Assembly: GCA_031763025.1 (NCBI GenBank)
Contig: JASSKH010000012.1
Coordinates: forward strand, 744,001-808,000
Reading direction: 5' to 3'
Length of the DNA: 64,000 bases
Source of the DNA: Macrocystis pyrifera
Taxonomy: Eukaryota; Sar; Phaeophyceae; Laminariales; Laminariaceae
Shown: positions 1 through 64,000 of the stretch, in pieces
How positions within the stretch are numbered: position 1 is the first letter of the stretch
Layout of the letters: each line of letters opens with the position of its first letter
The notes under the pieces: generated by a model
What the model was told of the DNA's origin: nothing
Databases searched by the model: none
Seen by the model: the letters and a program-made list of their open reading frames with translations, nothing else
Program-made: the position numbers and the translations under genes

Positions 1-215
1 GTTCCACGCTGGAAAGGGATTCCGGCAGTAGGGTATTGGGATATCGGGGTAATGTGTGCCCACCAATGCCACTCGTCAGGTGGAACCCTCTACTGCATGT
101 GAGGCGAGTCAACTCTACAGCGAGGATGTAATATAAGAGGAGTTCCGTGTCATGTCTGGAGTCAGCCACGCGTTCCCATGCCAGCTGCGCCTATACCTTT
201 AGGGATCAATCAACA
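1..215 (+). repeat. solo-LTR-like repeat, copy A (left end outside window)
   Basis: This segment matches 5,933-6,201 on the same strand and 9,259-9,520 on the opposite strand. Shared landmarks are the GATATCGGGGTAATGTGTGCC and TATAAGAGGAGTTCCGTGT blocks. It ends in CAATCAACA; the other copies begin with the inverse, TGTTGATTG, so the unit is bounded TG...CA like an LTR. No primer-binding site is visible beside any copy, so solo LTRs or a small inverted-repeat element are both possible. The first 50 or so bases lie outside the window. Confidence 0.55.
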
Positions 216-1560
216 GAGAAGTACATAACCCTCAGACTGCCTCGCCGACCAGGGCATCCGAAATAATCGGAAATTGACTGAGTAGCTGGACAAGGAGACT
301 ACGCATGATTTGAGGGTGGTAGGTCAGTGCGCACAATCTGCTGGCGTTGCGAGATGTTGGTTAGTCTTCCATAATGGTTGGGGTTCTCTCCGCAAATATT
401 CTGCCTAAACTCATGGAAAAACCTCCAACCAGCGCAGCAGTGTGTACCGCATACAACAGCACAGTGGGAACTCTACACAATACTGCAGGCCATCGAAGGA
501 CACCTTCCAGGCAGCCTACGAACTCCACGACCTTCTACACGCGTTACACACACCGATTTCTTCGTCACCATGAACATGGCGGCTAACCCTGAGATCTGCT
601 GTGGGTTTCTATGGTGTGTTTCACAACCGTTACACATCGGGAATCCGTTTGCAAACTACTTGCTACGCATGTGCCCTAAGTTAGACTATTAATAGTATTA
701 ATAGTGCATGTCAATACTACAGCAGTGCGGATACTGTGGACTGCTGTTGGTGCAACAACAAGCAGGATAATGTGTCGGAAAGAACGCGTACAACGAACAT
801 GACGCATAGCTAGACAAGCTGCAGCATGGCCGCTCTCTGTGCATCTATGGGGTGTGTTCGTTGCCTTAACTAATCAGACAAAAACTGTGCACAGCGTTTC
901 TAAAGTTTGTTCAGTCCTGTGCGGCAGAACGATAGGCGTTGGTAAACGCCTGAGGGACAGGCCGCTTTTTCACGGCTGTTTAAGGTTTATTAAACAACCA
1001 CATTGGTGGGTGATGATGGTTGCACGGAACGAACGCCGATTTTACTACGGTACTGTGATACTGCTGTAGATGACATACACCCACCTATTTCGATAGCATC
1101 CACAGACAAGTACAAAAACTACATACAGAGCGCAGCCTGCACAAACTTATGTGCCCTTCATTTGTGCCCATGTTAATAGACGCGTAAACAAAACACCCGG
1201 CGCTTTGAACGATACCAGCGCTCTCAATTATTATAGCACGTACGACTTATTAGAACACGGCGCGGCAATGTAACAAGTTAATTTCAAATCCATTGATTCA
1301 CGATGGCGTGGCTAACGATCGATGTACTCGTCGACACATGCTGTACAGTGGTATAGTCCGAGCTCATGCTATATATAAGCCACCGTGGTTGTCCTGGTCT
1401 AAACGGGGCGCGCGCGACGAACGTCGTTCGATGTCGTCAAATGCGGCTTTACGACACCAGTCTGACTATTCTGACAGTGCACCAGGATGATGACCAGGAT
1501 ACCACACACAGCAGTATCTACTGCTGTAATATCCCGTTCTAGATACACGCGAAATAGGTC
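216..1560. other. no gene recognised
   Basis: I see no protein with recognisable motifs, no RNA gene and no clear repeat here. Open frames are short and overlap on both strands as expected by chance. If copies A and B of the solo-LTR-like repeat are a pair, this would be part of their interior, but it carries no coding remnant. Confidence 0.5.
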
Positions 1561-1740
1561 TTATTTGCGACACTGGCCTGGGTGTTCTAGGATACCCTAT
1601 ATCTCCTCGAGTATTGGCCCGTTTGCGCTACACGATAGCTTCAATGGTAGCCTTACACCATGCAGAGACTCTAATGGTATATACATAGTACGTCGTTGAT
1701 GCGGAGCGTGTGCGGCAACCACGTTGCGGTGTCGCAATTA
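1561..1740 (+). mobile_element. MITE, TTATTTGCGACAC family, copy 1 of 3 in tandem
   Basis: The unit starts TTATTTGCGACACTGG and ends with the near-inverse GCGGTGTCGCAATTA, giving terminal inverted repeats of about 13 bp. The inner part (CCTCGAGTATTGGCCCG, then ACACGATAGCTTCAATGG) is shared with the next two units. At 180 bp with no coding potential it fits a non-autonomous DNA transposon. The TTA/TAA at the outer ends would fit a PIF/Harbinger-type target site, but that is inference. Confidence 0.7.
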
Positions 1741-1743
1741 CGG

Positions 1744-1930
1744 TATTTTGTGACAGCCAGAATGAAGGTTCTACGGGTGTTGTACCAGGATACCCCATAC
1801 GTCCTCGAGTACTGGCCCGTTTTGGCTACACGATGGCCTCAATGATAGCCTATGCCACGCTGAGACTCTACTGATAGCGCTTTGCCGATCCGGAGCGTGT
1901 GCGGCAACCACGTCGCGGTGTCGCAAATAA
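1744..1930 (+). mobile_element. MITE, TTATTTGCGACAC family, copy 2 of 3
   Basis: Same family as the preceding unit. The left end is worn (TATTTTGTGACAG), the right end is intact (GCGGTGTCGCAAATAA). The body contains CCTCGAGTACTGGCCCG and the GGAGCGTGTGCGGCAACCACG block shared with copy 1. It is 187 bp long and lies three bases from copy 1. Confidence 0.7.
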
Positions 1931-1931
1931 G

Positions 1932-1959
1932 TTATTTGCGACACGCGTGTCGCAAATCA
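1932..1959. repeat. isolated palindrome of MITE ends
   Basis: TTATTTGCGACAC is followed almost directly by GTGTCGCAAATCA, so only the two inverted ends are present with no body. It looks like an internally deleted element or the junction between tandem copies. A similar CGACACCGGTGTCG palindrome lies at about 2,153-2,175 after copy 3. Confidence 0.6.
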
Positions 1960-1962
1960 GGC

Positions 1963-2146
1963 TTATTTGCGACACCGATCTGAACTTTTTGCGGGTGTAC
2001 CAACAGGCCAGATATCGCCTCGAGTCCTGGCCCGGTTCGGCAATGCGATAGCTTCAATGATGGCCCTGCACCATGCCAGCACGTCCCTGGCGGTGTGGAG
2101 CCAATCTGAGGTATGTGCCGCGAACGTGGCGCGGTGTCGCAAATAA
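1963..2146 (+). mobile_element. MITE, TTATTTGCGACAC family, copy 3 of 3
   Basis: The unit opens TTATTTGCGACACCGATC and closes GCGGTGTCGCAAATAA, with the family core CCTCGAGTCCTGGCCCGG and GCGATAGCTTCAATGATGG between. At 184 bp it is the best-preserved of the three at both ends. It points the same way as the other two. Confidence 0.72.
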
Positions 2147-2239
2147 GAAAAAACGACACCGGTGTCGCAAATAGCATTACCCTTTATCAAAAGAAAAACA
2201 GTGCCACATCATATAAACCAGGCATTGTCATGAACTCAT

Positions 2240-3070
2240 CGTCCGGGCCGGGCCGGCGCGGGCCGTGCTGGTCTGGGAATTGTCGTGGGCCGGACCGGGC
2301 CGGGCTGACGAAATGAAAAACAACAATGTTCCGGACTGGGCCGGGCCGGCCCGAAATGGTTTTCAATGTAATGGACCGGCCGGGCCTCGGCCCATGCGCT
2401 GATTATCTGGTGGGCCGGACCTAGCCGCGGTGCGTGAGATATTGGCTTTACGTTGGCAGCTCCGCCTTGCCCATGTGGTGGCCCACTAGCATCGGCGGGC
2501 CGGCCCAGGTCGCAGCCCAAAACATGTGGTGTACTCCGGCTACTACAATTACGACGTTCCTCCTGCCCATGAAGTGACCCGGGTGTTTTTACCGACCGGC
2601 CCGGGCTGCGGCCCATGACATGTGGTGTACCAATGCCGCATCCATCGGTCTCGGATTCTAGTGCAGCAAATTTGTATGGGTACGAGGTATATGTGAATCG
2701 TGGCTAGCTAGTAGTGGGCCAGAAGCAGATGGACCATGGTATTCAAAAAATAAAAAGGAAAGCTAAGAACTAAACGTATTAAAAAAACAAACGCGGAAGC
2801 GCATACGCGAGCGAGATTTTTGTACGGGACAGCACAAAGGTTAACAGGTGGTCCAGCACGACGAAGACCCAGGCCGGCCATTTAGTTTGAGAGGTGCCGG
2901 CCCGTGAAGAGCCCGGGTTTCAAGGGCCTCACTGCCAATGTCATGGACCAGACCGGGCCTGGCCGGGGATTCTGAGAATTTGATGGGCCGGCTCAGACCA
3001 CGGCAAACCAAGTGAGGAAAAGATGGACCCGCCTGGCCAGGCCCAACCCCGAGGCGGTCCATTTGCACCG
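2240..3070. repeat. GGCCGGGC-rich low-complexity segment
   Basis: Clusters of GGGCCGGGCCGG and close variants recur at 2,244-2,400, 2,490-2,620 and 2,870-3,065 on both strands, separated by AT-richer spacers. The block CAGCCCAAAACATGTGGTGTA near 2,513 recurs as CGGCCCATGACATGTGGTGTA near 2,609. Long open frames here follow from the base composition and show no protein motifs. Confidence 0.5.
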
Positions 3071-4756
3071 GCACATGAGGTGCCCTAGTACAACACAGTA
3101 AGCCTAAGAACGATGTTAGCAAATGACAAGAAAGCCGAAGTACAGCAAAGTTTGTTTCATGCAACGGTAGCAGTTTGTACAAGTAGCATAGTATAGTTAT
3201 GCCTATCAGACCGTCTGGCACCTTGCTGCCCTGTCTACAGTCTCTTTTTTGCCTTCGTCAACCACGGTGTTCCTACGGCTATTCCCTCCTCGCCACCCAT
3301 ACCCCATCTAGCGGATGTGCGCGGGACCCTACTCATATTCGCTTCATCTTCGTGCCAAAACCACGCGACACAGAACAAATGAAAAAAAAAACACACACAG
3401 AAACATGTAATTGATGAAGTATGAAACCGACGGCGACCGAAACCATATATTTCGACAACTCATGTCGAATTTTGAACTTCGACCCTGCCGACGGGAGGGA
3501 GCGGAAGTGCCTGGAACCGTCCCCTCTCGGTACGCCTCATTGATTTCTACACAAGACTGACACCAGGGAGTATAAGAGCGCCGCCCCGTCCCTGGTAAAC
3601 ACAATAATAATGAGAAGATGGAAGAGAGACGCCCCCCTCCGGCTTGATACAAGGGCAACCAGGGGGCGGTAGAGAGTCCCCCTCCTCCTGATTTATCGAA
3701 AGGGATGCGTGGTCAATAGTCAAATGACTAGGGCAAGCAACACATGAGTACACCCTCCTTGAATGATACAAAAAAAACAGGGGATGGCAGAGCCCCCCTC
3801 CCTCCCCCCCTGTATTATATTCCTGGTACATATTTAGGTTGGACTGGCGTCGGTTGGCGACGACGCTGTAAAAACGCCTCTTACTGCTTGAGCTAGACAG
3901 CCAGGGTATCGTTTTTTATTTTTATCTTTGTCGATTGCCACTGCTGGCGGTCGAGTTTGATCATTTTGCTGCGGGGAGAACCTTTACTCCGCACGAGCGG
4001 GATGATCGTGACACGCAGTAAGTATATGGTGAGACACCCACGAGGCCGTTACATAGTAAACCCATTGCTATCTCTGGAAGTGGCCACACCAGAAACTAAA
4101 TCCATTCATTGGTGCTGTCATCCATATGCAAGAAAATCCACCTGAAAAGCCGTTCTTAGCAGGATGCAGCTCACCCTCCATGCGACTCGCTCAACACCTC
4201 ACGGTGCTTCGCGCTTGGTGCAATCAATGTCTGCCTGGTTGGTGAGATACCGACGCGTTTCGTCCCGGTATTGTAGGTCTATGGTCATACCCCTACGGCC
4301 ATGCATGACAACGAGTACACCCCCCCCGCCTAGGACAAGACAATCCACAATACTATGACACTACTATGCGGTGGCAACATATAGATCATAACTGCGTGTT
4401 TCCGCCGACTGCGGCAGCAGCGAGTGGTATCAAGGAGCTATGGGGTTGCTCGAAGGTGATTCAAAATGCCTCGAAGAGATGTGGGATCATAAGGGTTGGG
4501 TGGACAAGCACTGCTCAAAGAAGGTCGCTTACTCTGAATGAAAAGAACATGTCAGGTAGCATGTACACTATGCCCCTCCAATCACACGACGACGTTGGAC
4601 CCAATCAAGCAGCAAAACAGAAAACGTTTAGTCATGGCTGTACGTTGCGACGGTACACGTATTTGCCCGTACCTCAAGTCCGCCGTGCGTTTGCTCAATT
4701 AATTTTCGCCCCCTTACCCGGTAGTAAGAGCATCCTCGCAAAGTGGAAACCCATTG
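3071..4756. other. no gene recognised
   Basis: No recognisable protein, RNA gene or dispersed repeat was found. The part at 3,540-3,830 has several CCCCCTCC runs, which give a GGGAGG-rich opposite strand and chance open frames. Confidence 0.5.
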
Positions 4757-4764
4757 GATACAAT

Positions 4765-5097
4765 CAGTAGTGGACAAAGCATGATAGTAGAGATTCCTAG
4801 GTAGCTGATGAGGCACTCTAATTGGCTAGGGGTATGTTTTACGCGGCTAAATCAACTTTCGAGTGTTTCCCAGCCACAGCATCCCGAGTCATCCCGAGTG
4901 AACCTAAAGTCTTCCATAGCTCAGCATCCACGCTGGCCGAGCCAATTTAGAGTCTTAACAGGCACCGCATCCCAGCACTGACCACTGGCATAAGGTTCGG
5001 GTTCGGGTTCGGGTTAGGGTTCGGGTCGGAGGGTCGGCTTCAGGCGTCCAACACAAAACCCCTATTAAGATCTACGATCGAGGTCTGTCCACCTCTC
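4765..5097 (+). mobile_element. hAT-type MITE with telomere-like core, copy 1
   Basis: The element starts CAGTAGTGGACAAAGC and ends with the inverse-like GACCTCGATC...GTCTGTCCACCTCTC, giving inverted ends of about 30 bp. It is flanked by an exact 8-bp duplication GATACAAT (4,757-4,764 and 5,098-5,105). An 8-bp target duplication and CAG at the end fit the hAT superfamily. The centre (about 4,995-5,035) holds TTCGGG/TTAGGG repeats. No coding capacity. The second copy is at 42,399-42,740. Confidence 0.8.
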
Positions 5098-5422
5098 GAT
5101 ACAATAAAGGAAACGCGTGTCAACACTCTTTGTCAGCGAATCGATGCGCAATACCTACTATAGTACGTCGACAATCGATCATGAACGATCTCTAAGTTAC
5201 AAGTGCTTCAACATATTTTCTGCTACGATACCAGGATGGTAGAGGTTCAGCATCATCAATCACATTCGTTAGTTAGTTCAATTCTTGTTCATGAGCTACA
5301 GCCGCGGGGGGACGTGGAGCAAAGCATTTTGCAAGATCATACCTATCACACGTCCGTAGCGAGTCATTCAAAGGAGGACTGCATCATTGGTATTATGTCG
5401 GCGAGTATTCGGGTCTCATCTT

Positions 5423-5529
5423 TATTACGGGGGACCATAGTAAATAGGACCTGCGGTACACATCGAAACTAATATTTTTCTTTTTTGGGTAACATTATTT
5501 GTTCCTTACTATCATGGTCCCCCGTAATA
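5423..5529 (+). mobile_element. 108-bp MITE, TATTACGGGGGACC family, copy 1
   Basis: TATTACGGGGGACCATAGTA at the left and the inverse TACTATCATGGTCCCCCGTAATA-like block at the right form 25-29-bp inverted ends around a short AT-rich centre. Matching copies lie at 8,941-9,049 and 16,555-16,663. No clear target duplication was identified. Confidence 0.75.
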
Positions 5530-5932
5530 GCGCCTTCCATACTTGAAGAAATGTTATTCCACAGTAAGGTGATACCCTATTATATGTTGATGTTTATAAA
5601 CACAATAGGAGCTGCACGTTGTCAGAGGACGGATGGAATACTACTAATATGTACAGTACGAGTAGCACGTCGTATCCCTTTCATGAGATCATCGCATTCA
5701 TGAAGTATCACAAGCGAGAACACGATGCACGCCTTTTTTTTTTCGATTAACTTGTTGTTTTGACTGACTTGTCATGGATCAATCGGAAAACTCGGGGATG
5801 ATAATATATTTACCCCCGATTTTCACCATCACAGCCGTACCTTATTAGAAAAGCTGATTTCCCGTAAATTTCGTTAAATATTTCTGGAAATATGCCGTAA
5901 CGTGCTGTACATCCCTGCTATATGTAGCTAGC

Positions 5933-6201
5933 TGTTGATTGTACTCAGAAACACGTCATCTAAGATCCATCGCAGATTGAGGAGTTCCATGCTGGAAAGT
6001 GATTCTGTGGTAGCAGGGTACTGAGATATCGGGGTAATGTGTGCCCAGCGATGCCATTCGTTAGATGTGGCTCCGAATGACGCGAGTCGACTTTACAGCT
6101 CGGATGTAATATAAGAGGAGTTCCGTGTTAGTATCTGGAGCCAATCACGCGTTCCAGTGCTATCTGTGCCTATACTCTTTAATTTTTTAAATCAATCGAC
6201 A
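5933..6201 (+). repeat. solo-LTR-like repeat, copy B
   Basis: It begins TGTTGATTG and ends CAATCGACA (CAATCAACA in copy A), so the 269-bp unit has 9-bp inverted TG...CA ends. It aligns along its length with copies A and C. The flanks show no matching 5-bp duplication. A solo LTR is the simplest reading; a short inverted-repeat element is the alternative. Confidence 0.6.
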
Positions 6202-6715
6202 CACTAGTGGAAGCCGGTGATCTTCTATTGGCAAGCGTAGCCCAGGAATACCTGGAGGAGTGGGAAATTGCTTCCGGCATGTCTATTCTTAGACTGTGTT
6301 CCCATTGACAGTCAGGGAGCGAGCGTGTGAATTTAGAAGATGCGATCGAGGTGCTGGAGGAAAGGACGCGAGAGAAGAGGCAGGAGATGCCGCACCAGAG
6401 GCAACAGCGATTCCTGCAGGGCCAAGTTTGAGCCAGACTTGGTAGATTCACTTAGCACTGGTGGCGGAGGCTCTGGAGAGTAGCAGTTGCAGGGGCAGCA
6501 GCTGCTCCAGCACCACAGTCAGCAACATCAGCAGTCAAAGGATTGCTACACTTGTTCCGACGATGAAACGCATGCAGAAACCACCGTTACCGCCGCCGTT
6601 CACCACCGCCGCCGCAACCTCCGTCTTCGGTGCCGCCGCTGCCGCCGCCGTCGTCTCGACCTCTGCGTAACCGTCGCTGCTGCAACACCCCGGGATAGTC
6701 AGGCATCTGCCTGAA
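6202..6715 (+). other. possible decayed coding segment with triplet repeats
   Basis: After copy B the plus strand carries a protein-like stretch rich in E, R and Q (for example DAIEVLEERTREKRQEM near 6,330), then a Q/H-rich part (about 6,480-6,545) and GCC/CGC triplets (6,587-6,670). It resembles low-complexity parts of element Gag proteins, but no diagnostic motif is present. It is broken, and I cannot assign a family. Confidence 0.25.
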
Positions 6716-7226
6716 TCTGTGGGTTCGCTTTGTGCTGGCAACGTAGAAGAAGAAAGTAAGAATATAAGAGAGCATGAAAGAGGGAGTTTGGCCGGCAGGA
6801 GCCGGGGGGGAAGGTGGAGACCGCGGGGGCGACGCTGAAAGTGTTTTGGCATATTCGTTTGCCTGGACTGCTGAAGCACCACACCCGCAGGTGGTTTATG
6901 GGGGGGGCGTTGTACCCGAGGAAGTAGGCGAGGGAGCAAGTCAGGATGGGCGCAGGGGGGGGAGTTTGCATCGCCTGTTGAGGATCAGCGCACGGGTGCG
7001 ACAGGATGCGCTGCCCTAAGAGAGAGAGGATGAAAGAGAAGGGACCGAGGCGCCACCAGCAAAGACTTATGTCCGCATCAGGTACGTATTACATCGTTGG
7101 TTGATTGCTGTGGTGATTTCCGTTTTTAGATTATCGATTGTATATCGAGTGGAGAATGATCGATAATCTCCGAACATTGGAGATTGGGAGTTGAGAATGT
7201 TGGAATTTGGAATATAACACGGACGT

Positions 7227-7560
7227 TTTTTTTTTTTTTTTTTTTTTTTTTTAACTCATCACTTTCACTTTCGAGCCTAATTCGTAAGAGGTTTTACCCT
7301 CGACGACCTTCTGGACAAGCCGTGGTCACAGGTGTCTTCCCTTCTCCCCCCCGGTACGTGCCTTTATTTTTTATCGCGCATAGGGTTCAGCATTCTCACT
7401 GCTCGTCGATTTCATCGAATGTAGCTAACTCACGCTCTCGCGCTTTCGGCTAGTCAATCTATTTTTTTGCAAGAAAATGCCCCTACGAGCATGCATGCAC
7501 ACGGTGAGACTTGAACCCACGAAATTGATCTTGATAGGCACGCGGACCACTTACCAATCG
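7227..7560 (-). mobile_element. tRNA-derived SINE, family 1, copy 1
   Basis: Read on the minus strand, the head has an A-box-like TTGGTAAGTGGTCCGCG and a B-box GTGGGTTCAAGTCTCACC about 45 bases further on, as in a tRNA-derived pol III promoter. The body then matches 55,740-56,075, with landmarks CTGAACCCTATGCGCGA and GGCACGTACCGGG. It ends in a pure A tail, seen on the plus strand as the 25-T run at 7,227-7,251. The promoter boxes plus poly(A) support a SINE mobilised by LINE machinery. Confidence 0.8.
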
Positions 7561-7688
7561 TATACGTATACGTATATAGCTTCCCTCAATGAAGTTATCC
7601 TGTAGACGCACTGCCGGACAATGACGTCTGTCTCGTTTATGGTTGACTGGTAGAGCACGAGTAGGTTTAGCAATCTGGAAGAAGGGAT

Positions 7689-7812
7689 CTTTAGGGGGTA
7701 GGTTAGGGTTAGGGTTAGGGTTAGAGTCAGGAGTTGGGTTAGGTCTTCGCCCGTACCTTGATCCCACAGAAACATGGGAAATAAAATACCTGAACAGCCT
7801 ACCAACCTAAAG
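7689..7812 (+). repeat. mini inverted-repeat element with TTAGGG repeats, copy 1
   Basis: CTTTAGGGGGTAGG at the left is inverse to CCTACCAACCTAAAG at the right, enclosing a TTAGGG array (7,701-7,723). A copy at 9,789-9,917 lies after the same upstream words (CAATCTGG...GGATCTTTAG) but has its interior in the opposite orientation. It may be a tiny non-autonomous element or a segment that has inverted between its repeats. Confidence 0.5.
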
Positions 7813-7819
7813 AACCCTT

Positions 7820-8400
7820 CTCCTAGATTGCTAAGGGACCTCCGCGGCGGAGGCGATATCGAGTAGTGTTTCGGGCATTGAGGTGGTTATTATTGAAATG
7901 TTGTTGCCTGTGAATCTGGATAACTATTTTCCTTTTTTTGTGTTTTTTAATTTTGGTTTCTGGTCGATTTAGATCGCGCCGAGAGTTTTAGTTTTTTTTT
8001 ATCAGTTATAACGTCGAATACAACTTCAGTGAAAACAGATGTATGCTCTCTCGCACTACCGTCCGTCGCGACCTGTGTATCTATGGTGGGATTAGGGGAC
8101 AAGGGGAGATTCTTGTCGGAGGAACGGGGTTCCTTGCGATCTCTAGCGTTATTTTTTCTTGGCTTAATTTTTTTTTGATGAGAATGAATACTGTGATTTT
8201 TTCCATAATGTGCATAATTTCCCATAAAATCGAGGGGAAAGTTTTTGATGGGGCAGGAGAAAGACTGTGAAGCGGCTGGGGGCGTGTGCGCTCCATACTA
8301 TATCAATGTTTTCTGACTTGGAAGGTTTGGGTAGTACTTGGGAAATTGAGAGTTTGATCTTTTTTGTTCTTAATAATTTGTGTTTTTGTTCTTCATGGTC
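7820..8400. other. no gene recognised
   Basis: AT-rich sequence with several T runs. No protein motif, RNA gene or repeat copy was recognised. Confidence 0.45.
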
Positions 8401-8409
8401 ACCGCTGAC

Positions 8410-8478
8410 TCTGAGTGGTCTAGCAGGTAGTGCTATGTAACTCCCAACGGTGGGTCGAGCGTTCAAATCTCGCCGAAT
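8410..8478 (+). repeat. tRNA-like promoter pair, possible SINE head
   Basis: GAGTGGTCTAGCAGGTAGTG resembles an A box and GCGTTCAAATCTCGCC resembles a B box at roughly tRNA spacing. The intervening sequence does not fold into a good anticodon arm and the acceptor ends do not pair, so this is not a working tRNA gene. It may be the head of another tRNA-derived element. No second copy was found in the window. Confidence 0.35.
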
Positions 8479-8940
8479 TCTGATTTTGTTGTTTTCGAGC
8501 GTGCGCGCTGGAGACAACACAAAACATTACGATAGTGTTTCTCTAGACACCAGTAGCGTTTGGCGAGAGGACGGCCCCGTAGATCAGTGTTCCTACGTCG
8601 ACGATATTCCACGAATACCCTTGAACCATGTCCGCGGAAAATGTCGTGTTACCTGACTGAATCCGAAAAGAATGCCGTTATATCTGGCATTGGATTGCTG
8701 ATCTAGTCGCCACGGATGCAGTCAGCCCTCTTGGGCGAGTCCGCAAAATGTTCAGGTCTCTCTGAGGTGTATGCCTGAACCCCTCGAACCGCGTTGATCA
8801 GATTTCTGTTAGCGGGGGTTTTGCTCGTGACGCCCCCCATATTCTTCTCGAGGCAGTCGACTGACAATGCACTCGAACAATTTTGTAGTCCTCCACAGAA
8901 GCTCCAGTTAACGATGACAATTCACAGCACACACAGCAGC

Positions 8941-9049
8941 TATAACGGAGGTCCATAGTTTATGGGACCTATGGTATACACAAAAACCTATATATTTACC
9001 TATTTTTACTATCAATATTTGGTCCTATGTACTATGGTCCCCCGTAATA
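8941..9049 (+). mobile_element. 108-bp MITE, TATTACGGGGGACC family, copy 2
   Basis: The right end is intact (TACTATGGTCCCCCGTAATA). The left end is worn (TATAACGGAGGTCCATAG) but still inverse to it. The centre, ACACAAAAACCTATATATTT and CAATATTTGGTCCTAT, matches copy 3. Confidence 0.75.
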
Positions 9050-9258
9050 GGGGTCCTAGGAGTGTACTAGTATTCGAGACTTGCCTCGTGACTAGCTAGC
9101 TCTGCAGCCCACCCCTGAAATCGAAGGCTTAATAACCTGATGATGATTATCCTTGCACGTGGCAGAGACAAAAACTCGATCGAAATTGATAGAGTGGTAC
9201 AGCATGAGTTACTAGCTCCGCAGAGCTGAGCATAGAGACGGTCCTAGCTGTAGTGTTA

Positions 9259-9520
9259 TGTTGATTGAGCTCTAGAGGTATAGACAGACGTAGCTGGCAC
9301 GAGAACGCGTAGATGACTCCAGACAGTAACACATAATTCCTCTTCTATCATACCTGAGTTGTCGAGTCGACTGCCTCGTATGGAGTTCCACTACGTGTGA
9401 CATCGGTAGGCAAACAGATACTTCGATATCCCGATACCCCACTACCAGAAATCCTCTCCAGCATGGGACTCCACAATCTACGATGGATCTTGTGTGCCGT
9501 GTTTCTGGATACAATCAGCA
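9259..9520 (-). repeat. solo-LTR-like repeat, copy C
   Basis: This is the minus-strand copy of the unit at 1-215 and 5,933-6,201. Its plus-strand ends are TGTTGATTG and CAATCAGCA. It abuts, with 14 bases between, a SINE copy truncated at its tail, which suggests one insertion disturbed the other. Confidence 0.6.
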
Positions 9521-9534
9521 CCCCCGCCCCTCCT

Positions 9535-9760
9535 GCTCACAAGTGTCGTCCCTTCTACCTCCCGGTACGTGCCATTAATGTTTTTTGTCGTGCATAGGGT
9601 TCAGCATTCCCATTGCTGTTCGTCGATTTTCATCGACTGTAACTAACTCACGCTCTTGCACTTTCCGCTAATTTTTTTTTTATGCACGAAAAAGTCACGA
9701 CGAGCATGCACTCGTTGAAACTCGAACCCACGAATTGACCTTGATAGGCTCGTGGAACGA
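9535..9760 (-). mobile_element. tRNA-derived SINE, family 1, copy 2 (tail-truncated)
   Basis: On the minus strand it shows the family B box (GGGTTCGAGTTTC-like), the GAGCGTGAGTTAGTTACAG body word and the CTATGCACGACAAAAAACATT region. It stops near 9,535, before the poly(A) part seen in the other two copies. The head near 9,750 is diverged. Confidence 0.7.
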
Positions 9761-9788
9761 GGTCTCATTACAATCTGGGAGGCTGGAT

Positions 9789-9917
9789 CTTTAGGTTGGT
9801 AGGCTGTTCAGGTACTTTGGTTCCTGTTGGGATCAAGGTACGGGCGAGGACCCAACCCAATCCCTCCTATAACCTTAGCCCTAACCCCATTCCTAACTCT
9901 GACCCCAAACCGTAGCT
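9789..9917 (-). repeat. mini inverted-repeat element with CCCTAA repeats, copy 2
   Basis: It starts CTTTAGGTTGGTAGGCTG, which is the inverse of the right end of the 7,689-7,812 copy. It continues with CAAGGTACGGGCGAGGACC and ends among CCTAACCCC words. Relative to the shared upstream flank its interior is flipped. The right end is worn, so its position is approximate. Confidence 0.45.
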
Positions 9918-9919
9918 AA

Positions 9920-11150
9920 AACGGCTATACTTGACCATAAAAGCGGCTGCGCCGTGTTTGCATCCAACGAGGAACAGTCTCAATTGCGGACAACGTTCGA
10001 GAAGTGCAGACCACGCTAGGCAATTTTCAAGTCAAAAACACCCCTATAGACCCTACCTCCCAGATTTCAAAACCTACTCCGTGGAACACCTACCAAGACA
10101 CCGGGGACGCTTTACCCGAGATTGCACGGCTGATACACCTCAATTTCGTGCCTAGCACCAGAAGGACGCCCTGCACCTCGAGGGCTCGGGAAGCGCGCTT
10201 CTCGACTCGGCCAACTTTCGCCAGACGTGAAGTTGTCTGCTTACCCCCTATCCTGTGCGTAGGCATGTCACGATCCTCTGGTACCTCTTCGAGTGCATCA
10301 CGGACAGCCCGACAGCCCGTGTTCAGGTTGCTTGCCTCATCCTGACCCTAGATCATATTATTTGTAGACACATGATCTATCACCGAGGCCCCTTGACCCT
10401 ACAACATGAATTGATTCTTCGTAAACACTTTCTTCTCGATACCGCGAAGGTATTCAAGATAAAAGGGAAAAAATAATCAAATTATTATTATTTCAAACCT
10501 GAAACATGCCATGAATCGGATCTGAAGGCTTGACAAAAATAAAAGGAAAAGTGTAGTATCCATTATGGATTTCTTCACTAAACATTAACCGACGTTTAAT
10601 CAATCAAACGACGAAACCTCTGAATGGTGCAATACACCTGGTATAGGTTCCAGAGGTACAATCGGTAGGAACGCATGAAAAGCGAATGAACCAAGCAGGA
10701 ACTGCTCTTCGAGCCGGTCTCAGTATCGGACCCTGTAACCTCGAAGTTCTCGAGGATAAATTCATTGGTGTGATATGTGAAGGTTAGGGCTAGCGTGTGA
10801 TATGTAAAAACGAAAAATGTGTGTACGGCAAGCTGTGTGATATTTATTACTACTTTGTACCAAATGGCCGTTTTTTCCGGAATAAATAGTTCACTTTTCT
10901 CGTTTGACCGCGGGTCTGTTCTCGTGCTTCCTGCTGCGGGGCCCGCAGGGAGGCGGCGTGGACAGTACGGCGCAAGCGTTGGCTCCGTCCAGGCTACGTG
11001 GCACATGCTATAGGTGGTCAAAGTCACGTGACCAGCAAACAGCTCAGGGGATGGGGTCCCACTTCCGAGAAGCCATCAAGGGACATGGAAACCTACCGGA
11101 TCTTCGTATTTGTAACTGCAAAGATTTTGCACGCCTCGTTTTTTGCTGCT
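9920..11150. other. no gene recognised
   Basis: Nothing recognisable. Two overlapping open frames (10,596-11,027 minus, 143 codons; 10,004-10,345 plus, 113 codons) have no known motif and I do not treat them as genes. Confidence 0.45.
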
Positions 11151-11560
11151 ACTGCAACAACAGCACACAGCAGTGCTGCTCGAGCTCGTGCTGCTCGTGC
11201 TGCAGCAGTAAAACAACAGCAACAACATGCGCACGAGTGTTGCTCGAGTGACGCTGGGTGTTGCTGCTCTGCTGCTGAGTGCTCGTGTGCCCGTTGCTGC
11301 TTGGTCACGTCGTGCTCGTGTTCGTCTCGTGCTCGTTGCGCTTGAGCAATCGAGTGATAGTGGTCCCGCGTGTTTTTTTTTGCGTTGCAAAAGGCAAGGA
11401 AATCTACTCATGCTCGTGCGCTCTAATGCTGCTATAGCAGTACGCAGCAGAAGAAGACCAGCAACAACACCAGGCGTAAGAGTGCTGCTCGAATCGAGTG
11501 TTGCTCGAGTGTCGATGAGTGATGCTGCTGCTGCTGCTGCTGAGTGCTCGTGACTGCTTA
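11150..11560. repeat. CTG/GCT-rich triplet segment
   Basis: Dense GCTGCTCG, CTGCTGCTG and CAACAACA triplets occur in both orientations, interspersed with TGCTCGTG words. The triplet period keeps all frames open on both strands and yields Ala-, Cys- or Ser-rich chance translations, none with conserved motifs. Confidence 0.7.
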
Positions 11561-11704
11561 GCCGCCAGACGTCAGAAAAAAGGCTGTGCCCACCACGTAC
11601 ATACCTGGTAGCATTTTTTTAGTACCCTGGTATCTCGGTGCGATTCATCATTTATCGGATCTTTGTACCACACATTGCGTTGCGTGTAATAGCCGAGTGT
11701 TGTA

Positions 11705-12110
11705 CAATGTGCCCGTGTCACACGGTTCGCTTATCATTATGCTACTACTCCTGTTGTTGCTGCCGCTACTGATACACACAATCACGGTATAGCTGCTACT
11801 ATTGTTGGCACAGGTTGATTTTAATTGCTGCCACCCGTATTTTATTTGCGCCCGTGTCACGCGGATGCTTATCTTGCTACTCCTCTTGTTGCTGCCGCTG
11901 CTGCTGCACACGGCTGCGCATAATCACGGTATTATAGCTGCTACTAAGTACTACCGTTGCTGCTGGTGCCTTATCTTGCTGCTACCCAAATACTTTTTTT
12001 TTTTGCCCGTGTTACACGGTGGCTTATCTTGGGGCTCTTGCCGATGACGCTGCTACTGAACACTGTCACGGTGTAGCTACTGCTGTTGTAACTGGCGCAG
12101 GTTGCTTTCC
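11705..12110 (+). repeat. tandem repeat, about 150-bp unit, three copies
   Basis: Units begin near 11,709, 11,850 and 12,006 with CCCGTGTCACACGG and close variants. They continue with GCTTATCTTGCTACTCCT, a GTTGCTGCCGCTGCTG stretch and AATCACGGTATAGCTGCTAC. Divergence between units is high. Confidence 0.65.
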
Positions 12111-12279
12111 TCGCTTCTGCTCTTATTTTTTTGTGTCCGTGCGACGGATGGTTTCATCACAACCTGACTATTTCCTGTACCAGTATATTTTGTACCGGGT
12201 GTCAATTGCGTTACGCGTTTATAGGGTTGTCCGTAAACTCATTTTCGAGCTTGATTTGTTTTTGTGCGCTGGTGAAACA

Positions 12280-13930
12280 TGTGCAGTTCATACAGATTAA
12301 ACAGATCCCACCCGGTGAAGATGTACAGATCACGCAGACCGAGACCCCACTCAGGTACAAACCTGCCAAATATTACAAAACCTGCAGATCATACAGATCA
12401 TACAGATCCTGCAGATCATGCAAACCCACCGATAAACATGTGCAGATCATGCAGATCGTACATACCCCGTTCCGGTCAAGATGAACATAGCATATAGATC
12501 ACACATATTCCACTCAGGTAGATCATACAGATCATGCAGGTCACACATATGTACAAATCACACAAACTTAGTTCCCACTCAGTACCGCAAACCGACCCCA
12601 TTCCATCTAAATACGATGTAAACAATGATGAAGTATCCAGATTTACAAATCCTGCAGATGATACAGAAATCCTGCAAGTTCCCACTCAGGTACGCACGTG
12701 TGAATATCTACCGCATCATACAAATACCACCCGGTAAATATGTACAGATTACACACATCAACATTCCCCTCAGGTACACACCTGCGAAATATTACAGATC
12801 TTGCAGATCATGCAATTCTTCCAGGTCATGCAAACCCACCAATAAACATGTGCAGATCATGCAGGTCATACAGACCCCATCCCGGTCAAGATGAACAGAT
12901 CATACAGATCACACAGATTCCACTCAGGTAGAACATACAGATCTTGCAGATCACACACGTGTACATACCGTACATATCCTGCAGATTACACATAGGTACA
13001 GACCACACAGATCAAGTACTCGCACAGGTAAAAACGTGTGAAATATCTTCCTCACACGGACCCCATCTCGCCTAACCATAATGGAAACAAGTGTAAGTAT
13101 TCAGATTTTACAAATCTTTCAGATAGTAAAGTAATCCTGCAAGTTCCCACTCGGGTACACACGTGTGAAATATCTACCTCATACAGACCTCATTCCGGCT
13201 AAACATGCTGAAAGCAAGTGTGAAGTATCCAGACTTTTTTTGATTCTCCAAATCATACAGAAGTTTTGCAGATCATACAGATCCTGAATATCGTACAGAC
13301 CGCATCCCGGTTGAGATATACAAATCATGCAGATCATGCAGATTCCTCTCAGGTAGACCATACATATCTTGCTGATAATACATACTCTGAAGATCATACC
13401 TATCCTGCAGATCTTACAGATCCCACTCGGTAAAGATGTACAGATTACATGTGTCCCACTCAGGTATACACCCGTGAAATATCTACCTCATACTGACCTC
13501 ATCCTATTTAAAAATGCTGTAAACAAGTTTGAAGTGTCTAGATTTACCCTTCTTTCAGATCATACAGAAATACCGCAGACCATACAGATCCTGCGGATCA
13601 CACAGATCCTGCAGATCATGCAAACCCACCGATAAAATTGTGCATATCATGCAGATCGTACATACCCGATCCCGGTGTACAGATCATACAGATCACACAG
13701 AATACACTCAGGTAGATCATACGAATACTGCAGATTATATAGATCTGGAAGATCAATGGCACCCACCGATAAACACGTGCAGATCATGCAGGTGGTACAG
13801 ACCCTACCTCGCTCAACATGTACAGATCAGGCACATCGGACAGATCTCATCCCGGTCGAAATATACTGATTATATAGATCACGCAGATTCTACACTCAGG
13901 TACATATGTATGAAAATTGAACCACACAGA
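12280..13930 (+). repeat. minisatellite, 9-10-bp unit CAGATCATA, with higher-order blocks
   Basis: Words such as ACAGATCATGCAGATC and TACAGATCCTGCAGATC recur throughout. Longer blocks recur on top of them: CAAACCCACCGATAAACATG appears near 12,420, 12,830, 13,620 and 13,765, and CCCACTCAGGTACA words mark the starts of several blocks. Translations are monotonous (HTDHTDPADH-like plus, ICMICMICI-like minus) and no start or gene context supports coding. Confidence 0.8.
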
Positions 13931-14139
13931 TCCCCTTCAGGCTAAACATGTGTGTGTCATCGAGATCAACCTGATCAACCCGGCACACAAGTGCAAATGA
14001 TACGGAACGTACACGTCTCCCCAGGCAAACTAGTTGGAGTGTGTAGATTATAGATCCTCCGTTTTTTTTTTTTTTTAGCGCCCCGGAGAGCGAGTCCTTC
14101 AGATCATGCAGAGGCCGCACTTTCATGGTCTTAGCTCCT

Positions 14140-15985
14140 ATGGGAAATTAAACTCATTGGAGCGAAGCGACCAAACAAAACGCGATGTGTACAGGCTCCC
14201 AATATTTTACGAGTATCTAATTGTAATAGTTGTGTTTTTGCATTACCGATTGCGAGAGCTATACGTTACCGATTTCCACATCCCTGGTATCTGCAGAAGC
14301 AAGCCATCCGCAGCTAACGCAAGCCATCTCGAGTTGCGCTCGCATTTGCCGTGGTGCTGGTGTGTTTTGAGTGCAGCAGGATTTAGTGTTGTTACCGTTT
14401 TTCTTTTTTTTTTTCTTACGAGCGCACAAGGCCTACACACCGCATGTGCAGCCTTGCCTAATGTATCTCTATATTAGTGCTGCAAGACTTGCGTACAATG
14501 AAGCTTTGGGGACCATTCATACCCGCACACAACAGAGATGCGGTGCACCCTCTCTTTCTTAGTTCGCTCTGCCTGTATAGATAGGTCTTCTTCCCTTTCT
14601 TCTTGGAGTTCTGAATTGGTCGACAACATCTCGAGGAAACTCACCGTGAGTGAGCAGATTTGCCGATAGAGTGAAAAGAAGAAGTATAAACGAGCACGTG
14701 CAGGTGGAATGCCATGTAAGATGGAAACACAAAGATGTGCCAATCGCATCTTCTCTTGTAGGTGATACAGATAGACAATATCGAGTAATTTCTTGGTTCC
14801 ATAATGTGGTATCATGTTTTGACATTGTTAAAGGTTTGCCCCTCGACAGTCGTAGCAGTCGTGAATTCTATTTGGTTGAACCGTGCAGAGGCAGTCTTTG
14901 TTGACCACTGCTCCCACAGCCCCTTAAAGCATACAAACAAAAAAAACGTTTTTCACACATAGCTCAAGCGCACCCCGCTCTTGAACGCTGTGCACCGACC
15001 GAAAGTGTCGGGTGTAGTTTCATGGAGAGTATACCTACAATTCGTGCGAATCAATCAAGGCACGTGAAATTGTTCATTGGCAGAATGCGCAACACAAGTA
15101 AACACCATCATCATCTTGGTCTCAAAGGGGTAATAAGGTCGGCTAAAACCTATGATATCTACTTGAAACATATGGAGTCAATATACACGTTGCACGCGTC
15201 GTAAATCATATCATATAGTTCGATCTGCGTAGTACTCTCCATATTGCCTGCACTTGACACCCACTACTATTTGTTGTGCGACCTGCCAGAAATGAAGCCC
15301 GCCTGATGTATTTCGTCTCAGGCGCATCCAACTCGCGCCGCCGACTGAATTGACAAAGGGCATTCTTCACGGTCGACTGTCTTAAGTCGCGGCAACGCTC
15401 GTCTGGTACACAGCAGTGAATGTGCCCTCCCGCCTTGTTATCCAAACAACTGATTCTGGTGCTATTTTTATGCCCCCACTGTCATATAATGCCCAGTTGA
15501 TACGACGTACAGGCAAACGTGCGAACACACCGGTGCCATTGATGACTGCACAACAATACTCTGGTGTCCCCTAATCTCGAACAGCTTGATGTTCTGCATA
15601 CTCTCTGTTTAAACTGAAAGTCGTCGTCGATTCACTCTGCCACGTGTGGCGCCTGCAGGACCTCCACCATCCACGCGAGCGCGCAGCTATTCCTGATGCG
15701 CTCATATTTCTCTCGAACGGGTCTTGGCGCTTCCCTGCTGATGCCTGCGTCACCACCCGTTGGGCGCGGGATATGGGTAGCACGTGTCATGCTAGCCCAA
15801 AAACAGTAAATACATTACCAGAACGGTATAGGGCTTCGATCGAGCACCCAGAACTGAATAAAACGGGCTAGGTTTTGTTCGATGTTTTAATAGTACGCCT
15901 CAATGGTGGCCGGCCTTGTTGCTCAAAATAGAGACGACCGCAATATTTTCCCGCTTCTATATCCGCGACAACATCGTGCACTTCA
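14140..15985 (+). repeat. unidentified duplicated unit, copy 1, 5' part
   Basis: This aligns, with much divergence and many indels, to 18,505-20,400. Matching landmarks in order are GGAGCGAAGCGACCAAA (14,159), GATTGCGAGAGCTATACG (14,248), ACCGTGAGTGAGCAG (14,642), CTCCCACAGCCCCTTAAAGC (14,910), GCCCAACACAAG-like (15,089), CAGCTTGATGTTCTGCATACT (15,580) and GGCCTTGTTGCTCAAA (15,912). Short protein-like stretches are shared but broken. I do not recognise a family. Confidence 0.55.
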
Positions 15986-15989
15986 ATGA

Positions 15990-17214
15990 CGGATTAGGAA
16001 AGTGTACAGACCTCCGTCGGTACGACGAGCGCCATTAAAGTGGTGCTGGGCGTGGAGGGGTGGCTGGTATGTTTGACTAGGGCGGCAGGTGACTCGAACA
16101 TATCGGACGCGAAACAGCCCTGCTCGAGGGGTATGCATCAAGCTCCAGGACTTCGTAGTAGCATTGATTCTATCGCGACATGTTTCCTCAATACCTCCCC
16201 CACGTTTGACATCCAATACCTCCCGCGCGTTTAGCAACCTGCTACGATAACTGGATTGGGCCCCAACGTCACAGTAAGATATTGTGGAAATCCACTTCGG
16301 ATACTTCGCGTTACCCAACAGAACGAAGACGATTATTTCACACGGCCTATGAAGGCAACAGCAAATATGGCGTTTCAATGTCGGAACAAAAACACTGATT
16401 AAGTCAGTCGCACCGTATCCAGCACTCGACCAAACTATTCCTGCATGACCCCGTGTACCAGCTGCTCACACCCCCCCTTGAAAGTCATGTTCAGTCCCTG
16501 CATGATAAGGATGCGAGGGTCTATGGTCTTACGACTACGACCATTCATGATATTTATTACAAGGGACCACATAAAATAGGACCTACGGAAAACACAAAAT
16601 CTATACATTGCGCTGTTTTTCACTCACAATATTTGGTCCTATTTACCATGGTCCCTCGTAATAGTGCACCCCCCCACTCCCTACGTCAGCAATATCAAGA
16701 TCGTGGTGATCAAGAGTGGCCAAAGAATCTCCCTGCATGCGAGCAGATGCATACACACTCTTCTGCACCATTTGTACTGCAAACACGTTGACACATTAGA
16801 AAGCCAGCCACAGAATACTCCCTTACCTGGATACTAGATGGCCAGGGCATCGGAATCCGTCAGTCTGTCAGTCAGCCTAGGCATGCAGCCTTCCTCGCTT
16901 CCTCCCCCAGCAAAGATTGCTAGGTCTTTAAGCAGATTGACCCACCAAATGGGCCGCCGATACTAATTGAGCTCAGAAGCAAATCTCATCATGTTCATTA
17001 TGACGGGACCATCCTGATAGAGGTGGCAACGAACAAGAATAGGACGAAACATCAGTGACAAAACGTCATATGTTGTGCGGAACAGTGTCAACATACTTGA
17101 GGGGAAACCCAGTCAAAATCCTTGCCACGTTGCGGCCGTATATTTGCTCGGCAACACAGCACTCGACGAACTTTAATGGGATCAAGTCTCGCACACTACG
17201 TGAATTTCACGTAT
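15990..17214. other. insertion into duplicated unit, copy 1
   Basis: Copy 2 runs continuously from ACATCGTTCTCCTTCAG (20,390) to TACAGCTATCCTCCGG (20,415). In copy 1 the corresponding words lie at about 15,970 and 17,221, so about 1.2 kb has been gained. The insert contains the 108-bp MITE at 16,555-16,663 and otherwise nothing recognised. Its ends could not be fixed to the base. Confidence 0.45.
16555..16663 (+). mobile_element. 108-bp MITE, TATTACGGGGGACC family, copy 3
   Basis: The left end TATTACAAGGGACCACAT is inverse to the right end ACCATGGTCCCTCGTAATA. The centre shares ACACAAAATCTATA and CAATATTTGGTCCTATTTAC with copy 2. The element sits inside the 1.2-kb insertion in the duplicated unit. 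Confidence 0.75.
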
Positions 17215-17430
17215 ACCGTTGAAGCTATCCTTCGGTACGTATGAATGAAGCGATGCCACTCCAACTCGTTTTTCACGTCTACATGGTCTTGACTCCTGAC
17301 CTTGTGGCGGAAGGCTTGCTCCACTGCCTCGAATTCCTATGTGCTTTCTTCATAAAAACGCATCTCCCAACCATAGAAAAACAATGCAGACCACGGTTGC
17401 TGCCGTGTGTAACGGTAGGTAAAGTGTAGA
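17215..17430 (+). repeat. unidentified duplicated unit, copy 1, 3' part
   Basis: It aligns with 20,410-20,635: GAAGCTATCCTTCGGTACG, then TTCACGTCTACATGGTCTTG, GCGGAAGGCTTGCTCCACTG and GCAGACCACGGTTGCTGCCG. The shared protein-like reading (VYxVLxPxLxAEGLxHxLE) in both copies hints at former coding sequence, but the frame does not continue. Confidence 0.5.
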
Positions 17431-17439
17431 GAGAGCTCG

Positions 17440-18430
17440 TGGGGTGCAGGCGACAACCATCTACTGGAGGGATTGCTGCGCAGGTTGCGACCGGCACACG
17501 GCAGCCGTGCAAGTTTTGACGCACCAAACAGGTACCTCCCTTGTAGGCAACATTCTCTTACAGCAGTCAGTACTTGGTATAACAGCAGTGCAGTACCTCT
17601 CCTGCGCACACTGGTACAAGTATATACGTGCAGTCAGTACGGGAGGCGTGAAAAATCCAGGAAACTGCTGCTGTTGTGGTAGACGGTATGAGCACAGATG
17701 CCATTGTGAAGCCCGTACGGCACAAGCAGTTTCAGACAGGAGGGACCCCTGTGGTACTCGAACAGCAGGTAGGTACGAGTATACAGCAGCAGTATTAATA
17801 GTACGTACGGTACAGTTTTGGTGTGGTGCAGTACTCTTTTAGGTACCTGGTGTAAAACTGCTGTACCAGCAGGCGACACTCGTAGGTGGTAAATTACTCA
17901 TATTGCCAGGGAGCACTTAAGCAGCATGTGACACAACACGACACATACACGCACACCTGCTACATAGAAGCCCCCCCCTCTGCCGTGCAGGCCTTCTTGC
18001 ACAGGGAATTTGGAAGCGCTCCCTGGTGACTACAGGTTTTCATCCCGCCACGCCGAGGTTTTGTGTCCCCACCACCACCAGCTGAATACCCACATTGCGA
18101 ACAGGTACCTCCAGCACCAGCAGCTTGCCCAGCGCCTCTTCGCCTTTGAGTTGCTGCAAGCATCTGAGTTTGTATCGTACCCGCGCCTTGTTTCAGGCTC
18201 ACAGGCAAAGGATGGCGGCAGCATGCAGCATGCTAGCCTGATCGCGTCGTGGATATGGATCTCGCCGCGCGTATAGTGCTGCTGATTGGCCAAACCGTAT
18301 GGGAGCCTTATGGGAACACCCAACGAGGATACTTTGGTACTTGGCAAAAAAATACTACTCTGGGCGTACACCTAAGGACCTTTTAATCAATAAAATCAAT
18401 ACCAATCGGTCATTATATTTACGACCAGAA
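17440..18430. other. no gene recognised
   Basis: GTACCTGGT and GCAGCAG words recur here and at about 22,300-22,720, suggesting a shared low-copy repeat, but the match is patchy. No protein or RNA gene was recognised. Confidence 0.4.
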
Positions 18431-18505
18431 CCCTATGGGCGATCAGGTAAGACCATGAGAGATCCGCCACATCCGGCCGCACGCCCATGGTCTTACCTGG
18501 AGCCA
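18430..18505. repeat. inverted repeat with CAGGTAAGACCATG arms
   Basis: CAGGTAAGACCATGAGAG (18,443) faces GCCCATGGTCTTACCTGGAG (18,483). One arm, GGGGCTCCAGGTAAGACCATGG, reappears alone near 23,487, after a shared CTATGGGAACACCC word (18,310 and 23,401). This fits a small inverted-repeat element with one worn copy elsewhere. Confidence 0.45.
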
Positions 18506-20650
18506 GCAATTAAATTAAATTGGCGCGAAGCGCCAAAAACGAGGGAGCAAAGCGACCAAAGTTTTTTTTCGCCGATAGGCGTTTTTTTTTTTTGTATAGC
18601 GGTGGGTACAGCCTTCGTCTGCCTGTAACTAAAACAGTGTGTTTTTGTAATACTGATTGCGAGAGCTGTACCTGACCGATTTCCACAAACTCGACATCTA
18701 CACAAGCGGACGATCGTAGGCTAACGCGTGGAACTTTTGCGCTGGACAAATTGTCTCGAGTTGGTCACTGTCGGAGTGCTGCTATGGTCTTGGTGATGTT
18801 TTGAGGGCGGGACTATTTCGTTTGTAGTTTGACTTCGTTTTCTGTGAACGCACACGGCCTACGGCATGTAACAGACAAACGCGTTTTTTCTATCTGTCTA
18901 CTGGTTGTACTGGCCGACAAGACGAGTACTACAGCTTTTGGGTATGTTTACGCTTGTCCACATCACAGATGCTGGGTACATTTACCTTGATGTTCTCCAT
19001 CTATTAGATACACTTCTTTCTTCTCGCCTTCCCTCTGGATGTTTTCAATAGGTCAGACGATGTTTTTCTGCAGCGCGGTTCAGTTTGCCTATGATAATTC
19101 CACGAGCACTTACTTACCGTGAGTAAGCAGCTAGCCTGGCCGAGTGAGTCAATAATTATCAACTACGTGCAGGTGGAAGGACCTGCCTATGGGAAGCCAT
19201 CACCGGGTTTACAGGTGTGCGCATTATATCTTCTCTTGCACCTAAATCGAGTAGGTTCTCAAACGAAACGTATTTCCATTACGCTCGTGAGTCCTCGTTG
19301 GGGGCAACACGCAGAAACAGTCTTCCTCTCTCACTGCTCCTACGCCCCCCCAAAACATATAAACCCAACAAGTTCTTCGCATATATCTCAAACGCATTCC
19401 GCTCTCAGAAACTGAGCAAGTGTAGGATGTAGTTTGCAAGGACAGCATCTACATTTCTTGCGGAATAATCAAGACGCGTGAACCATACGTTGATTAACAG
19501 TATGCCCAACACAAGAATACAACCATATTCGTAGCATCAACGGAGTAAAAACGTCGCCTACAAGCGGTGGCAGAATCTATCCCTGAAGTATATTGAGACA
19601 GTGCACATGCTGCACGCATCGTGCACCACTTGGTTTATTCTGAACAGTATTATTCGGGCCGCCCGCACTCCACGTGCGCCATTATCGTGGGCAAGAATTG
19701 CAGCTCGCCTGACACATTTCGTCTTGGGCGTATAAACTCGCACTCCCCACTGAATTTCCAATTTTCGTTCGTCTCCTTCGGATGCTTAAAAGTCCCGGGA
19801 AAGCTCGTCGGATGCACAGCACTTCTTACACCTTCCACCCTCGTGCTGCTGCCAAAAGTGATTATGATGGTCTTTCTATGCTCCTACTGCCATCTCATAC
19901 CCCCCGGCAAACCCGTGAAAATATTGATGGCACTGACGACAGCACGGCTACCCTCTGCCCCCCCCTGATCTCGGGCAGTTTGATGTTCGGCATACTATCT
20001 GCTCAAACTGAAGGTCATCAGCGATTCAAGCAAAGCCTTTGCCACGAGTGGTACTTGCGGGGCCCCCACTATCGACGAAAGCGCCGCAGTTGGTGATGAT
20101 GGGTGCACCTTTCGCGCAGACAGCGCTTGGCGGTTCCCTGGTGTAAATGTGACCGTGATTCCTGCGTTACCACACGTGAGATATCGAATGTGGGAAGGAC
20201 GTGTCATTTAGCCCAAATGCCGAAGAAAATTACTGGAATTGTACAGGCACTCACTCGAGCATCCGAAACTTTAAAACACGAAAACGGGCTGGGTTTCACT
20301 TGCTGTTTTAACAGTACGCCTCGTGATGGTCGGCCTTGTTGCTCAAACTGGGGACAACGACGCTCTCTACCGCTTCAATATCCGCGACGACATCGTTCTC
20401 CTTCAGTTTCGCACCAGTACAGCTATCCTCCGGCACGTGTGAACACAGCGACACCCGTCACGTCCCGTTCCAGTGTTATGTCTACATCGTCTTGGCGCCC
20501 GCCCTACTGGCCGAGGGGCTGTTCCACTACCTCGAAGGTTTATGGCAAAGGGACGCCTCCACGAAGTCTTCTGCGCGGAATTTTGAAAAATAGTTATTCG
20601 CCAATCCTAAAAAGTGCAAACCACTACCGGCGCCGTGGCAAAGTAGGATA
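18505..20650 (+). repeat. unidentified duplicated unit, copy 2
   Basis: The uninterrupted copy of the unit at 14,140-17,430. Landmarks are GGAGCAAAGCGACCAAAG (18,543), GATTGCGAGAGCTGTACC (18,656), ACCGTGAGTAAGCAG (19,117), GCCCAACACAAG (19,504), CAGTTTGATGTTCGGCATACT (19,977), GGCCTTGTTGCTCAAACTGG (20,332) and GGGGCTGTTCCACTACCTCG (20,516). Shared protein-like words exist in several frames, with no conserved catalytic motif that I can name. It is probably an old, broken transposable element or duplicated gene. Confidence 0.5.
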
Positions 20651-23330
20651 TTGAATCGCATGGAAACCTCTAGGAGCTTGCACACTCCGGCCGACGGCGG
20701 TGGCAGGGGAAACAAGAGTCACGGTACATTTAACACGGCACTCAGTACAACAGAAACTACACCCATATCGCCGGTACTGCTAAAGCATAAACGGCATGAC
20801 CTGCCGTACCCTACCTACTGCTTTGGCACTGCACGAAAAGGCACAACGGTAGGCTTATAGCTCACAGAGGTGGTGCGTAGCATCAGTCACAACGAACAAG
20901 CAGGTAGAGGTTGGGGTAAAATCACACGGCTAATTTACCCTCAAAGCCTGGTACAAGTGCGCAAAAACGGCGACCAAAATAAGTACCGGTGACCACTACT
21001 TAGTCTCAGTGCGGTTCACCTGAATCGAGATTTCCTCCCTGCCCTCTAAATGGAAAACGCCGGCGTTCGCGGTAACACCAATGGGCGCTTGCTCTCCGTC
21101 GCCGTTTGGGATTCACCCATCGTGCACGCTTGCCCCCCCCCCCCGTCGTCCCACCTCCACACCTGCGACGACTAGTGTGGGTTCAGCGCCGAGAGCTACG
21201 CACCGTGGAGTGTTTCACCCAGGAAGTGAATCCGGCGGCGAGGCGAGTTCTCTCTGCCCCATCTCCGTCGCACGTAGCTCACTCGCCGCGCCGGGCAGGT
21301 GTAGTGTCCTTTCCCGTCCGGCAAGACGAGCGCCTTCGCAGTTGGCGTTTTCACCACGGCGTGCGGTTCCGGACTTGAGTCTTGTCATGGGGTTGAGCGT
21401 ACAACCTTCACCACCCTCACCCGGCGGGCCTGTCCTTGCGGCGACTCTCATGCACGACTATTGCTTACTACTGGTTGGTTTGTAGTCTTCCGTCAGCGAA
21501 TTGACTCCCTCAGCAAGCAACGCCTGTGTTGTTGCTCCTGCTTTCTTTCCGCCGTCGCCGCCGCTGCAAGGGCATCGCTTTCGGCTGCGTGCAAGACAAT
21601 CGCACGACGAACACATCGTGTATGTTGCAAGTGTGCGACACCACTTTAGCATATCTTATTTTCTTATTGCGGGTCAGGTTCTATTTCTTTTCATGTGAGA
21701 CGAGGTGTGTCCTACTCAACTTTCAGTATAAATAATGCCACATGCTAGTCTTTGTAAAAAACTCGAGCCTGAAGCTATAAACTTCTGTCGCGTACTGTAG
21801 TTGTTTTCTCTGGTGTCAGCATACCGCCTGGTGTTGCACTCTTTCTAGAGTGAAAGAGAGGTGCGAATGCCAAGACAAAAACGAACAATAGTTGTTACAT
21901 CGTCAGTGAAAGCAGTACTGCCAGTATCACCACCCCTCCGCATTGCTCTCAACATGATTTCAAACGCCACTCATCGTTCGACTAATCATACCAAAACGCA
22001 CAGCGCGAAAATGGTACCGATCACTGTTCCTGTCAGTGCTGCTGCTGCAGGTAAATATATAACCAGTGTGGTACCCAATAACTACGATATGTGTTGGATG
22101 GACTGCTGCGCAAGTCTAAACCGGTGCACAGCCTGGAGCGTGTAGCGATGAGGCCAAGAGGTGCCTCGCAGGCAGTTCTTCTTACGCCTATAAATGCTAC
22201 TGCTGTAGTGTGAGAGGGCTGTAAGTCTACATCCCACTCTGGACGGAAATATAAGGAAGTTTTCGTATCCATATTAATGTCTACACGCTACCTATATTAT
22301 CCGCTCAAAACGGTACCGGGTGACAAATTCGAGCTGTACATCAGTACCAGGCATAGCTACAACAACACGCAGCTGCTGCTGCTGCTGTGGGGGAAGGTGC
22401 GAGTACAGAGAAGTAGGCGAAGCTTGTAGGGCGCAGGCAATGGGGGTCAATCCTGCCCAAGTAGTAGCGCACCCAGAGGTAGAGTCCGTACGGCAGTAGA
22501 CGCACCTTGTACCAGGTACGTATTGCTGTACCTGGTACCTGGTAGGTCGGAGGAAAAGTCTACAGCAGCAGTGCTCGACGTACATACTCTGCATTCACCG
22601 CCACTCTTGTACAAAAAGACGATACTACAGCAACAGGCACCTGGTGTATAGACGTCTCCTCCGTTGTATCGGTCCTGGAGGCAAGCTGATGGCGCTCCAT
22701 TGTAGCAGTCTCCCGCCCCGCGATCAAGTTCCGCCTGTCGTAGCAGGCTCTCATACTGCGACCGCCAAGGGCCATCTCTACCGTCATCTCAGCTCATTAC
22801 CCATCCTGGGAAAATGAAACAACTCGATCACCAGTAGCTTACCCAGCCCTGCTGTACCTTTGTGCTGCTGCAAGCCTGCAATTCGGTTCCTACATCCCTC
22901 TGGCCGCGCCACAGCACTACAGCTGAGTAGGTCGTCCTCTAGTGTTGACCACTTTTTTTTTTATGAATTTTGAAATACGTTTCAACATGTTGCAACATCG
23001 TATCAATATCCCTTGTTCGGGTTTATACAGTATCAGTGCGCAGAACGATAAATTAAAATTGTCCTGTTGACCCGGCAGCATCCAGGGGAGCCACTGGCCT
23101 ATATCTTTGACAAGGAATCACATACAGAATACGCGCGCTCGACTTATCACAATTCTTGTAAAATGCGGTAAAAATGGAATATGGACGAGGCGTGTTACGC
23201 AGCTTGTAAAGTTGAGTATCAACTATTTTATCAGTCGAACTCACAGCTGACGTATTCAAAATTTATAAATAAAAATACGTCCGTCTGGAATAAATGCGGT
23301 CCAAACAGAGCATGAACGATGACGGGATGA
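20651..23330. other. no gene recognised
   Basis: Mixed unique sequence. A CTGCTGCTG stretch lies near 22,370 and GTACCTGGT clusters occur at 22,505-22,545. The open frame at 21,081-21,485 is GC-driven and Pro/Ser-rich without motifs. Confidence 0.4.
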
Positions 23331-23569
23331 TGGGTTCCACCGCCACATACTCCCCGTAATGCTCTCGATTGGTCACACCCCTCCGGTACTATGGGGTGTA
23401 CTATGGGAACACCCTTCACATACTTTTTTTTGTATTGGTGTTATTGGTCAAGGGAAAAAGATTGAACGCTGATTAGTCTGTACTATGGGGCTCCAGGTAA
23501 GACCATGGGCGTGCCGCCCAGAATGAGCAATGTCCAAGACTAAGGTCTCCGTATATATATATAATCTTT

Positions 23570-23800
23570 ATTGTGAAGGTTTTGGTGGTCTTGGGCAAAG
23601 CTGGGGTCGGTGACCATGTAGGACTTTTCAACAACTTAGAGCAAGCGCCAAACTTGTTGTATTGGCGGACATTGTCTCACCCTGTGTTGACCTCCCGAAT
23701 GGTCCAACGCTAGCTGGAGTTCCTCTTAGGTGAAGGAATTACCTACTGAGCTATAGGGGTAAAAGATCGATCGATTATCCAGCCCAGGGTAATCCTTATA
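23570..23800 (-). mobile_element. tRNA-derived SINE, family 2, copy a (worn)
   Basis: On the minus strand the head reads AAGGATTACCCTGGGCTGG and then TTTACCCCTATAGCTCAGTAGG, an A-box region. The B box is degenerate. It follows copy b head-to-tail on the minus strand. The downstream end is not defined. Confidence 0.6.
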
Positions 23801-23810
23801 TCACTTTCCC

Positions 23811-24060
23811 CCCCGCTGAACAGCGGGATCTTTGGGGCGTCAGAACCGTATACGTCTGTACGCTGACCTACCCGCTTCGTTTTATTACCTGGGGAACCAG
23901 GGGAATGTTTTTTTAAAATTTATTTCGGGCACGGGCAACCGTTTCTGTAAAAGAAATGTTCGAAGTGACGTTCGAACCAAGACCTGGACGACGTCAAATG
24001 TCAAGGTGTTACCTATTGAGCTATAGACCGATCGATCACCCAGCGCAGGGTAATCATTAG
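23811..24060 (-). mobile_element. tRNA-derived SINE, family 2, copy b
   Basis: On the minus strand it starts ATGATTACCCTGCGCTGGGT. It carries CTATAGCTCAATAGGTAACA (A box) and TCTTGGTTCGAACGTCAC (B box), a short pol III-like T run, and a tail matching copy c through GTACGCTGACC-type words. It finishes with a GC hairpin (plus strand CCCCGCTGAACAGCGGG, 23,813-23,829). Confidence 0.7.
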
Positions 24061-24881
24061 AACAGCATACAATAATACGGCTGTCGTAATGCCTTTTCCA
24101 GCACGAACGAGCTGCTGAAGCACATAAATCGGCCTCCTTGTTTTACTCCAACGTACTGACTTTAGTATACTATTATTGCCTTTGTTTCCCATATGGGTGT
24201 TCCCTCGAAATCGAGGCGAATTCCTGATGCTTGAAAATGGGACGAATATATTGGGTCTCTAAGAATAAACAACACTATTGCCAGATGTTCAGCAATATTA
24301 CTTCGCCTATTCGCTGCAGATATATGATCGGCATGAAATAGCGTTGCTGCTGTAGTTTCCACACGAGCTTCGTATTGAAATATCTTTTCTCCAATGTACT
24401 GACTTTAGTGTGCTATGTACGTCTTTCCCACCCTGCTTCCCACATGGGAGTCCACTCCCCACAAATATCTATTTGGTGGTGTCAAATTCGATGAGCAGGT
24501 CGTGTTCCTGAGAATATGTGGGAGGCGACGATATTCGCCCTGCACAAACAGTGACCACAACGTATCCATCCCAGTATTTCAGGAGTTATGCATATTTCTG
24601 CACCCTTTTTAATCGGGAACGTAATTTTCCTCATTTTCTGCATATTTTACTATGCTTAGTTAGGGTCGATCTTAACGACACGTATTACAATTCGTTTTTT
24701 TCCTGAATTTCGGCGTTTAAACAATTTCAGAGAGGGTGGAATCTTGTCGAGTACGTGCCTCAGTTGGCTCGCCAAATAATCGTCCATCCGGCACAAACCC
24801 GTGACTACAGCAGCTAGCTGCGCCCACGAAAAGCTATCCGTGCTGTGGTTCCACTGTCATCACCCTGAGCCGCAAGTGTTA
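24061..24881. other. spacer between inverted SINE dimers
   Basis: No gene is seen. A word pair is duplicated within it: AACGTACTGACTTTAGTATACT (24,149) and AATGTACTGACTTTAGTGTGCT (24,394), each followed by a CCCA(C/T)ATGGGxGT hairpin-like word, giving two copies of about 75 bp. Confidence 0.45.
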
Positions 24882-25153
24882 CAGGGATTACCCTGGGCTG
24901 GGTAATCGATCAGTCGTTTACCCCTATAGCTCAGTACGTACGTAACATCTTCACATTTGACGTCGTTGAGGACACGGGTTCGAATGTCACCTTGAGCGTT
25001 TCTTTTTTAGAAACACCTATCAAAATGCTTAAGCGTGGGTATCTAAAAACTCATCTCCCTGGTTTCCCAGGTATTGGAAACGAAGCAGGTGGGTCAGCGT
25101 ACGGCCGTGCACGGTACCGACGCCTAAATTACCCCGCCATTCAGAGGCGGGGA
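24882..25153 (+). mobile_element. tRNA-derived SINE, family 2, copy c
   Basis: The head AGGGATTACCCTGGGCTGGG leads to an A box in CCCCTATAGCTCAGTACG and a B box in ACGGGTTCGAATGTCACC, spaced as in a tRNA (24,918-24,998). The tail passes through CTGGTTTCCCAGG and ACGGCCGTGCACGGTACCG and ends in the hairpin CCCCGCCATTCAGAGGCGGGG. It is the clearest copy of the family. Confidence 0.75.
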
Positions 25154-25160
25154 GAGTATT

Positions 25161-25260
25161 ATAAGGATTACCCTGGGCATCGATCGGTCATTTACCCCCA
25201 TAGCTCAGTCGGTAATACCTTCACAGAGGCAGGTGTCGGTGCGTTGGGGACTAAAATCAA
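25161..25260 (+). mobile_element. tRNA-derived SINE, family 2, copy d (partial)
   Basis: ATAAGGATTACCCTGGGC and TTTACCCCCATAGCTCAGTC repeat the family head directly after the terminal hairpin of copy c. The rest diverges within about 60 bases. Copies c and d form a dimer that mirrors copies b and a. Confidence 0.6.
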
Positions 25261-25439
25261 TCACCAAATCGTCACGCTACAAGGCCCAACGCGACGGACT
25301 CTGGAGTGTTGCCCTCACCGAGTCAGTCGGTCGGCTACCTCGGTGCAGTTACTTTGTAAAATCGGCCATGACTGGCGAATGACCGCGAATATGACGCTTG
25401 TCAGGCTTGTGCCCTCGCTTGTCGTGGCACAGCTTGGGC

Positions 25440-25590
25440 GGTGGCACCGCCCGAAATTCTACAACCTTCTGAAAAAAATCAAAACTTCAATACCCGATTT
25501 TTCGGGGTTAGAGTTTTTTTTTTTCGGCTTTTCCCGAAAAAAAATCGGGAAAATACCTGAAGTTTGGGAAAATTCTGAAAAAAACAGAAA
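25440..25590. repeat. palindrome of about 140 bp around a T/A run
   Basis: CTTCTGAAAAAAATCAAAAC and ACCCGATTTTTCGGGG on the left face inverse blocks TTTCCCGAAAAAAAATCGGG and GGGAAAATTCTGAA on the right. This could be the inverted ends of a tiny element or a hairpin-forming sequence. No second copy was found. Confidence 0.5.
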
Positions 25591-25599
25591 CACACTCCT

Positions 25600-27540
25600 T
25601 GTTAAGATTGAATGTTAGTTAGTACACTACTGTTGATGCTACTCGAAATATTTTTGAACGAGTACGCGTGTCGTTTTCCGTGCTGCGCCAACGTCGATAC
25701 ATCGTACTTGGCGTATCCAGCTGCAAAACGAGACATGCACGCCGATGATAACGGTGTTTTATGGTGTACGGTCACCGTTTGCTCATGTTGTTGCACGTGA
25801 GGTATGCAAAACAGAAGAGGATTCGTGGGCTGTAGTAGCAAGGCTGGGTCACCGTCAAAAAGATTTGCGCTCCAAGCGGTCAATGTTTTCTCTACTACGT
25901 GGTTACAGCAGTGTGTTGTTTCATCGCCGAATCTGCAAGAGCGCCACATGGAAAAGGTCGATTCACATCGATTAGCAGCAGGAATGCTTATCCCTCCTTG
26001 CGATAGAAGGTGACGCAAGGTACAGGGCGGAAGAGAGACGTTTGCTAACAAATGAAAGTGTGAATGAGGCCCTATGAGTCAGTAGGACCACGATGTCGCG
26101 ACGCTTGAAAAAGGAGAGTTTGATCGGCTTCGATACAACCCAGAAAAGCTCAAGAGCCTCACCGCGTTATATATTAAGACGTGAGTTGGAAGGGCGAGTC
26201 TATTTTGTATTGAAAGCAGTTTATGTAAGAATATCACCACCGTTCCGTTATAAGTTCTCGCTCAAGTCGCAAAGATCGCCCGAAATGATTTCAAACGTCT
26301 GAGCTCCGTTGCATGCCCGTGTAACAGTAAATGACAACTGCAATGTTCCGCACTATCCGAAAAGGTATGCACAGTTCAAATCCAGCGAACCCAGCGATCC
26401 CATAATTTCATGCTTCGAAATATCTGGTATACAACAAAACAATCCACTTTCTCCACACACGTCAGAAGCGGCACCGCGGGGAGGAAATATCCGATAGTAC
26501 TCGATAACTGGTCACATCTACAACTAACACGATAACCACACGAGCTGGTCACCTCTACACGTAACGCCGGAGAAGGTGACAGACACTCCTGCTCTACAAG
26601 AGAAACACATATTTCTTGACGTTTTTCATTCGTCAGTCTCAACCCACTCCCGATTGCAGACGCGCCCTGTGCAGAGAGCGACAAAGCATATACGCACGCT
26701 TACAAGTAGCACTGCGCTTCCAACACATCGTCGGGAAAGCCAATATTTACTGTTGAACGAATGCCATCCCCCTTTCCAACCAAGCCTGCGCCGGTGCTGG
26801 TTTTGCTACACCAACTGCATCGAGATCGGTCGATGCCTTGTTCGAGGTGCTATATACAAGGTTGGAATATGCAGGCTAGGCAATATGCGACGTCGCCTCC
26901 GTCGCGCTTTCGCTGGCTTGTTGTATGGAAAACCCTGCTCAGACATCGTCGAGAACGAATGCACATGCCAGGAGGGCGGCGGCGGGCACGCTAGATTAAT
27001 TTTGAACATTTTCATCGCAAACTCTACATTGTGCCGCTTTTTCGAAGGAGTCTATTAGTAGCAGTTTTATTATTAGCTACTCCTTCGAGCCTTCGGGTAT
27101 GATCCAATGAGTGACATGGCGTTACAATATCATGTATTGAGAACAGTAATAATCGTCCGACCATTGCGAAGGCATCAAGTTGGGTTCGAAACGGAGTCGA
27201 GGTTGTTAATTGCATCAACGAGTACAGACGTGCATGCGGGGCCAGTATCGCTATGATTCAACAACACGACGGGTCTACATTATACGTCAGCGTAAGTGTT
27301 CGCCCTTTTTTCCTATTCTTGGCAACATTGTATAATACACCGATGTCCTGCTGTTGCCGTTGTAAGGTGTACGTAACCCAATTGTACAGCGGTTGGATAC
27401 GACCAACGTTTGTGAACAACAGCCGTTGTACTACTGTTAGGCATGGGAATGGATTCGTTTTAGACGTAAAAAAAAGTCCGGTCTATTCGAGAATACGTTC
27501 AAAAAAAGTCGAAAGAACAATATTTTAAAATAGTATGCCA
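25600..27540. other. no gene recognised
   Basis: Two longer open frames occur (25,602-26,051 minus, 149 codons; 26,576-27,058 plus, 160 codons). Neither has recognisable motifs or gene-like context, so both are left unassigned. Confidence 0.4.
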
Positions 27541-27548
27541 CCACCCTA

Positions 27549-27900
27549 TTTACTTGGTTTTGATGTTTTATCTTTCGAATTGGGTTGTTGTTATTCTTTT
27601 TCTCTGAGACGTGGGAGGGAGTTTTCCATTATTCGGCATGCAACCGACGTCACTGACGGTTTTCCATGTTCATACCGACACCCTGTTACTCCGTGTAACA
27701 GCCCTGTTACTCCGTGTAACAGCCTCTATTACTCCATGTAATAGTCCTCTCTATTACTCCATGTAATAGTCCTCTCTATTACTCCATGTAATAGTCCTCT
27801 CTATTACTCCATGCAATAGTCCTATTACTCCCTCCCTTGGTCCCCCACGACTGGGGCCTACTGTGAGGTCTCGGACGACCGACTACCCCAAACGGTCTTC
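27549..27900 (+). repeat. direct repeat with hairpin array, copy 1
   Basis: This matches 28,405-28,690 closely from TTTTATCTTTCGAATTGGGT through CTGACGGTTTTCCAT and a hairpin array to GGGGCCTACTGTGAGGTCTC. The two copies differ mainly in the number of hairpin units. Confidence 0.75.
27683..27830. repeat. tandem array of perfect hairpins
   Basis: Two units of CTGTTACTCCGTGTAACAG are followed by CTATTACTCCATGTAATAG units separated by TCCTCT. Each unit is a 7-bp stem with a 5-base loop. The G-C pair at stem position 3 of the first type is an A-T pair in the second, so both sides changed together. The last unit (ATGCAATAG) breaks the pairing. Confidence 0.8.
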
Positions 27901-28404
27901 GACCATTCCAACTCCTGACAGTATTCAGATTAACAGAATGTTGTTACTTCGTAGCAACTCCTTTCCGCCACCTTCGAAAGAAAAAGAGTGGGTGGGCGGG
28001 AGAAACTACGGAAATTCTGGTAGATTGACCTTCAATTTTTCAAGAAGGTTCTTGCTCTTTATGACGTAGTTCACTGGTCAGCTGAGGTCGCGCGCTTCCC
28101 GTTTTGAGATTGCTGTGCTTGTCGAACTGTGTGAGAATGATTTCGTGCGCGAGCTCTCTTCTTGTTCACCAGGTATCTAAATATTGGACTTATCAATTAC
28201 ATCGTATTTTTCGACGTCCGCTTAAACTTCTCAAGCTTAGTTTCGTTTCGGCTAGTCCCTGACCTCAGGGATACACGTAAAGTATGCGTTGGTTTTCGCT
28301 CATCAATCATAGAATATTTCAACCTCTAAATTCGCAATTCGCCCGTTCACAACAAAACACGGATTGTTTCTCGATCTGTTCCAGAGTCTCCTCACAAGCT
28401 TTCC

Positions 28405-28690
28405 CTTTGTTGTTTTATCTTTTGAATTGGGTTGTTGTTATTATTTTTCTCTGAGACGTAGGAGGGAGTTTTCCATTGTTCGGCATGCAACCGACGTCAC
28501 TGACGGTTTTCCATCTTCATACCGACACCCTGTTACTCCGTGTAACAGCCTCTATTACTCCATGTAATAGTCCTCTCTATTACTCCATGTAATAGTCCTA
28601 TTTCTCCCTCCCTTGGGCCCCCTCGACTGGGGCCTACTGTGACGTCTCGGACGACCGAGTACCCCAAATGGTCTTCGACTATTCCAACTC
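28405..28690 (+). repeat. direct repeat with hairpin array, copy 2
   Basis: Second copy of the unit at 27,549-27,900, with one CTGTTAC...GTAACAG and two CTATTAC...GTAATAG hairpins at about 28,528-28,590. Its position just beyond the recombinase end of the DIRS-like element makes it a candidate split direct repeat of that element, which is inference. Confidence 0.65.
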
Positions 28691-28989
28691 CCTCAACTCC
28701 GAGGTCCTCCCGCTACTTTACAGTTTTCCCCAGACGGTATCCTGGCCTGGTTGTCTCTGAGGCCCCTTTCCTGTGTCCGCCAATTTCCGCGACACTTGAC
28801 TGATGCCCTCTTTATTGTTACGCGTGTATACGTTATACGGCCCAGATTTCCATCTTTTTTCCCTCTGAATTACTCGCTTTGGCACAGTTCCTCCCGCTGA
28901 GAGCGTCGAGCCCCCCCCCCGATACGGAGCGAATGTAATGTGAACCCGTCAGGTTTCGCCCCTGACTCCGCGACGATCTCTTTCAGCGC

Positions 28990-31900
28990 CTGGGTTGCTT
29001 GGTCGTATCGTCATGTTACGACTTTACCCTTGCTACGGTACGACGAAAGAGATGCGTGTTCGGGCAGCATGGAGTGACACGACATCAGTTCCACCATAGG
29101 AGCGACGGCAGCACCGTCCGACTGCAGCCCCGACCGCGTGCCCTGCACGGTGTCCCGTGTTCTTATTACTACGCTACCCTCCCCTGCTTGGTCCCCTTTG
29201 TGTCCACGAAATTGGACTTCTTCCCTGTCTGCCTGCCGCCAGAGTAAATACGACAGCTGTCTATTACCGCTAAAAAACGCAACGTCGGCCCGTGTTAGAC
29301 AGTCGGGTGCACCCCGCCCCCGTCCTTGGCCCACATCTCGTCGGAACGGGCCACTAAAAAGTAACTCATAGCCAAACAAAGCCATAACACCCGACCCCCG
29401 GGCCCCCCCGAGGATATGCCCTGCTCTCCCTTGAGCAGCATGTCCCATACACCGGATGCCGCACCCGACGAGCGGTACCCGCGTCGGCGTGCGCCCGAGC
29501 TATTCCTTTCAATGCGTGTTTGACTGTTGGTGACTGCGAGTGGAGTTCCAACCTGTACTCTAGCCGGTGAAAATATTGCACTGCGGATATTATACTCGCG
29601 ATCGTTCCCGCTCGGTTCACCTGCGACGTGCTACACCAGGCGGCAAAGTCAACGATTGCCAACTCGCTGTCTTCGGCAGTCTCGTCTGCCCTTAGATATT
29701 GGTCCCTCCCCATTAGCCTGCGAAACCTGGACCAAGATGCGAAACTTGACGCATAAGTATCTTCAGACGAGACCACAACTGCGTTTCGGAAATACTGGAC
29801 GCCAATGCCCCGGAACAAAACGCGTCTCCGGCGAATCCCAGCTTCTGGTCCTGCCAGTCAATATCGGGTCGGAATTCGCGGAGGGAATCGTTGATGGACG
29901 CGCGCTTCCATCGCGAGATACCATCGGCTAACGTGTTGGCGATTCCAGCGACATTCTTGGCGCGAAACGACCAACCTGAATACATTTCTAGACATCCTAA
30001 TATGCGCATCAATGCCCCCGATCGAGGCTCCGTGCCTCCCTTGCACCGATTCACCCAGTGAATTGCCGACATGCTGTCCCCTTTTTAGTAACAAACTTTC
30101 CCCTCATACTGCGTCCGCGTCCCGGCGGGCCCGACAAATGCCCACGCCGTGAGTACCATACCCAACAGTTCCAACACGTTAATGGACAAGTCATCCTGAT
30201 CCTGCTTGTGCACTATCAGGCGTTCTTGCACCTCGTCTGCCAAATCCATCCCCTACCACCGGCCCGATTCCAAGCAGTACCCGCCCATGGCGGTGCCAGA
30301 GGCGTCGGATACCAGGGTGTGTGAGTGCGGCTGAAGATAAAAACTGTGTAAAGAAGCACAGAGCCTTCCCCCTGTTGAGCCGCGCGCGCGCTCTACAATC
30401 AACGCCCAAAACGCGACATCCGCGTGAAACTCCGGAGTAGGGCAACACACCTTCTTGGCGGGCTTCCCGACGCTCCGTTTTTTTTTTTTTTTTAACTTGT
30501 CCCGGGTCCAATGGGGGCAATCCCACGGCTAGCAGCGTGCGACGCACTAAATTCTTCCCCGGCCGCACTACTCCGCATACGTGCAGCAGTTTCCCAATAG
30601 ACGTTCGAAATTCGGACTCGGTCGCGACGGTGCGCTCGGTCGGCCACGTGCCGAGCAGGTTTCGGAGCTGTGTGAGTTTTTTTCCGTCGGTAAAGAAATG
30701 GTCATTGCTACCGTGTCAACTTCCCAACCCAAATGTTTGTCATATGCAAAACCGTCCCTCGTTACTTCGTAGAAACCTAATTCCCGCCTGGGCCATGTCG
30801 TCGAGAATACTTTCGACCTTCCCGTTACCCGCCCGTGTCGTAGAAAGTTTCTGCCATACGACTAGACACTCGTCTCCATCGGATACAAATCTTGATGTCG
30901 ACCCCGGCCGAACAACTTGTGGATCTCGAGCTGAGTCCACCACGTGTTGGGGTCCCGGAGTTGGCCCCGCCGGCAGACGAGGCCCGCGTCCCTATTCGTC
31001 GTTATCTTTCTCCGGTTTCTCCACCTCCTGTCTTGGGCCTGCTTAGATCCATAAGCCTGTGTCTTCGCGTTCGGGATGGAACCTCCTCCCAGCCCCGTCT
31101 TGGCGCGGTCTGCCTTGGTTTGCGCCCGGAAATGCGTCCAGCGCGGATACCCTGGCGCCATTTCTTGCTTACTGCGTGGGCAAACGTGCACGCTATGCCT
31201 TAGTCGCACCCCCGCGAGGACGCCCACCCCAAAACACGGCGACTCGGCCCGCGTCTTTGCCCGCTTGAACGATGGTGCGGGAGAGTGGCCTTGAGCCCCT
31301 GGCACGCTGAGCCTCTACATTACAGAGGGAAGCTGCTCGATGCTTGGTGGTGAAGTCCACTTTCCCCCGATCGTCACGGATGCGCCTAACAGAGCGGATA
31401 TTCATACCAATATATCTTCGTTGATGACTTTCTCGATGCGCTTCTTGTTCGACGGAATCCGAATCGCCTTGGTGCATTGTCGCTCATGTTTCTTCACAGC
31501 GTCAACGCCTGTCTTGCAGCCTAGGACCTCCACGCGCGGAATGCTCTCTTCCGATTCGGCGCCCTTTCCACTTTGATAAACCATGTCGACCAGGAGTTCC
31601 ATCTGCTCTTGCACGTTCAGGTCGGTCGACGGATCCCCGGGGCCCCCGTGTGGCATGTGGTTCAATACGTCGAAAGCCGAAATTGCGCAACTTGGGAGGT
31701 AACCGCGGGTGTGACCAGTGCTACGTTACCCAATACGGCAGCTCCTCCAGTTTCTCTCAAACCACTTTAATTACGCCCGAAATACTCCAACTCCGCCGAG
31801 CGCTCAAGTTCTTCCTGGGCACGATGTTTTCCTTAAACTTGACCTTGGCTTCCTACCCCCGTAACATAGACTCGAACGTCCCTGCGTCCTCGCCATTTTT

Positions 31901-32200
31901 CATCCTCCTCGTGTTCCCCGGCCTGTGCTTCGGCGATGACATCTATAATCTCGTCGTCATCATGTCGCTCAACTGGGATACCGTGTCTTTCAATTGCGCG
32001 GTATCGCTTCCGCTGCCGCGCGTGCCACCCGACGACGTTCCTATGCCTTCGACCGCTCGTGCTGCCTCAGCATGCCCAGTGCTGGTTCAGTACCAGGTGA
32101 ATTGATATCCCCTGAAGCGACATCCAAAACATCAGCCCCCGCTGAACCGCTTCCCCCTGAATCGGCTCCCGCGACGTTGCCCCCCCCCTGAACCAATCCC
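28990..32200 (-). mobile_element. DIRS-like tyrosine-recombinase retroelement, broken
   Basis: Minus-strand protein remnants appear in the order expected for a DIRS-like element. There is a Gag-like part (about 30,860-32,100), a short remnant near the end of the reverse transcriptase (about 30,540-30,860), and an RNase H-like part with the DIRS hallmark NTLADGISRW (about 29,900-30,330). The tyrosine recombinase region follows (about 29,010-29,820). The reverse transcriptase is mostly missing. The element is a fossil with many breaks, probably more than five. Ends are approximate because no terminal repeats were fixed. Confidence 0.7.
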
Positions 32201-32339
32201 CTCCAAAACGGGACATCTGTATCGCTCGCCGATCCTTAGGGTTAGATCGTCTGCGACCTTAGTTTGCAAAAGCAGGATATGGCATTCGGTGACGAGAGGA
32301 TTCGTTAATTGAGCCGTTCCGATACTACTGTATGTATGG

Positions 32340-32690
32340 TTCTCTCAACCGACTCTCATTAGAGGTATCGCTCGGCTTAAGACCATCCATACTTCATGGA
32401 TTTACGTCTCGCCGCAGCTCTCCATAATACCAGGTAGCATTGTGGATCATGTCAAACTCGCCAATCTGTGAGAGACGCGTTGCCTTTCAAGAGTCAACCG
32501 ACGATATCCTGGTATGTATCTCGTCTTTGTTATCTCACTCCCCCCCCCCCGGCGCGGCCCTCATCGGATGACGTGGATTTTTAATGTCGAGCGGGGTCTG
32601 TCTTTGATAACCTTGCGTAATTGTTGATGCGCACAAGCGTCCCATCAATACTTCATGGTTTTCTCTCCTTACCCGCCCTGTGTTGATGTT
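32340..32690 (+). repeat. diverged edge of the satellite
   Basis: Worn subunits such as GCTCGGCTTAAGACCATCCAT (32,369) followed by CATGGATTTACGTCTCGCCG match the satellite subunit ACCCGGCTTGAGACCAGTCAT. They show the array fading into flanking sequence, as is common at satellite borders. Confidence 0.55.
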
Positions 32691-35195
32691 ATCACCCGGC
32701 TTGAGACCAGTCATGCCTCGTGGAATTACCTCTCGCCGAATTTTCCATGATAACATTCCGAATGATTCACATTCCGTTTGTGAATCTGGGTGAATCTATG
32801 CACTACGCATCGCCTTCCCTTAGCCTATCTCTCTGGGATTCCGACGCTTGAAGTTATCACCCGGCTTGAGACCAGTCATGTCTCGTGGAATTACCTCTCA
32901 CCGAATTTTCCCTGATAACGTTGTTATCGCGCGGCTTGGGACCAGTCATGCCTCCAGGAATTACCTCTCACCGAACTTTCCAGACTAACATTCCGAATGA
33001 TTCACATTCCGTTTGTGAATCCGGGTGAATCTATGCACTACGCATCGCCTTCCCTTTGCCTATCTCTCTGGACTCCGACACTTGATGTTATCACCCGGCT
33101 TGAGACCAGTCATTCCTCGTGGAATTACCTCTCACCGAATTTTCCATGATAACATTGTTATTGCCCGGCTTGGGACCGGTCATGCCTCGTGGAATTACCT
33201 CTCACCGAACTTTCCATAAGAACATTGCGAATGATGCATATTCCGTTTGTGAATCTGGGTGAATCTAACGCATCGCCTTCCCCCAGCCTATCTCTCTGGG
33301 ATTCCGACACTTGATGTCATCACCCGGCTTGAGACCAGTCATGCCTCGTGGAATTACCTCTCACCGAGCTTTCCATGATAACATTGTTATCGCCCGGCTT
33401 GGGACCGGTCATGCCTCGTGGAATTACCTCTCACCGAACTTTCCATAAGAACATTGCGAATGATGCATATTCCGTTTGTGAATCTGGGTGAATCTAACGC
33501 ATCGCCTTCCTTCAGCCTAACTCTCTGGGATTCCGACACTTGATGTCATCACCCGGCTTGAGACCAGTCATGCCTCGTGGAATTACCTCTCGCCGAATTT
33601 TCCATGATAACATTCCGAATGATTCACATTCCGTTTGTGAATCTGGGTGAATCTATGCACTACGCATCGCCTTCCCTTAGCCTATCTCTCTGGGATTCCG
33701 ACGCTTGAAGTTATCACCCGGCTTGAGACCAGTCATGTCTCGTGGAATCACCTCTCACCGAATTTTCCCTGATAACGTTGTTATCGCGCGGCTTGGGACC
33801 AGTCATGCCTCGTGGAATTACCTCTCACCGAACTTTCCATAATAACATTCCGAATGATTCACATTCCGTTTGTGAATCCGGGTGAATCTATGCACTACGC
33901 ATCGCCTTCCCTTTGCCTATCTCTCTGGACTCCGACACTTGATGTTATCACCCGGCTTGAGACCAGTCATTCCTCGTGGAATTACCTCTCACCGAATTTT
34001 CCATGATAACATTGTTATCGCCCGGCTTGGGACCGGTCATGCCTCGTGGAATTACCTCTCACCGAACTTTCCATAATAACATTGCGAATGATGCATATTC
34101 CGTTTGTGAATCTGGGTGAATCTAACGCATCGCCTTCCCTCAGCCTATCTCTCTGGGATTCCGACACTTGATGTCATCACCCGGCTTGAGACCAGTCATG
34201 CCTCGTGGAATTACCTCTCGCCGAATTTTCCATGATAACATTCCGAATGATTCACATTCCGTTTGTGAATCTGGGTGAATCTATGCACTACGCTTCGCCT
34301 TCCCTTAGCCTATCTCTCTGGGATTCCGACGCTTGAAGTTATCACCCGGCTTGAGACCAGTCATGTCTCGTGGAATCACCTCTCACCGAATTTTCGCTGA
34401 TAACCTTGTTATCGCGCGGCTTGGGACCAGTCATGCCTCGTGGAATTACCTCTCACCGAACTTTCCAGACTAACATTCCGAATGATTCACATTCCGTTTG
34501 TGAATCCGGGTGAATCTATGCACTACGCATCGCCTTCCCTTTGCCTATCTCTCTGGACTCCGACACTTGATGTTATCACCCGGCTTGAGACCAGTCATTC
34601 CTCGTGGAATTACCTCTCACCGAATTTTCCATGATAACATTGTTATCGCCCGGCTTGGGACCGGTCATGCCTCGTGGAATTACCTCTCACCGAACTTTCC
34701 ATAATAACATTGCGAATGATGCATATTCCGTTTGTGAATCTGGGTGAATCTAACGCATCGCCTTCCCTCAGCCTATCTCTCTGGGATTCCGACACTTGAT
34801 GTCATCACCCGGCTTGAGACCAGTCATGCCTCGTGGAATTACCTCTCACCGAGCTTTCCATAATAACATTCCGAATGATGCACATTCCGTTTGTGAATCT
34901 GGGTGAATCTATGCACTACGCTTCGCCTTCCCTCAGCCAATCTCCCTGGGATTCCGACACTTGATGTTATCACCCGGCGTGAGACCAGTCATGCCTCGCG
35001 GAATTACCTCTCACTGAGCTTTCCATAATAACATTGGTATCGCCCGGCTTGAGACCAGTTATGCCTCGTGGAATTACCTCTCACCGAACTTTCCAGACTA
35101 ACATTCCGAATGATTCACGTTCTGTTTGTGAATCTGGGCGAATCTTTGCGTTATGCTTCGCCTTCCTTCAGCCTAACTCTCTGGGATTACGACGA
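32691..35195 (+). repeat. satellite, 235/159-bp units in a 628-bp higher-order repeat
   Basis: Units marked by CATTCCGAATGATTCAC or CATTGCGAATGATGCAT start near 32,754, 32,989, 33,223, 33,452, 33,611, 33,846, 34,080, 34,239, 34,474, 34,709, 34,867 and 35,102. Spacings are 235, 234, 229, 159, 235, 234, 159, 235, 235, 158, 235. The long unit holds two copies, the short unit one copy, of a 70-76-bp subunit (CCCGGCTTGAGACCAGTCAT...CTCTCACCGAA). The 235+235+159 pattern repeats as a 628-bp block. Repeated 64-codon frames are a by-product. Confidence 0.9.
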
Positions 35196-35199
35196 TATA

Positions 35200-36040
35200 C
35201 TACTGTTAGTTATCCCGTTCTCGGCCTGCCTCCTAGTCATATTGGTTGACCTGGCTTGTGTTTTTCGGAATAATATATATACCTCGCACAAGTAATCCAT
35301 TAATCATGCTCACCCAGATAATATCAGTATGACCTCTCATACTCGACTCTCCTGCGACTAAACAGCCGAAATAGACTGTACGCACGCAGTCCACCTTGGT
35401 GCGTTGTCTTGTGTAGTTATCGGTCAAAGCGAAACATGACGGCTTTCTCTTACGAGCCGTGCGTACTTTCTCGTCGATGAACACACTTATTAGTCACAAC
35501 TGAGTGGTCCGTTCGTTGGACATCATATTACGTTCTGGCACTACTGTCGTACCTGGTACGTATTACCGTGGCCTGGTCTTGTGTGTAGGTTATCTCTGTG
35601 CCTATGCACTGCGATACCAACGAACGTAGAATATATGAGATAAATACCCCTGGCATATGGTAGTACCTGTCAATTACTTGATGTACGACATACGCCCGAC
35701 CCATTGATCACTTGCCCGAGCAAGTGTTCCATAAATGTTGAGTCTGCACGTCCGACCAAATTCGTCACGCACGCAACTCCTGTTGGATGCATCGTGTGCT
35801 AACAGCAGAGTGTACCTTGACTTGATCCGTTTCGTCGATCTGTACACCTTAGAACAATCGGTTCTGTACGGGGTTTTGGAGACCATGCCTATCTTCTGTA
35901 TATATGCCTGGCTCCCGTTTGGTCCTGCTGCGCGAGACATTCGGTGGATAGGTGCTCGTACGATAAAGCTCAAGCTCCCATACTACGGCCATAAATATAA
36001 TACGGTGAGTGTATTCGTCGTTGCAACATGAGCGCCGGCC
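35200..36040. other. no gene recognised
   Basis: Unique-looking sequence between the satellite and the Copia remnant. The left LTR of the Copia element might be expected here, but no matching repeat was found to the right of that element. Confidence 0.4.
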
Positions 36041-36049
36041 GCAACTACC

Positions 36050-39000
36050 ATGCGCGTGAGTATGTCAACCGGACCAGATCCCCAAGAACATCAAGGGCAT
36101 CAAGTGTGGTGGAGATGGCCACCCAGGGAAGCCATCTTCCCCCCGGGTAGTGTACTCAATGTCCCTGGCATTTGTGTTATGGTTTTAGACCGTTGCAGGA
36201 GCTACGACGACTTGCGTTTTTGTATCAGCAGGGGCCGCGTCATTTACGGCCCCTCTGCCCGTCCTTAGCCAGACCCTGGAAGCAGGTGGCCCGAGTGAAA
36301 GTTGGAGGATTTTCAAGAAGTTCTATGCTCTCCAATCCGCCGCAGAGAAAGCTAGGCGTACACGAGCATGGTGCAGTTTCCAAATGAAGGATAGTGAACC
36401 ACCTAAGGAGTATTTAGCACGTGGTAGCGTGCTCAAGAGCCAGCTCGGTTCTTATGGAGTGGTCCCCTGTGAATTAGACGCTAACCACTAGGCCCGTAGC
36501 CTCACCCCTGCTGTTGGAGTTCAAAAAAACATTTTACTTACAAACGCAGATCTAAGCACCAACGCACTTGATAATGTCGTCCTCAGTGCTCATGTAGAGA
36601 TACAGATGGCAAGGGAGAAATATACTAAGGTTCGGAACGGGACACGCACTTGTTGCTCCTGACGCGAGTCGAGGCATTGGGAGTGCACAAAATGACGGAA
36701 GAGATTGAAAAAGCGGACGCGGGAGGAGGTGGAGGAACTAGGATAAAGGCGGGCAGCATCAGCAGCAGCATCAGCAGCGGCATCAGCAACAATGTCAACA
36801 GCAGCGTCAGCGTCAGCAGCAGCAGAAGTACGGAAACGGACGTGGTTGTGGTAGGTGGCACGGAGCGCCACAGGAGTGGGGCGCTGGAGGCAGAGGGAGC
36901 GGTGGATTGGAAGGGAATGGAAGGAATGGGGAAGGTTTGTGTGCAAGCAGTTGCGGGTAGGGAGAGAGGTCGGCCTTCTTCCCCTCGCCCTCCCGGCGCC
37001 TATGACTTTCACCTATATCCGACGAATGTCCCCTGTCCGTTTGGCAACCATCCGCCGGTGAAGCGGCCGACACCGCCCAAGTGTTGCGAGAACTGCAGCG
37101 AGTTGGGACTTTTAAATAAGCATTGCACATGGAGGGTGGACCGAGGCCAGTCTATGAACCCCGGATCCACACCACCACGTCCAGACAGCACCCATACAGC
37201 GCGCAACAGACAGCCGCCGTGGAAGCAGGGCTATGGTCACACAAACATCGTTGTCCCGTTTTCTTGAGCACCATACTACGCCGTCGACGACGAACCCGCT
37301 CCTAGACACCGCGACGAAGGCACCTACAGCAACTACAGTGACGACGGCGACTACAGCTACGATAATCAGAAACAGCCACACCCGTCACCGCCGTCGCTGC
37401 CGCCGCGGAGGTTTGAGAAACCGCCGGAGAACAACAACTACGTCCAACAGCATGAACCACCACCACCAGCCGCCGCCACAGATTCAGCAGCCGCCTGAGT
37501 ACCACAGCTACGTCCAACCAAATCAACCGCCCCCCCCCGCCGCCGCAACTCCTACACCACCAACACACTTCCCGTCATGCCGCGTTCCCCTCTCTTCGCC
37601 AGCTCCTGTGCCATCTTCACCCCACCAGAGTGGACTGCATTGTCTGATGGCAAGATTGGTGCCACAAAGCGTGTCTTATCTGAGTTGGTGTCTGGTAGAG
37701 TAGGCGTTTCTGGGTTTGCACTTGCTGGTCAGAATGGCGGTACAGGTGGGGGAAGAGATGCTGGGGGACCGGCTGGTAGCGAGTTTTGAGTGTCAGGCAA
37801 CGGAGCCACAAACGGTATCACTAGCGACGCTCGTAATGGCTACGACTGGGTAGACATCCCCTCCGGGAAGGACAAGGTGATGATAGAAAATGTCAAGGCC
37901 ATACGAGTGATTGGAGGAGCCACAAACCGTTTCACTAGCGACGCTCGTACTGTCTATAACCGGGTAGACATCCCCTCCGGGAAGGACAAGGTGGTGATAG
38001 AGAATGTCAAGGCCATATGAGTGATTGCAGTAGGCAGTCTCAACCTAGCGATGCACTCGAAGACTGATTTTGACGTTAGGTATACGGGTGTTTATATTCC
38101 GCACGGTATCGGATCTACCGGCTTTCCGTCCATAACGCACAATCGATGCAGACGCTCACCCTCGACAAGGATGGTGTACACCTTTTATCACCGCCTGATA
38201 TTTCCCGGAGATGACACGGGTTCGTGCCTATACGCGACCCGGATGAACCCAACCCCATCAAACGGAAAGACTGTTGTGCCTGCTTTATCTGGTGTTCCAA
38301 TACCTCCCCCTCCGATCTCCTAGGAATCGTCACTTGGTAGTTTGTCCCCTCCCCTCCCTCTTGAGAGCCCCCCACCCCCTCCTCGCCTGATGTAGACAGG
38401 GCAGGGCATGCGGATTTAGGTTTCCCGCCTGCCATCAATGGCGTAGTACCGTTAGAATCGAAATTCACGCCTGCCGTTGGAGGCGTCGTGCCTGTGAATT
38501 CGATATTCCCGCCCCCCATTGTAGGCGTTGTGCATGTGGATTCAGGTTTCCCGCACGCCCGGCATTAGTAATGTAGTACCTTTGGACTCGAGAATCCCGC
38601 CGGCCGTTGGAGGCATCGTGGTAATTCGAGATTCCCGCCCGCCATTGAAGGCATAGTGCCTGTGAGTTCGTGTTTCCCGCCCGCCATTGGAGACGCAGTG
38701 ATTGTGAGTTCGTGTTTCTCGCCCACCGCTTCATGGTAAGCTGGTGTAGAACCATCGGTGCCGACCCCATCAGCATCGTTTCCTTTATATGTGTACTCAC
38801 AAGGAATAGACCACACCAACGACTTTGTATGGACGGCTCTCCGTATGCCCGTGCTGCCATTGTCGGCGGCGGCCGCCGAGGGGAGATCATTGTACGCCAC
38901 CGCACCGACAACGTCACCCGGATACAGCATCGACAACGTGTCTCCACCGTCGCAACCACCGGCTCCGCCATGGCCGCCACTAAAATCGCCGTAGCTACGC

Positions 39001-40960
39001 TTCCGTCGACACCGCCACCGCTCGCACCGTCGGAACCACTGTCCTGGTTGCTGCCAACACCACCGCTATAACCGGTGCAAAAGCCGCCTGCCTTGTCGTT
39101 GTCACTGCCGGGGGCCTACGTTGCCCTTCGCCGCCGCTCTTCCGTGGCAGCACACGGAACCGCAGCGATTGTCCGGTCAAACTCGTTCTAACACGGGCCA
39201 ATTCCCAGCGACGACAGTGGTTTACCCCTCAACCACGAGGGAGCCACCTCCCCGTCGCCAGCGGATATCCACCAGGGCCTTAGCCACCGCGTCGGCCTCT
39301 TGTCGACGATGAACAAGACGGCACTTATTTTCGATGTTGAATACACGAGGAGCCGTCGACGCCGGCCGCCGCAAAGAACCGCCGCAGGTTGCGGGTCACG
39401 ATCAACCGCCGTCCTAGGCTGGGGGGCCCGGGGGATACCGTGTGTTTTGTCGGCGTGACTTGCTACTCGCGATGACATTGGGGCCGCTTCGGACGACCAG
39501 AGACCGCCTTATATACCACCGGATTTGCCGCGCTGCTACACGCAAGTGCCTCAATGTTCCCAAGAGCCTAAAGGAAGCCACGCCCAGCTTCGGTAGGATT
39601 CGACGGGGTGCGAGTAGTATAGATCGCTGGATTCGGGGACGTTGGAAGCAGTGTAGCAATCAGTGGACAACTTCATCAACGAAAAGTTTGTTTTTGACGA
39701 GAAGGCCGACGAGTACGGCTGGCCAATCAAACCTAAGGCAAGACTTGTAGCGAGGAGGGATCAGCGGGGAATTAAATGTTATTTTGGACAATTGTTGGCG
39801 CCCACCGTTGCCGTCTCGAGTATTCGGATGCTGACAGCTATGGCCTGTGAACTAGATCTCGACTCGTGCCCCTTTGACGTTTGGACAGGCTTTCGTGCAA
39901 TCTGATCTCGAGGAAAATACGTTCGTGCGTTTGATTCAGGGTTGGGGAAGATTGTCAGGGAATATAATGAGACTGGACAAGAGTCTATACGGCCCAAAAC
40001 AGGCGTCGAGGCAGTGGCACGCGCATCTTGCTACATGTTTGCCTAAGTTAGGTTTCATGCAATGCCTGGCCGATGCATGCGGTTTTCATTTCATGGATGA
40101 GTGTAGTACAGTGATGTTCAAAGTTGTTCATGTGGATGACATATTAGCAGTAGGAGAGAAGGCGAGGTGCGACCAGTTAGGTAGAGACTTGAACCAGATC
40201 GTTCCGGTCAAGAACCTCTGAGAGTTGCGTTGGTATCTGGGTGTTTCTAAGAAATGGATTGGGAGAATGGCACAATGAAGATTTCTCAGCAGACGTTCGC
40301 TGAGCAGTTGGCAACAAAGTACGTGGTAGAGTACGGTAAGAGTGTCCCGCTCCCTGTTGGTACGAGACTTGCGGATTTCGACAAGAACGAAGCACCCGGG
40401 GATTGGCCGTTTCATGGGTTGGTAGGTACACTAATGTGGCTATCAACCCCGACCCGGCCAGACATTTCCGACGCAGTAAAATCAGTGGCTAGGTATTGCG
40501 CCGCTCCAGAGTTTTTACACCGGAGGGCAGCGCTGAATATATTGCGGTATGCGAGGAGGACGAGTTCATACGGGATTACATTTCAGAGAGGTACAGTAGG
40601 AGGTTTGAGCATTCAGGTGGTTGCTGACGTAGACTGTGCAAGTGTACCAGCTTATAGGAGGCCAGTTTCTGGAGGACTAGTCATGTGCGGGGGTGCTTGC
40701 TTGCCTTGGTTCTCTAGGACCCAGAAATGCGTCACGCTCACTACAACTGAGGCCGAGTACGTAGTGCTTGCAGGCGTTATCAAGGAAGTGCTGTTTGTCA
40801 GGCACGTCTGGCGGTTTTTGTGGTCGGGATGCCATGCATACCAGTGTTTGAGGATATTGAGGGTGCCGTGCAGCTTGCGCAGAACACCACCCCAAACTCT
40901 CGATCAAAGCATATTGACGTGCGGCACCACATTCTAAGGGACCTAGTAGCGAGAATATAG
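36050..40960 (+). mobile_element. Copia-family LTR retrotransposon, broken
   Basis: Plus-strand remnants appear in Copia order. A Gag-like part holds EPPKEYLARGSVLKSQLG (about 36,280-36,470). It is followed by a CAG-repeat and Arg/Gly-rich Gag tail (about 36,750-36,960) and a zinc-knuckle-like cysteine cluster (about 37,080). A protease region has words such as VDIPSGKDKVVIENVKA and is partly duplicated (about 37,800-38,030). Reverse transcriptase (about 39,660-40,220) shows KARLVARR, KSLYGPKQASRQWH and HVDDILAVG. RNase H (about 40,250-40,940) shows TTTEAEYV. Little integrase is recognisable. It is a fossil with several breaks, and flanking LTRs were not found. Confidence 0.85.
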
Positions 40961-41428
40961 ATAACTATCACGCATGTACCGTCTCCTTTTTCAGCACGAA
41001 TATTTCTTAACCAGAGCGATATCTCGGGAGTCGTTACCTTGCGATGAATTTTGACTCTGAAGTTGAGATTTGACTTCCCCAATTCTAGAACTTGATTTTT
41101 GAATTTTAGGTTGGATTTTTAGGGTTGAGATATAGCGATACGATATGTATTTGGATACAATTTGTTCTGATTTTTGATGATTGGAAACTGAGATTGGTGA
41201 CTGGTTTGCGGTCGTTAGGATCTTGTACTGATGTTTGGACTACTACTGTCATATGAGAGTTTGTTGGGTTTTTTAACAACTGGAAGAAGGCGCAAATGGG
41301 GCAAATCAACTACTAGTATGATAAATAGACCTAGAACCCGTGCGTTGGAATTCGGCATTTGGATACGATTGAATTCATACTAAGGAGTACACTAAACGAG
41401 GAAGACAACACCACATACGTGTATTTAC
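40961..41428. other. no gene recognised
   Basis: AT-rich sequence after the Copia RNase H end, with many GATTTTTG and TTGAGAT words. It may include 3' sequence of that element, but no repeat partner was seen. Confidence 0.4.
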
Positions 41429-41905
41429 ACACCCTGTACAATAGACAATGGCCCTCGCAATAGCAATAGATTCTGGTGCAATGGACGAGTTTAATGCCGT
41501 CGGCAAAGTCTATCGGTTGGCATGTTCCCCTATCCATTGCCGTCGATAATTTCTATGGATAGGTTACGTCTCCAACATATTGTTCAGGCAGGAGTGTGCT
41601 GAAGTAGCCGGGTTGAAAGCTGTTGTCACCGACAATGGCTATCGACGAATAGCTTGCAGAATCTATTGCGGTCGACAGTGGCTATCGATGAACACATTTC
41701 TTGATCTATTGTGGCCGGCAATGACTATCGATCAATGCATTTCTTAATATATTGTGACCGGCAATGGGTATCGATGGGCATGTTTCTGAATCTATGGTGG
41801 CCAGCAATGGGTATCGATAAATGCATTTCATAATCTATTGTGGCCGGCAAATGCTATCGATGGACACCGTTGAGAATCCGTTGGGTTGCACAATGTCTAT
41901 CGATG
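41429..41905 (+). mobile_element. array-bearing element with ACACCCTG terminus
   Basis: It begins ACACCCTGTACAATAGACAA, like the element at 50,781. It then runs into an array (about 41,610-41,900) of units of about 50 bp with TCTATTGTGGCCGGCAATGG and CTATCGATG words. The right end is not clear. The same array words occur at 53,510-53,870, indicating a dispersed family. Confidence 0.5.
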
Positions 41906-41991
41906 CACACCATCACCCGCCTATTTCCACGAACGTTCCCTGATTTATTGAGCAAAGCAATAATTTGTGCCCCAGCAGTGTCATACATTAA

Positions 41992-42765
41992 TGTTACGGG
42001 AAGCGACCCTATGCGCATCACGATTATGTACACCTGTGTATTGTCCTATTATTGCGTGAGACATGGTATTAAAGCATGCATTTCATTCTATGGTCTGACC
42101 GGTGTGGGTTCCCGGAGATCATGGCAAAAGTCGGAGGGGTAGGTCAGGCGGGTGACTCACGAGCGTGCAGATAACGTTCCAAGCATTCAGGGCGAGTGTT
42201 CCGTGCGTTCAGAGCACGCGTTTCGTGCCAGGGATTCACAAGTTCATCACATGTTCTCAGTTTGGTTCAAGTCCGTGCTTTGCAGTGATCGACATACCCA
42301 GCTCCCCCAGAGCCCCCCGCACGTTTAGTCGATCCCCTTCTATACTTTCCTTCTGAAGAACTACAACTCCGGGTTCACAAATATAGTGGTGAAATGTCCA
42401 GTAGTGGACAAACCTTGATAGTAGGTCTTCCTGGGGTAGCTAATTAGGCACTCTCATTGGCTAGCGGTATGTTTTACGCCGCTTAATAAAATTTCGAGTA
42501 TTTCCCAGCCACAGCATCTCGAGTCATCCCGAGTCAACCTAGAGTCTTCCCAAGCATCCACGCCGGCCGAGCCAACCTAGAATCTTAACATGCACAGCAT
42601 ACCAGCACTGACCACTGGCATAGGGTTAGGGTTAGGGTTAGGGTTAGGGTTAGGCTTCGGGCCGGAGGGTCGGCCTCAGGCTTCAAGCGTCCAACGCAAA
42701 ACCCCCATAAAGATCTACTATCAAGGTCTGTCCACCCCTCGAGATGTCCCCTGCTTGCTGTGACA
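41992..42765 (-). mobile_element. 3' LTR of a minus-strand LTR element, with MITE insertion
   Basis: It is bounded TGTTACGGG...CTGTGACA on the plus strand and matches the repeat at 47,779-48,160 along its whole length, apart from a MITE (42,399-42,740 plus its 8-bp duplication) and a gain of about 40 bp near 42,015. By eye the two LTRs differ at roughly 5% of shared sites, so the element is fairly young. Orientation comes from the polypurine tract next to it and the primer-binding site next to its partner. Confidence 0.8.
42399..42740 (+). mobile_element. hAT-type MITE with telomere-like core, copy 2
   Basis: The ends CAGTAGTGGACAAACCTTGA and the inverse GACCTTGATAG-type right arm pair over about 30 bp. 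The flanking 8-bp duplication is GAAATGTC (42,391-42,398) and GAGATGTC (42,741-42,748), one mismatch. Five TTAGGG repeats lie at about 42,620-42,652. The partner LTR at 48,136-48,143 keeps the uninterrupted GAAATGTC site, proving the insertion limits. No coding capacity. Confidence 0.88.
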
Positions 42766-42774
42766 TCCCCCCAC
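42766..42774 (-). other. polypurine tract of the LTR element
   Basis: On the minus strand GTGGGGGGA lies directly before the TGTCA start of the LTR at 41,992-42,765. That is the expected place for a plus-strand primer tract. Confidence 0.7.
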
Positions 42775-43019
42775 GTTCGATGTCGTCAGGCCGAAACAAC
42801 GAATCGTTAAAAGTAAACCCGAAGAGCAGAAAATTACTCTTCAAGATAACAGTAGAAAAAGCAAAATTCCCAGGGCATCTCGGGAAGGTAAAATTAGGAA
42901 TCCGAATAGCTCAAAATTCCCCCCTAACGTTTGTCTGGCTGTCTCTGTGCGGATATATTACATTTAGGTTAATGGTGTGCTTTGCTTCTGGCGATGATCT
43001 CAACTTCCCTACATTGAGT

Positions 43020-43570
43020 GTGGATGTGCTTTACGAATGTGGAGGTGGTTTCGTAGATGGGTTTACCGCTGGCTGCAACACGTTCATGACGCGTCATCGT
43101 TACATTCTGGTCTCCTCCAATGGTGTAAAGTTCTATTTCGTATACTTCGCGTGCTTCAACGTATTCGCAATACTCGTAGCGAATGTGGGGTGGATTTGTA
43201 TATGAGTTCACCACGGGCCGTCAGAAATTCATAATAGGTCCTCTTTGTACTTTCGCCTCCTCCCATTGCATAAAGTTCTGCTTCGCATGCTTCGCGTGCT
43301 TCAATACCCTGACACTACCCAAGGTTATTGTCTGATTCCGAGTAAGTAAGTCGTTTGAAGTACTGACGTTTACTCAACTCACTGGCACTAGCGAATGTGG
43401 AGGTGGCTTTGTATAAGGGTTTGCCACGGCGGTAAGAGATTCATGATGGGTCCGCTTTCTACTTTCGCATCTTCCTATGGGATAGAGTTGTATTTCGCAT
43501 ACTTCGCGTGCTTCAATTATTATCTGGTTCCTAGTAAGTCGTTTGAAGGTACTGACGTTTACTGCACCCC
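43020..43570 (+). repeat. tandem repeat, about 150-200-bp unit, three copies
   Basis: GAATGTGGAGGTGG(C/T)TT followed by TTCATGA(C/T), TACTTTCGCxTCxTCC and TTCGCATACTTCGCGTGCTTCAA recurs near 43,037, 43,183 and 43,395. The middle copy is the most worn. Confidence 0.7.
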
Positions 43571-43589
43571 CCCTGCATGAACACTGTCC

Positions 43590-43935
43590 ACTGGAGCGAC
43601 TCTTTTGCGCTAAAATTCAATCATGAGTGCTATACGGCGTTCGTTTACAACCACTTTCGAATCATACCCCTCGCGTACCGGTTTTGGTGGAAATATTTAC
43701 AGAAACGTTGTGACACCACCCCAGCACGGGAACTGTCACACGATACTCCAATCGGTGCAGATAAGATGACTATTTATAGTCGACGTTGGGAACCGCATCA
43801 AATGACAATATCAACACGATGCGACTCTTTCGTACTAGATCAGTCATGAGTCCTGAACGGCGTTCGCCCACAACCATTTTCAAATCGTACCCCTCGAATA
43901 CCAGTTTTGGTCGAAGTAGGTGGAGAAACACCCAC
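43590..43935 (+). repeat. direct repeat pair of about 110 bp
   Basis: GCGACTCTTT...CATGAGTGCTATACGGCGTTCG...ACCCCTCGCGTACCGGTTTTGG (43,597-43,690) matches GCGACTCTTT...CATGAGTCCTGAACGGCGTTCG...ACCCCTCGAATACCAGTTTTGG (43,820-43,915). About 225 bp separates corresponding points. Confidence 0.7.
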
Positions 43936-43974
43936 CGCTCGCCTTTGTCATGAAGACGGCATTCAATCTCTAAA

Positions 43975-44214
43975 AGGTGGCACGGTTCTCTAGTATCCTT
44001 TACGCAACATATACCCAAGGTGAGTGCATATAAATTGAAGGTGGTACGATGCTATAGTATCCATTGCCGATTATGTAACGGAGTAAACACAAACCGAAAA
44101 AGCGGCACGGTTTTCTAGTATCCTTACCCAACATGTACCCAAGGTGAGTGCATATAAATTGAAGGTGGTACAATGCTATAGTATCCATTGCCGAATATGT
44201 ACTGGGGTAAACAC
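43975..44214 (+). repeat. tandem duplication, about 120-bp unit
   Basis: GGTGAGTGCATATAAATTGA and GCTATAGTATCCATTGCCGA occur twice, at about 44,019-44,070 and 44,139-44,192. GGCACGGTT(C/T)TCTAGTATCC precedes each. Identity is high. Confidence 0.8.
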
Positions 44215-45090
44215 AAACCGAACCCCCCCGAACCTGACAAAACACACGTCTCGGGGGAGAGCTCACCATCATCTGCCCCTGCAATCACAAGTGCTCGCCT
44301 TCACTTCCGTCAAGGTGTTATGCCTTCAGTGCTTTTACCTGCACTGAACTCAACCCACGGGGGCGCTCACCCCGCCACAAACCCAGACCCCCTGCGCACT
44401 CAGCAGCACACAAGCCTACCAAACCCCTGGAAAACCCACAGCATGCAAACCTGAAGGAGGGGCTCACCTTCACCTCCCCTCTTGGCGATAGCATAATGGC
44501 AAGCGCTTACGTCCACTGTCAAAGGTGCTACACTCATCAGTGCTCACCTTCACTGACGTCATCTCGGGGGGCTCACCTCGCTAGGCCGCCTGCTAGGAAT
44601 GACAACGTGCTCACTCCCCATCAAGGTAGCATACGAAGAGTATCAAGTTATTTATAAACCCAACCCAGAACACCCGTCGCAGGGGAGAGCTCACACCATC
44701 ATCATATACCCCTGCAATGACAAGTGCCCACCTTCACTGCCGAGGTGCTGTGCCCTGAGTGCTTACCTGCACCGAACTCAACCTACCGCGGCGCTCACTT
44801 TGACATTAATCCAGACCCCAGGATACTCAGCAGCACACAAGCCTACCCAACCTCTGGAAAACCCACAGCATGCAAACCTGAGGGCGGGGCTCACCTCACC
44901 TCCCCTCTTGGCGATAGCATGATGACAAGTGCTTACGTCCACTTTTAAGGTGCTACGCTCACAAGTGCTCACTTCCACTGAGGTCATCTCGGGGGCGCTC
45001 ACCTCGCAATGCGCCTGCTAGTACTGACAACGTGCTCACTCCCCGGCATGCTACCAGACTCAGAGCACCAAGTAATCTATGAACCCACCC
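44215..45090 (+). repeat. tandem duplication, about 440-bp unit
   Basis: GGGGAGAGCTCACACCATCAT, ACTCAGCAGCACACAAGCCT, CCCACAGCATGCAAACCTGA and ACCTCCCCTCTTGGCGATAG occur once in each unit. The first is at about 44,215-44,655 and the second at about 44,656-45,090. No coding signal. Confidence 0.85.
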
Positions 45091-45260
45091 CCCCCCCCTT
45101 GTTTAGTGTGTTATGACATAGCATCGACAAAACAAGTCCGTTTGAAGGCTGGCCCAGCTCTTAGTGCCAGTAAGTAAATTAAATAATATCATGGTAGTTT
45201 GCAGAGTCTGTCCAGGACAACATGTCCGCTTATACTCGTGTAGGTGTTTTGGTTTTAGTG

Positions 45261-46034
45261 TGGCGTTTCTTATGCGGTTCGATTTTTGAGAGTCAGATTT
45301 TGACCCGATGGCATTTTCAGATATGAGCTTGACAAATCGAAAGGGCCTTCCTATACGGAAAAATCAGATTTATTGCGCCTATAGAGATTCGAGCAAACGC
45401 CGAGACCAACTGCTGTTTTTGTGATTTGGCGCCGGGAAGAGACGCTGGGTGCGTTGCCCTGGGCGTAGGACCCAAGCGTCCGAGCCCACGCTGACTGCCT
45501 CTAGTCTGGTGGCGAAGAGATGTGACGAGTGCGCCAGAGTCAACCTGTCTTGGTATTTTGTGTTTGATTTTGTGACTTGACTTGCTGTTGCTGTTGTACA
45601 GCTGCAGTGTAGTGTACGAGTACGTATCAACGGAGAGGCGCGTGCCAAGTGCTCTTCTCTTGGTCTCTAGGCCTGAGCCCGCGCCAGCGGACTCTAGTCT
45701 GGCCACGGAGGGACGCGCCGTTCGCGCGTCGGACGCGAAGCAACGTCGCTATACAGCTGTATCACCATCCAACTCATCGATCGTTCCGCTGCTGTTTGCT
45801 GTCGTGGATAACATCTTGAATTTAGAGAGCATGCCATTTTTCGATTTGAAAATCTGATGACGCAGGTCGTCGGATTTTGGGCCATATTCCGACGACTTGG
45901 GTCATTGGATTCTCAAAATCGAAAAAAAATCCGGTCGGATTTTGCATAATCGGACTGCATATGTAGGGTCATTCGATTTTGATATCGAAAAATACCAATC
46001 TGAAGCTCGAAATCGAACCGCATAGGAAACGGCC
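45261..46034. mobile_element. non-autonomous element with 40-bp inverted ends
   Basis: The left end TTTCTTATGCGGTTCGATTT is matched in inverse at the right by AAATCGAACCGCATAGGAAA (46,009-46,028), and the pairing extends to about 40 bp with mismatches. The 774-bp interior has no transposase. Further TCGGATTTTG words repeat inside the right half. The target duplication is unclear, so the superfamily is open. Confidence 0.6.
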
Positions 46035-46549
46035 TTAGTTTTTGGAAATTAGTGAGATTATTATTCCTTGGACTCAGTGTTGTTGTAAATCAGGGGGAAT
46101 CACATACGCATATTACTCTGACAACCGTCCAATGAGATGGTTGAAGTATCTAGAGCCAGCCTACCGGCATTTGATGGATGCTCGTCTGTCATGTCGCTGC
46201 TGTCGACGCATTATGATAGTTCTCTGGTAGTTCGAAGAGGCTATTCAAGTAGCGTGCCGATCCTACAGTGATTTCAAGCAGAACAAGACTTTACTATTAT
46301 CTGGTCACTTACAGCGGTAGTGGCTTGGTGGCGTACATTGCAGCAGCAAAAAATGTTGTGTATGTGGACGAGGCGGGTCTGCGTGCTTGCGTATGTATGC
46401 ATGTGGACGAAGCAGCGCGACGTCAGGGACTAGCGTTGGCATGCGTGTGTGCGTATGCATGTGAACGAAGCGTTGGTGTGCGTGTGTACGCGTGCATTTA
46501 TGTGGATGGAGCGTTGGTATGCATCATTAGTTTGACTTGAAAATGAAAC

Positions 46550-47703
46550 TGTTGGTGAACATGCATATTTGAGATGCATACGTTATTTCGATAATGCCAA
46601 AGAGTATGTGTACAAGCACAGTTGAAGCCGGTAAACGAGCATCCATATGAGCGAAGAAGCGGGCAGGCAAGCACGGCAAGGGAGACGTCCATGTAGTTGA
46701 AGCGGTGGTATGCATCACGTGTTTGACTTGCGAAATGACGTTGTACAAGTGCTATCATTCTCACCGAAAGGTAAAGAAATGTTGTTGGTGAACGTCCATA
46801 TTAGAGATGCACATAATATTTTCGATAATGTGATGGAGCATGTGTACAAGCACAGTTGAAGCTGGTAAACGAGCATGAGATCGAAGGAAGAAACGGGCAT
46901 GTAAGCGCAGGAAGCGACATCTGGCCTGGTAGTTGAAGCCGTGGTGTGCATCACGGGTTTGACATGAAAATTAAGTTGTACAAGTGGTATAAATCTCTCC
47001 GAAAGGTACAAGCAATGTTGTTGGTGAACGTCATAATAGAGATGCATACATTGTCTTCGATAACGTAATGGTACAAACAACGTTGTTGGTGAACGTCCAT
47101 ATTAGAGATGTATACATTGTTTTCGATAATGTGATGGAGCATGTGTACAAGCACAATTAAAGCTGGTAAACGAGCATACGATCGAAGGAAGAAACGGGCA
47201 TGTAAGCACAGCAAGCGACATCGGGCCTGGTAGTTGAAGCGGTGGTGTGCATCACGGGTTTGACATGAAAATTAAGTGCACAATTGATATAAATCTATCT
47301 GAAGGTGTTTGTGTTGGTGAACGTCGATATTAGAGATGCATGCCTTATTCTCGGTAATGCGATGGAGCATGTTGTTGTTGTTTGTTCACATTAAACCGTT
47401 CTTTCTACCCGTCGACATCCAGCACAACCAGTGTCCGTGCCGATTCTTCAATGCTAGAAAGATACAAGTTATGTGGTCACAAAGCTACGCCACAGAGATA
47501 CTACGTTGCCACTTATGCAATGCAACGCCATACCACGACAGGCACGACATACACGTTCCATGACGTAGAGAAACGAAACGAAACGAAACAAAGAGAAAAA
47601 AAACAAAAATGTGTACCAGCACAGGTGACGCCGACAAACAAGCATGCGATCGAAGGAAGAAGCGGTCATGCAAGCACAGCAAGCAACACTGCCTGGCAGT
47701 CTA
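46550..47703 (-). repeat. tandem array in LTR-element leader, unit about 230-290 bp
   Basis: Units start with TTGGTGAACGTCCATATTAGAGATGCATAC at about 46,552, 46,785, 47,020 (a 64-bp partial), 47,084 and 47,310. They pass through GTGTACAAGCACAGTTGAAG and GATCGAAGGAAGAAACGGGC to GTGTGCATCACGGGTTTGAC. The last unit is split by the retroposon at 47,367-47,612 and resumes until the tRNA-Glu sequence. In element orientation the array lies just after the primer-binding site. Confidence 0.8.
47367..47612 (+). mobile_element. dispersed 240-bp retroposon, copy 1
   Basis: It opens with GTT repeats and has the core CTTTCTACCCGTCGACATCC...GCTACGCCACAGAGATACTACG. It closes with GAAACGAAACAAAGAG and an A-rich tail. 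It interrupts an array unit: GAGCATG before it and ATGTGTAC after it join to the GAGCATGTGTAC found in other units, with a possible 3-bp duplication. Other copies are at 52,963-53,290 and 54,263-54,560. The A-rich end suggests retroposition, but no pol III boxes were recognised. Confidence 0.65.
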
Positions 47704-47778
47704 TCCTTCGTAGTCCAATGGTTAGGATATATGACTCTCACTCATGAGACCCGGGTTCAATTCCCGGCAGGGGAGCCA
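47704..47778 (+). tRNA. tRNA-Glu(CTC) sequence with encoded CCA, at an LTR boundary
   Basis: The sequence has a D arm (GTCC/GGAT), an anticodon arm with loop CTCTCAC (anticodon CTC, Glu), a perfect T arm (CCGGG/CCCGG around TTCAATT) and a 3' acceptor strand CAGGGGA. It continues G then CCA, and the LTR begins at the next base. The 5' acceptor strand TCCTTCG pairs imperfectly: two G-T pairs and one mismatch. Nuclear tRNA genes do not encode CCA, so this looks like a copy of a mature tRNA. Its last 18 bases are where the primer-binding site of the minus-strand LTR element should be. A real tRNA gene with a chance CCA is the alternative. Confidence 0.75.
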
Positions 47779-48160
47779 TGTTACGGGAAGCGACCCTAGT
47801 ATTGCGTGAGACATCGTATTAAAGCGTGCATTTCATTCTACGGTCTGACCGGTGTGGGTTCCCGGAGATCATGGCAAAAGTCGGAGGGGTAGGTCAGGCG
47901 GGTGACTCACGAGTGTGTAGATAACCTTCCAAGCATTCAGGGCGAGTGTTCCGTGCGTTCAGAGCATGCGTTTCGTGCCAGGGATTCACAAGTTCATCAC
48001 ATGTTCTCAGTTTGGTTCAAGTCCGTGCTTTCCAGTGATCGACATACCCAGCCCCCCCAGAGCCCCGCGCACGTTTAGTCGATCCCCTTCTATGTTTCCG
48101 AGGAACTGCACCTCCGGGTTCACAAATATAATGGTGAAATGTCCCCTGCTCGCCGTGACA
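47779..48160 (-). mobile_element. 5' LTR of the minus-strand LTR element
   Basis: The 382-bp repeat is bounded TGTTACGGG...CCGTGACA and matches 41,992-42,765. Read on the minus strand it ends ...CCCGTAACA. The next bases are TGGCTCCCCTGCCGGG, a primer-binding site complementary to the 3' end of tRNA-Glu. It keeps the empty site GAAATGTC (48,136-48,143) that the MITE occupies in the partner LTR. Confidence 0.8.
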
Positions 48161-48500
48161 TTATTTTTCTGATCACGACCAGAATGGAATGAGTGCATGG
48201 TGTATCGTGATGAGCAGCAATGTGGGTGCATGGCATAGCGTCAAGGAGGGCTGCAACGCTGTGTGTCTCAACAAGGCAGTGGGCACCATGGGGGTTAAAT
48301 GTGTTGCATTGTCGGCTGTCTTGTTGTGGTTGGTACTCTGTGTTATTAATAGTGATTCTTGGTCGGATACACTCTGTGCGTGTAAGAGGTCGATCATTGC
48401 CTTCACACAATGACCCTGGAAACGTGTTTGTCAATGGTCAGTCGACCAAAATAGACTGGCCGCGCTGTCTAACCTTTAGACATTGTCAGCAACAATAGGT
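48161..48500. other. no gene recognised
   Basis: Short open frames on both strands, none with motifs. No repeat partner was found. Confidence 0.4.
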
Positions 48501-48619
48501 TTTTTATATTTTAGGACATGGGCCGTTAGCACCATGGGCTAGACGAGGTAAGATGTGCTTATACCCTGGGAAGTAGAAACGAAATAGAACGCTGCCGCTG
48601 CAGTAGCGCCGAGAAAGCT

Positions 48620-49215
48620 TGTGTCAAAGGACATTGTGAACGTTAAACGCAATAGACTGGCAACTCTGGCTAACGATAGACATTGTGAACACAATAATTG
48701 ACTGGCGACGCTGTCTTTCGATATACATTGTTGACCACAATGGACTGGTGACGCTGACTATCGATAGATAGATAGATGTTGTTACCGACAATAATAGATT
48801 GGCAATGCTGTCTGACGATAGATATTGTCAGGGAACAACATATGTTTGGCCATGGACACAATGCGCGTTTGCCGTAACAATTCAAGCCACAACGTTATCC
48901 GAAAAGGGACATTGTCCGGAACAATAGGTGTTGGGGAAGCAACGGCGATATATATATATTGTTTGAACAATATACCAAAATTTGTTTACCTATCGATGGC
49001 TATCGCCGCCAACACTATACACGCAACTGTATCCATAAATATCCATTGTCATCCACAATAGACTGTTGCCCAAATTTATTTTATACCCTGGAATGATTCA
49101 CGTCCATGGCCATTCTTGACAACCGCCGACGTTTCTATGGCCGACAACAATAGAAACGCGATTGTGTCCAAAAATAGCCATCGCCATCCACAACAGGTTG
49201 TTGGCCGGGCTCCGA
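48620..49215 (+). repeat. minisatellite of ACATTGT / ACAATAGACTGG words
   Basis: Irregular units of about 50-60 bp contain CGATAGACATTGT, CACAATAGACTGG and CTATCGATAG. Later units change to GACAACAATAGAAACG and CATCGCCATCCACAA. The words overlap those of the arrays at 41,610 and 53,510, so this is probably a worn member of the same family. Confidence 0.6.
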
Positions 49216-49229
49216 AGAATATTACCATC

Positions 49230-49790
49230 TCACATACTTCTTTTCAGTATGGGACAGAAAAACTCGAGTTAGGAAACGGAAAGGAGACGAATTTCGTCTA
49301 AAGTTGACCGGCACCCGAAAACATAAATCTGACTTACTTGATTTCAGTATCGGACTAGAAAAATCGACCCAAGAAACGGGAAGCTGATGATTTTCTTGGA
49401 AAAACGTTGACCGGTGCCCGAAAAAGAATATTTGACTTACTTGATTCCAGTAAGGCACAAAAAACTCGAGTTAAGAAACGGAAACCTGGGACGTTTCTTG
49501 TCAAGGTGTTTGTTTTTTGTATCCAGATTATTTTTGAAAGTGTAGTTTATATAAGACAACGTAAGGGTAATGAATCAAATGTATTTCCGATAGAAAAAAA
49601 AATCCAAAATAAAGAGGACCAGCACAAAAAAAAAAAAAAAACCGTAGTTACTTGGTTTCAGTCTAGCATAAAAAAAACTCGAGACGTGAAACGGAAAGCT
49701 GAGAATTTCAGCTTAAGCTTGACTCAGTTTAAGAATCCACGTTTTTTTCAAATTGGAGTAAGTATAGGACAAAGTAAGGGTATTGAATAG
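49230..49790 (+). repeat. tandem repeat, about 85-90-bp unit
   Basis: Units contain AAAACTCGAGTTAGGAAACGG, TTGACCGGCACCCGAAAA and TGACTTACTTGATTTCAGTA. They recur near 49,258, 49,349, 49,460 and, more worn, 49,674. Confidence 0.7.
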
Positions 49791-49946
49791 ACTCAATTTC
49801 CGAAATTGCCAACGCACACAAGTTGACGACAGTAGTTACCAATATCCCGGTGCGCGAGTTCCTAGCGACATTCACATATAATGTATTCTTCAAATGAGTG
49901 TCCACAACATGATGACGTCGGTTCACGTGACCACATACATATAGTG

Positions 49947-50745
49947 CTACCGGGGGATCCTCGAAGCAGCCGAACGGTTCATGTTGAGGTGGCACGAGGC
50001 TGAGGCTCAGCTGAGTAGGCAGCGCCGCGAATCCGCCGTGGGTGGTGTCCAAGGGAATCGGGGGAGGAGGGGCAACAAGAGGAGTAGCAGAAAACCCGAC
50101 CAAGGGAATGCGGAGGGGGGGGGGAACAGGAATAGAAGGCAGACTGCAGTGGACGAAAGTGGGAAGGAGATCGCAGACAGGGGTAGCAAGGTACCGGGCA
50201 GACTAAGAAGTAGAACATGCCTATACTACTTGTACCACCAACTGGTGCAGCTGGTTCGAACGTGGTCTTCCTTTGCTTTCCTTTTGTTTTTGTTTATTTC
50301 TGTTTCATTTTATTTTCCTCTTTTTGCGCCGACCTTATGTGATTTTTTCACTTTATTATATTTCTCTTCCTTTCTCCCATTGATAAGGCTTCTTGAAGGA
50401 GTGGTGTGGCGTGGGTGGATGATGAGCCTGCTTTGCTTGTTTCGTAGTGTCTGACGCCGAGGGGCCGGGCATAGTTGACGAACGCTGGACGAAGGTGGCA
50501 GACAGGGTAGCAAGGTACCAGGCGGACCAGCAGGGAGACCCTGGCTGTGCTACTTGTACCATAAACTGCTGCCGCTACCCGGAGGATGATTGGTGCTTTG
50601 TTTGGCTTGCTTGTTGTTTCGCCTTGGTTCTTAGTCTTACTCCGTTGACGACGACTAGTGGTGTTTTCCTCTTTTTCCTTTTTTTTTTTTTTTTTTCCAG
50701 TTTGCTCTTTTCAAGTGTCTGCCAGATCCCCTGCGGGGGGGGGCA
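49947..50745 (+). mobile_element. LINE 3' end, copy 1 (5'-truncated)
   Basis: The sequence matches 54,600-55,410 in inverse. It starts within the last coding segment (ERFMLRWHEAEAQLSRQ near 49,972) and runs through the 3' untranslated part to GTGTCTGCCAGATCCCCTGCGG (about 50,718), followed by a TA-rich run. 5' truncation is typical of LINE insertions. No reverse transcriptase remains here. Confidence 0.7.
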
Positions 50746-50780
50746 CGATATTTTATTTATATATATATATGAAAAAAAAC

Positions 50781-52947
50781 ACACCCTGGACAATAGACAA
50801 TAGTCCAATAGTCTATTAATAGCTTCCTTTTGCAATTGACTGTCTATTGTGGTCCCTAATTCCAGTTAATTGAAAGGCGTCGTGCTCTATTATGCAGACA
50901 ATTTCTATTGAGTGACCCCTACCTGACCCTATTGTCCAGACAATTTCACTTTATAGGTAGTCTCCGTAATCAATGGTGCGGACAATTCCAATTAATGGAC
51001 CTTCTCCTCAATAAATTGTCCGGCCAATTCCAATTGACAGACTGTCTCCTGAATCAATTGTCCTGACAATTCCAATTGATAGTCGGCCCCTCGAAATAGT
51101 TGTCCGGACAATTGCAATTAGTAGACTGACGCCAAAAGTATTTGTCCCGACAACTCCAAATAATAGACAGTCTCCCAGATCAAATGGCCCGGAAATTCCA
51201 ATTTATACACAGTCTCCAAAATCGATTGTCCGGACAGTTTCAATTAGCAGATTGCTTTCTAAATCAATTGTCCGGGCAATTCCAATTAATAGACGATATA
51301 CAACATCGAATATCCCGACAATTTCGACCAATACGACATCTCCAAAACTGCTTCAGACAATGCCATGATTGGGGGGCAGTCTCCTAAATTATCTGCCCGT
51401 ACATTACAAAAACAACAGTGCATACGGATTACTTCGTTTCGTGATTTTGTTTTTATTGATTACATCTGAGCACATGGGCTTCGTAAGCGGTATCAAACTT
51501 CCTACTCGCGGACATAAAATACAGAGCTAACGTTCAGGTGTCCCGCCCTTTTCTGCTTATGCCTTGGACAATAGACTTATCAATAGACTATTGCCCTCAC
51601 AGCAGAGTCACGAAGCTGTCTATTAATTGGAATTGTCCGGGCAAATAATGTCATAGACTGTCTATTAATAGCAATTGAAATTATTTAGACAACTGATCTT
51701 GGATACTGTCTAACAATTGGATATATTCGGAAAAATTGATATCGGGCACTGTTTAACGATTGGAATTGTCGGACAAATAATTTTGGAGACTCTCTATCAA
51801 TTGAAGTTGCCCTGAAAATTGATTTTAGAAACTGTCCATTAATTGGAATTGTCTGAACAATTGATGTCTGGTGCTTTTCAATAATTGGACTTGTCCAGAC
51901 AAATGAGCTCGGAGACTCCCTATCAGTTGAATTTTTGCTGGCAAATGATTTCACAGGCTGTCTCTTAATTGGAATTGCTTGAACGATTGATTTCGGGTGA
52001 TTTACGTGAAATGGACTTGTCGGGGCAACGGCTTTGAGATACCCTCTATTAACTGGAATTGTCCGGACAATGGGATTCAGAAGCGATCTACTAATTGGAA
52101 ATGTCATGACTATCGAGTTTAGGAGGCCTCTGTTACTTGAAAGCTGGCAGCTACTCGTAGAACTACATTTGATTTGGTCAGAACAGTACCACCATGCTAG
52201 TATTGCCTCTACAACAGGACCGGGAACTTCCCTCAATACGCAGTCTTACGAGTATTATCAATTCAATGGGGCGTGTCTATCGTAATACAACAACTACTGC
52301 AGGTACACGGCCATGACATTTATCGAGCAATTGATTTCTTGCGCGGCATCTGAAATGAATGGTGCGGACAATTCCAACTTTTTCCGGTCGCCGAAGTCCG
52401 TTTGGACAATGCCATTTAATTGACACCACCCGAAATTAATTGTGCGGACAATTTCGGTTTTTAAGCAGCAGCCGAAATCAAATGCTCAGACAAATCCAAT
52501 TAGTAGACAGCTCCCAAAATCAATTGTTTGAACAATTTCAGTTAGTGGACAACACCCGAAATCAATTGGCTGGACAACTCCAACTATTGGACAGCACCCG
52601 AAATCAATTTGGTGAATAATTCCAGTTAGTTGGCAGTCTCCGCAACCAATTGCTTGGACAATTCCAATTCATAGACAACACTCGAAACCTATTGCTCACA
52701 CAATTCCAACTAGTAGATGGTATTCGAAATCAATTGCCTGGACAATTCCAATTCACATAGACAATAGCCGAAAACAATTGCCTGGCCAATTTCAGTTAAT
52801 GGGCAATCGCCGAAATGAATTGTATTGTCAATTTCAATTAGTAGACAGTCACAAAAAACAGTTGTCAAGACAAATCTAATTATCACACATCCTCCTGAAT
52901 CGATTGTAGACACGATAGACCATTGAAATAGTAATTGTCCAGGGTGT
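50781..52947. mobile_element. 2.2-kb element with ACACCCTGGACAAT ends filled with 42-bp repeats
   Basis: The left end ACACCCTGGACAATAG and the right end ATTGTCCAGGGTGT are inverted repeats of about 14 bp. The interior is three arrays of units of about 42 bp centred on the palindrome AATTGTCCGGACAATT, followed by CCAATTAATAGACAGTCTCC. The first (50,850-51,400) and third (52,310-52,920) arrays run in one orientation and the middle one (51,550-52,140) in the other. There is no coding sequence. The superfamily is unknown. Confidence 0.7.
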
Positions 52948-52962
52948 AAATTTTATGTATTT

Positions 52963-53255
52963 ATATATTTCTTGTTTCTGTTTCTCTTTCGAATTGTCTT
53001 TGTTTGTTTGTTTGTTTGTTTGGTCTCTTTGTTTCGTTTCTCTAGGTCATGGAATGTGCGTGTCTTGCCTGTCGTACGCAGTATGATGACGTGGCATTGC
53101 ATTGCATACGTGGCAACGTAGTATCTCTGTGGCGTAGCTTTGTGACCACATAACTTGTATCTCTCTAGGGTTGAAGAATCGGCATGGACACTGGTTGTGC
53201 TGGATGTCGACGGGTAGAAAGAACGGTTTAATGTGAAGAAATCAACAACAATGGC

Positions 53256-53289
<34 letters not shown>

Positions 53290-53290
53290 G
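52963..53290 (-). mobile_element. dispersed 240-bp retroposon, copy 2
   Basis: This is the minus-strand copy of 47,367-47,612. On the minus strand it begins with a long AAC/GTT array (53,247-53,288 on the plus strand). It passes through TTCTTTCTACCCGTCGACAT and GCTACGCCACAGAGATACTA, and ends in GAAAC and AAAC repeats (GTTTGTTT run at 53,003-53,022 on plus). Confidence 0.7.
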
Positions 53291-53400
53291 AACACGACAC
53301 ACCTGGTACATATTTGGCAACTTGTACTGCTCCAAAAGACAAAACCTGGTACATATTTGGCAACTTGTACTGCTCCAAAAGATAAAATTTCATCCTAATC
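53291..53400 (+). repeat. tandem duplication, 52-bp unit
   Basis: CTGGTACATATTTGGCAACT TGTACTGCTCCAAAAGA occurs twice in a row, at about 53,301 and 53,346. Confidence 0.85.
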
Positions 53401-53439
53401 GGAAAAGCAATTCTCAGTTCATAAAATCGGGTACGCGAT

Positions 53440-53917
53440 TGTGTCCTACAGCAACCATCGCCATCTACAATCATGAAACAGATTATTGGACGGGCTTTCG
53501 AATGTCGTGAGACGAGAGTAAAACATGCTCGAGATGGCTACCGATGGATAGCTTGTACAATCTATTGTGGTCAGCAATGGCCGTCGATAGACGTCTCGCA
53601 CAACCTGTTGTGGCCGATAATGTCCATCGATCGAGATCTCGCACAATCTACAGTTACTACTAGCCTAGTAACTGTGACCAGCAACGGCCATCGATCGACA
53701 TCTCCCACAGTCTATTTTGGCCTGTGGCCTGCAATGGCCATCGATCGACGTGGTTCACAAATTTACTGTATTCGGCAATGTCTATCGATCGACATTATCT
53801 GTCGATAGAAACATTCCACAATCTATGGTCGCAGACAATATACATCGATAGATTCCCTCCCTCGTCTATTGTCGAATCAAAAGACCGAGGCATTGTTGTG
53901 TCCATTGTCCAGAGTGT
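53440..53917 (+). mobile_element. array-bearing element with ...TGTCCAGAGTGT right end
   Basis: Units of about 50-60 bp contain AATGGCCATCGATCGACAT, CTCGCACAATCTATTGTGG and CTATCGATAGA. The array ends in CATTGTCCAGAGTGT, inverse to the ACACCCTGGACAAT type of terminus. The left end was not fixed. It groups with 41,429-41,905 by its array words and with 50,781-52,947 by its terminus. Confidence 0.5.
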
Positions 53918-53919
53918 GG

Positions 53920-54260
53920 TACTATTATTATCAGAGAGTGAGTGAGTGTGTATTGGAAGATTTAGACCCCAGGAGTACCAGCATACGATCACGACAACCT
54001 CAGTGACGCGGTGACGGGAGACATGAAATTATATAACCGTTTAACTGAGAATTGGGAATTCACGTCGTTGTCATAGGCCTCTCGTAAGCACTACGTCTAT
54101 TTATCTATTGTTGGTGGGCATTTCTCCGTTCTCGCACGATTGATACATGGTCCCTGACGGTAACGCTAACACCGGTAAAAGGATGGAATCAAGTTCTTTC
54201 CAATTCAGCAGGACGGGTAATTAGCGGTAATACGTTTTCCCTGCATGATGATGGTTGTGT
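53920..54260. other. no gene recognised
   Basis: No gene or repeat copy was recognised between the array-bearing element and the next retroposon copy. Confidence 0.4.
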
Positions 54261-54262
54261 GG

Positions 54263-54560
54263 CACATAATTGTTGTTGTTGTTGTTGTTGTTGTTTTTCT
54301 CACATTAAGCAGTTCTTTCTACCCGTCGACATCCAGCACAACCAGGGTCCGTGCCGATTCTTCAATCCTAGAGAGACACATGTTCTGTGGTCACAAAGCT
54401 ACGCCACAGAGATACTACGTTGTCACGTATGCAACGCAAGGCCATGTCATCATACTGCGTGCGACAGGCACGACATGCACATTCCATGACCTAGAGAAAC
54501 GAAACGAAACAAAGAGAAAAATAAACAAAAACAAAGAAGACAATTCGAAAGAGAAAACGA
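54263..54560 (+). mobile_element. dispersed 240-bp retroposon, copy 3
   Basis: The plus-strand copy starts with seven or more GTT triplets. It has the core TTCTTTCTACCCGTCGACAT...GCTACGCCACAGAGATACTA and an A-rich tail with GAAACGAAACAAAGAG. An additional ATCATACTGCGTGCGACAGG segment is shared with copy 2 but absent from copy 1. Confidence 0.7.
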
Positions 54561-54589
54561 AACAAGAAAAAAGAACCATATATATACCA

Positions 54590-55640
54590 GGTATATAAAG
54601 CAGCAAACCATCGTGCCCCCCCGCAGAGGATCTGGCAGACACTTGAAAAGAAGGAGCTAAAAAAAAAAGGAAAAATAAGAAAACACCACTAGTCGTCAAC
54701 AGAGTAAGTCTAAGAACCAAGGGAAAGTATCAGGAAAACCAAACAAAGAACAAGGCATCCTCCAGGTAAAGGCAGCAGTTTATGGCACGAGTATAGCGCA
54801 GCCAGGGTCTCCCTGCTGGTCCGCCTGGTACCTTGCTACCCTGTCTGCCACCTTCGTCCAGCGTTCGTCAACTATGCCCGGCCCCTCGGCGTCAGACAAT
54901 GCGAAACAAGAAAAGCAGGCTCATCATCCACCTACCCCACACGACTCCTTCAATAAGGCTTATCAAATGGAGAAAGGAAGGAAGATAAATAAAATAAAAT
55001 GAAAATCATATAGGGTCAGCGCAAAAAGAAGATAATAAAATGAAACACAAAAATATGCAAAAACAACAGGAACACAAAGGAACACCACGTTCGAACCAGG
55101 TGCACCAGTTGGTGGCACGAGCAGTATAGACATGTTTACTTCTTATTTTCTGCCCGGTATCTGGCTACCCGATCTGCCATATCCTTCCTGCTTGCGTCCA
55201 CTGCAGTTTCCCTTCTACTCCTGTTCCCCCCCCTCTCCGCATTCCCGTGGTCGGGTTTTCTGCTACTCCTCTTGTTGCCCCTCCTCCCCCCATTCCCTTG
55301 GACACCACCCACGGCGGATGCGTGGCGCTGCCTACTCAGCTGAGCCTCAGCCTCGTGCCACCTCACCGTGAACCGTTCGACTGCTTCGAGGATCCCCCGG
55401 TACCACTTCCCCGCCTTGTTTTGCAGCAGTGGGCCACAGCGCGGTCTCAACTCCAAACACCAAGGGAGCAAGTTCCGTTGACCCTTCGATGGCTCGGAAC
55501 TCCCTAAAGTCTTCGACTATGCATCTATGCCAAGTCTTAAGCTGTCCGCCGGGTCTCGGGTTCTCCTCACCAGCAATCGTGCCGAACATTACCCGACTGG
55601 GTAATCGATCCTGGCCTTGCCGTGCCACCCCCCCCTCGAA
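54590..55640 (-). mobile_element. LINE 3' end, copy 2 (5'-truncated)
   Basis: On the minus strand, from 55,640, the translation carries RLPSRVMFGTIAGEE followed by GQLKTWHRCIVEDFREF. This resembles the conserved segment after the reverse transcriptase in many LINE proteins (RLP..xLFG...G.R..G.....W...v..Dl). A basic, Gln/Arg-rich tail follows (about 55,140-55,400), then a 3' untranslated region shared with 49,947-50,745, ending at TATA-rich sequence near 54,590. The reverse transcriptase itself is absent. The clade is not determined. Confidence 0.65.
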
Positions 55641-55739
55641 GAAGAATTGGTACGAGTACGTGCATCGGCACGTATTTGGTGTGGCATATCAGTAACTTTC
55701 TGTACCGTGATAAAAGTGGCGGTACCTAGGGTCCATCGT

Positions 55740-56075
55740 CCCCGGTGGCTTGGTAGGTGGTCCGCGTGTCTGCCAAGATCATTTGCGTGGGTTCAAGTCT
55801 CACCGAGTGCATGCTCATAGGGACTTTTTCTTGCATAAAAAAATGATAAGCGGAAAGCGCGAAAGCGTGAGTTAGCTACATTCGATGAAAATCGACGAGC
55901 AGTGGGAATGCTGAATCCTATGCGCGACATAAAATAAAGGCACGTACCGGGGGGGGGGAAGGACGGCGCCTGTGACCACGGCTTGTCCAGAAGATCATCC
56001 AGGGTAAAACCTCCTACCACTGACGAGTGGGCTGGAAAGTAAAAGTGATGAAGAAAAAATGAAAAAAAAATAGAG
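55740..56075 (+). mobile_element. tRNA-derived SINE, family 1, copy 3
   Basis: The head TTGGTAGGTGGTCCGCGTG (A-box region) and GTGGGTTCAAGTCTCACCG (B box) lie at 55,750-55,803. The body contains GCGAAAGCGTGAGTTAGCTA and GCTTGTCCAGAAGATCATCC, and the A-rich tail is at about 56,047-56,072. It is the most complete plus-strand copy and defines a length near 335 bp. Confidence 0.8.
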
Positions 56076-56099
56076 GACGATTTGTCCATTCACTTCTCA

Positions 56100-56940
56100 G
56101 TGCATATCTATTTAATTAAACAAAATTGTGACGTGAAAGAACCATGGCCGTGACCGCGGTTGAAAGCTGCGTCGCCAGCCGCGGAGCTGTTTTATGTTTT
56201 TGAAATTGCAGCATTTTTAACAGGAAATACAGCGGGGGGGGTTTCACACTATGAATGGCACATTCTTGAAAATTTTCATCTTTCTTGTCATACCATGGGG
56301 TTATGCTGTATCGGACGTTTGCTTCAGTCTGGAGTGGAGTCTAGCTTTGGTTGTCGTTAGGGGAACGCGGTGCGATGGTGTCGTGCCGAGTCTTATGAGG
56401 TTAAATCGGGTCAGGTCATCACTCGTAGTCTGTGCCTTACCACACTCCATACTCACACGTTGAGGTTTGAACGCGTTGTGTCGAACATTGAAGCGACCTG
56501 ATTAACCGCAGTTGTCACTCGGGCCACCATGAAGGGTATACGCACGTAGAATAGTGGTACGATGAACCGTCTCGACAGCGAGCGTACCTCACCAGCGAGA
56601 GGGGCACTGGCATACCAATATTACGCGATAGAACAACCAACACGTGAAGTGATACGCTTTTACGACCCGGACGAGCATCCCATTATTGTTGAACACAACT
56701 GCATAAGTGTTTGCCCTATGGTAATAGTCGCGGTAGATGACACCCGGATCAGCACCTATAGAATTTTCTGAAGTTGTTCGCGACCGCCACGATCGATGAA
56801 CGATTGTATTGTAACTGTTTTCGGCGAATGTTAGATACTCGACCCATCACTTCAAACTTATCGATTTCTTTTTTTGTTTTTCATGTATATGTGTTAGACC
56901 TCGGTGCGAAGGGTTTGTCTCCTTGTTATGATGACTAGGA
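56100..56940. other. no gene recognised
   Basis: No motif-bearing frame was found. The N-terminal helix-turn-helix part expected for the PIF transposase was looked for here and not found. Confidence 0.4.
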
Positions 56941-56944
56941 CACG

Positions 56945-57656
56945 GTGATATTTTATTTGTGTACATTTGCAAACGGGCATCGTTGTGTTGTACGAGCTAA
57001 AAGTGCACTCTGTGAATGTTATCCCCACAGGAACGTCATCGGTGGCATAGATGGCAGTCACATCAGGATTCCTGGCCCAGACGAAGAACTCCTACTCGAC
57101 TACTATAACTACAAGAAGTTCTACTCCATCGTATGTCTGACTACAGTGGACCACGTGGGGAGGTTCAGGTGGTTCTGCTCCGGATGGCCGGGCTCATGCA
57201 GAGACAGCGGTGTACTGCGGGCCACCGCGTTTTACAAGCTGGTGCAAGAAGAGTTCTCCAAGCCCATGGAAGAACGAAAAACTTTCACGGACAGATCATG
57301 CATTCTGGGCGACTCCACCTTCGCGGAGGGGGGTGTGGATGCGAACGCCGATAACTCTCCCGCAAGAGAGGGCAGAGCCGTACTTTAACTACAAGCATTC
57401 CCGCATGCGTATGCGCGTGCAACACGCTTTCGGCCGACTGAAGTGGACGTTCCTCGCCATGCAACGCGGCCTACTGTTCAAGCTAGATCATGCACCGATA
57501 ATCATCGACGCTTGTGTGATTCTGTACGACTTCATCCTCCAACACGAGGGCACCTGTCCTCGCACGTGCACATTGACGACGCTCAGACGAGAGGTGGTAC
57601 GGGCAGAGGCCCTGGTGAGACTTCTGCGAGGAGGGAAGCTGAGGTTGCTTACCTGA
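56945..57656 (+). pseudogene. PIF/Harbinger transposase (DDE_Tnp_4), degraded
   Basis: PIF/Harbinger transposases cut and paste DNA in the nucleus with a DDE triad. The first part reads GGIDGSHIRIPGP, with the first Asp, then YYNYKKFYSIV and a VDH...GWPGSCRDSGVL block typical of the family, then ILGDST with the second Asp. The frame then slips within the six-G run at 57,328-57,333. The rest, FNYKHSRMRMRVQHAFGRLK, continues in another frame. The usual third catalytic Glu (VERAFGRLK in the family) is Gln here (CAA at 57,420-57,422). The N-terminal part is missing. A splice-acceptor-like CCCCACAG at 57,023-57,030 precedes the conserved part. It is inactive on two counts. Confidence 0.85.
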
Positions 57657-57833
57657 GGGATGCTGGATTCCTTCAAGAGGAGTGAGGGGACCCTGGATCG
57701 AGAGCTGATAGGCGCTGCACAGAACGGGAGAGACCCCCCCTGACGATTTGTAATAAAGCAACTCGCGTCCTTTGTATCAACGTTGGCAACGAAGTGTTTC
57801 GTACGAAGGGCGAGTGCAGATAACTAAGCGAGT

Positions 57834-57860
57834 GGGGGGGGGGGGGGGGGGGGGGGGGGG
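57834..57860 (+). repeat. poly-G run of 27
   Basis: Twenty-seven G in a row are followed by TTGTTTAT. A second G-rich run (60,415-60,439), interrupted by AGAGAG, is also followed directly by TTGTTTAT. Length at such runs is unreliable in assemblies. Confidence 0.8.
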
Positions 57861-60410
57861 TTGTTTATCGGTAGATACCCTTTTGGGGCCAGTAAATGGT
57901 TCCCTTTCTTGAATTGTAATGAACCAACGCTGGCGTCCGTTCAAACCTTGTCTACAAAATGTCTTCTGGCCAAGAGCGAAGGCAGAGAGAGGGATAGGGT
58001 GTGGGGGGGAGGTGTATTCAGACGATATCGAGGCCAGGAGGGGGCACTTATTGTTTTAGTTGTAAAGAACCAACGCGCGGGTCCGTTTAAAAGCTACGCT
58101 TAGAAAGGGTTTTTGAGTTGAAGGTGTGTGTAGGAGGCAAAAGGGGTGGTGTAATCTGCCTCACCAGTCCACAGGCTGGGTAGGACCGTTCCCGTCATGA
58201 TGTGAACGTCCCAACGATTGTAAATAGCTAGCATATGGCCGCCCGGAGAGCCTCCTATTTTTGTATACATCAGCAGGCTTTTTGTAAAATAGTTTTTTTT
58301 GCTTTGTCTCGGTGCCTGCGATTGGTTGCCCTTTTATTTCGCTTCTCTTTTACGCTTTTTCGTTCTTGCAGTACGAGAATGTAGACTTAGACAGTCCATT
58401 GTGTTCTCTCGTCCGAGTCCCAGCCCCACCCGCCTACACACACCAGCTAGCGAGTCTGCGAGACTATGAGTATCCTCTATTTGTATCCCCTTTTTTTTAC
58501 CATTGCCATTTGTTTAATTTGGTTACCCCCTTTTGTATCCAGTGCTCTCGGTTGGTACAACACTCGATATATGTACCTAATTTCAAAGTTTGTATGTAAA
58601 CGTATACCTCTTGGCAGTATGTGGCAGGCATAGGTCTTAGACGCGTACACCCCCTTTGCTGGTCACTTGGCAGTGCCGGGTAAAACTGTGTTGACTGCAT
58701 GGTTAATGTTATTACGTGTTATCAAAGCTTCCAAAGGATAGTGTTCATGGGCGCTTGTATCCCTGATGCAGGCGCCACACTATCCATGTCTGGTGCTCTC
58801 CCAAGCCTATTACGCTACAAAATTCACGGGCGCGTAGTATAAGCGGGAGCACTTAGCTTGCCCATATTACGGGAAAATTAGTTTAGGAGGAACATGGCAT
58901 AAATAGATTTTATTGGATGGCCGTGATGAGAAGGAAACGGGCTTTGTTTTGAACGTAGTAGTCCAAATCCAGCTCGTTGTTGTACCGCGATACCAGTTTT
59001 ACGTTTTAGACGCGGTGCATCATTAATGATATATAAATCCGCCGTCACCTTGTTGAAATCCTATTTTACAACATTGGTTACAGGGACGTGCCTACCCTTG
59101 TTTAAAACAAAATCAGAAGATGTTGCATTTAAGTAGAGGAAATCGTGCGCCTACGAGACGAAAATACTGGGAAGAGCACAGTTACGCATCATAGAGAAAT
59201 GCGGAAAACGATTCTCGTCAGCTGCTGTACTGCTGATATTCGATATTCTTTCATATCATGCACAAAACGCATTATCGGCTACTGTCAGCACCTGACTCTA
59301 CCTTAGATATTTTGCCAACCTGAGAATCCGCATCGACCGACGTTAAATGACCACCCTGAAGAGCACTCCCATTACATTTGCCTAAAGACTCGCATCACAT
59401 TTGCCTAACCCATAAGTAAATATTTCTAGCCCAAACCCAATATACCTCAAACGGCTCACCCTACCAGTCGCCGTGTTTCTCGCATTTTGTCGCCGTAGTA
59501 ACCGCTGCACCCACCACCTATGGACGCAACAACCCCAACGAAGTCCCACATCCCCCAAGGTAACTGGGGCAAAACAAAATGTAAGTTGCTCACCTAAGTT
59601 CGTCTATTTCTTCATAAACACATGTGCGGAACTTAATTCCGATTACCTCCACCACAATATTAAGCGTACCCAATAAACGAAGCAGTTTGCACACGACTAT
59701 ACCTACGCTAATTTAATAGACGACTTGGCCTGATATAGCTTATTACGTACATATTGATGTACAATAAATATACCCTAAATACTAACTGGTAAGTACTATC
59801 GGACCTACCACAAATCCTCTTATCCTGGACCTTATTACGCCTCGTATTTGTTTCTCCTCGCGCCACATAGCGGGGCGTTGAAGTGAGTGCCTCACCGCGT
59901 GCTCTATGTAAGGTTCGTTGACGTCCTTCTATTGAGACAGCTCGCCCCTACAACGGCAGAACTAGTGTCACGATGTCTTACGTTGTTCCCAATAACCCCT
60001 ACTTTTCGAGAAATGTACGAATAGTAAAAAAGAAAACACAATATACTCCGCGAACATGCGACCAACCACGTAGGGGTGAACAGATCCGAAAGGTCTGCCT
60101 TGTACTTTAACGGCAGGATATAGCTCTACTATTTGTAAGTTGGATATAACTAACCCTAAGGTCGAGAGGTGTACTATTATAAGTATCCCTATCGTGGCTC
60201 CATGTTTAAACCTACGAGGAAACCCGTCTGAGTGCCGTTGATACCTAAAGAAAGCACAAAAAAATAAAATCCCGCCCAAACACTAAATAAACATGGAGCG
60301 TATGTCCGGAAACCCCCGTCAAATACTTCAGCCCCGAAATACCTTGGCATCCGATACCAATTTTACTCTGTTTAGCTTACAGAGGCGACACCCTATTATG
60401 TAAAAATCCA
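57861..60410. other. no gene recognised
   Basis: Lies between the two poly-G runs. A GTAATGAACCAACGC(T/G)GGC-type word with CCGTT(C/T)AAA following occurs twice, at about 57,918 and 58,060, with GGGGGAGG runs between, suggesting a short local duplication. No protein or RNA gene was recognised. Confidence 0.4.
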
Positions 60411-60477
60411 AACAGGGGGGGGGAGAGAGGGGGGGGGGGTTGTTTATAAGTTCAACATATAGACTAGGAGTCTTGCC

Positions 60478-61703
60478 TCAGTTGGATTCCTTGTCGCTTC
60501 CGTCTTTGTTCGGTTCCAAATTCTTCAGCGCCAGTTTCGATTCATCCGGCAGATTAGCAAAGAAGATCGTTTTCATCTGTTCCCGCGAAATAATTCCCAT
60601 GGACGCCATGTTCGTAACGTCAGCATTGGCCCTCGCCCTCGTGGTTTCCTTGTGTAGCTCCTCCTCTAATTTCAACTCGCGGTCCTCTCGGGCGCTGTCG
60701 ACTCCTGGTCCACTTCCGCCCCCCGACCGCTCGGCCTTATTACGGGCCATAACTTCCAGAAGCTAGATCTTCTTTGCATCAATTTGTGACTTCCGCTCAA
60801 GAGTCTCAGACATGGCGCCTTCAACGACTTCGACCGGCACTTCTCCAAGTTGGATTGCGGCGATTGACCGAAGCGGGATTCGGGGGAGCGGCACTCAATT
60901 CCCCCGCCATTAAATAGTCTTCAGCCGCCCAGTCAGTGTTGCGTGCTGACGAATTGCTGTTCGCTCCATGACCAAATCGCTGAGTACCAGCGGACGAGGA
61001 ACTGCCCCCGCCGCTCGGCGCGCAGTTGGAGACAGACCGCCCGGAGGGGGGGCGGCCGCCACCTGTCCAGCGCGTAACCACCTCGCTAACGGCAACGACC
61101 CCGCCACCACCATCTGACTCCACCTCATCTTCACCCTGTTTCTTTTTCCTCCTCCTCCTCCTCCTCCTCCTCTCCCTCCTGCTGTTCATCATCGTCGTCC
61201 TCGTCCTCTTCTTGCTACTGCTCGTCCTCGCCTCCGTTCTCCTTCTGCTCGTCCTCTCCTTCCCCCCCAAAGTCAAGGCCATCGCCCCCTTGCTCGTCAG
61301 TGTCAACACGAAGCTTCCCCCGCATTCCCTCTGCATCCTCGCCTGCACCTTCGCGCAGGGAGTCCTTGGCGACAGCCCAGTTGGTGTCGTACAGCTTGCG
61401 GCGGAGCTGATGAAACAAACCCTCGACTTTACCGCCGCTGGCACCCGTCTGTTATGACTGCAAGCGATACTTCGCATCTAAGCTGTTCTGGCTCCTGAAC
61501 CATCTCTTCAGCTTCCGCACCCCCTGTTTTGTCTCGAAGACGGGACCGACGGAATCCTTGTGGATCCTCATGTACGCCCTGTTCTTACGCAGAAGGGTAG
61601 CGATTGGGCCACCCATACGCTCCAGCCACCTCGACCTGCCAAAATCGTTGTTAAAAGAAAACCGTGTGCTCTGCAAGTCGGCGATAAGCACAGAAAACGT
61701 CAC
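60478..61703 (-). pseudogene. broken coding region, acidic protein with coiled-coil end, unidentified
   Basis: Minus-strand frames show protein-like composition in a consistent order but not in one frame. First is a basic segment with GVRKLKRWFRSQNSLDAKYR (about 61,452-61,600) and then GLFHQLRRKLYDTNWAVAKD (about 61,360-61,420). Next come an Asp/Glu-rich tract from GGA triplets (about 61,140-61,270) and a Ser/Gly-rich linker. A helical end holds REDRELKLEEELHKETTRAR (about 60,600-60,700), with a stop at 60,478. Either introns or decay explain the frame changes. The basic-acidic-coiled layout would suit a nuclear DNA-binding protein, possibly the second ORF of a PIF element, but no domain is diagnostic. 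Confidence 0.35.
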
Positions 61704-64000
61704 GCGAAAGGTACAGCGGATAACGTAGATGCGTTAATAAGAGAAACATTTACATGCGTGTGTCAGGCGTGTCTATCCACGAAATAACAAACAAGGGGTC
61801 ATGCTGCAGAATAGCCAATGGGTAGCGAACAGGGTGTTTGATGCAGCCGCTCGGGTTTGGTATTTCTTGCTACCTCGCACCCCTCCCCCCTATGTTGATC
61901 GTTGCTGATATAAAACAGGAATGCTTCAGAGTCCTCTACGCTGTCAGGGGTACGTATCTGGCCAGGGTTTTCTATTGGCGTCACCATGTGCTTCATTGTT
62001 CTGGAAAGCCATTTATTGTTGATTGACGTAAACCAATAAACGCGTTGAGGTGGACCGGGCTTATGTGAGGGGTTAGAAGTCGGTGCAAAATTAGGAGGTT
62101 TCCCCAAAGTCCTAGTTAGCACCAGCCGTGTGGCTGGGGTATAATGCACAGCGAAGCGGAGAGATATAGTACAACGAAATGTAAGCTTGTTCATAGAAGA
62201 CGTGGCCTAACTCTAAGAATTGTTGCCGTCATGGCCACAGCGGCGGCCATAATATGTCGAAACAGAAAACAGTCATTTTACGGGGTGTGTGCTAAACGTG
62301 CGACGCTTTGTTCAGTGCTACGCTTAAAGCACAAAACATCCGACCATACAAAACAACCGACCGTTGCATTGCAAAAATAAAAGAGCTTCTTACGATACGA
62401 GCGCGAAGTGATGACACCATGTTCATCTGTTCTTCGTAACCCAATCGATTGTCAAAAGTAATCGCGAGGAATTCGCTCATTTTCAACACACTCTGCATTC
62501 GAACTACACTTCGAAGAAGATAGTAGTTGCCTTAATGGTAGAGTAGCTTGGAACCCATGGCACTATTCGGACGATGGACCAAGTACACACCGTCAACAAG
62601 GCATCGAAAGAGGCAACCAGCATCGTTTTTTTCATCCTGCCACATATATGTTCTGCGTAGCATATCCAAGATGAGTACCATTTTACTGCATTGTCTCTGC
62701 ACACCGTTTTTTTTACATACTATCATCAATGATTGTGCCAGCGCTTGTGACTCTGTCGTATGTTTACACACGAATAACACACCACAGGCAAAAGAGGAAT
62801 CGACGTCGGGCATACGTTTGATAGTTTATATAGGACTAGTAGATGCTAAAGAAAAGCAAGGAAATGGGCCCAAGGCTACGGTATCGGGGGGGGAGAGAGA
62901 GGGGCTAACCCAATAGGACACAGTGTGATAGGCTGTAGAGAAGACTGTGCACCACCGTAACTATAGTAGTATTATCAAACGGCGCACATCTCGTTCACCT
63001 CCCCGTATCTGCGAACCACGGCTGCTCCATGGGACCGCTAGGGTCTAACCCATAAACTTATTACCCTTGACGTTTTCTACCTGAATCCCAACGGACGCAT
63101 GTAGCGTGCTGACGCTCGTGTGCAATGTGTGCTGCCTTTCATATGAATCCGGTTTTCCTACTAATAAAACGCATTATAAACACAGCGTCACGTGCAATGA
63201 AATGCGGTCATCATTACGTGTCCAACCGAGACACCGTAAGACAGCTCTGTCCCCTTTTCGGCATGATGTCTAAGCACAAAAACCGCTATATAGTCCGGAA
63301 ACGTCGGGGACCTGCAGTCGGAGTGGGTTTTACGGCAAAGTATCCGCGTGTAAAAGCTCCTTAGATGTACGTCAGAGTGGATTTGACGGCAAGGTACACG
63401 CTTGAAAAAGCTCTGGAGATTTCCTCACCCCGGTAGGCGAATAATCTTCCTTTCGAATTAAGACGCGGTCATTTGGAATAAAATGCAACACCAGGTACTA
63501 GTTAGGATCACAAACACACAGTGTGAAACACTTCGAGCCTACACCATATCTAGATGCTGGTGATATGATGTCGTGCGTAGCAAGGGCAATTTTCACTCCC
63601 ACAACCCGGACAGGTGAGAGGGCCCCGCCGAAGACGCCGGCAGATGTGCTTTCGCTTCGTAACTCAAGACTATCGCGGCTGGTTATGAGTTTTCTGTGGT
63701 GGTTTAGGTCATTGACGAATAAACAGCGCGTGTGCCGTTGATGTCACTATACAACGAAATGTGTTCCATTATTACCTCATTGTCGACACTCTAGCGCATC
63801 TCGTGCGTAATGTGCCTGTACACATATTTGTAACCTCGAGATGCACTACCTGTACCTATATCGATAAAGGATGATATTATTCACGAGTCTAAACTCACGT
63901 GGATGTCCGGCGTGTTCTCATTGGCCACTACCATGGCGGCTCCCTTTTCCTCTGCAGTGTGAGAGCGGCTTGGAACGCCAACCACGTCCGAATCCGAGTC
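61704..64000. other. no gene recognised
   Basis: Unique-looking sequence with short frames only. A word pair TCGGAGTGGGTTT(T)ACGGCAA...TAAAAGCTC (63,318) and TCAGAGTGGATTTGACGGCAA...AAAAAGCTC (63,371) marks a small tandem duplication of about 53 bp. Nothing else was recognised up to the window end. Confidence 0.4.

Follow-up and report, generated by a model that had tools for sequence, protein, structure and literature searches.

Complete tRNA-Glu sequences at the primer-binding site of an LTR retrotransposon family in the giant kelp Macrocystis pyrifera

Introduction

LTR retrotransposons and retroviruses usually carry, as the primer-binding site, the complement of 8–18 nt of the 3′ end of a tRNA, and plus-strand transfer is thought to need a stop where the primer tRNA carries a modified base, about 18 nt in. 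Why, then, does a complete tRNA-Glu sequence with its CCA end adjoin an LTR in the genome of M. pyrifera? The window, i.e., the whole stretch of DNA that was analyzed, comprises 64,000 nt (assembly GCA_031763025.1, contig JASSKH010000012.1, positions 744,001 to 808,000 of the forward strand). A preliminary description, made from the letters of this window, had explained the joint by reverse transcription or strand transfer extending over the whole primer tRNA, and had suggested a possible permanent capture of the tRNA by the element if other copies also have all 75 nt. The present study places the window copy in its element, in the family to which this element belongs, and beside the host tRNA-Glu genes.

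Results

Structure of the window element

A tRNA-Glu(CTC) with CCA was called by ARAGORN at 47704–47778 as the sole tRNA in the 64-kb window, and Rfam RF00005 likewise gave a single tRNA match in the window, at 47704–47775 (57.3 bits, E 9.7e-10). The LTR start, TGTTACGGGAAGCGACCCTA, lies at 47779, directly after the tRNA CCA, so the joint without an intervening base was described correctly. This LTR start occurs without mismatch at two window sites, 47779 and 41992 (none in 100 shuffles). The two direct LTRs have TG...CA ends and are recognized as a repeat of 299 nt with 96% identity (42045–42343 vs 47795–48093), together with a further piece.

The copy at 41992–42765 is followed by TCCCCCC, which is a polypurine tract on the minus strand, and no tRNA adjoins it, as expected of a 3′ LTR. 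The element is therefore located on the minus strand, and a plus-strand element with the tRNA beside its 3′ LTR was rejected because the polypurine tract adjoins the LTR lacking the tRNA. Since the element reads on the minus strand, the antisense tRNA inside it fills the primer-binding site; the direct tRNA–LTR joint of the preliminary description stands, and its orientation is corrected in this way. The order in the element is thus 5′ LTR (48160–47779), tRNA complement, leader repeats, internal region, polypurine tract, and 3′ LTR (42765–41992). The features, with their basis, are as follows:

41988–41991, no strand: TTAA, possible target-site duplication, one base off its partner (flank comparison)
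41992–42765, minus: 3′ LTR with an insert of ~345 nt at ~42400–42744 (repeat comparison)
42766–42772, minus: polypurine tract, GGGGGGA in element sense, adjoining the 3′ LTR (sequence; context common to 74 genome places)
42773–46585, minus: internal region, parts homologous to loci L091 and L092 (locus comparison, ORF domain scan)
46586–47380, minus: 5′ leader, repeats of ~235–300 nt common to other copies (repeat comparison)
47381–47609, no strand: other repeat inserted in the leader, with further copies at 53003–53241 (inverted) and 54295–54535 (repeats, low family coverage)
47690–47701, plus: TGCCTGGCAGTC, probably left from the 5′ end of a decayed older tRNA (read by eye)
47704–47778, plus in tRNA sense, minus in element sense: complete tRNA-Glu(CTC)-like sequence with CCA in the position of the primer-binding site (ARAGORN, Rfam, family comparison)
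47761–47778, minus: conventional 18-nt part of the primer-binding site (comparison with host tRNA-Glu)
47779–48160, minus: 5′ LTR, 382 nt, TGTTACGG...CCGTGACA as on the plus strand (repeat comparison, tree)
48161–48164, no strand: TTAT, possible second copy of the target-site duplication (flank comparison)

The 5′ LTR of 382 nt compares with ~422 nt in most copies read, ~40 nt being missing near its tRNA-side end. The insert of the 3′ LTR (42400–42744) contains TTAGGG-type telomere-like repeats and is covered by about one other locus read.

No Pfam domain above the cut-off was detected in eight internal ORFs of the window element, L091 and L092, and no gag-pol coding capacity was found in these ORFs. 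At the same time, the long internal region is conserved between the three loci, as in LARD-like elements, and the family is apparently a large non-autonomous LTR retrotransposon. A copia-type reverse transcriptase fragment (RVT_2) is present in the window at 39856–40221 (+); this ORF was rejected as a part of the element, being on the opposite strand and outside the LTR pair. Elsewhere in the window, a DDE_Tnp_4 transposase match is split over two frames (56939–57656, +), and arrays of 42–43-nt repeats occupy 41623–41904 and 50897–52868.

Comparison with host tRNA-Glu genes

The nuclear tRNA-Glu genes shown are of two types, TTC and CTC, of 72 nt each, mostly with T-runs downstream and without CCA, as stated in the preliminary description for nuclear tRNA genes. 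They differ at positions 6, 34, 66, and 67, numbered along the 72 nt; the positions tabulated for the isoacceptors were 6, 34, 67, and 68, the last of which is identical between the types. The window tRNA is a mosaic: it agrees with the host CTC type at positions 6 and 34 (anticodon) and with the host TTC type over the last 18 nt, with 18/18 identity of 47761–47778 to tRNA-Glu(TTC) plus CCA against 16/18 to the CTC type. The identity given earlier as tRNA-Glu(CTC) thus holds for the anticodon and requires correction at the 3′ end. A T at tRNA position 4 is specific to this copy. Upstream, TGCCTGGCAGTC agrees in 11 of 12 bases with the tRNA stretch of L064 and is followed by TA and then by the complete new tRNA (comparison by eye), so the window copy probably keeps a remnant of an old tRNA upstream of the new one.

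When the sequences upstream of 63 element tRNAs were compared with 14 host-gene loci, matches lay only within tandem tRNAs (L004, L035), apart from a single 14-nt match in L110. The same tRNA-Glu with its upstream flank at a locus without the LTR would be evidence against the copying of the primer and was not found in the loci read; the host genes have other flanks.

The family across the genome

The genome (G000, 537,376,219 bases, 223 contigs) was searched with a junction pattern of 26 nt (9 from the tRNA and 17 from the LTR), with up to three mismatches. At least 84 tRNA–LTR places were obtained, 42 per strand, and none with the reversed control; the pattern of the polypurine tract and LTR gave 74 places and none with its control. 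For 28 of the 84 junctions, a polypurine-tract-side LTR lies at most 50 kb away with the expected side and strand, against four in another arrangement, and the distances in these 28 pairs ranged from 4.1 to 40.2 kb (median 19.1 kb, nested inserts included). Five matches to the decayed tRNA that score above the tRNA-Glu gene matches lie outside both the 84 places and the loci read; in four of them a polypurine-tract LTR lies within 16 kb on the expected side and strand. These are probably further family copies, which would make 84 a lower bound.

The junctions read numbered 64 of 84 (44 in fetched loci and 20 more), of which one (L058) is rearranged and 63 are alignable; one chance pattern match in L001 was dropped from the alignments. 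In 61 of these 63 junctions the tRNA-like sequence extends into the first 9 nt of the tRNA; the junctions are not 63 independent insertions, since 13 near-identical rows represent one amplified subfamily (L082–L086, L089, L090, L093, L097–L099, L107, L109) and L076/L077 and L094/L095 are duplicate sets. When aligned locally to host tRNA-Glu, 47 of the 63 begin at nt 1–4, 14 at nt 7–9, L072 at nt 28, and L103 at nt 26; in L103 the tRNA stretch ends in the anticodon region with a TCTCAC common to an inverted LTR piece (by eye). So, the whole tRNA at the primer-binding site is a trait of the family and not of the window copy alone, and the suggested permanent capture is borne out, mostly by decayed sequences. 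End to end, the difference from the nearer host isoacceptor is at most 2 in 5 of the 63 junctions, at most 4 in 10, and at most 8 in 15, and larger in the rest.

In the amplified subfamily, the copies on the small contigs C2, C15, C17, C62, C75, and C158 (L082–L086, L089, L090) have a CTC-type tRNA 3′ end, and the tRNA ends on C180 and C200 resemble those of this subfamily. Its seven longer loci have another LTR start ~230 nt after the first, with leader-like sequence between.

Except in L058, all junctions read have the tRNA beside the same LTR end. In paired copies the tRNA lies at the inner side of one LTR, and 4-nt target-site duplications are located at the outer ends. Among nine LTR pairs, the duplication is exact in three (GTTG in L005/L020 and in L012/L011, CATG in L079/L024) and agrees in 3 of 4 nt in three more (L019/L029, L022/L028, and the window); none was found in L003/L025, and L006/L026 gave one only with a one-base shift. 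The duplication test does not apply to L002/L030, as a polypurine tract occupies the place at L002 where the outer flank is expected. This locus (G000:C213:7991432-7991921) has one LTR with the tRNA on one side and the polypurine tract on the other, like tandem elements sharing an LTR.

LTR copies without a match to the primer-binding site, the other sort of counter-evidence sought, were mostly 3′ or second LTRs. Among the 21 LTR copies read without a tRNA at the usual place, 11 have the polypurine tract and are thus 3′ LTRs; L030 has a damaged polypurine tract, seven are second LTRs of the amplified subfamily, and L004 belongs to an inverted pair. L023, with neither tRNA nor polypurine tract, is perhaps a solo LTR.

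Informative copies

L033 is identical to host tRNA-Glu(TTC) plus CCA at 75 of 75 positions, and its nt 1 is joined to a leader site other than the usual one. A standard leader joint, AAGCACAGCAAGCGACA, precedes tRNA nt 1 in many copies, both fresh (near host sequence) and decayed. In L035/L078, two tRNAs stand in tandem: the CCA of a CTC-type tRNA, which begins at its nt 5, directly adjoins nt 1 of a TTC-type tRNA, and the CCA of the latter adjoins the LTR. L009 is a mosaic in the direction opposite to that of the window copy, and L057 has CTCGTAGTTCCAA before its tRNA, which is similar to TGCCTGGCAGTC of the window. L004/L071 has two inverted LTRs, between which a second, shortened tRNA is attached to the first; in L004/L015 (G000:C195:439250-440227), inverted LTRs enclose two tandem tRNA-Glu stretches.

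ARAGORN called tRNA-Glu in the window copy, L004, L005, L008, L009, L063, and L078, tRNA-Ala in L065, and no tRNA in most other tRNA-bearing loci given. The decayed copies, in which mostly no tRNA was called, have common derived changes, including a lost base in the T arm. Their origin as a copy of another host tRNA was considered and rejected, since matches to tRNA-Glu genes reach 89% (40 of 98 candidates scored).

Fresh and decayed tRNAs

The divergence of LTR pairs in fresh types was 4.4% (window), 3.8% (L005), and 5.3% (L033), corresponding to 1.6, 1.4, and 2.0 expected changes per 75 nt since insertion. The tRNA changes seen were one in the window (from the CTC/TTC mosaic), no substitutions and one 4-nt insertion in L005, and none in L033. 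For decayed copies, LTR divergence was 5.2% (L003), 6.6% (L006), 5.1% (L012), 5.4% (L019), and 5.8% (L079), with 8, 15, 9, 13, and 12 substitutions, respectively, from the TTC host sequence against 1.9–2.5 expected. The comparison of seen and expected changes indicates that the window copy, L005, and L033 were probably inserted with a perfect tRNA and the other five with one already decayed; the similar LTR ages of these three and five insertions argue that whole-tRNA copying recurred.

In 11 fresh-type copies, tRNA positions 8–57 differ by 4.3% per pair and the LTRs by 10.2%; as the groups were picked by tRNA type, the low divergence of the fresh tRNAs is partly so by construction, and their LTRs are no closer. 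In 11 decayed copies the values are 14.9% and 10.9%, and fresh and decayed LTRs differ by 10.4% per pair. In decayed copies tRNA 8–57 diverges more than the LTR, so the tRNA is for the most part not maintained in them, and selection for the whole tRNA was not supported; this suggests that the distal part of the tRNA is dispensable in these copies. The 18-nt site of decayed copies differs by 1.1% per pair, below the LTR value, with a bias from the part of the copies chosen by a pattern containing 9 of those bases. In the decayed lineage the binding site departs from the exact tRNA-Glu sequence, and renewal of the primer sequence thus does not take place in every round. In the LTR tree, 5 of 47 inner branches are starred, fresh and decayed types are not separated, and the tree is too weakly resolved to settle the order of events.

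Discussion

According to the reading that we prefer, with a probability of about 0.8, the primer-binding site of this family is the complement of whole mature tRNA-Glu with CCA, and read-through of the primer followed by rejoining explains the family. Plus-strand strong-stop synthesis would pass the usual 18 nt and continue to the 5′ end of the primer tRNA. DNA over-extended in this way could then pair with an existing 75-nt site and replace all or part of it, jump by microhomology into the leader (leader CCTGGTAGT, which resembles tRNA CTTGTAGT, is a candidate), or jump end to end onto the old site, in which case the old tRNA, whole or as a remnant, would remain next to the new one. The tRNA would thereafter be inherited with the element, decaying in most lineages. 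As a 75-nt site would let full-length strong-stop DNA pair, capture would make later read-through harmless. This mechanism is inferred from genomic fossils. No reverse transcriptase of the family was found in the eight internal ORFs scanned, and the read-through is therefore tied to no particular enzyme.

Most of the whole-tRNA stretches are decayed and inherited. At the same time, the 75/75 copy, the tandem isoacceptors, the mosaics, and the old remnant support the view that the whole tRNA was copied more than once, and with it the copying of the primer by reverse transcription or strand transfer as first proposed. A stronger version, in which full-length copying is a working step of reverse transcription, with the 75-nt site accepting full-length plus-strand strong-stop DNA and fresh types re-inheriting both primer sequence and isoacceptor, is less likely than not.

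Persistence of one ancient tRNA-Glu capture, with the near-perfect copies forming a slowly changing lineage, would account for the leader joint AAGCACAGCAAGCGACA common to many copies of both types and for the derived changes shared among decayed copies. Such a history is strained by two isoacceptors in tandem and does not suit mosaics in both directions, the separate leader joint of L033, or old remnants beside new tRNAs; moreover, the LTRs mix the types (10.4% between fresh and decayed against 10.2 and 10.9% within them), in a tree that is weakly resolved. We consider it unlikely. Renewal of the stretch by gene conversion with nuclear tRNA-Glu genes, with no copying of the whole primer after the first capture, could draw on many host genes of both types; however, the CCA between the two tRNAs of L035/L078 cannot come from genes that lack it, the L033 tRNA begins at a leader site away from the usual one, and, the 14-nt match apart, no flanks of the 14 host-gene loci precede the 63 element tRNAs. 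As a general explanation it is distinctly unlikely, and it is possible as the source of the distal tRNA part in copies with the ordinary leader joint.

Some LTR elements target tRNA genes, and an insertion beside a genuine tRNA-Glu gene might have produced the window arrangement. No tRNA gene in the outer flank, as in such elements, was found; the tRNA occupies the inner LTR side, with duplications at the outer ends, the same LTR end is involved at all junctions read but L058, CCA is present, and host-gene flanks are absent. This origin is refuted for the family, and we consider it scarcely credible. That the element carries a working antisense tRNA gene and makes its own primer would fit the ARAGORN calls in the window copy and six loci, where internal promoter boxes may be intact. 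Against it, ARAGORN gave none in most other tRNA-bearing loci and tRNA-Ala in L065, decayed copies transposed with the tRNA already broken, and in the host genes shown at least five consecutive Ts mostly occur within ~20 nt, whereas the LTR mostly has four Ts ~30 nt on; a functional gene is thus very improbable.

The family resembles ordinary LTR elements and retroviruses in its LTR pair, polypurine tract, and complement of a CCA-bearing tRNA 3′ end beside the 5′ LTR. The tRNA-complementary site after the 5′ LTR is, however, far longer than usual: it is the complement of all 75 nt, and the part beyond position 58 was apparently copied. LARD-like non-autonomous elements share the LTRs, the polypurine tract, and a long internal stretch, which in the kelp family has no coding domains in the parts scanned, but the kelp family carries in addition a complete primer tRNA. 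According to a review, the plus-strand strong stop normally ends before m1A58, and unmodified tRNA can be copied as far as its 5′ end, a product not listed among those able to act as active templates (PMC13191261). The same review describes a primer over-extension sequence of lentiviruses and spumaviruses for small overruns, to about position 55 (PMC13191261). There, too, element sequence at the primer-binding site matches the primer further in and accepts over-extended strong-stop DNA, whereas the kelp family matches the whole tRNA. A tRNA-primed LTR element in the reference list of PMC5371799, compared by its title, is similar in that decayed kelp copies also keep a non-host site, and differs in that fresh-type kelp copies appear to take up the whole primer sequence. 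No precedent for a whole tRNA at the primer-binding site was found in the literature searched, including passages of PMC7472051, PMC5371799, and PMC13191261, with subscription papers mostly outside the search.

If the preferred reading holds, dozens of whole-tRNA sites record read-through events that were productive enough to integrate. These sites would point to the primers used, i.e., both tRNA-Glu isoacceptors, and inheritance of primer sequence becomes testable by comparative genomics. Note also that, in genomes of this kind, a tRNA call with CCA may belong to an element.

Two loci stand somewhat apart. L053 (G000:C197:2739266-2739340) is a CTC-type tRNA-Glu-like copy with CCA and without an adjoining LTR, perhaps a retrocopy of mature tRNA, and copies of mature tRNAs may thus arise by other routes as well. 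In L058 (G000:C193:10800520), the LTR end is followed by TGGC and then by a sense tRNA-Glu without CCA, an arrangement that resembles a change from antisense to sense tRNA inside the acceptor stem.
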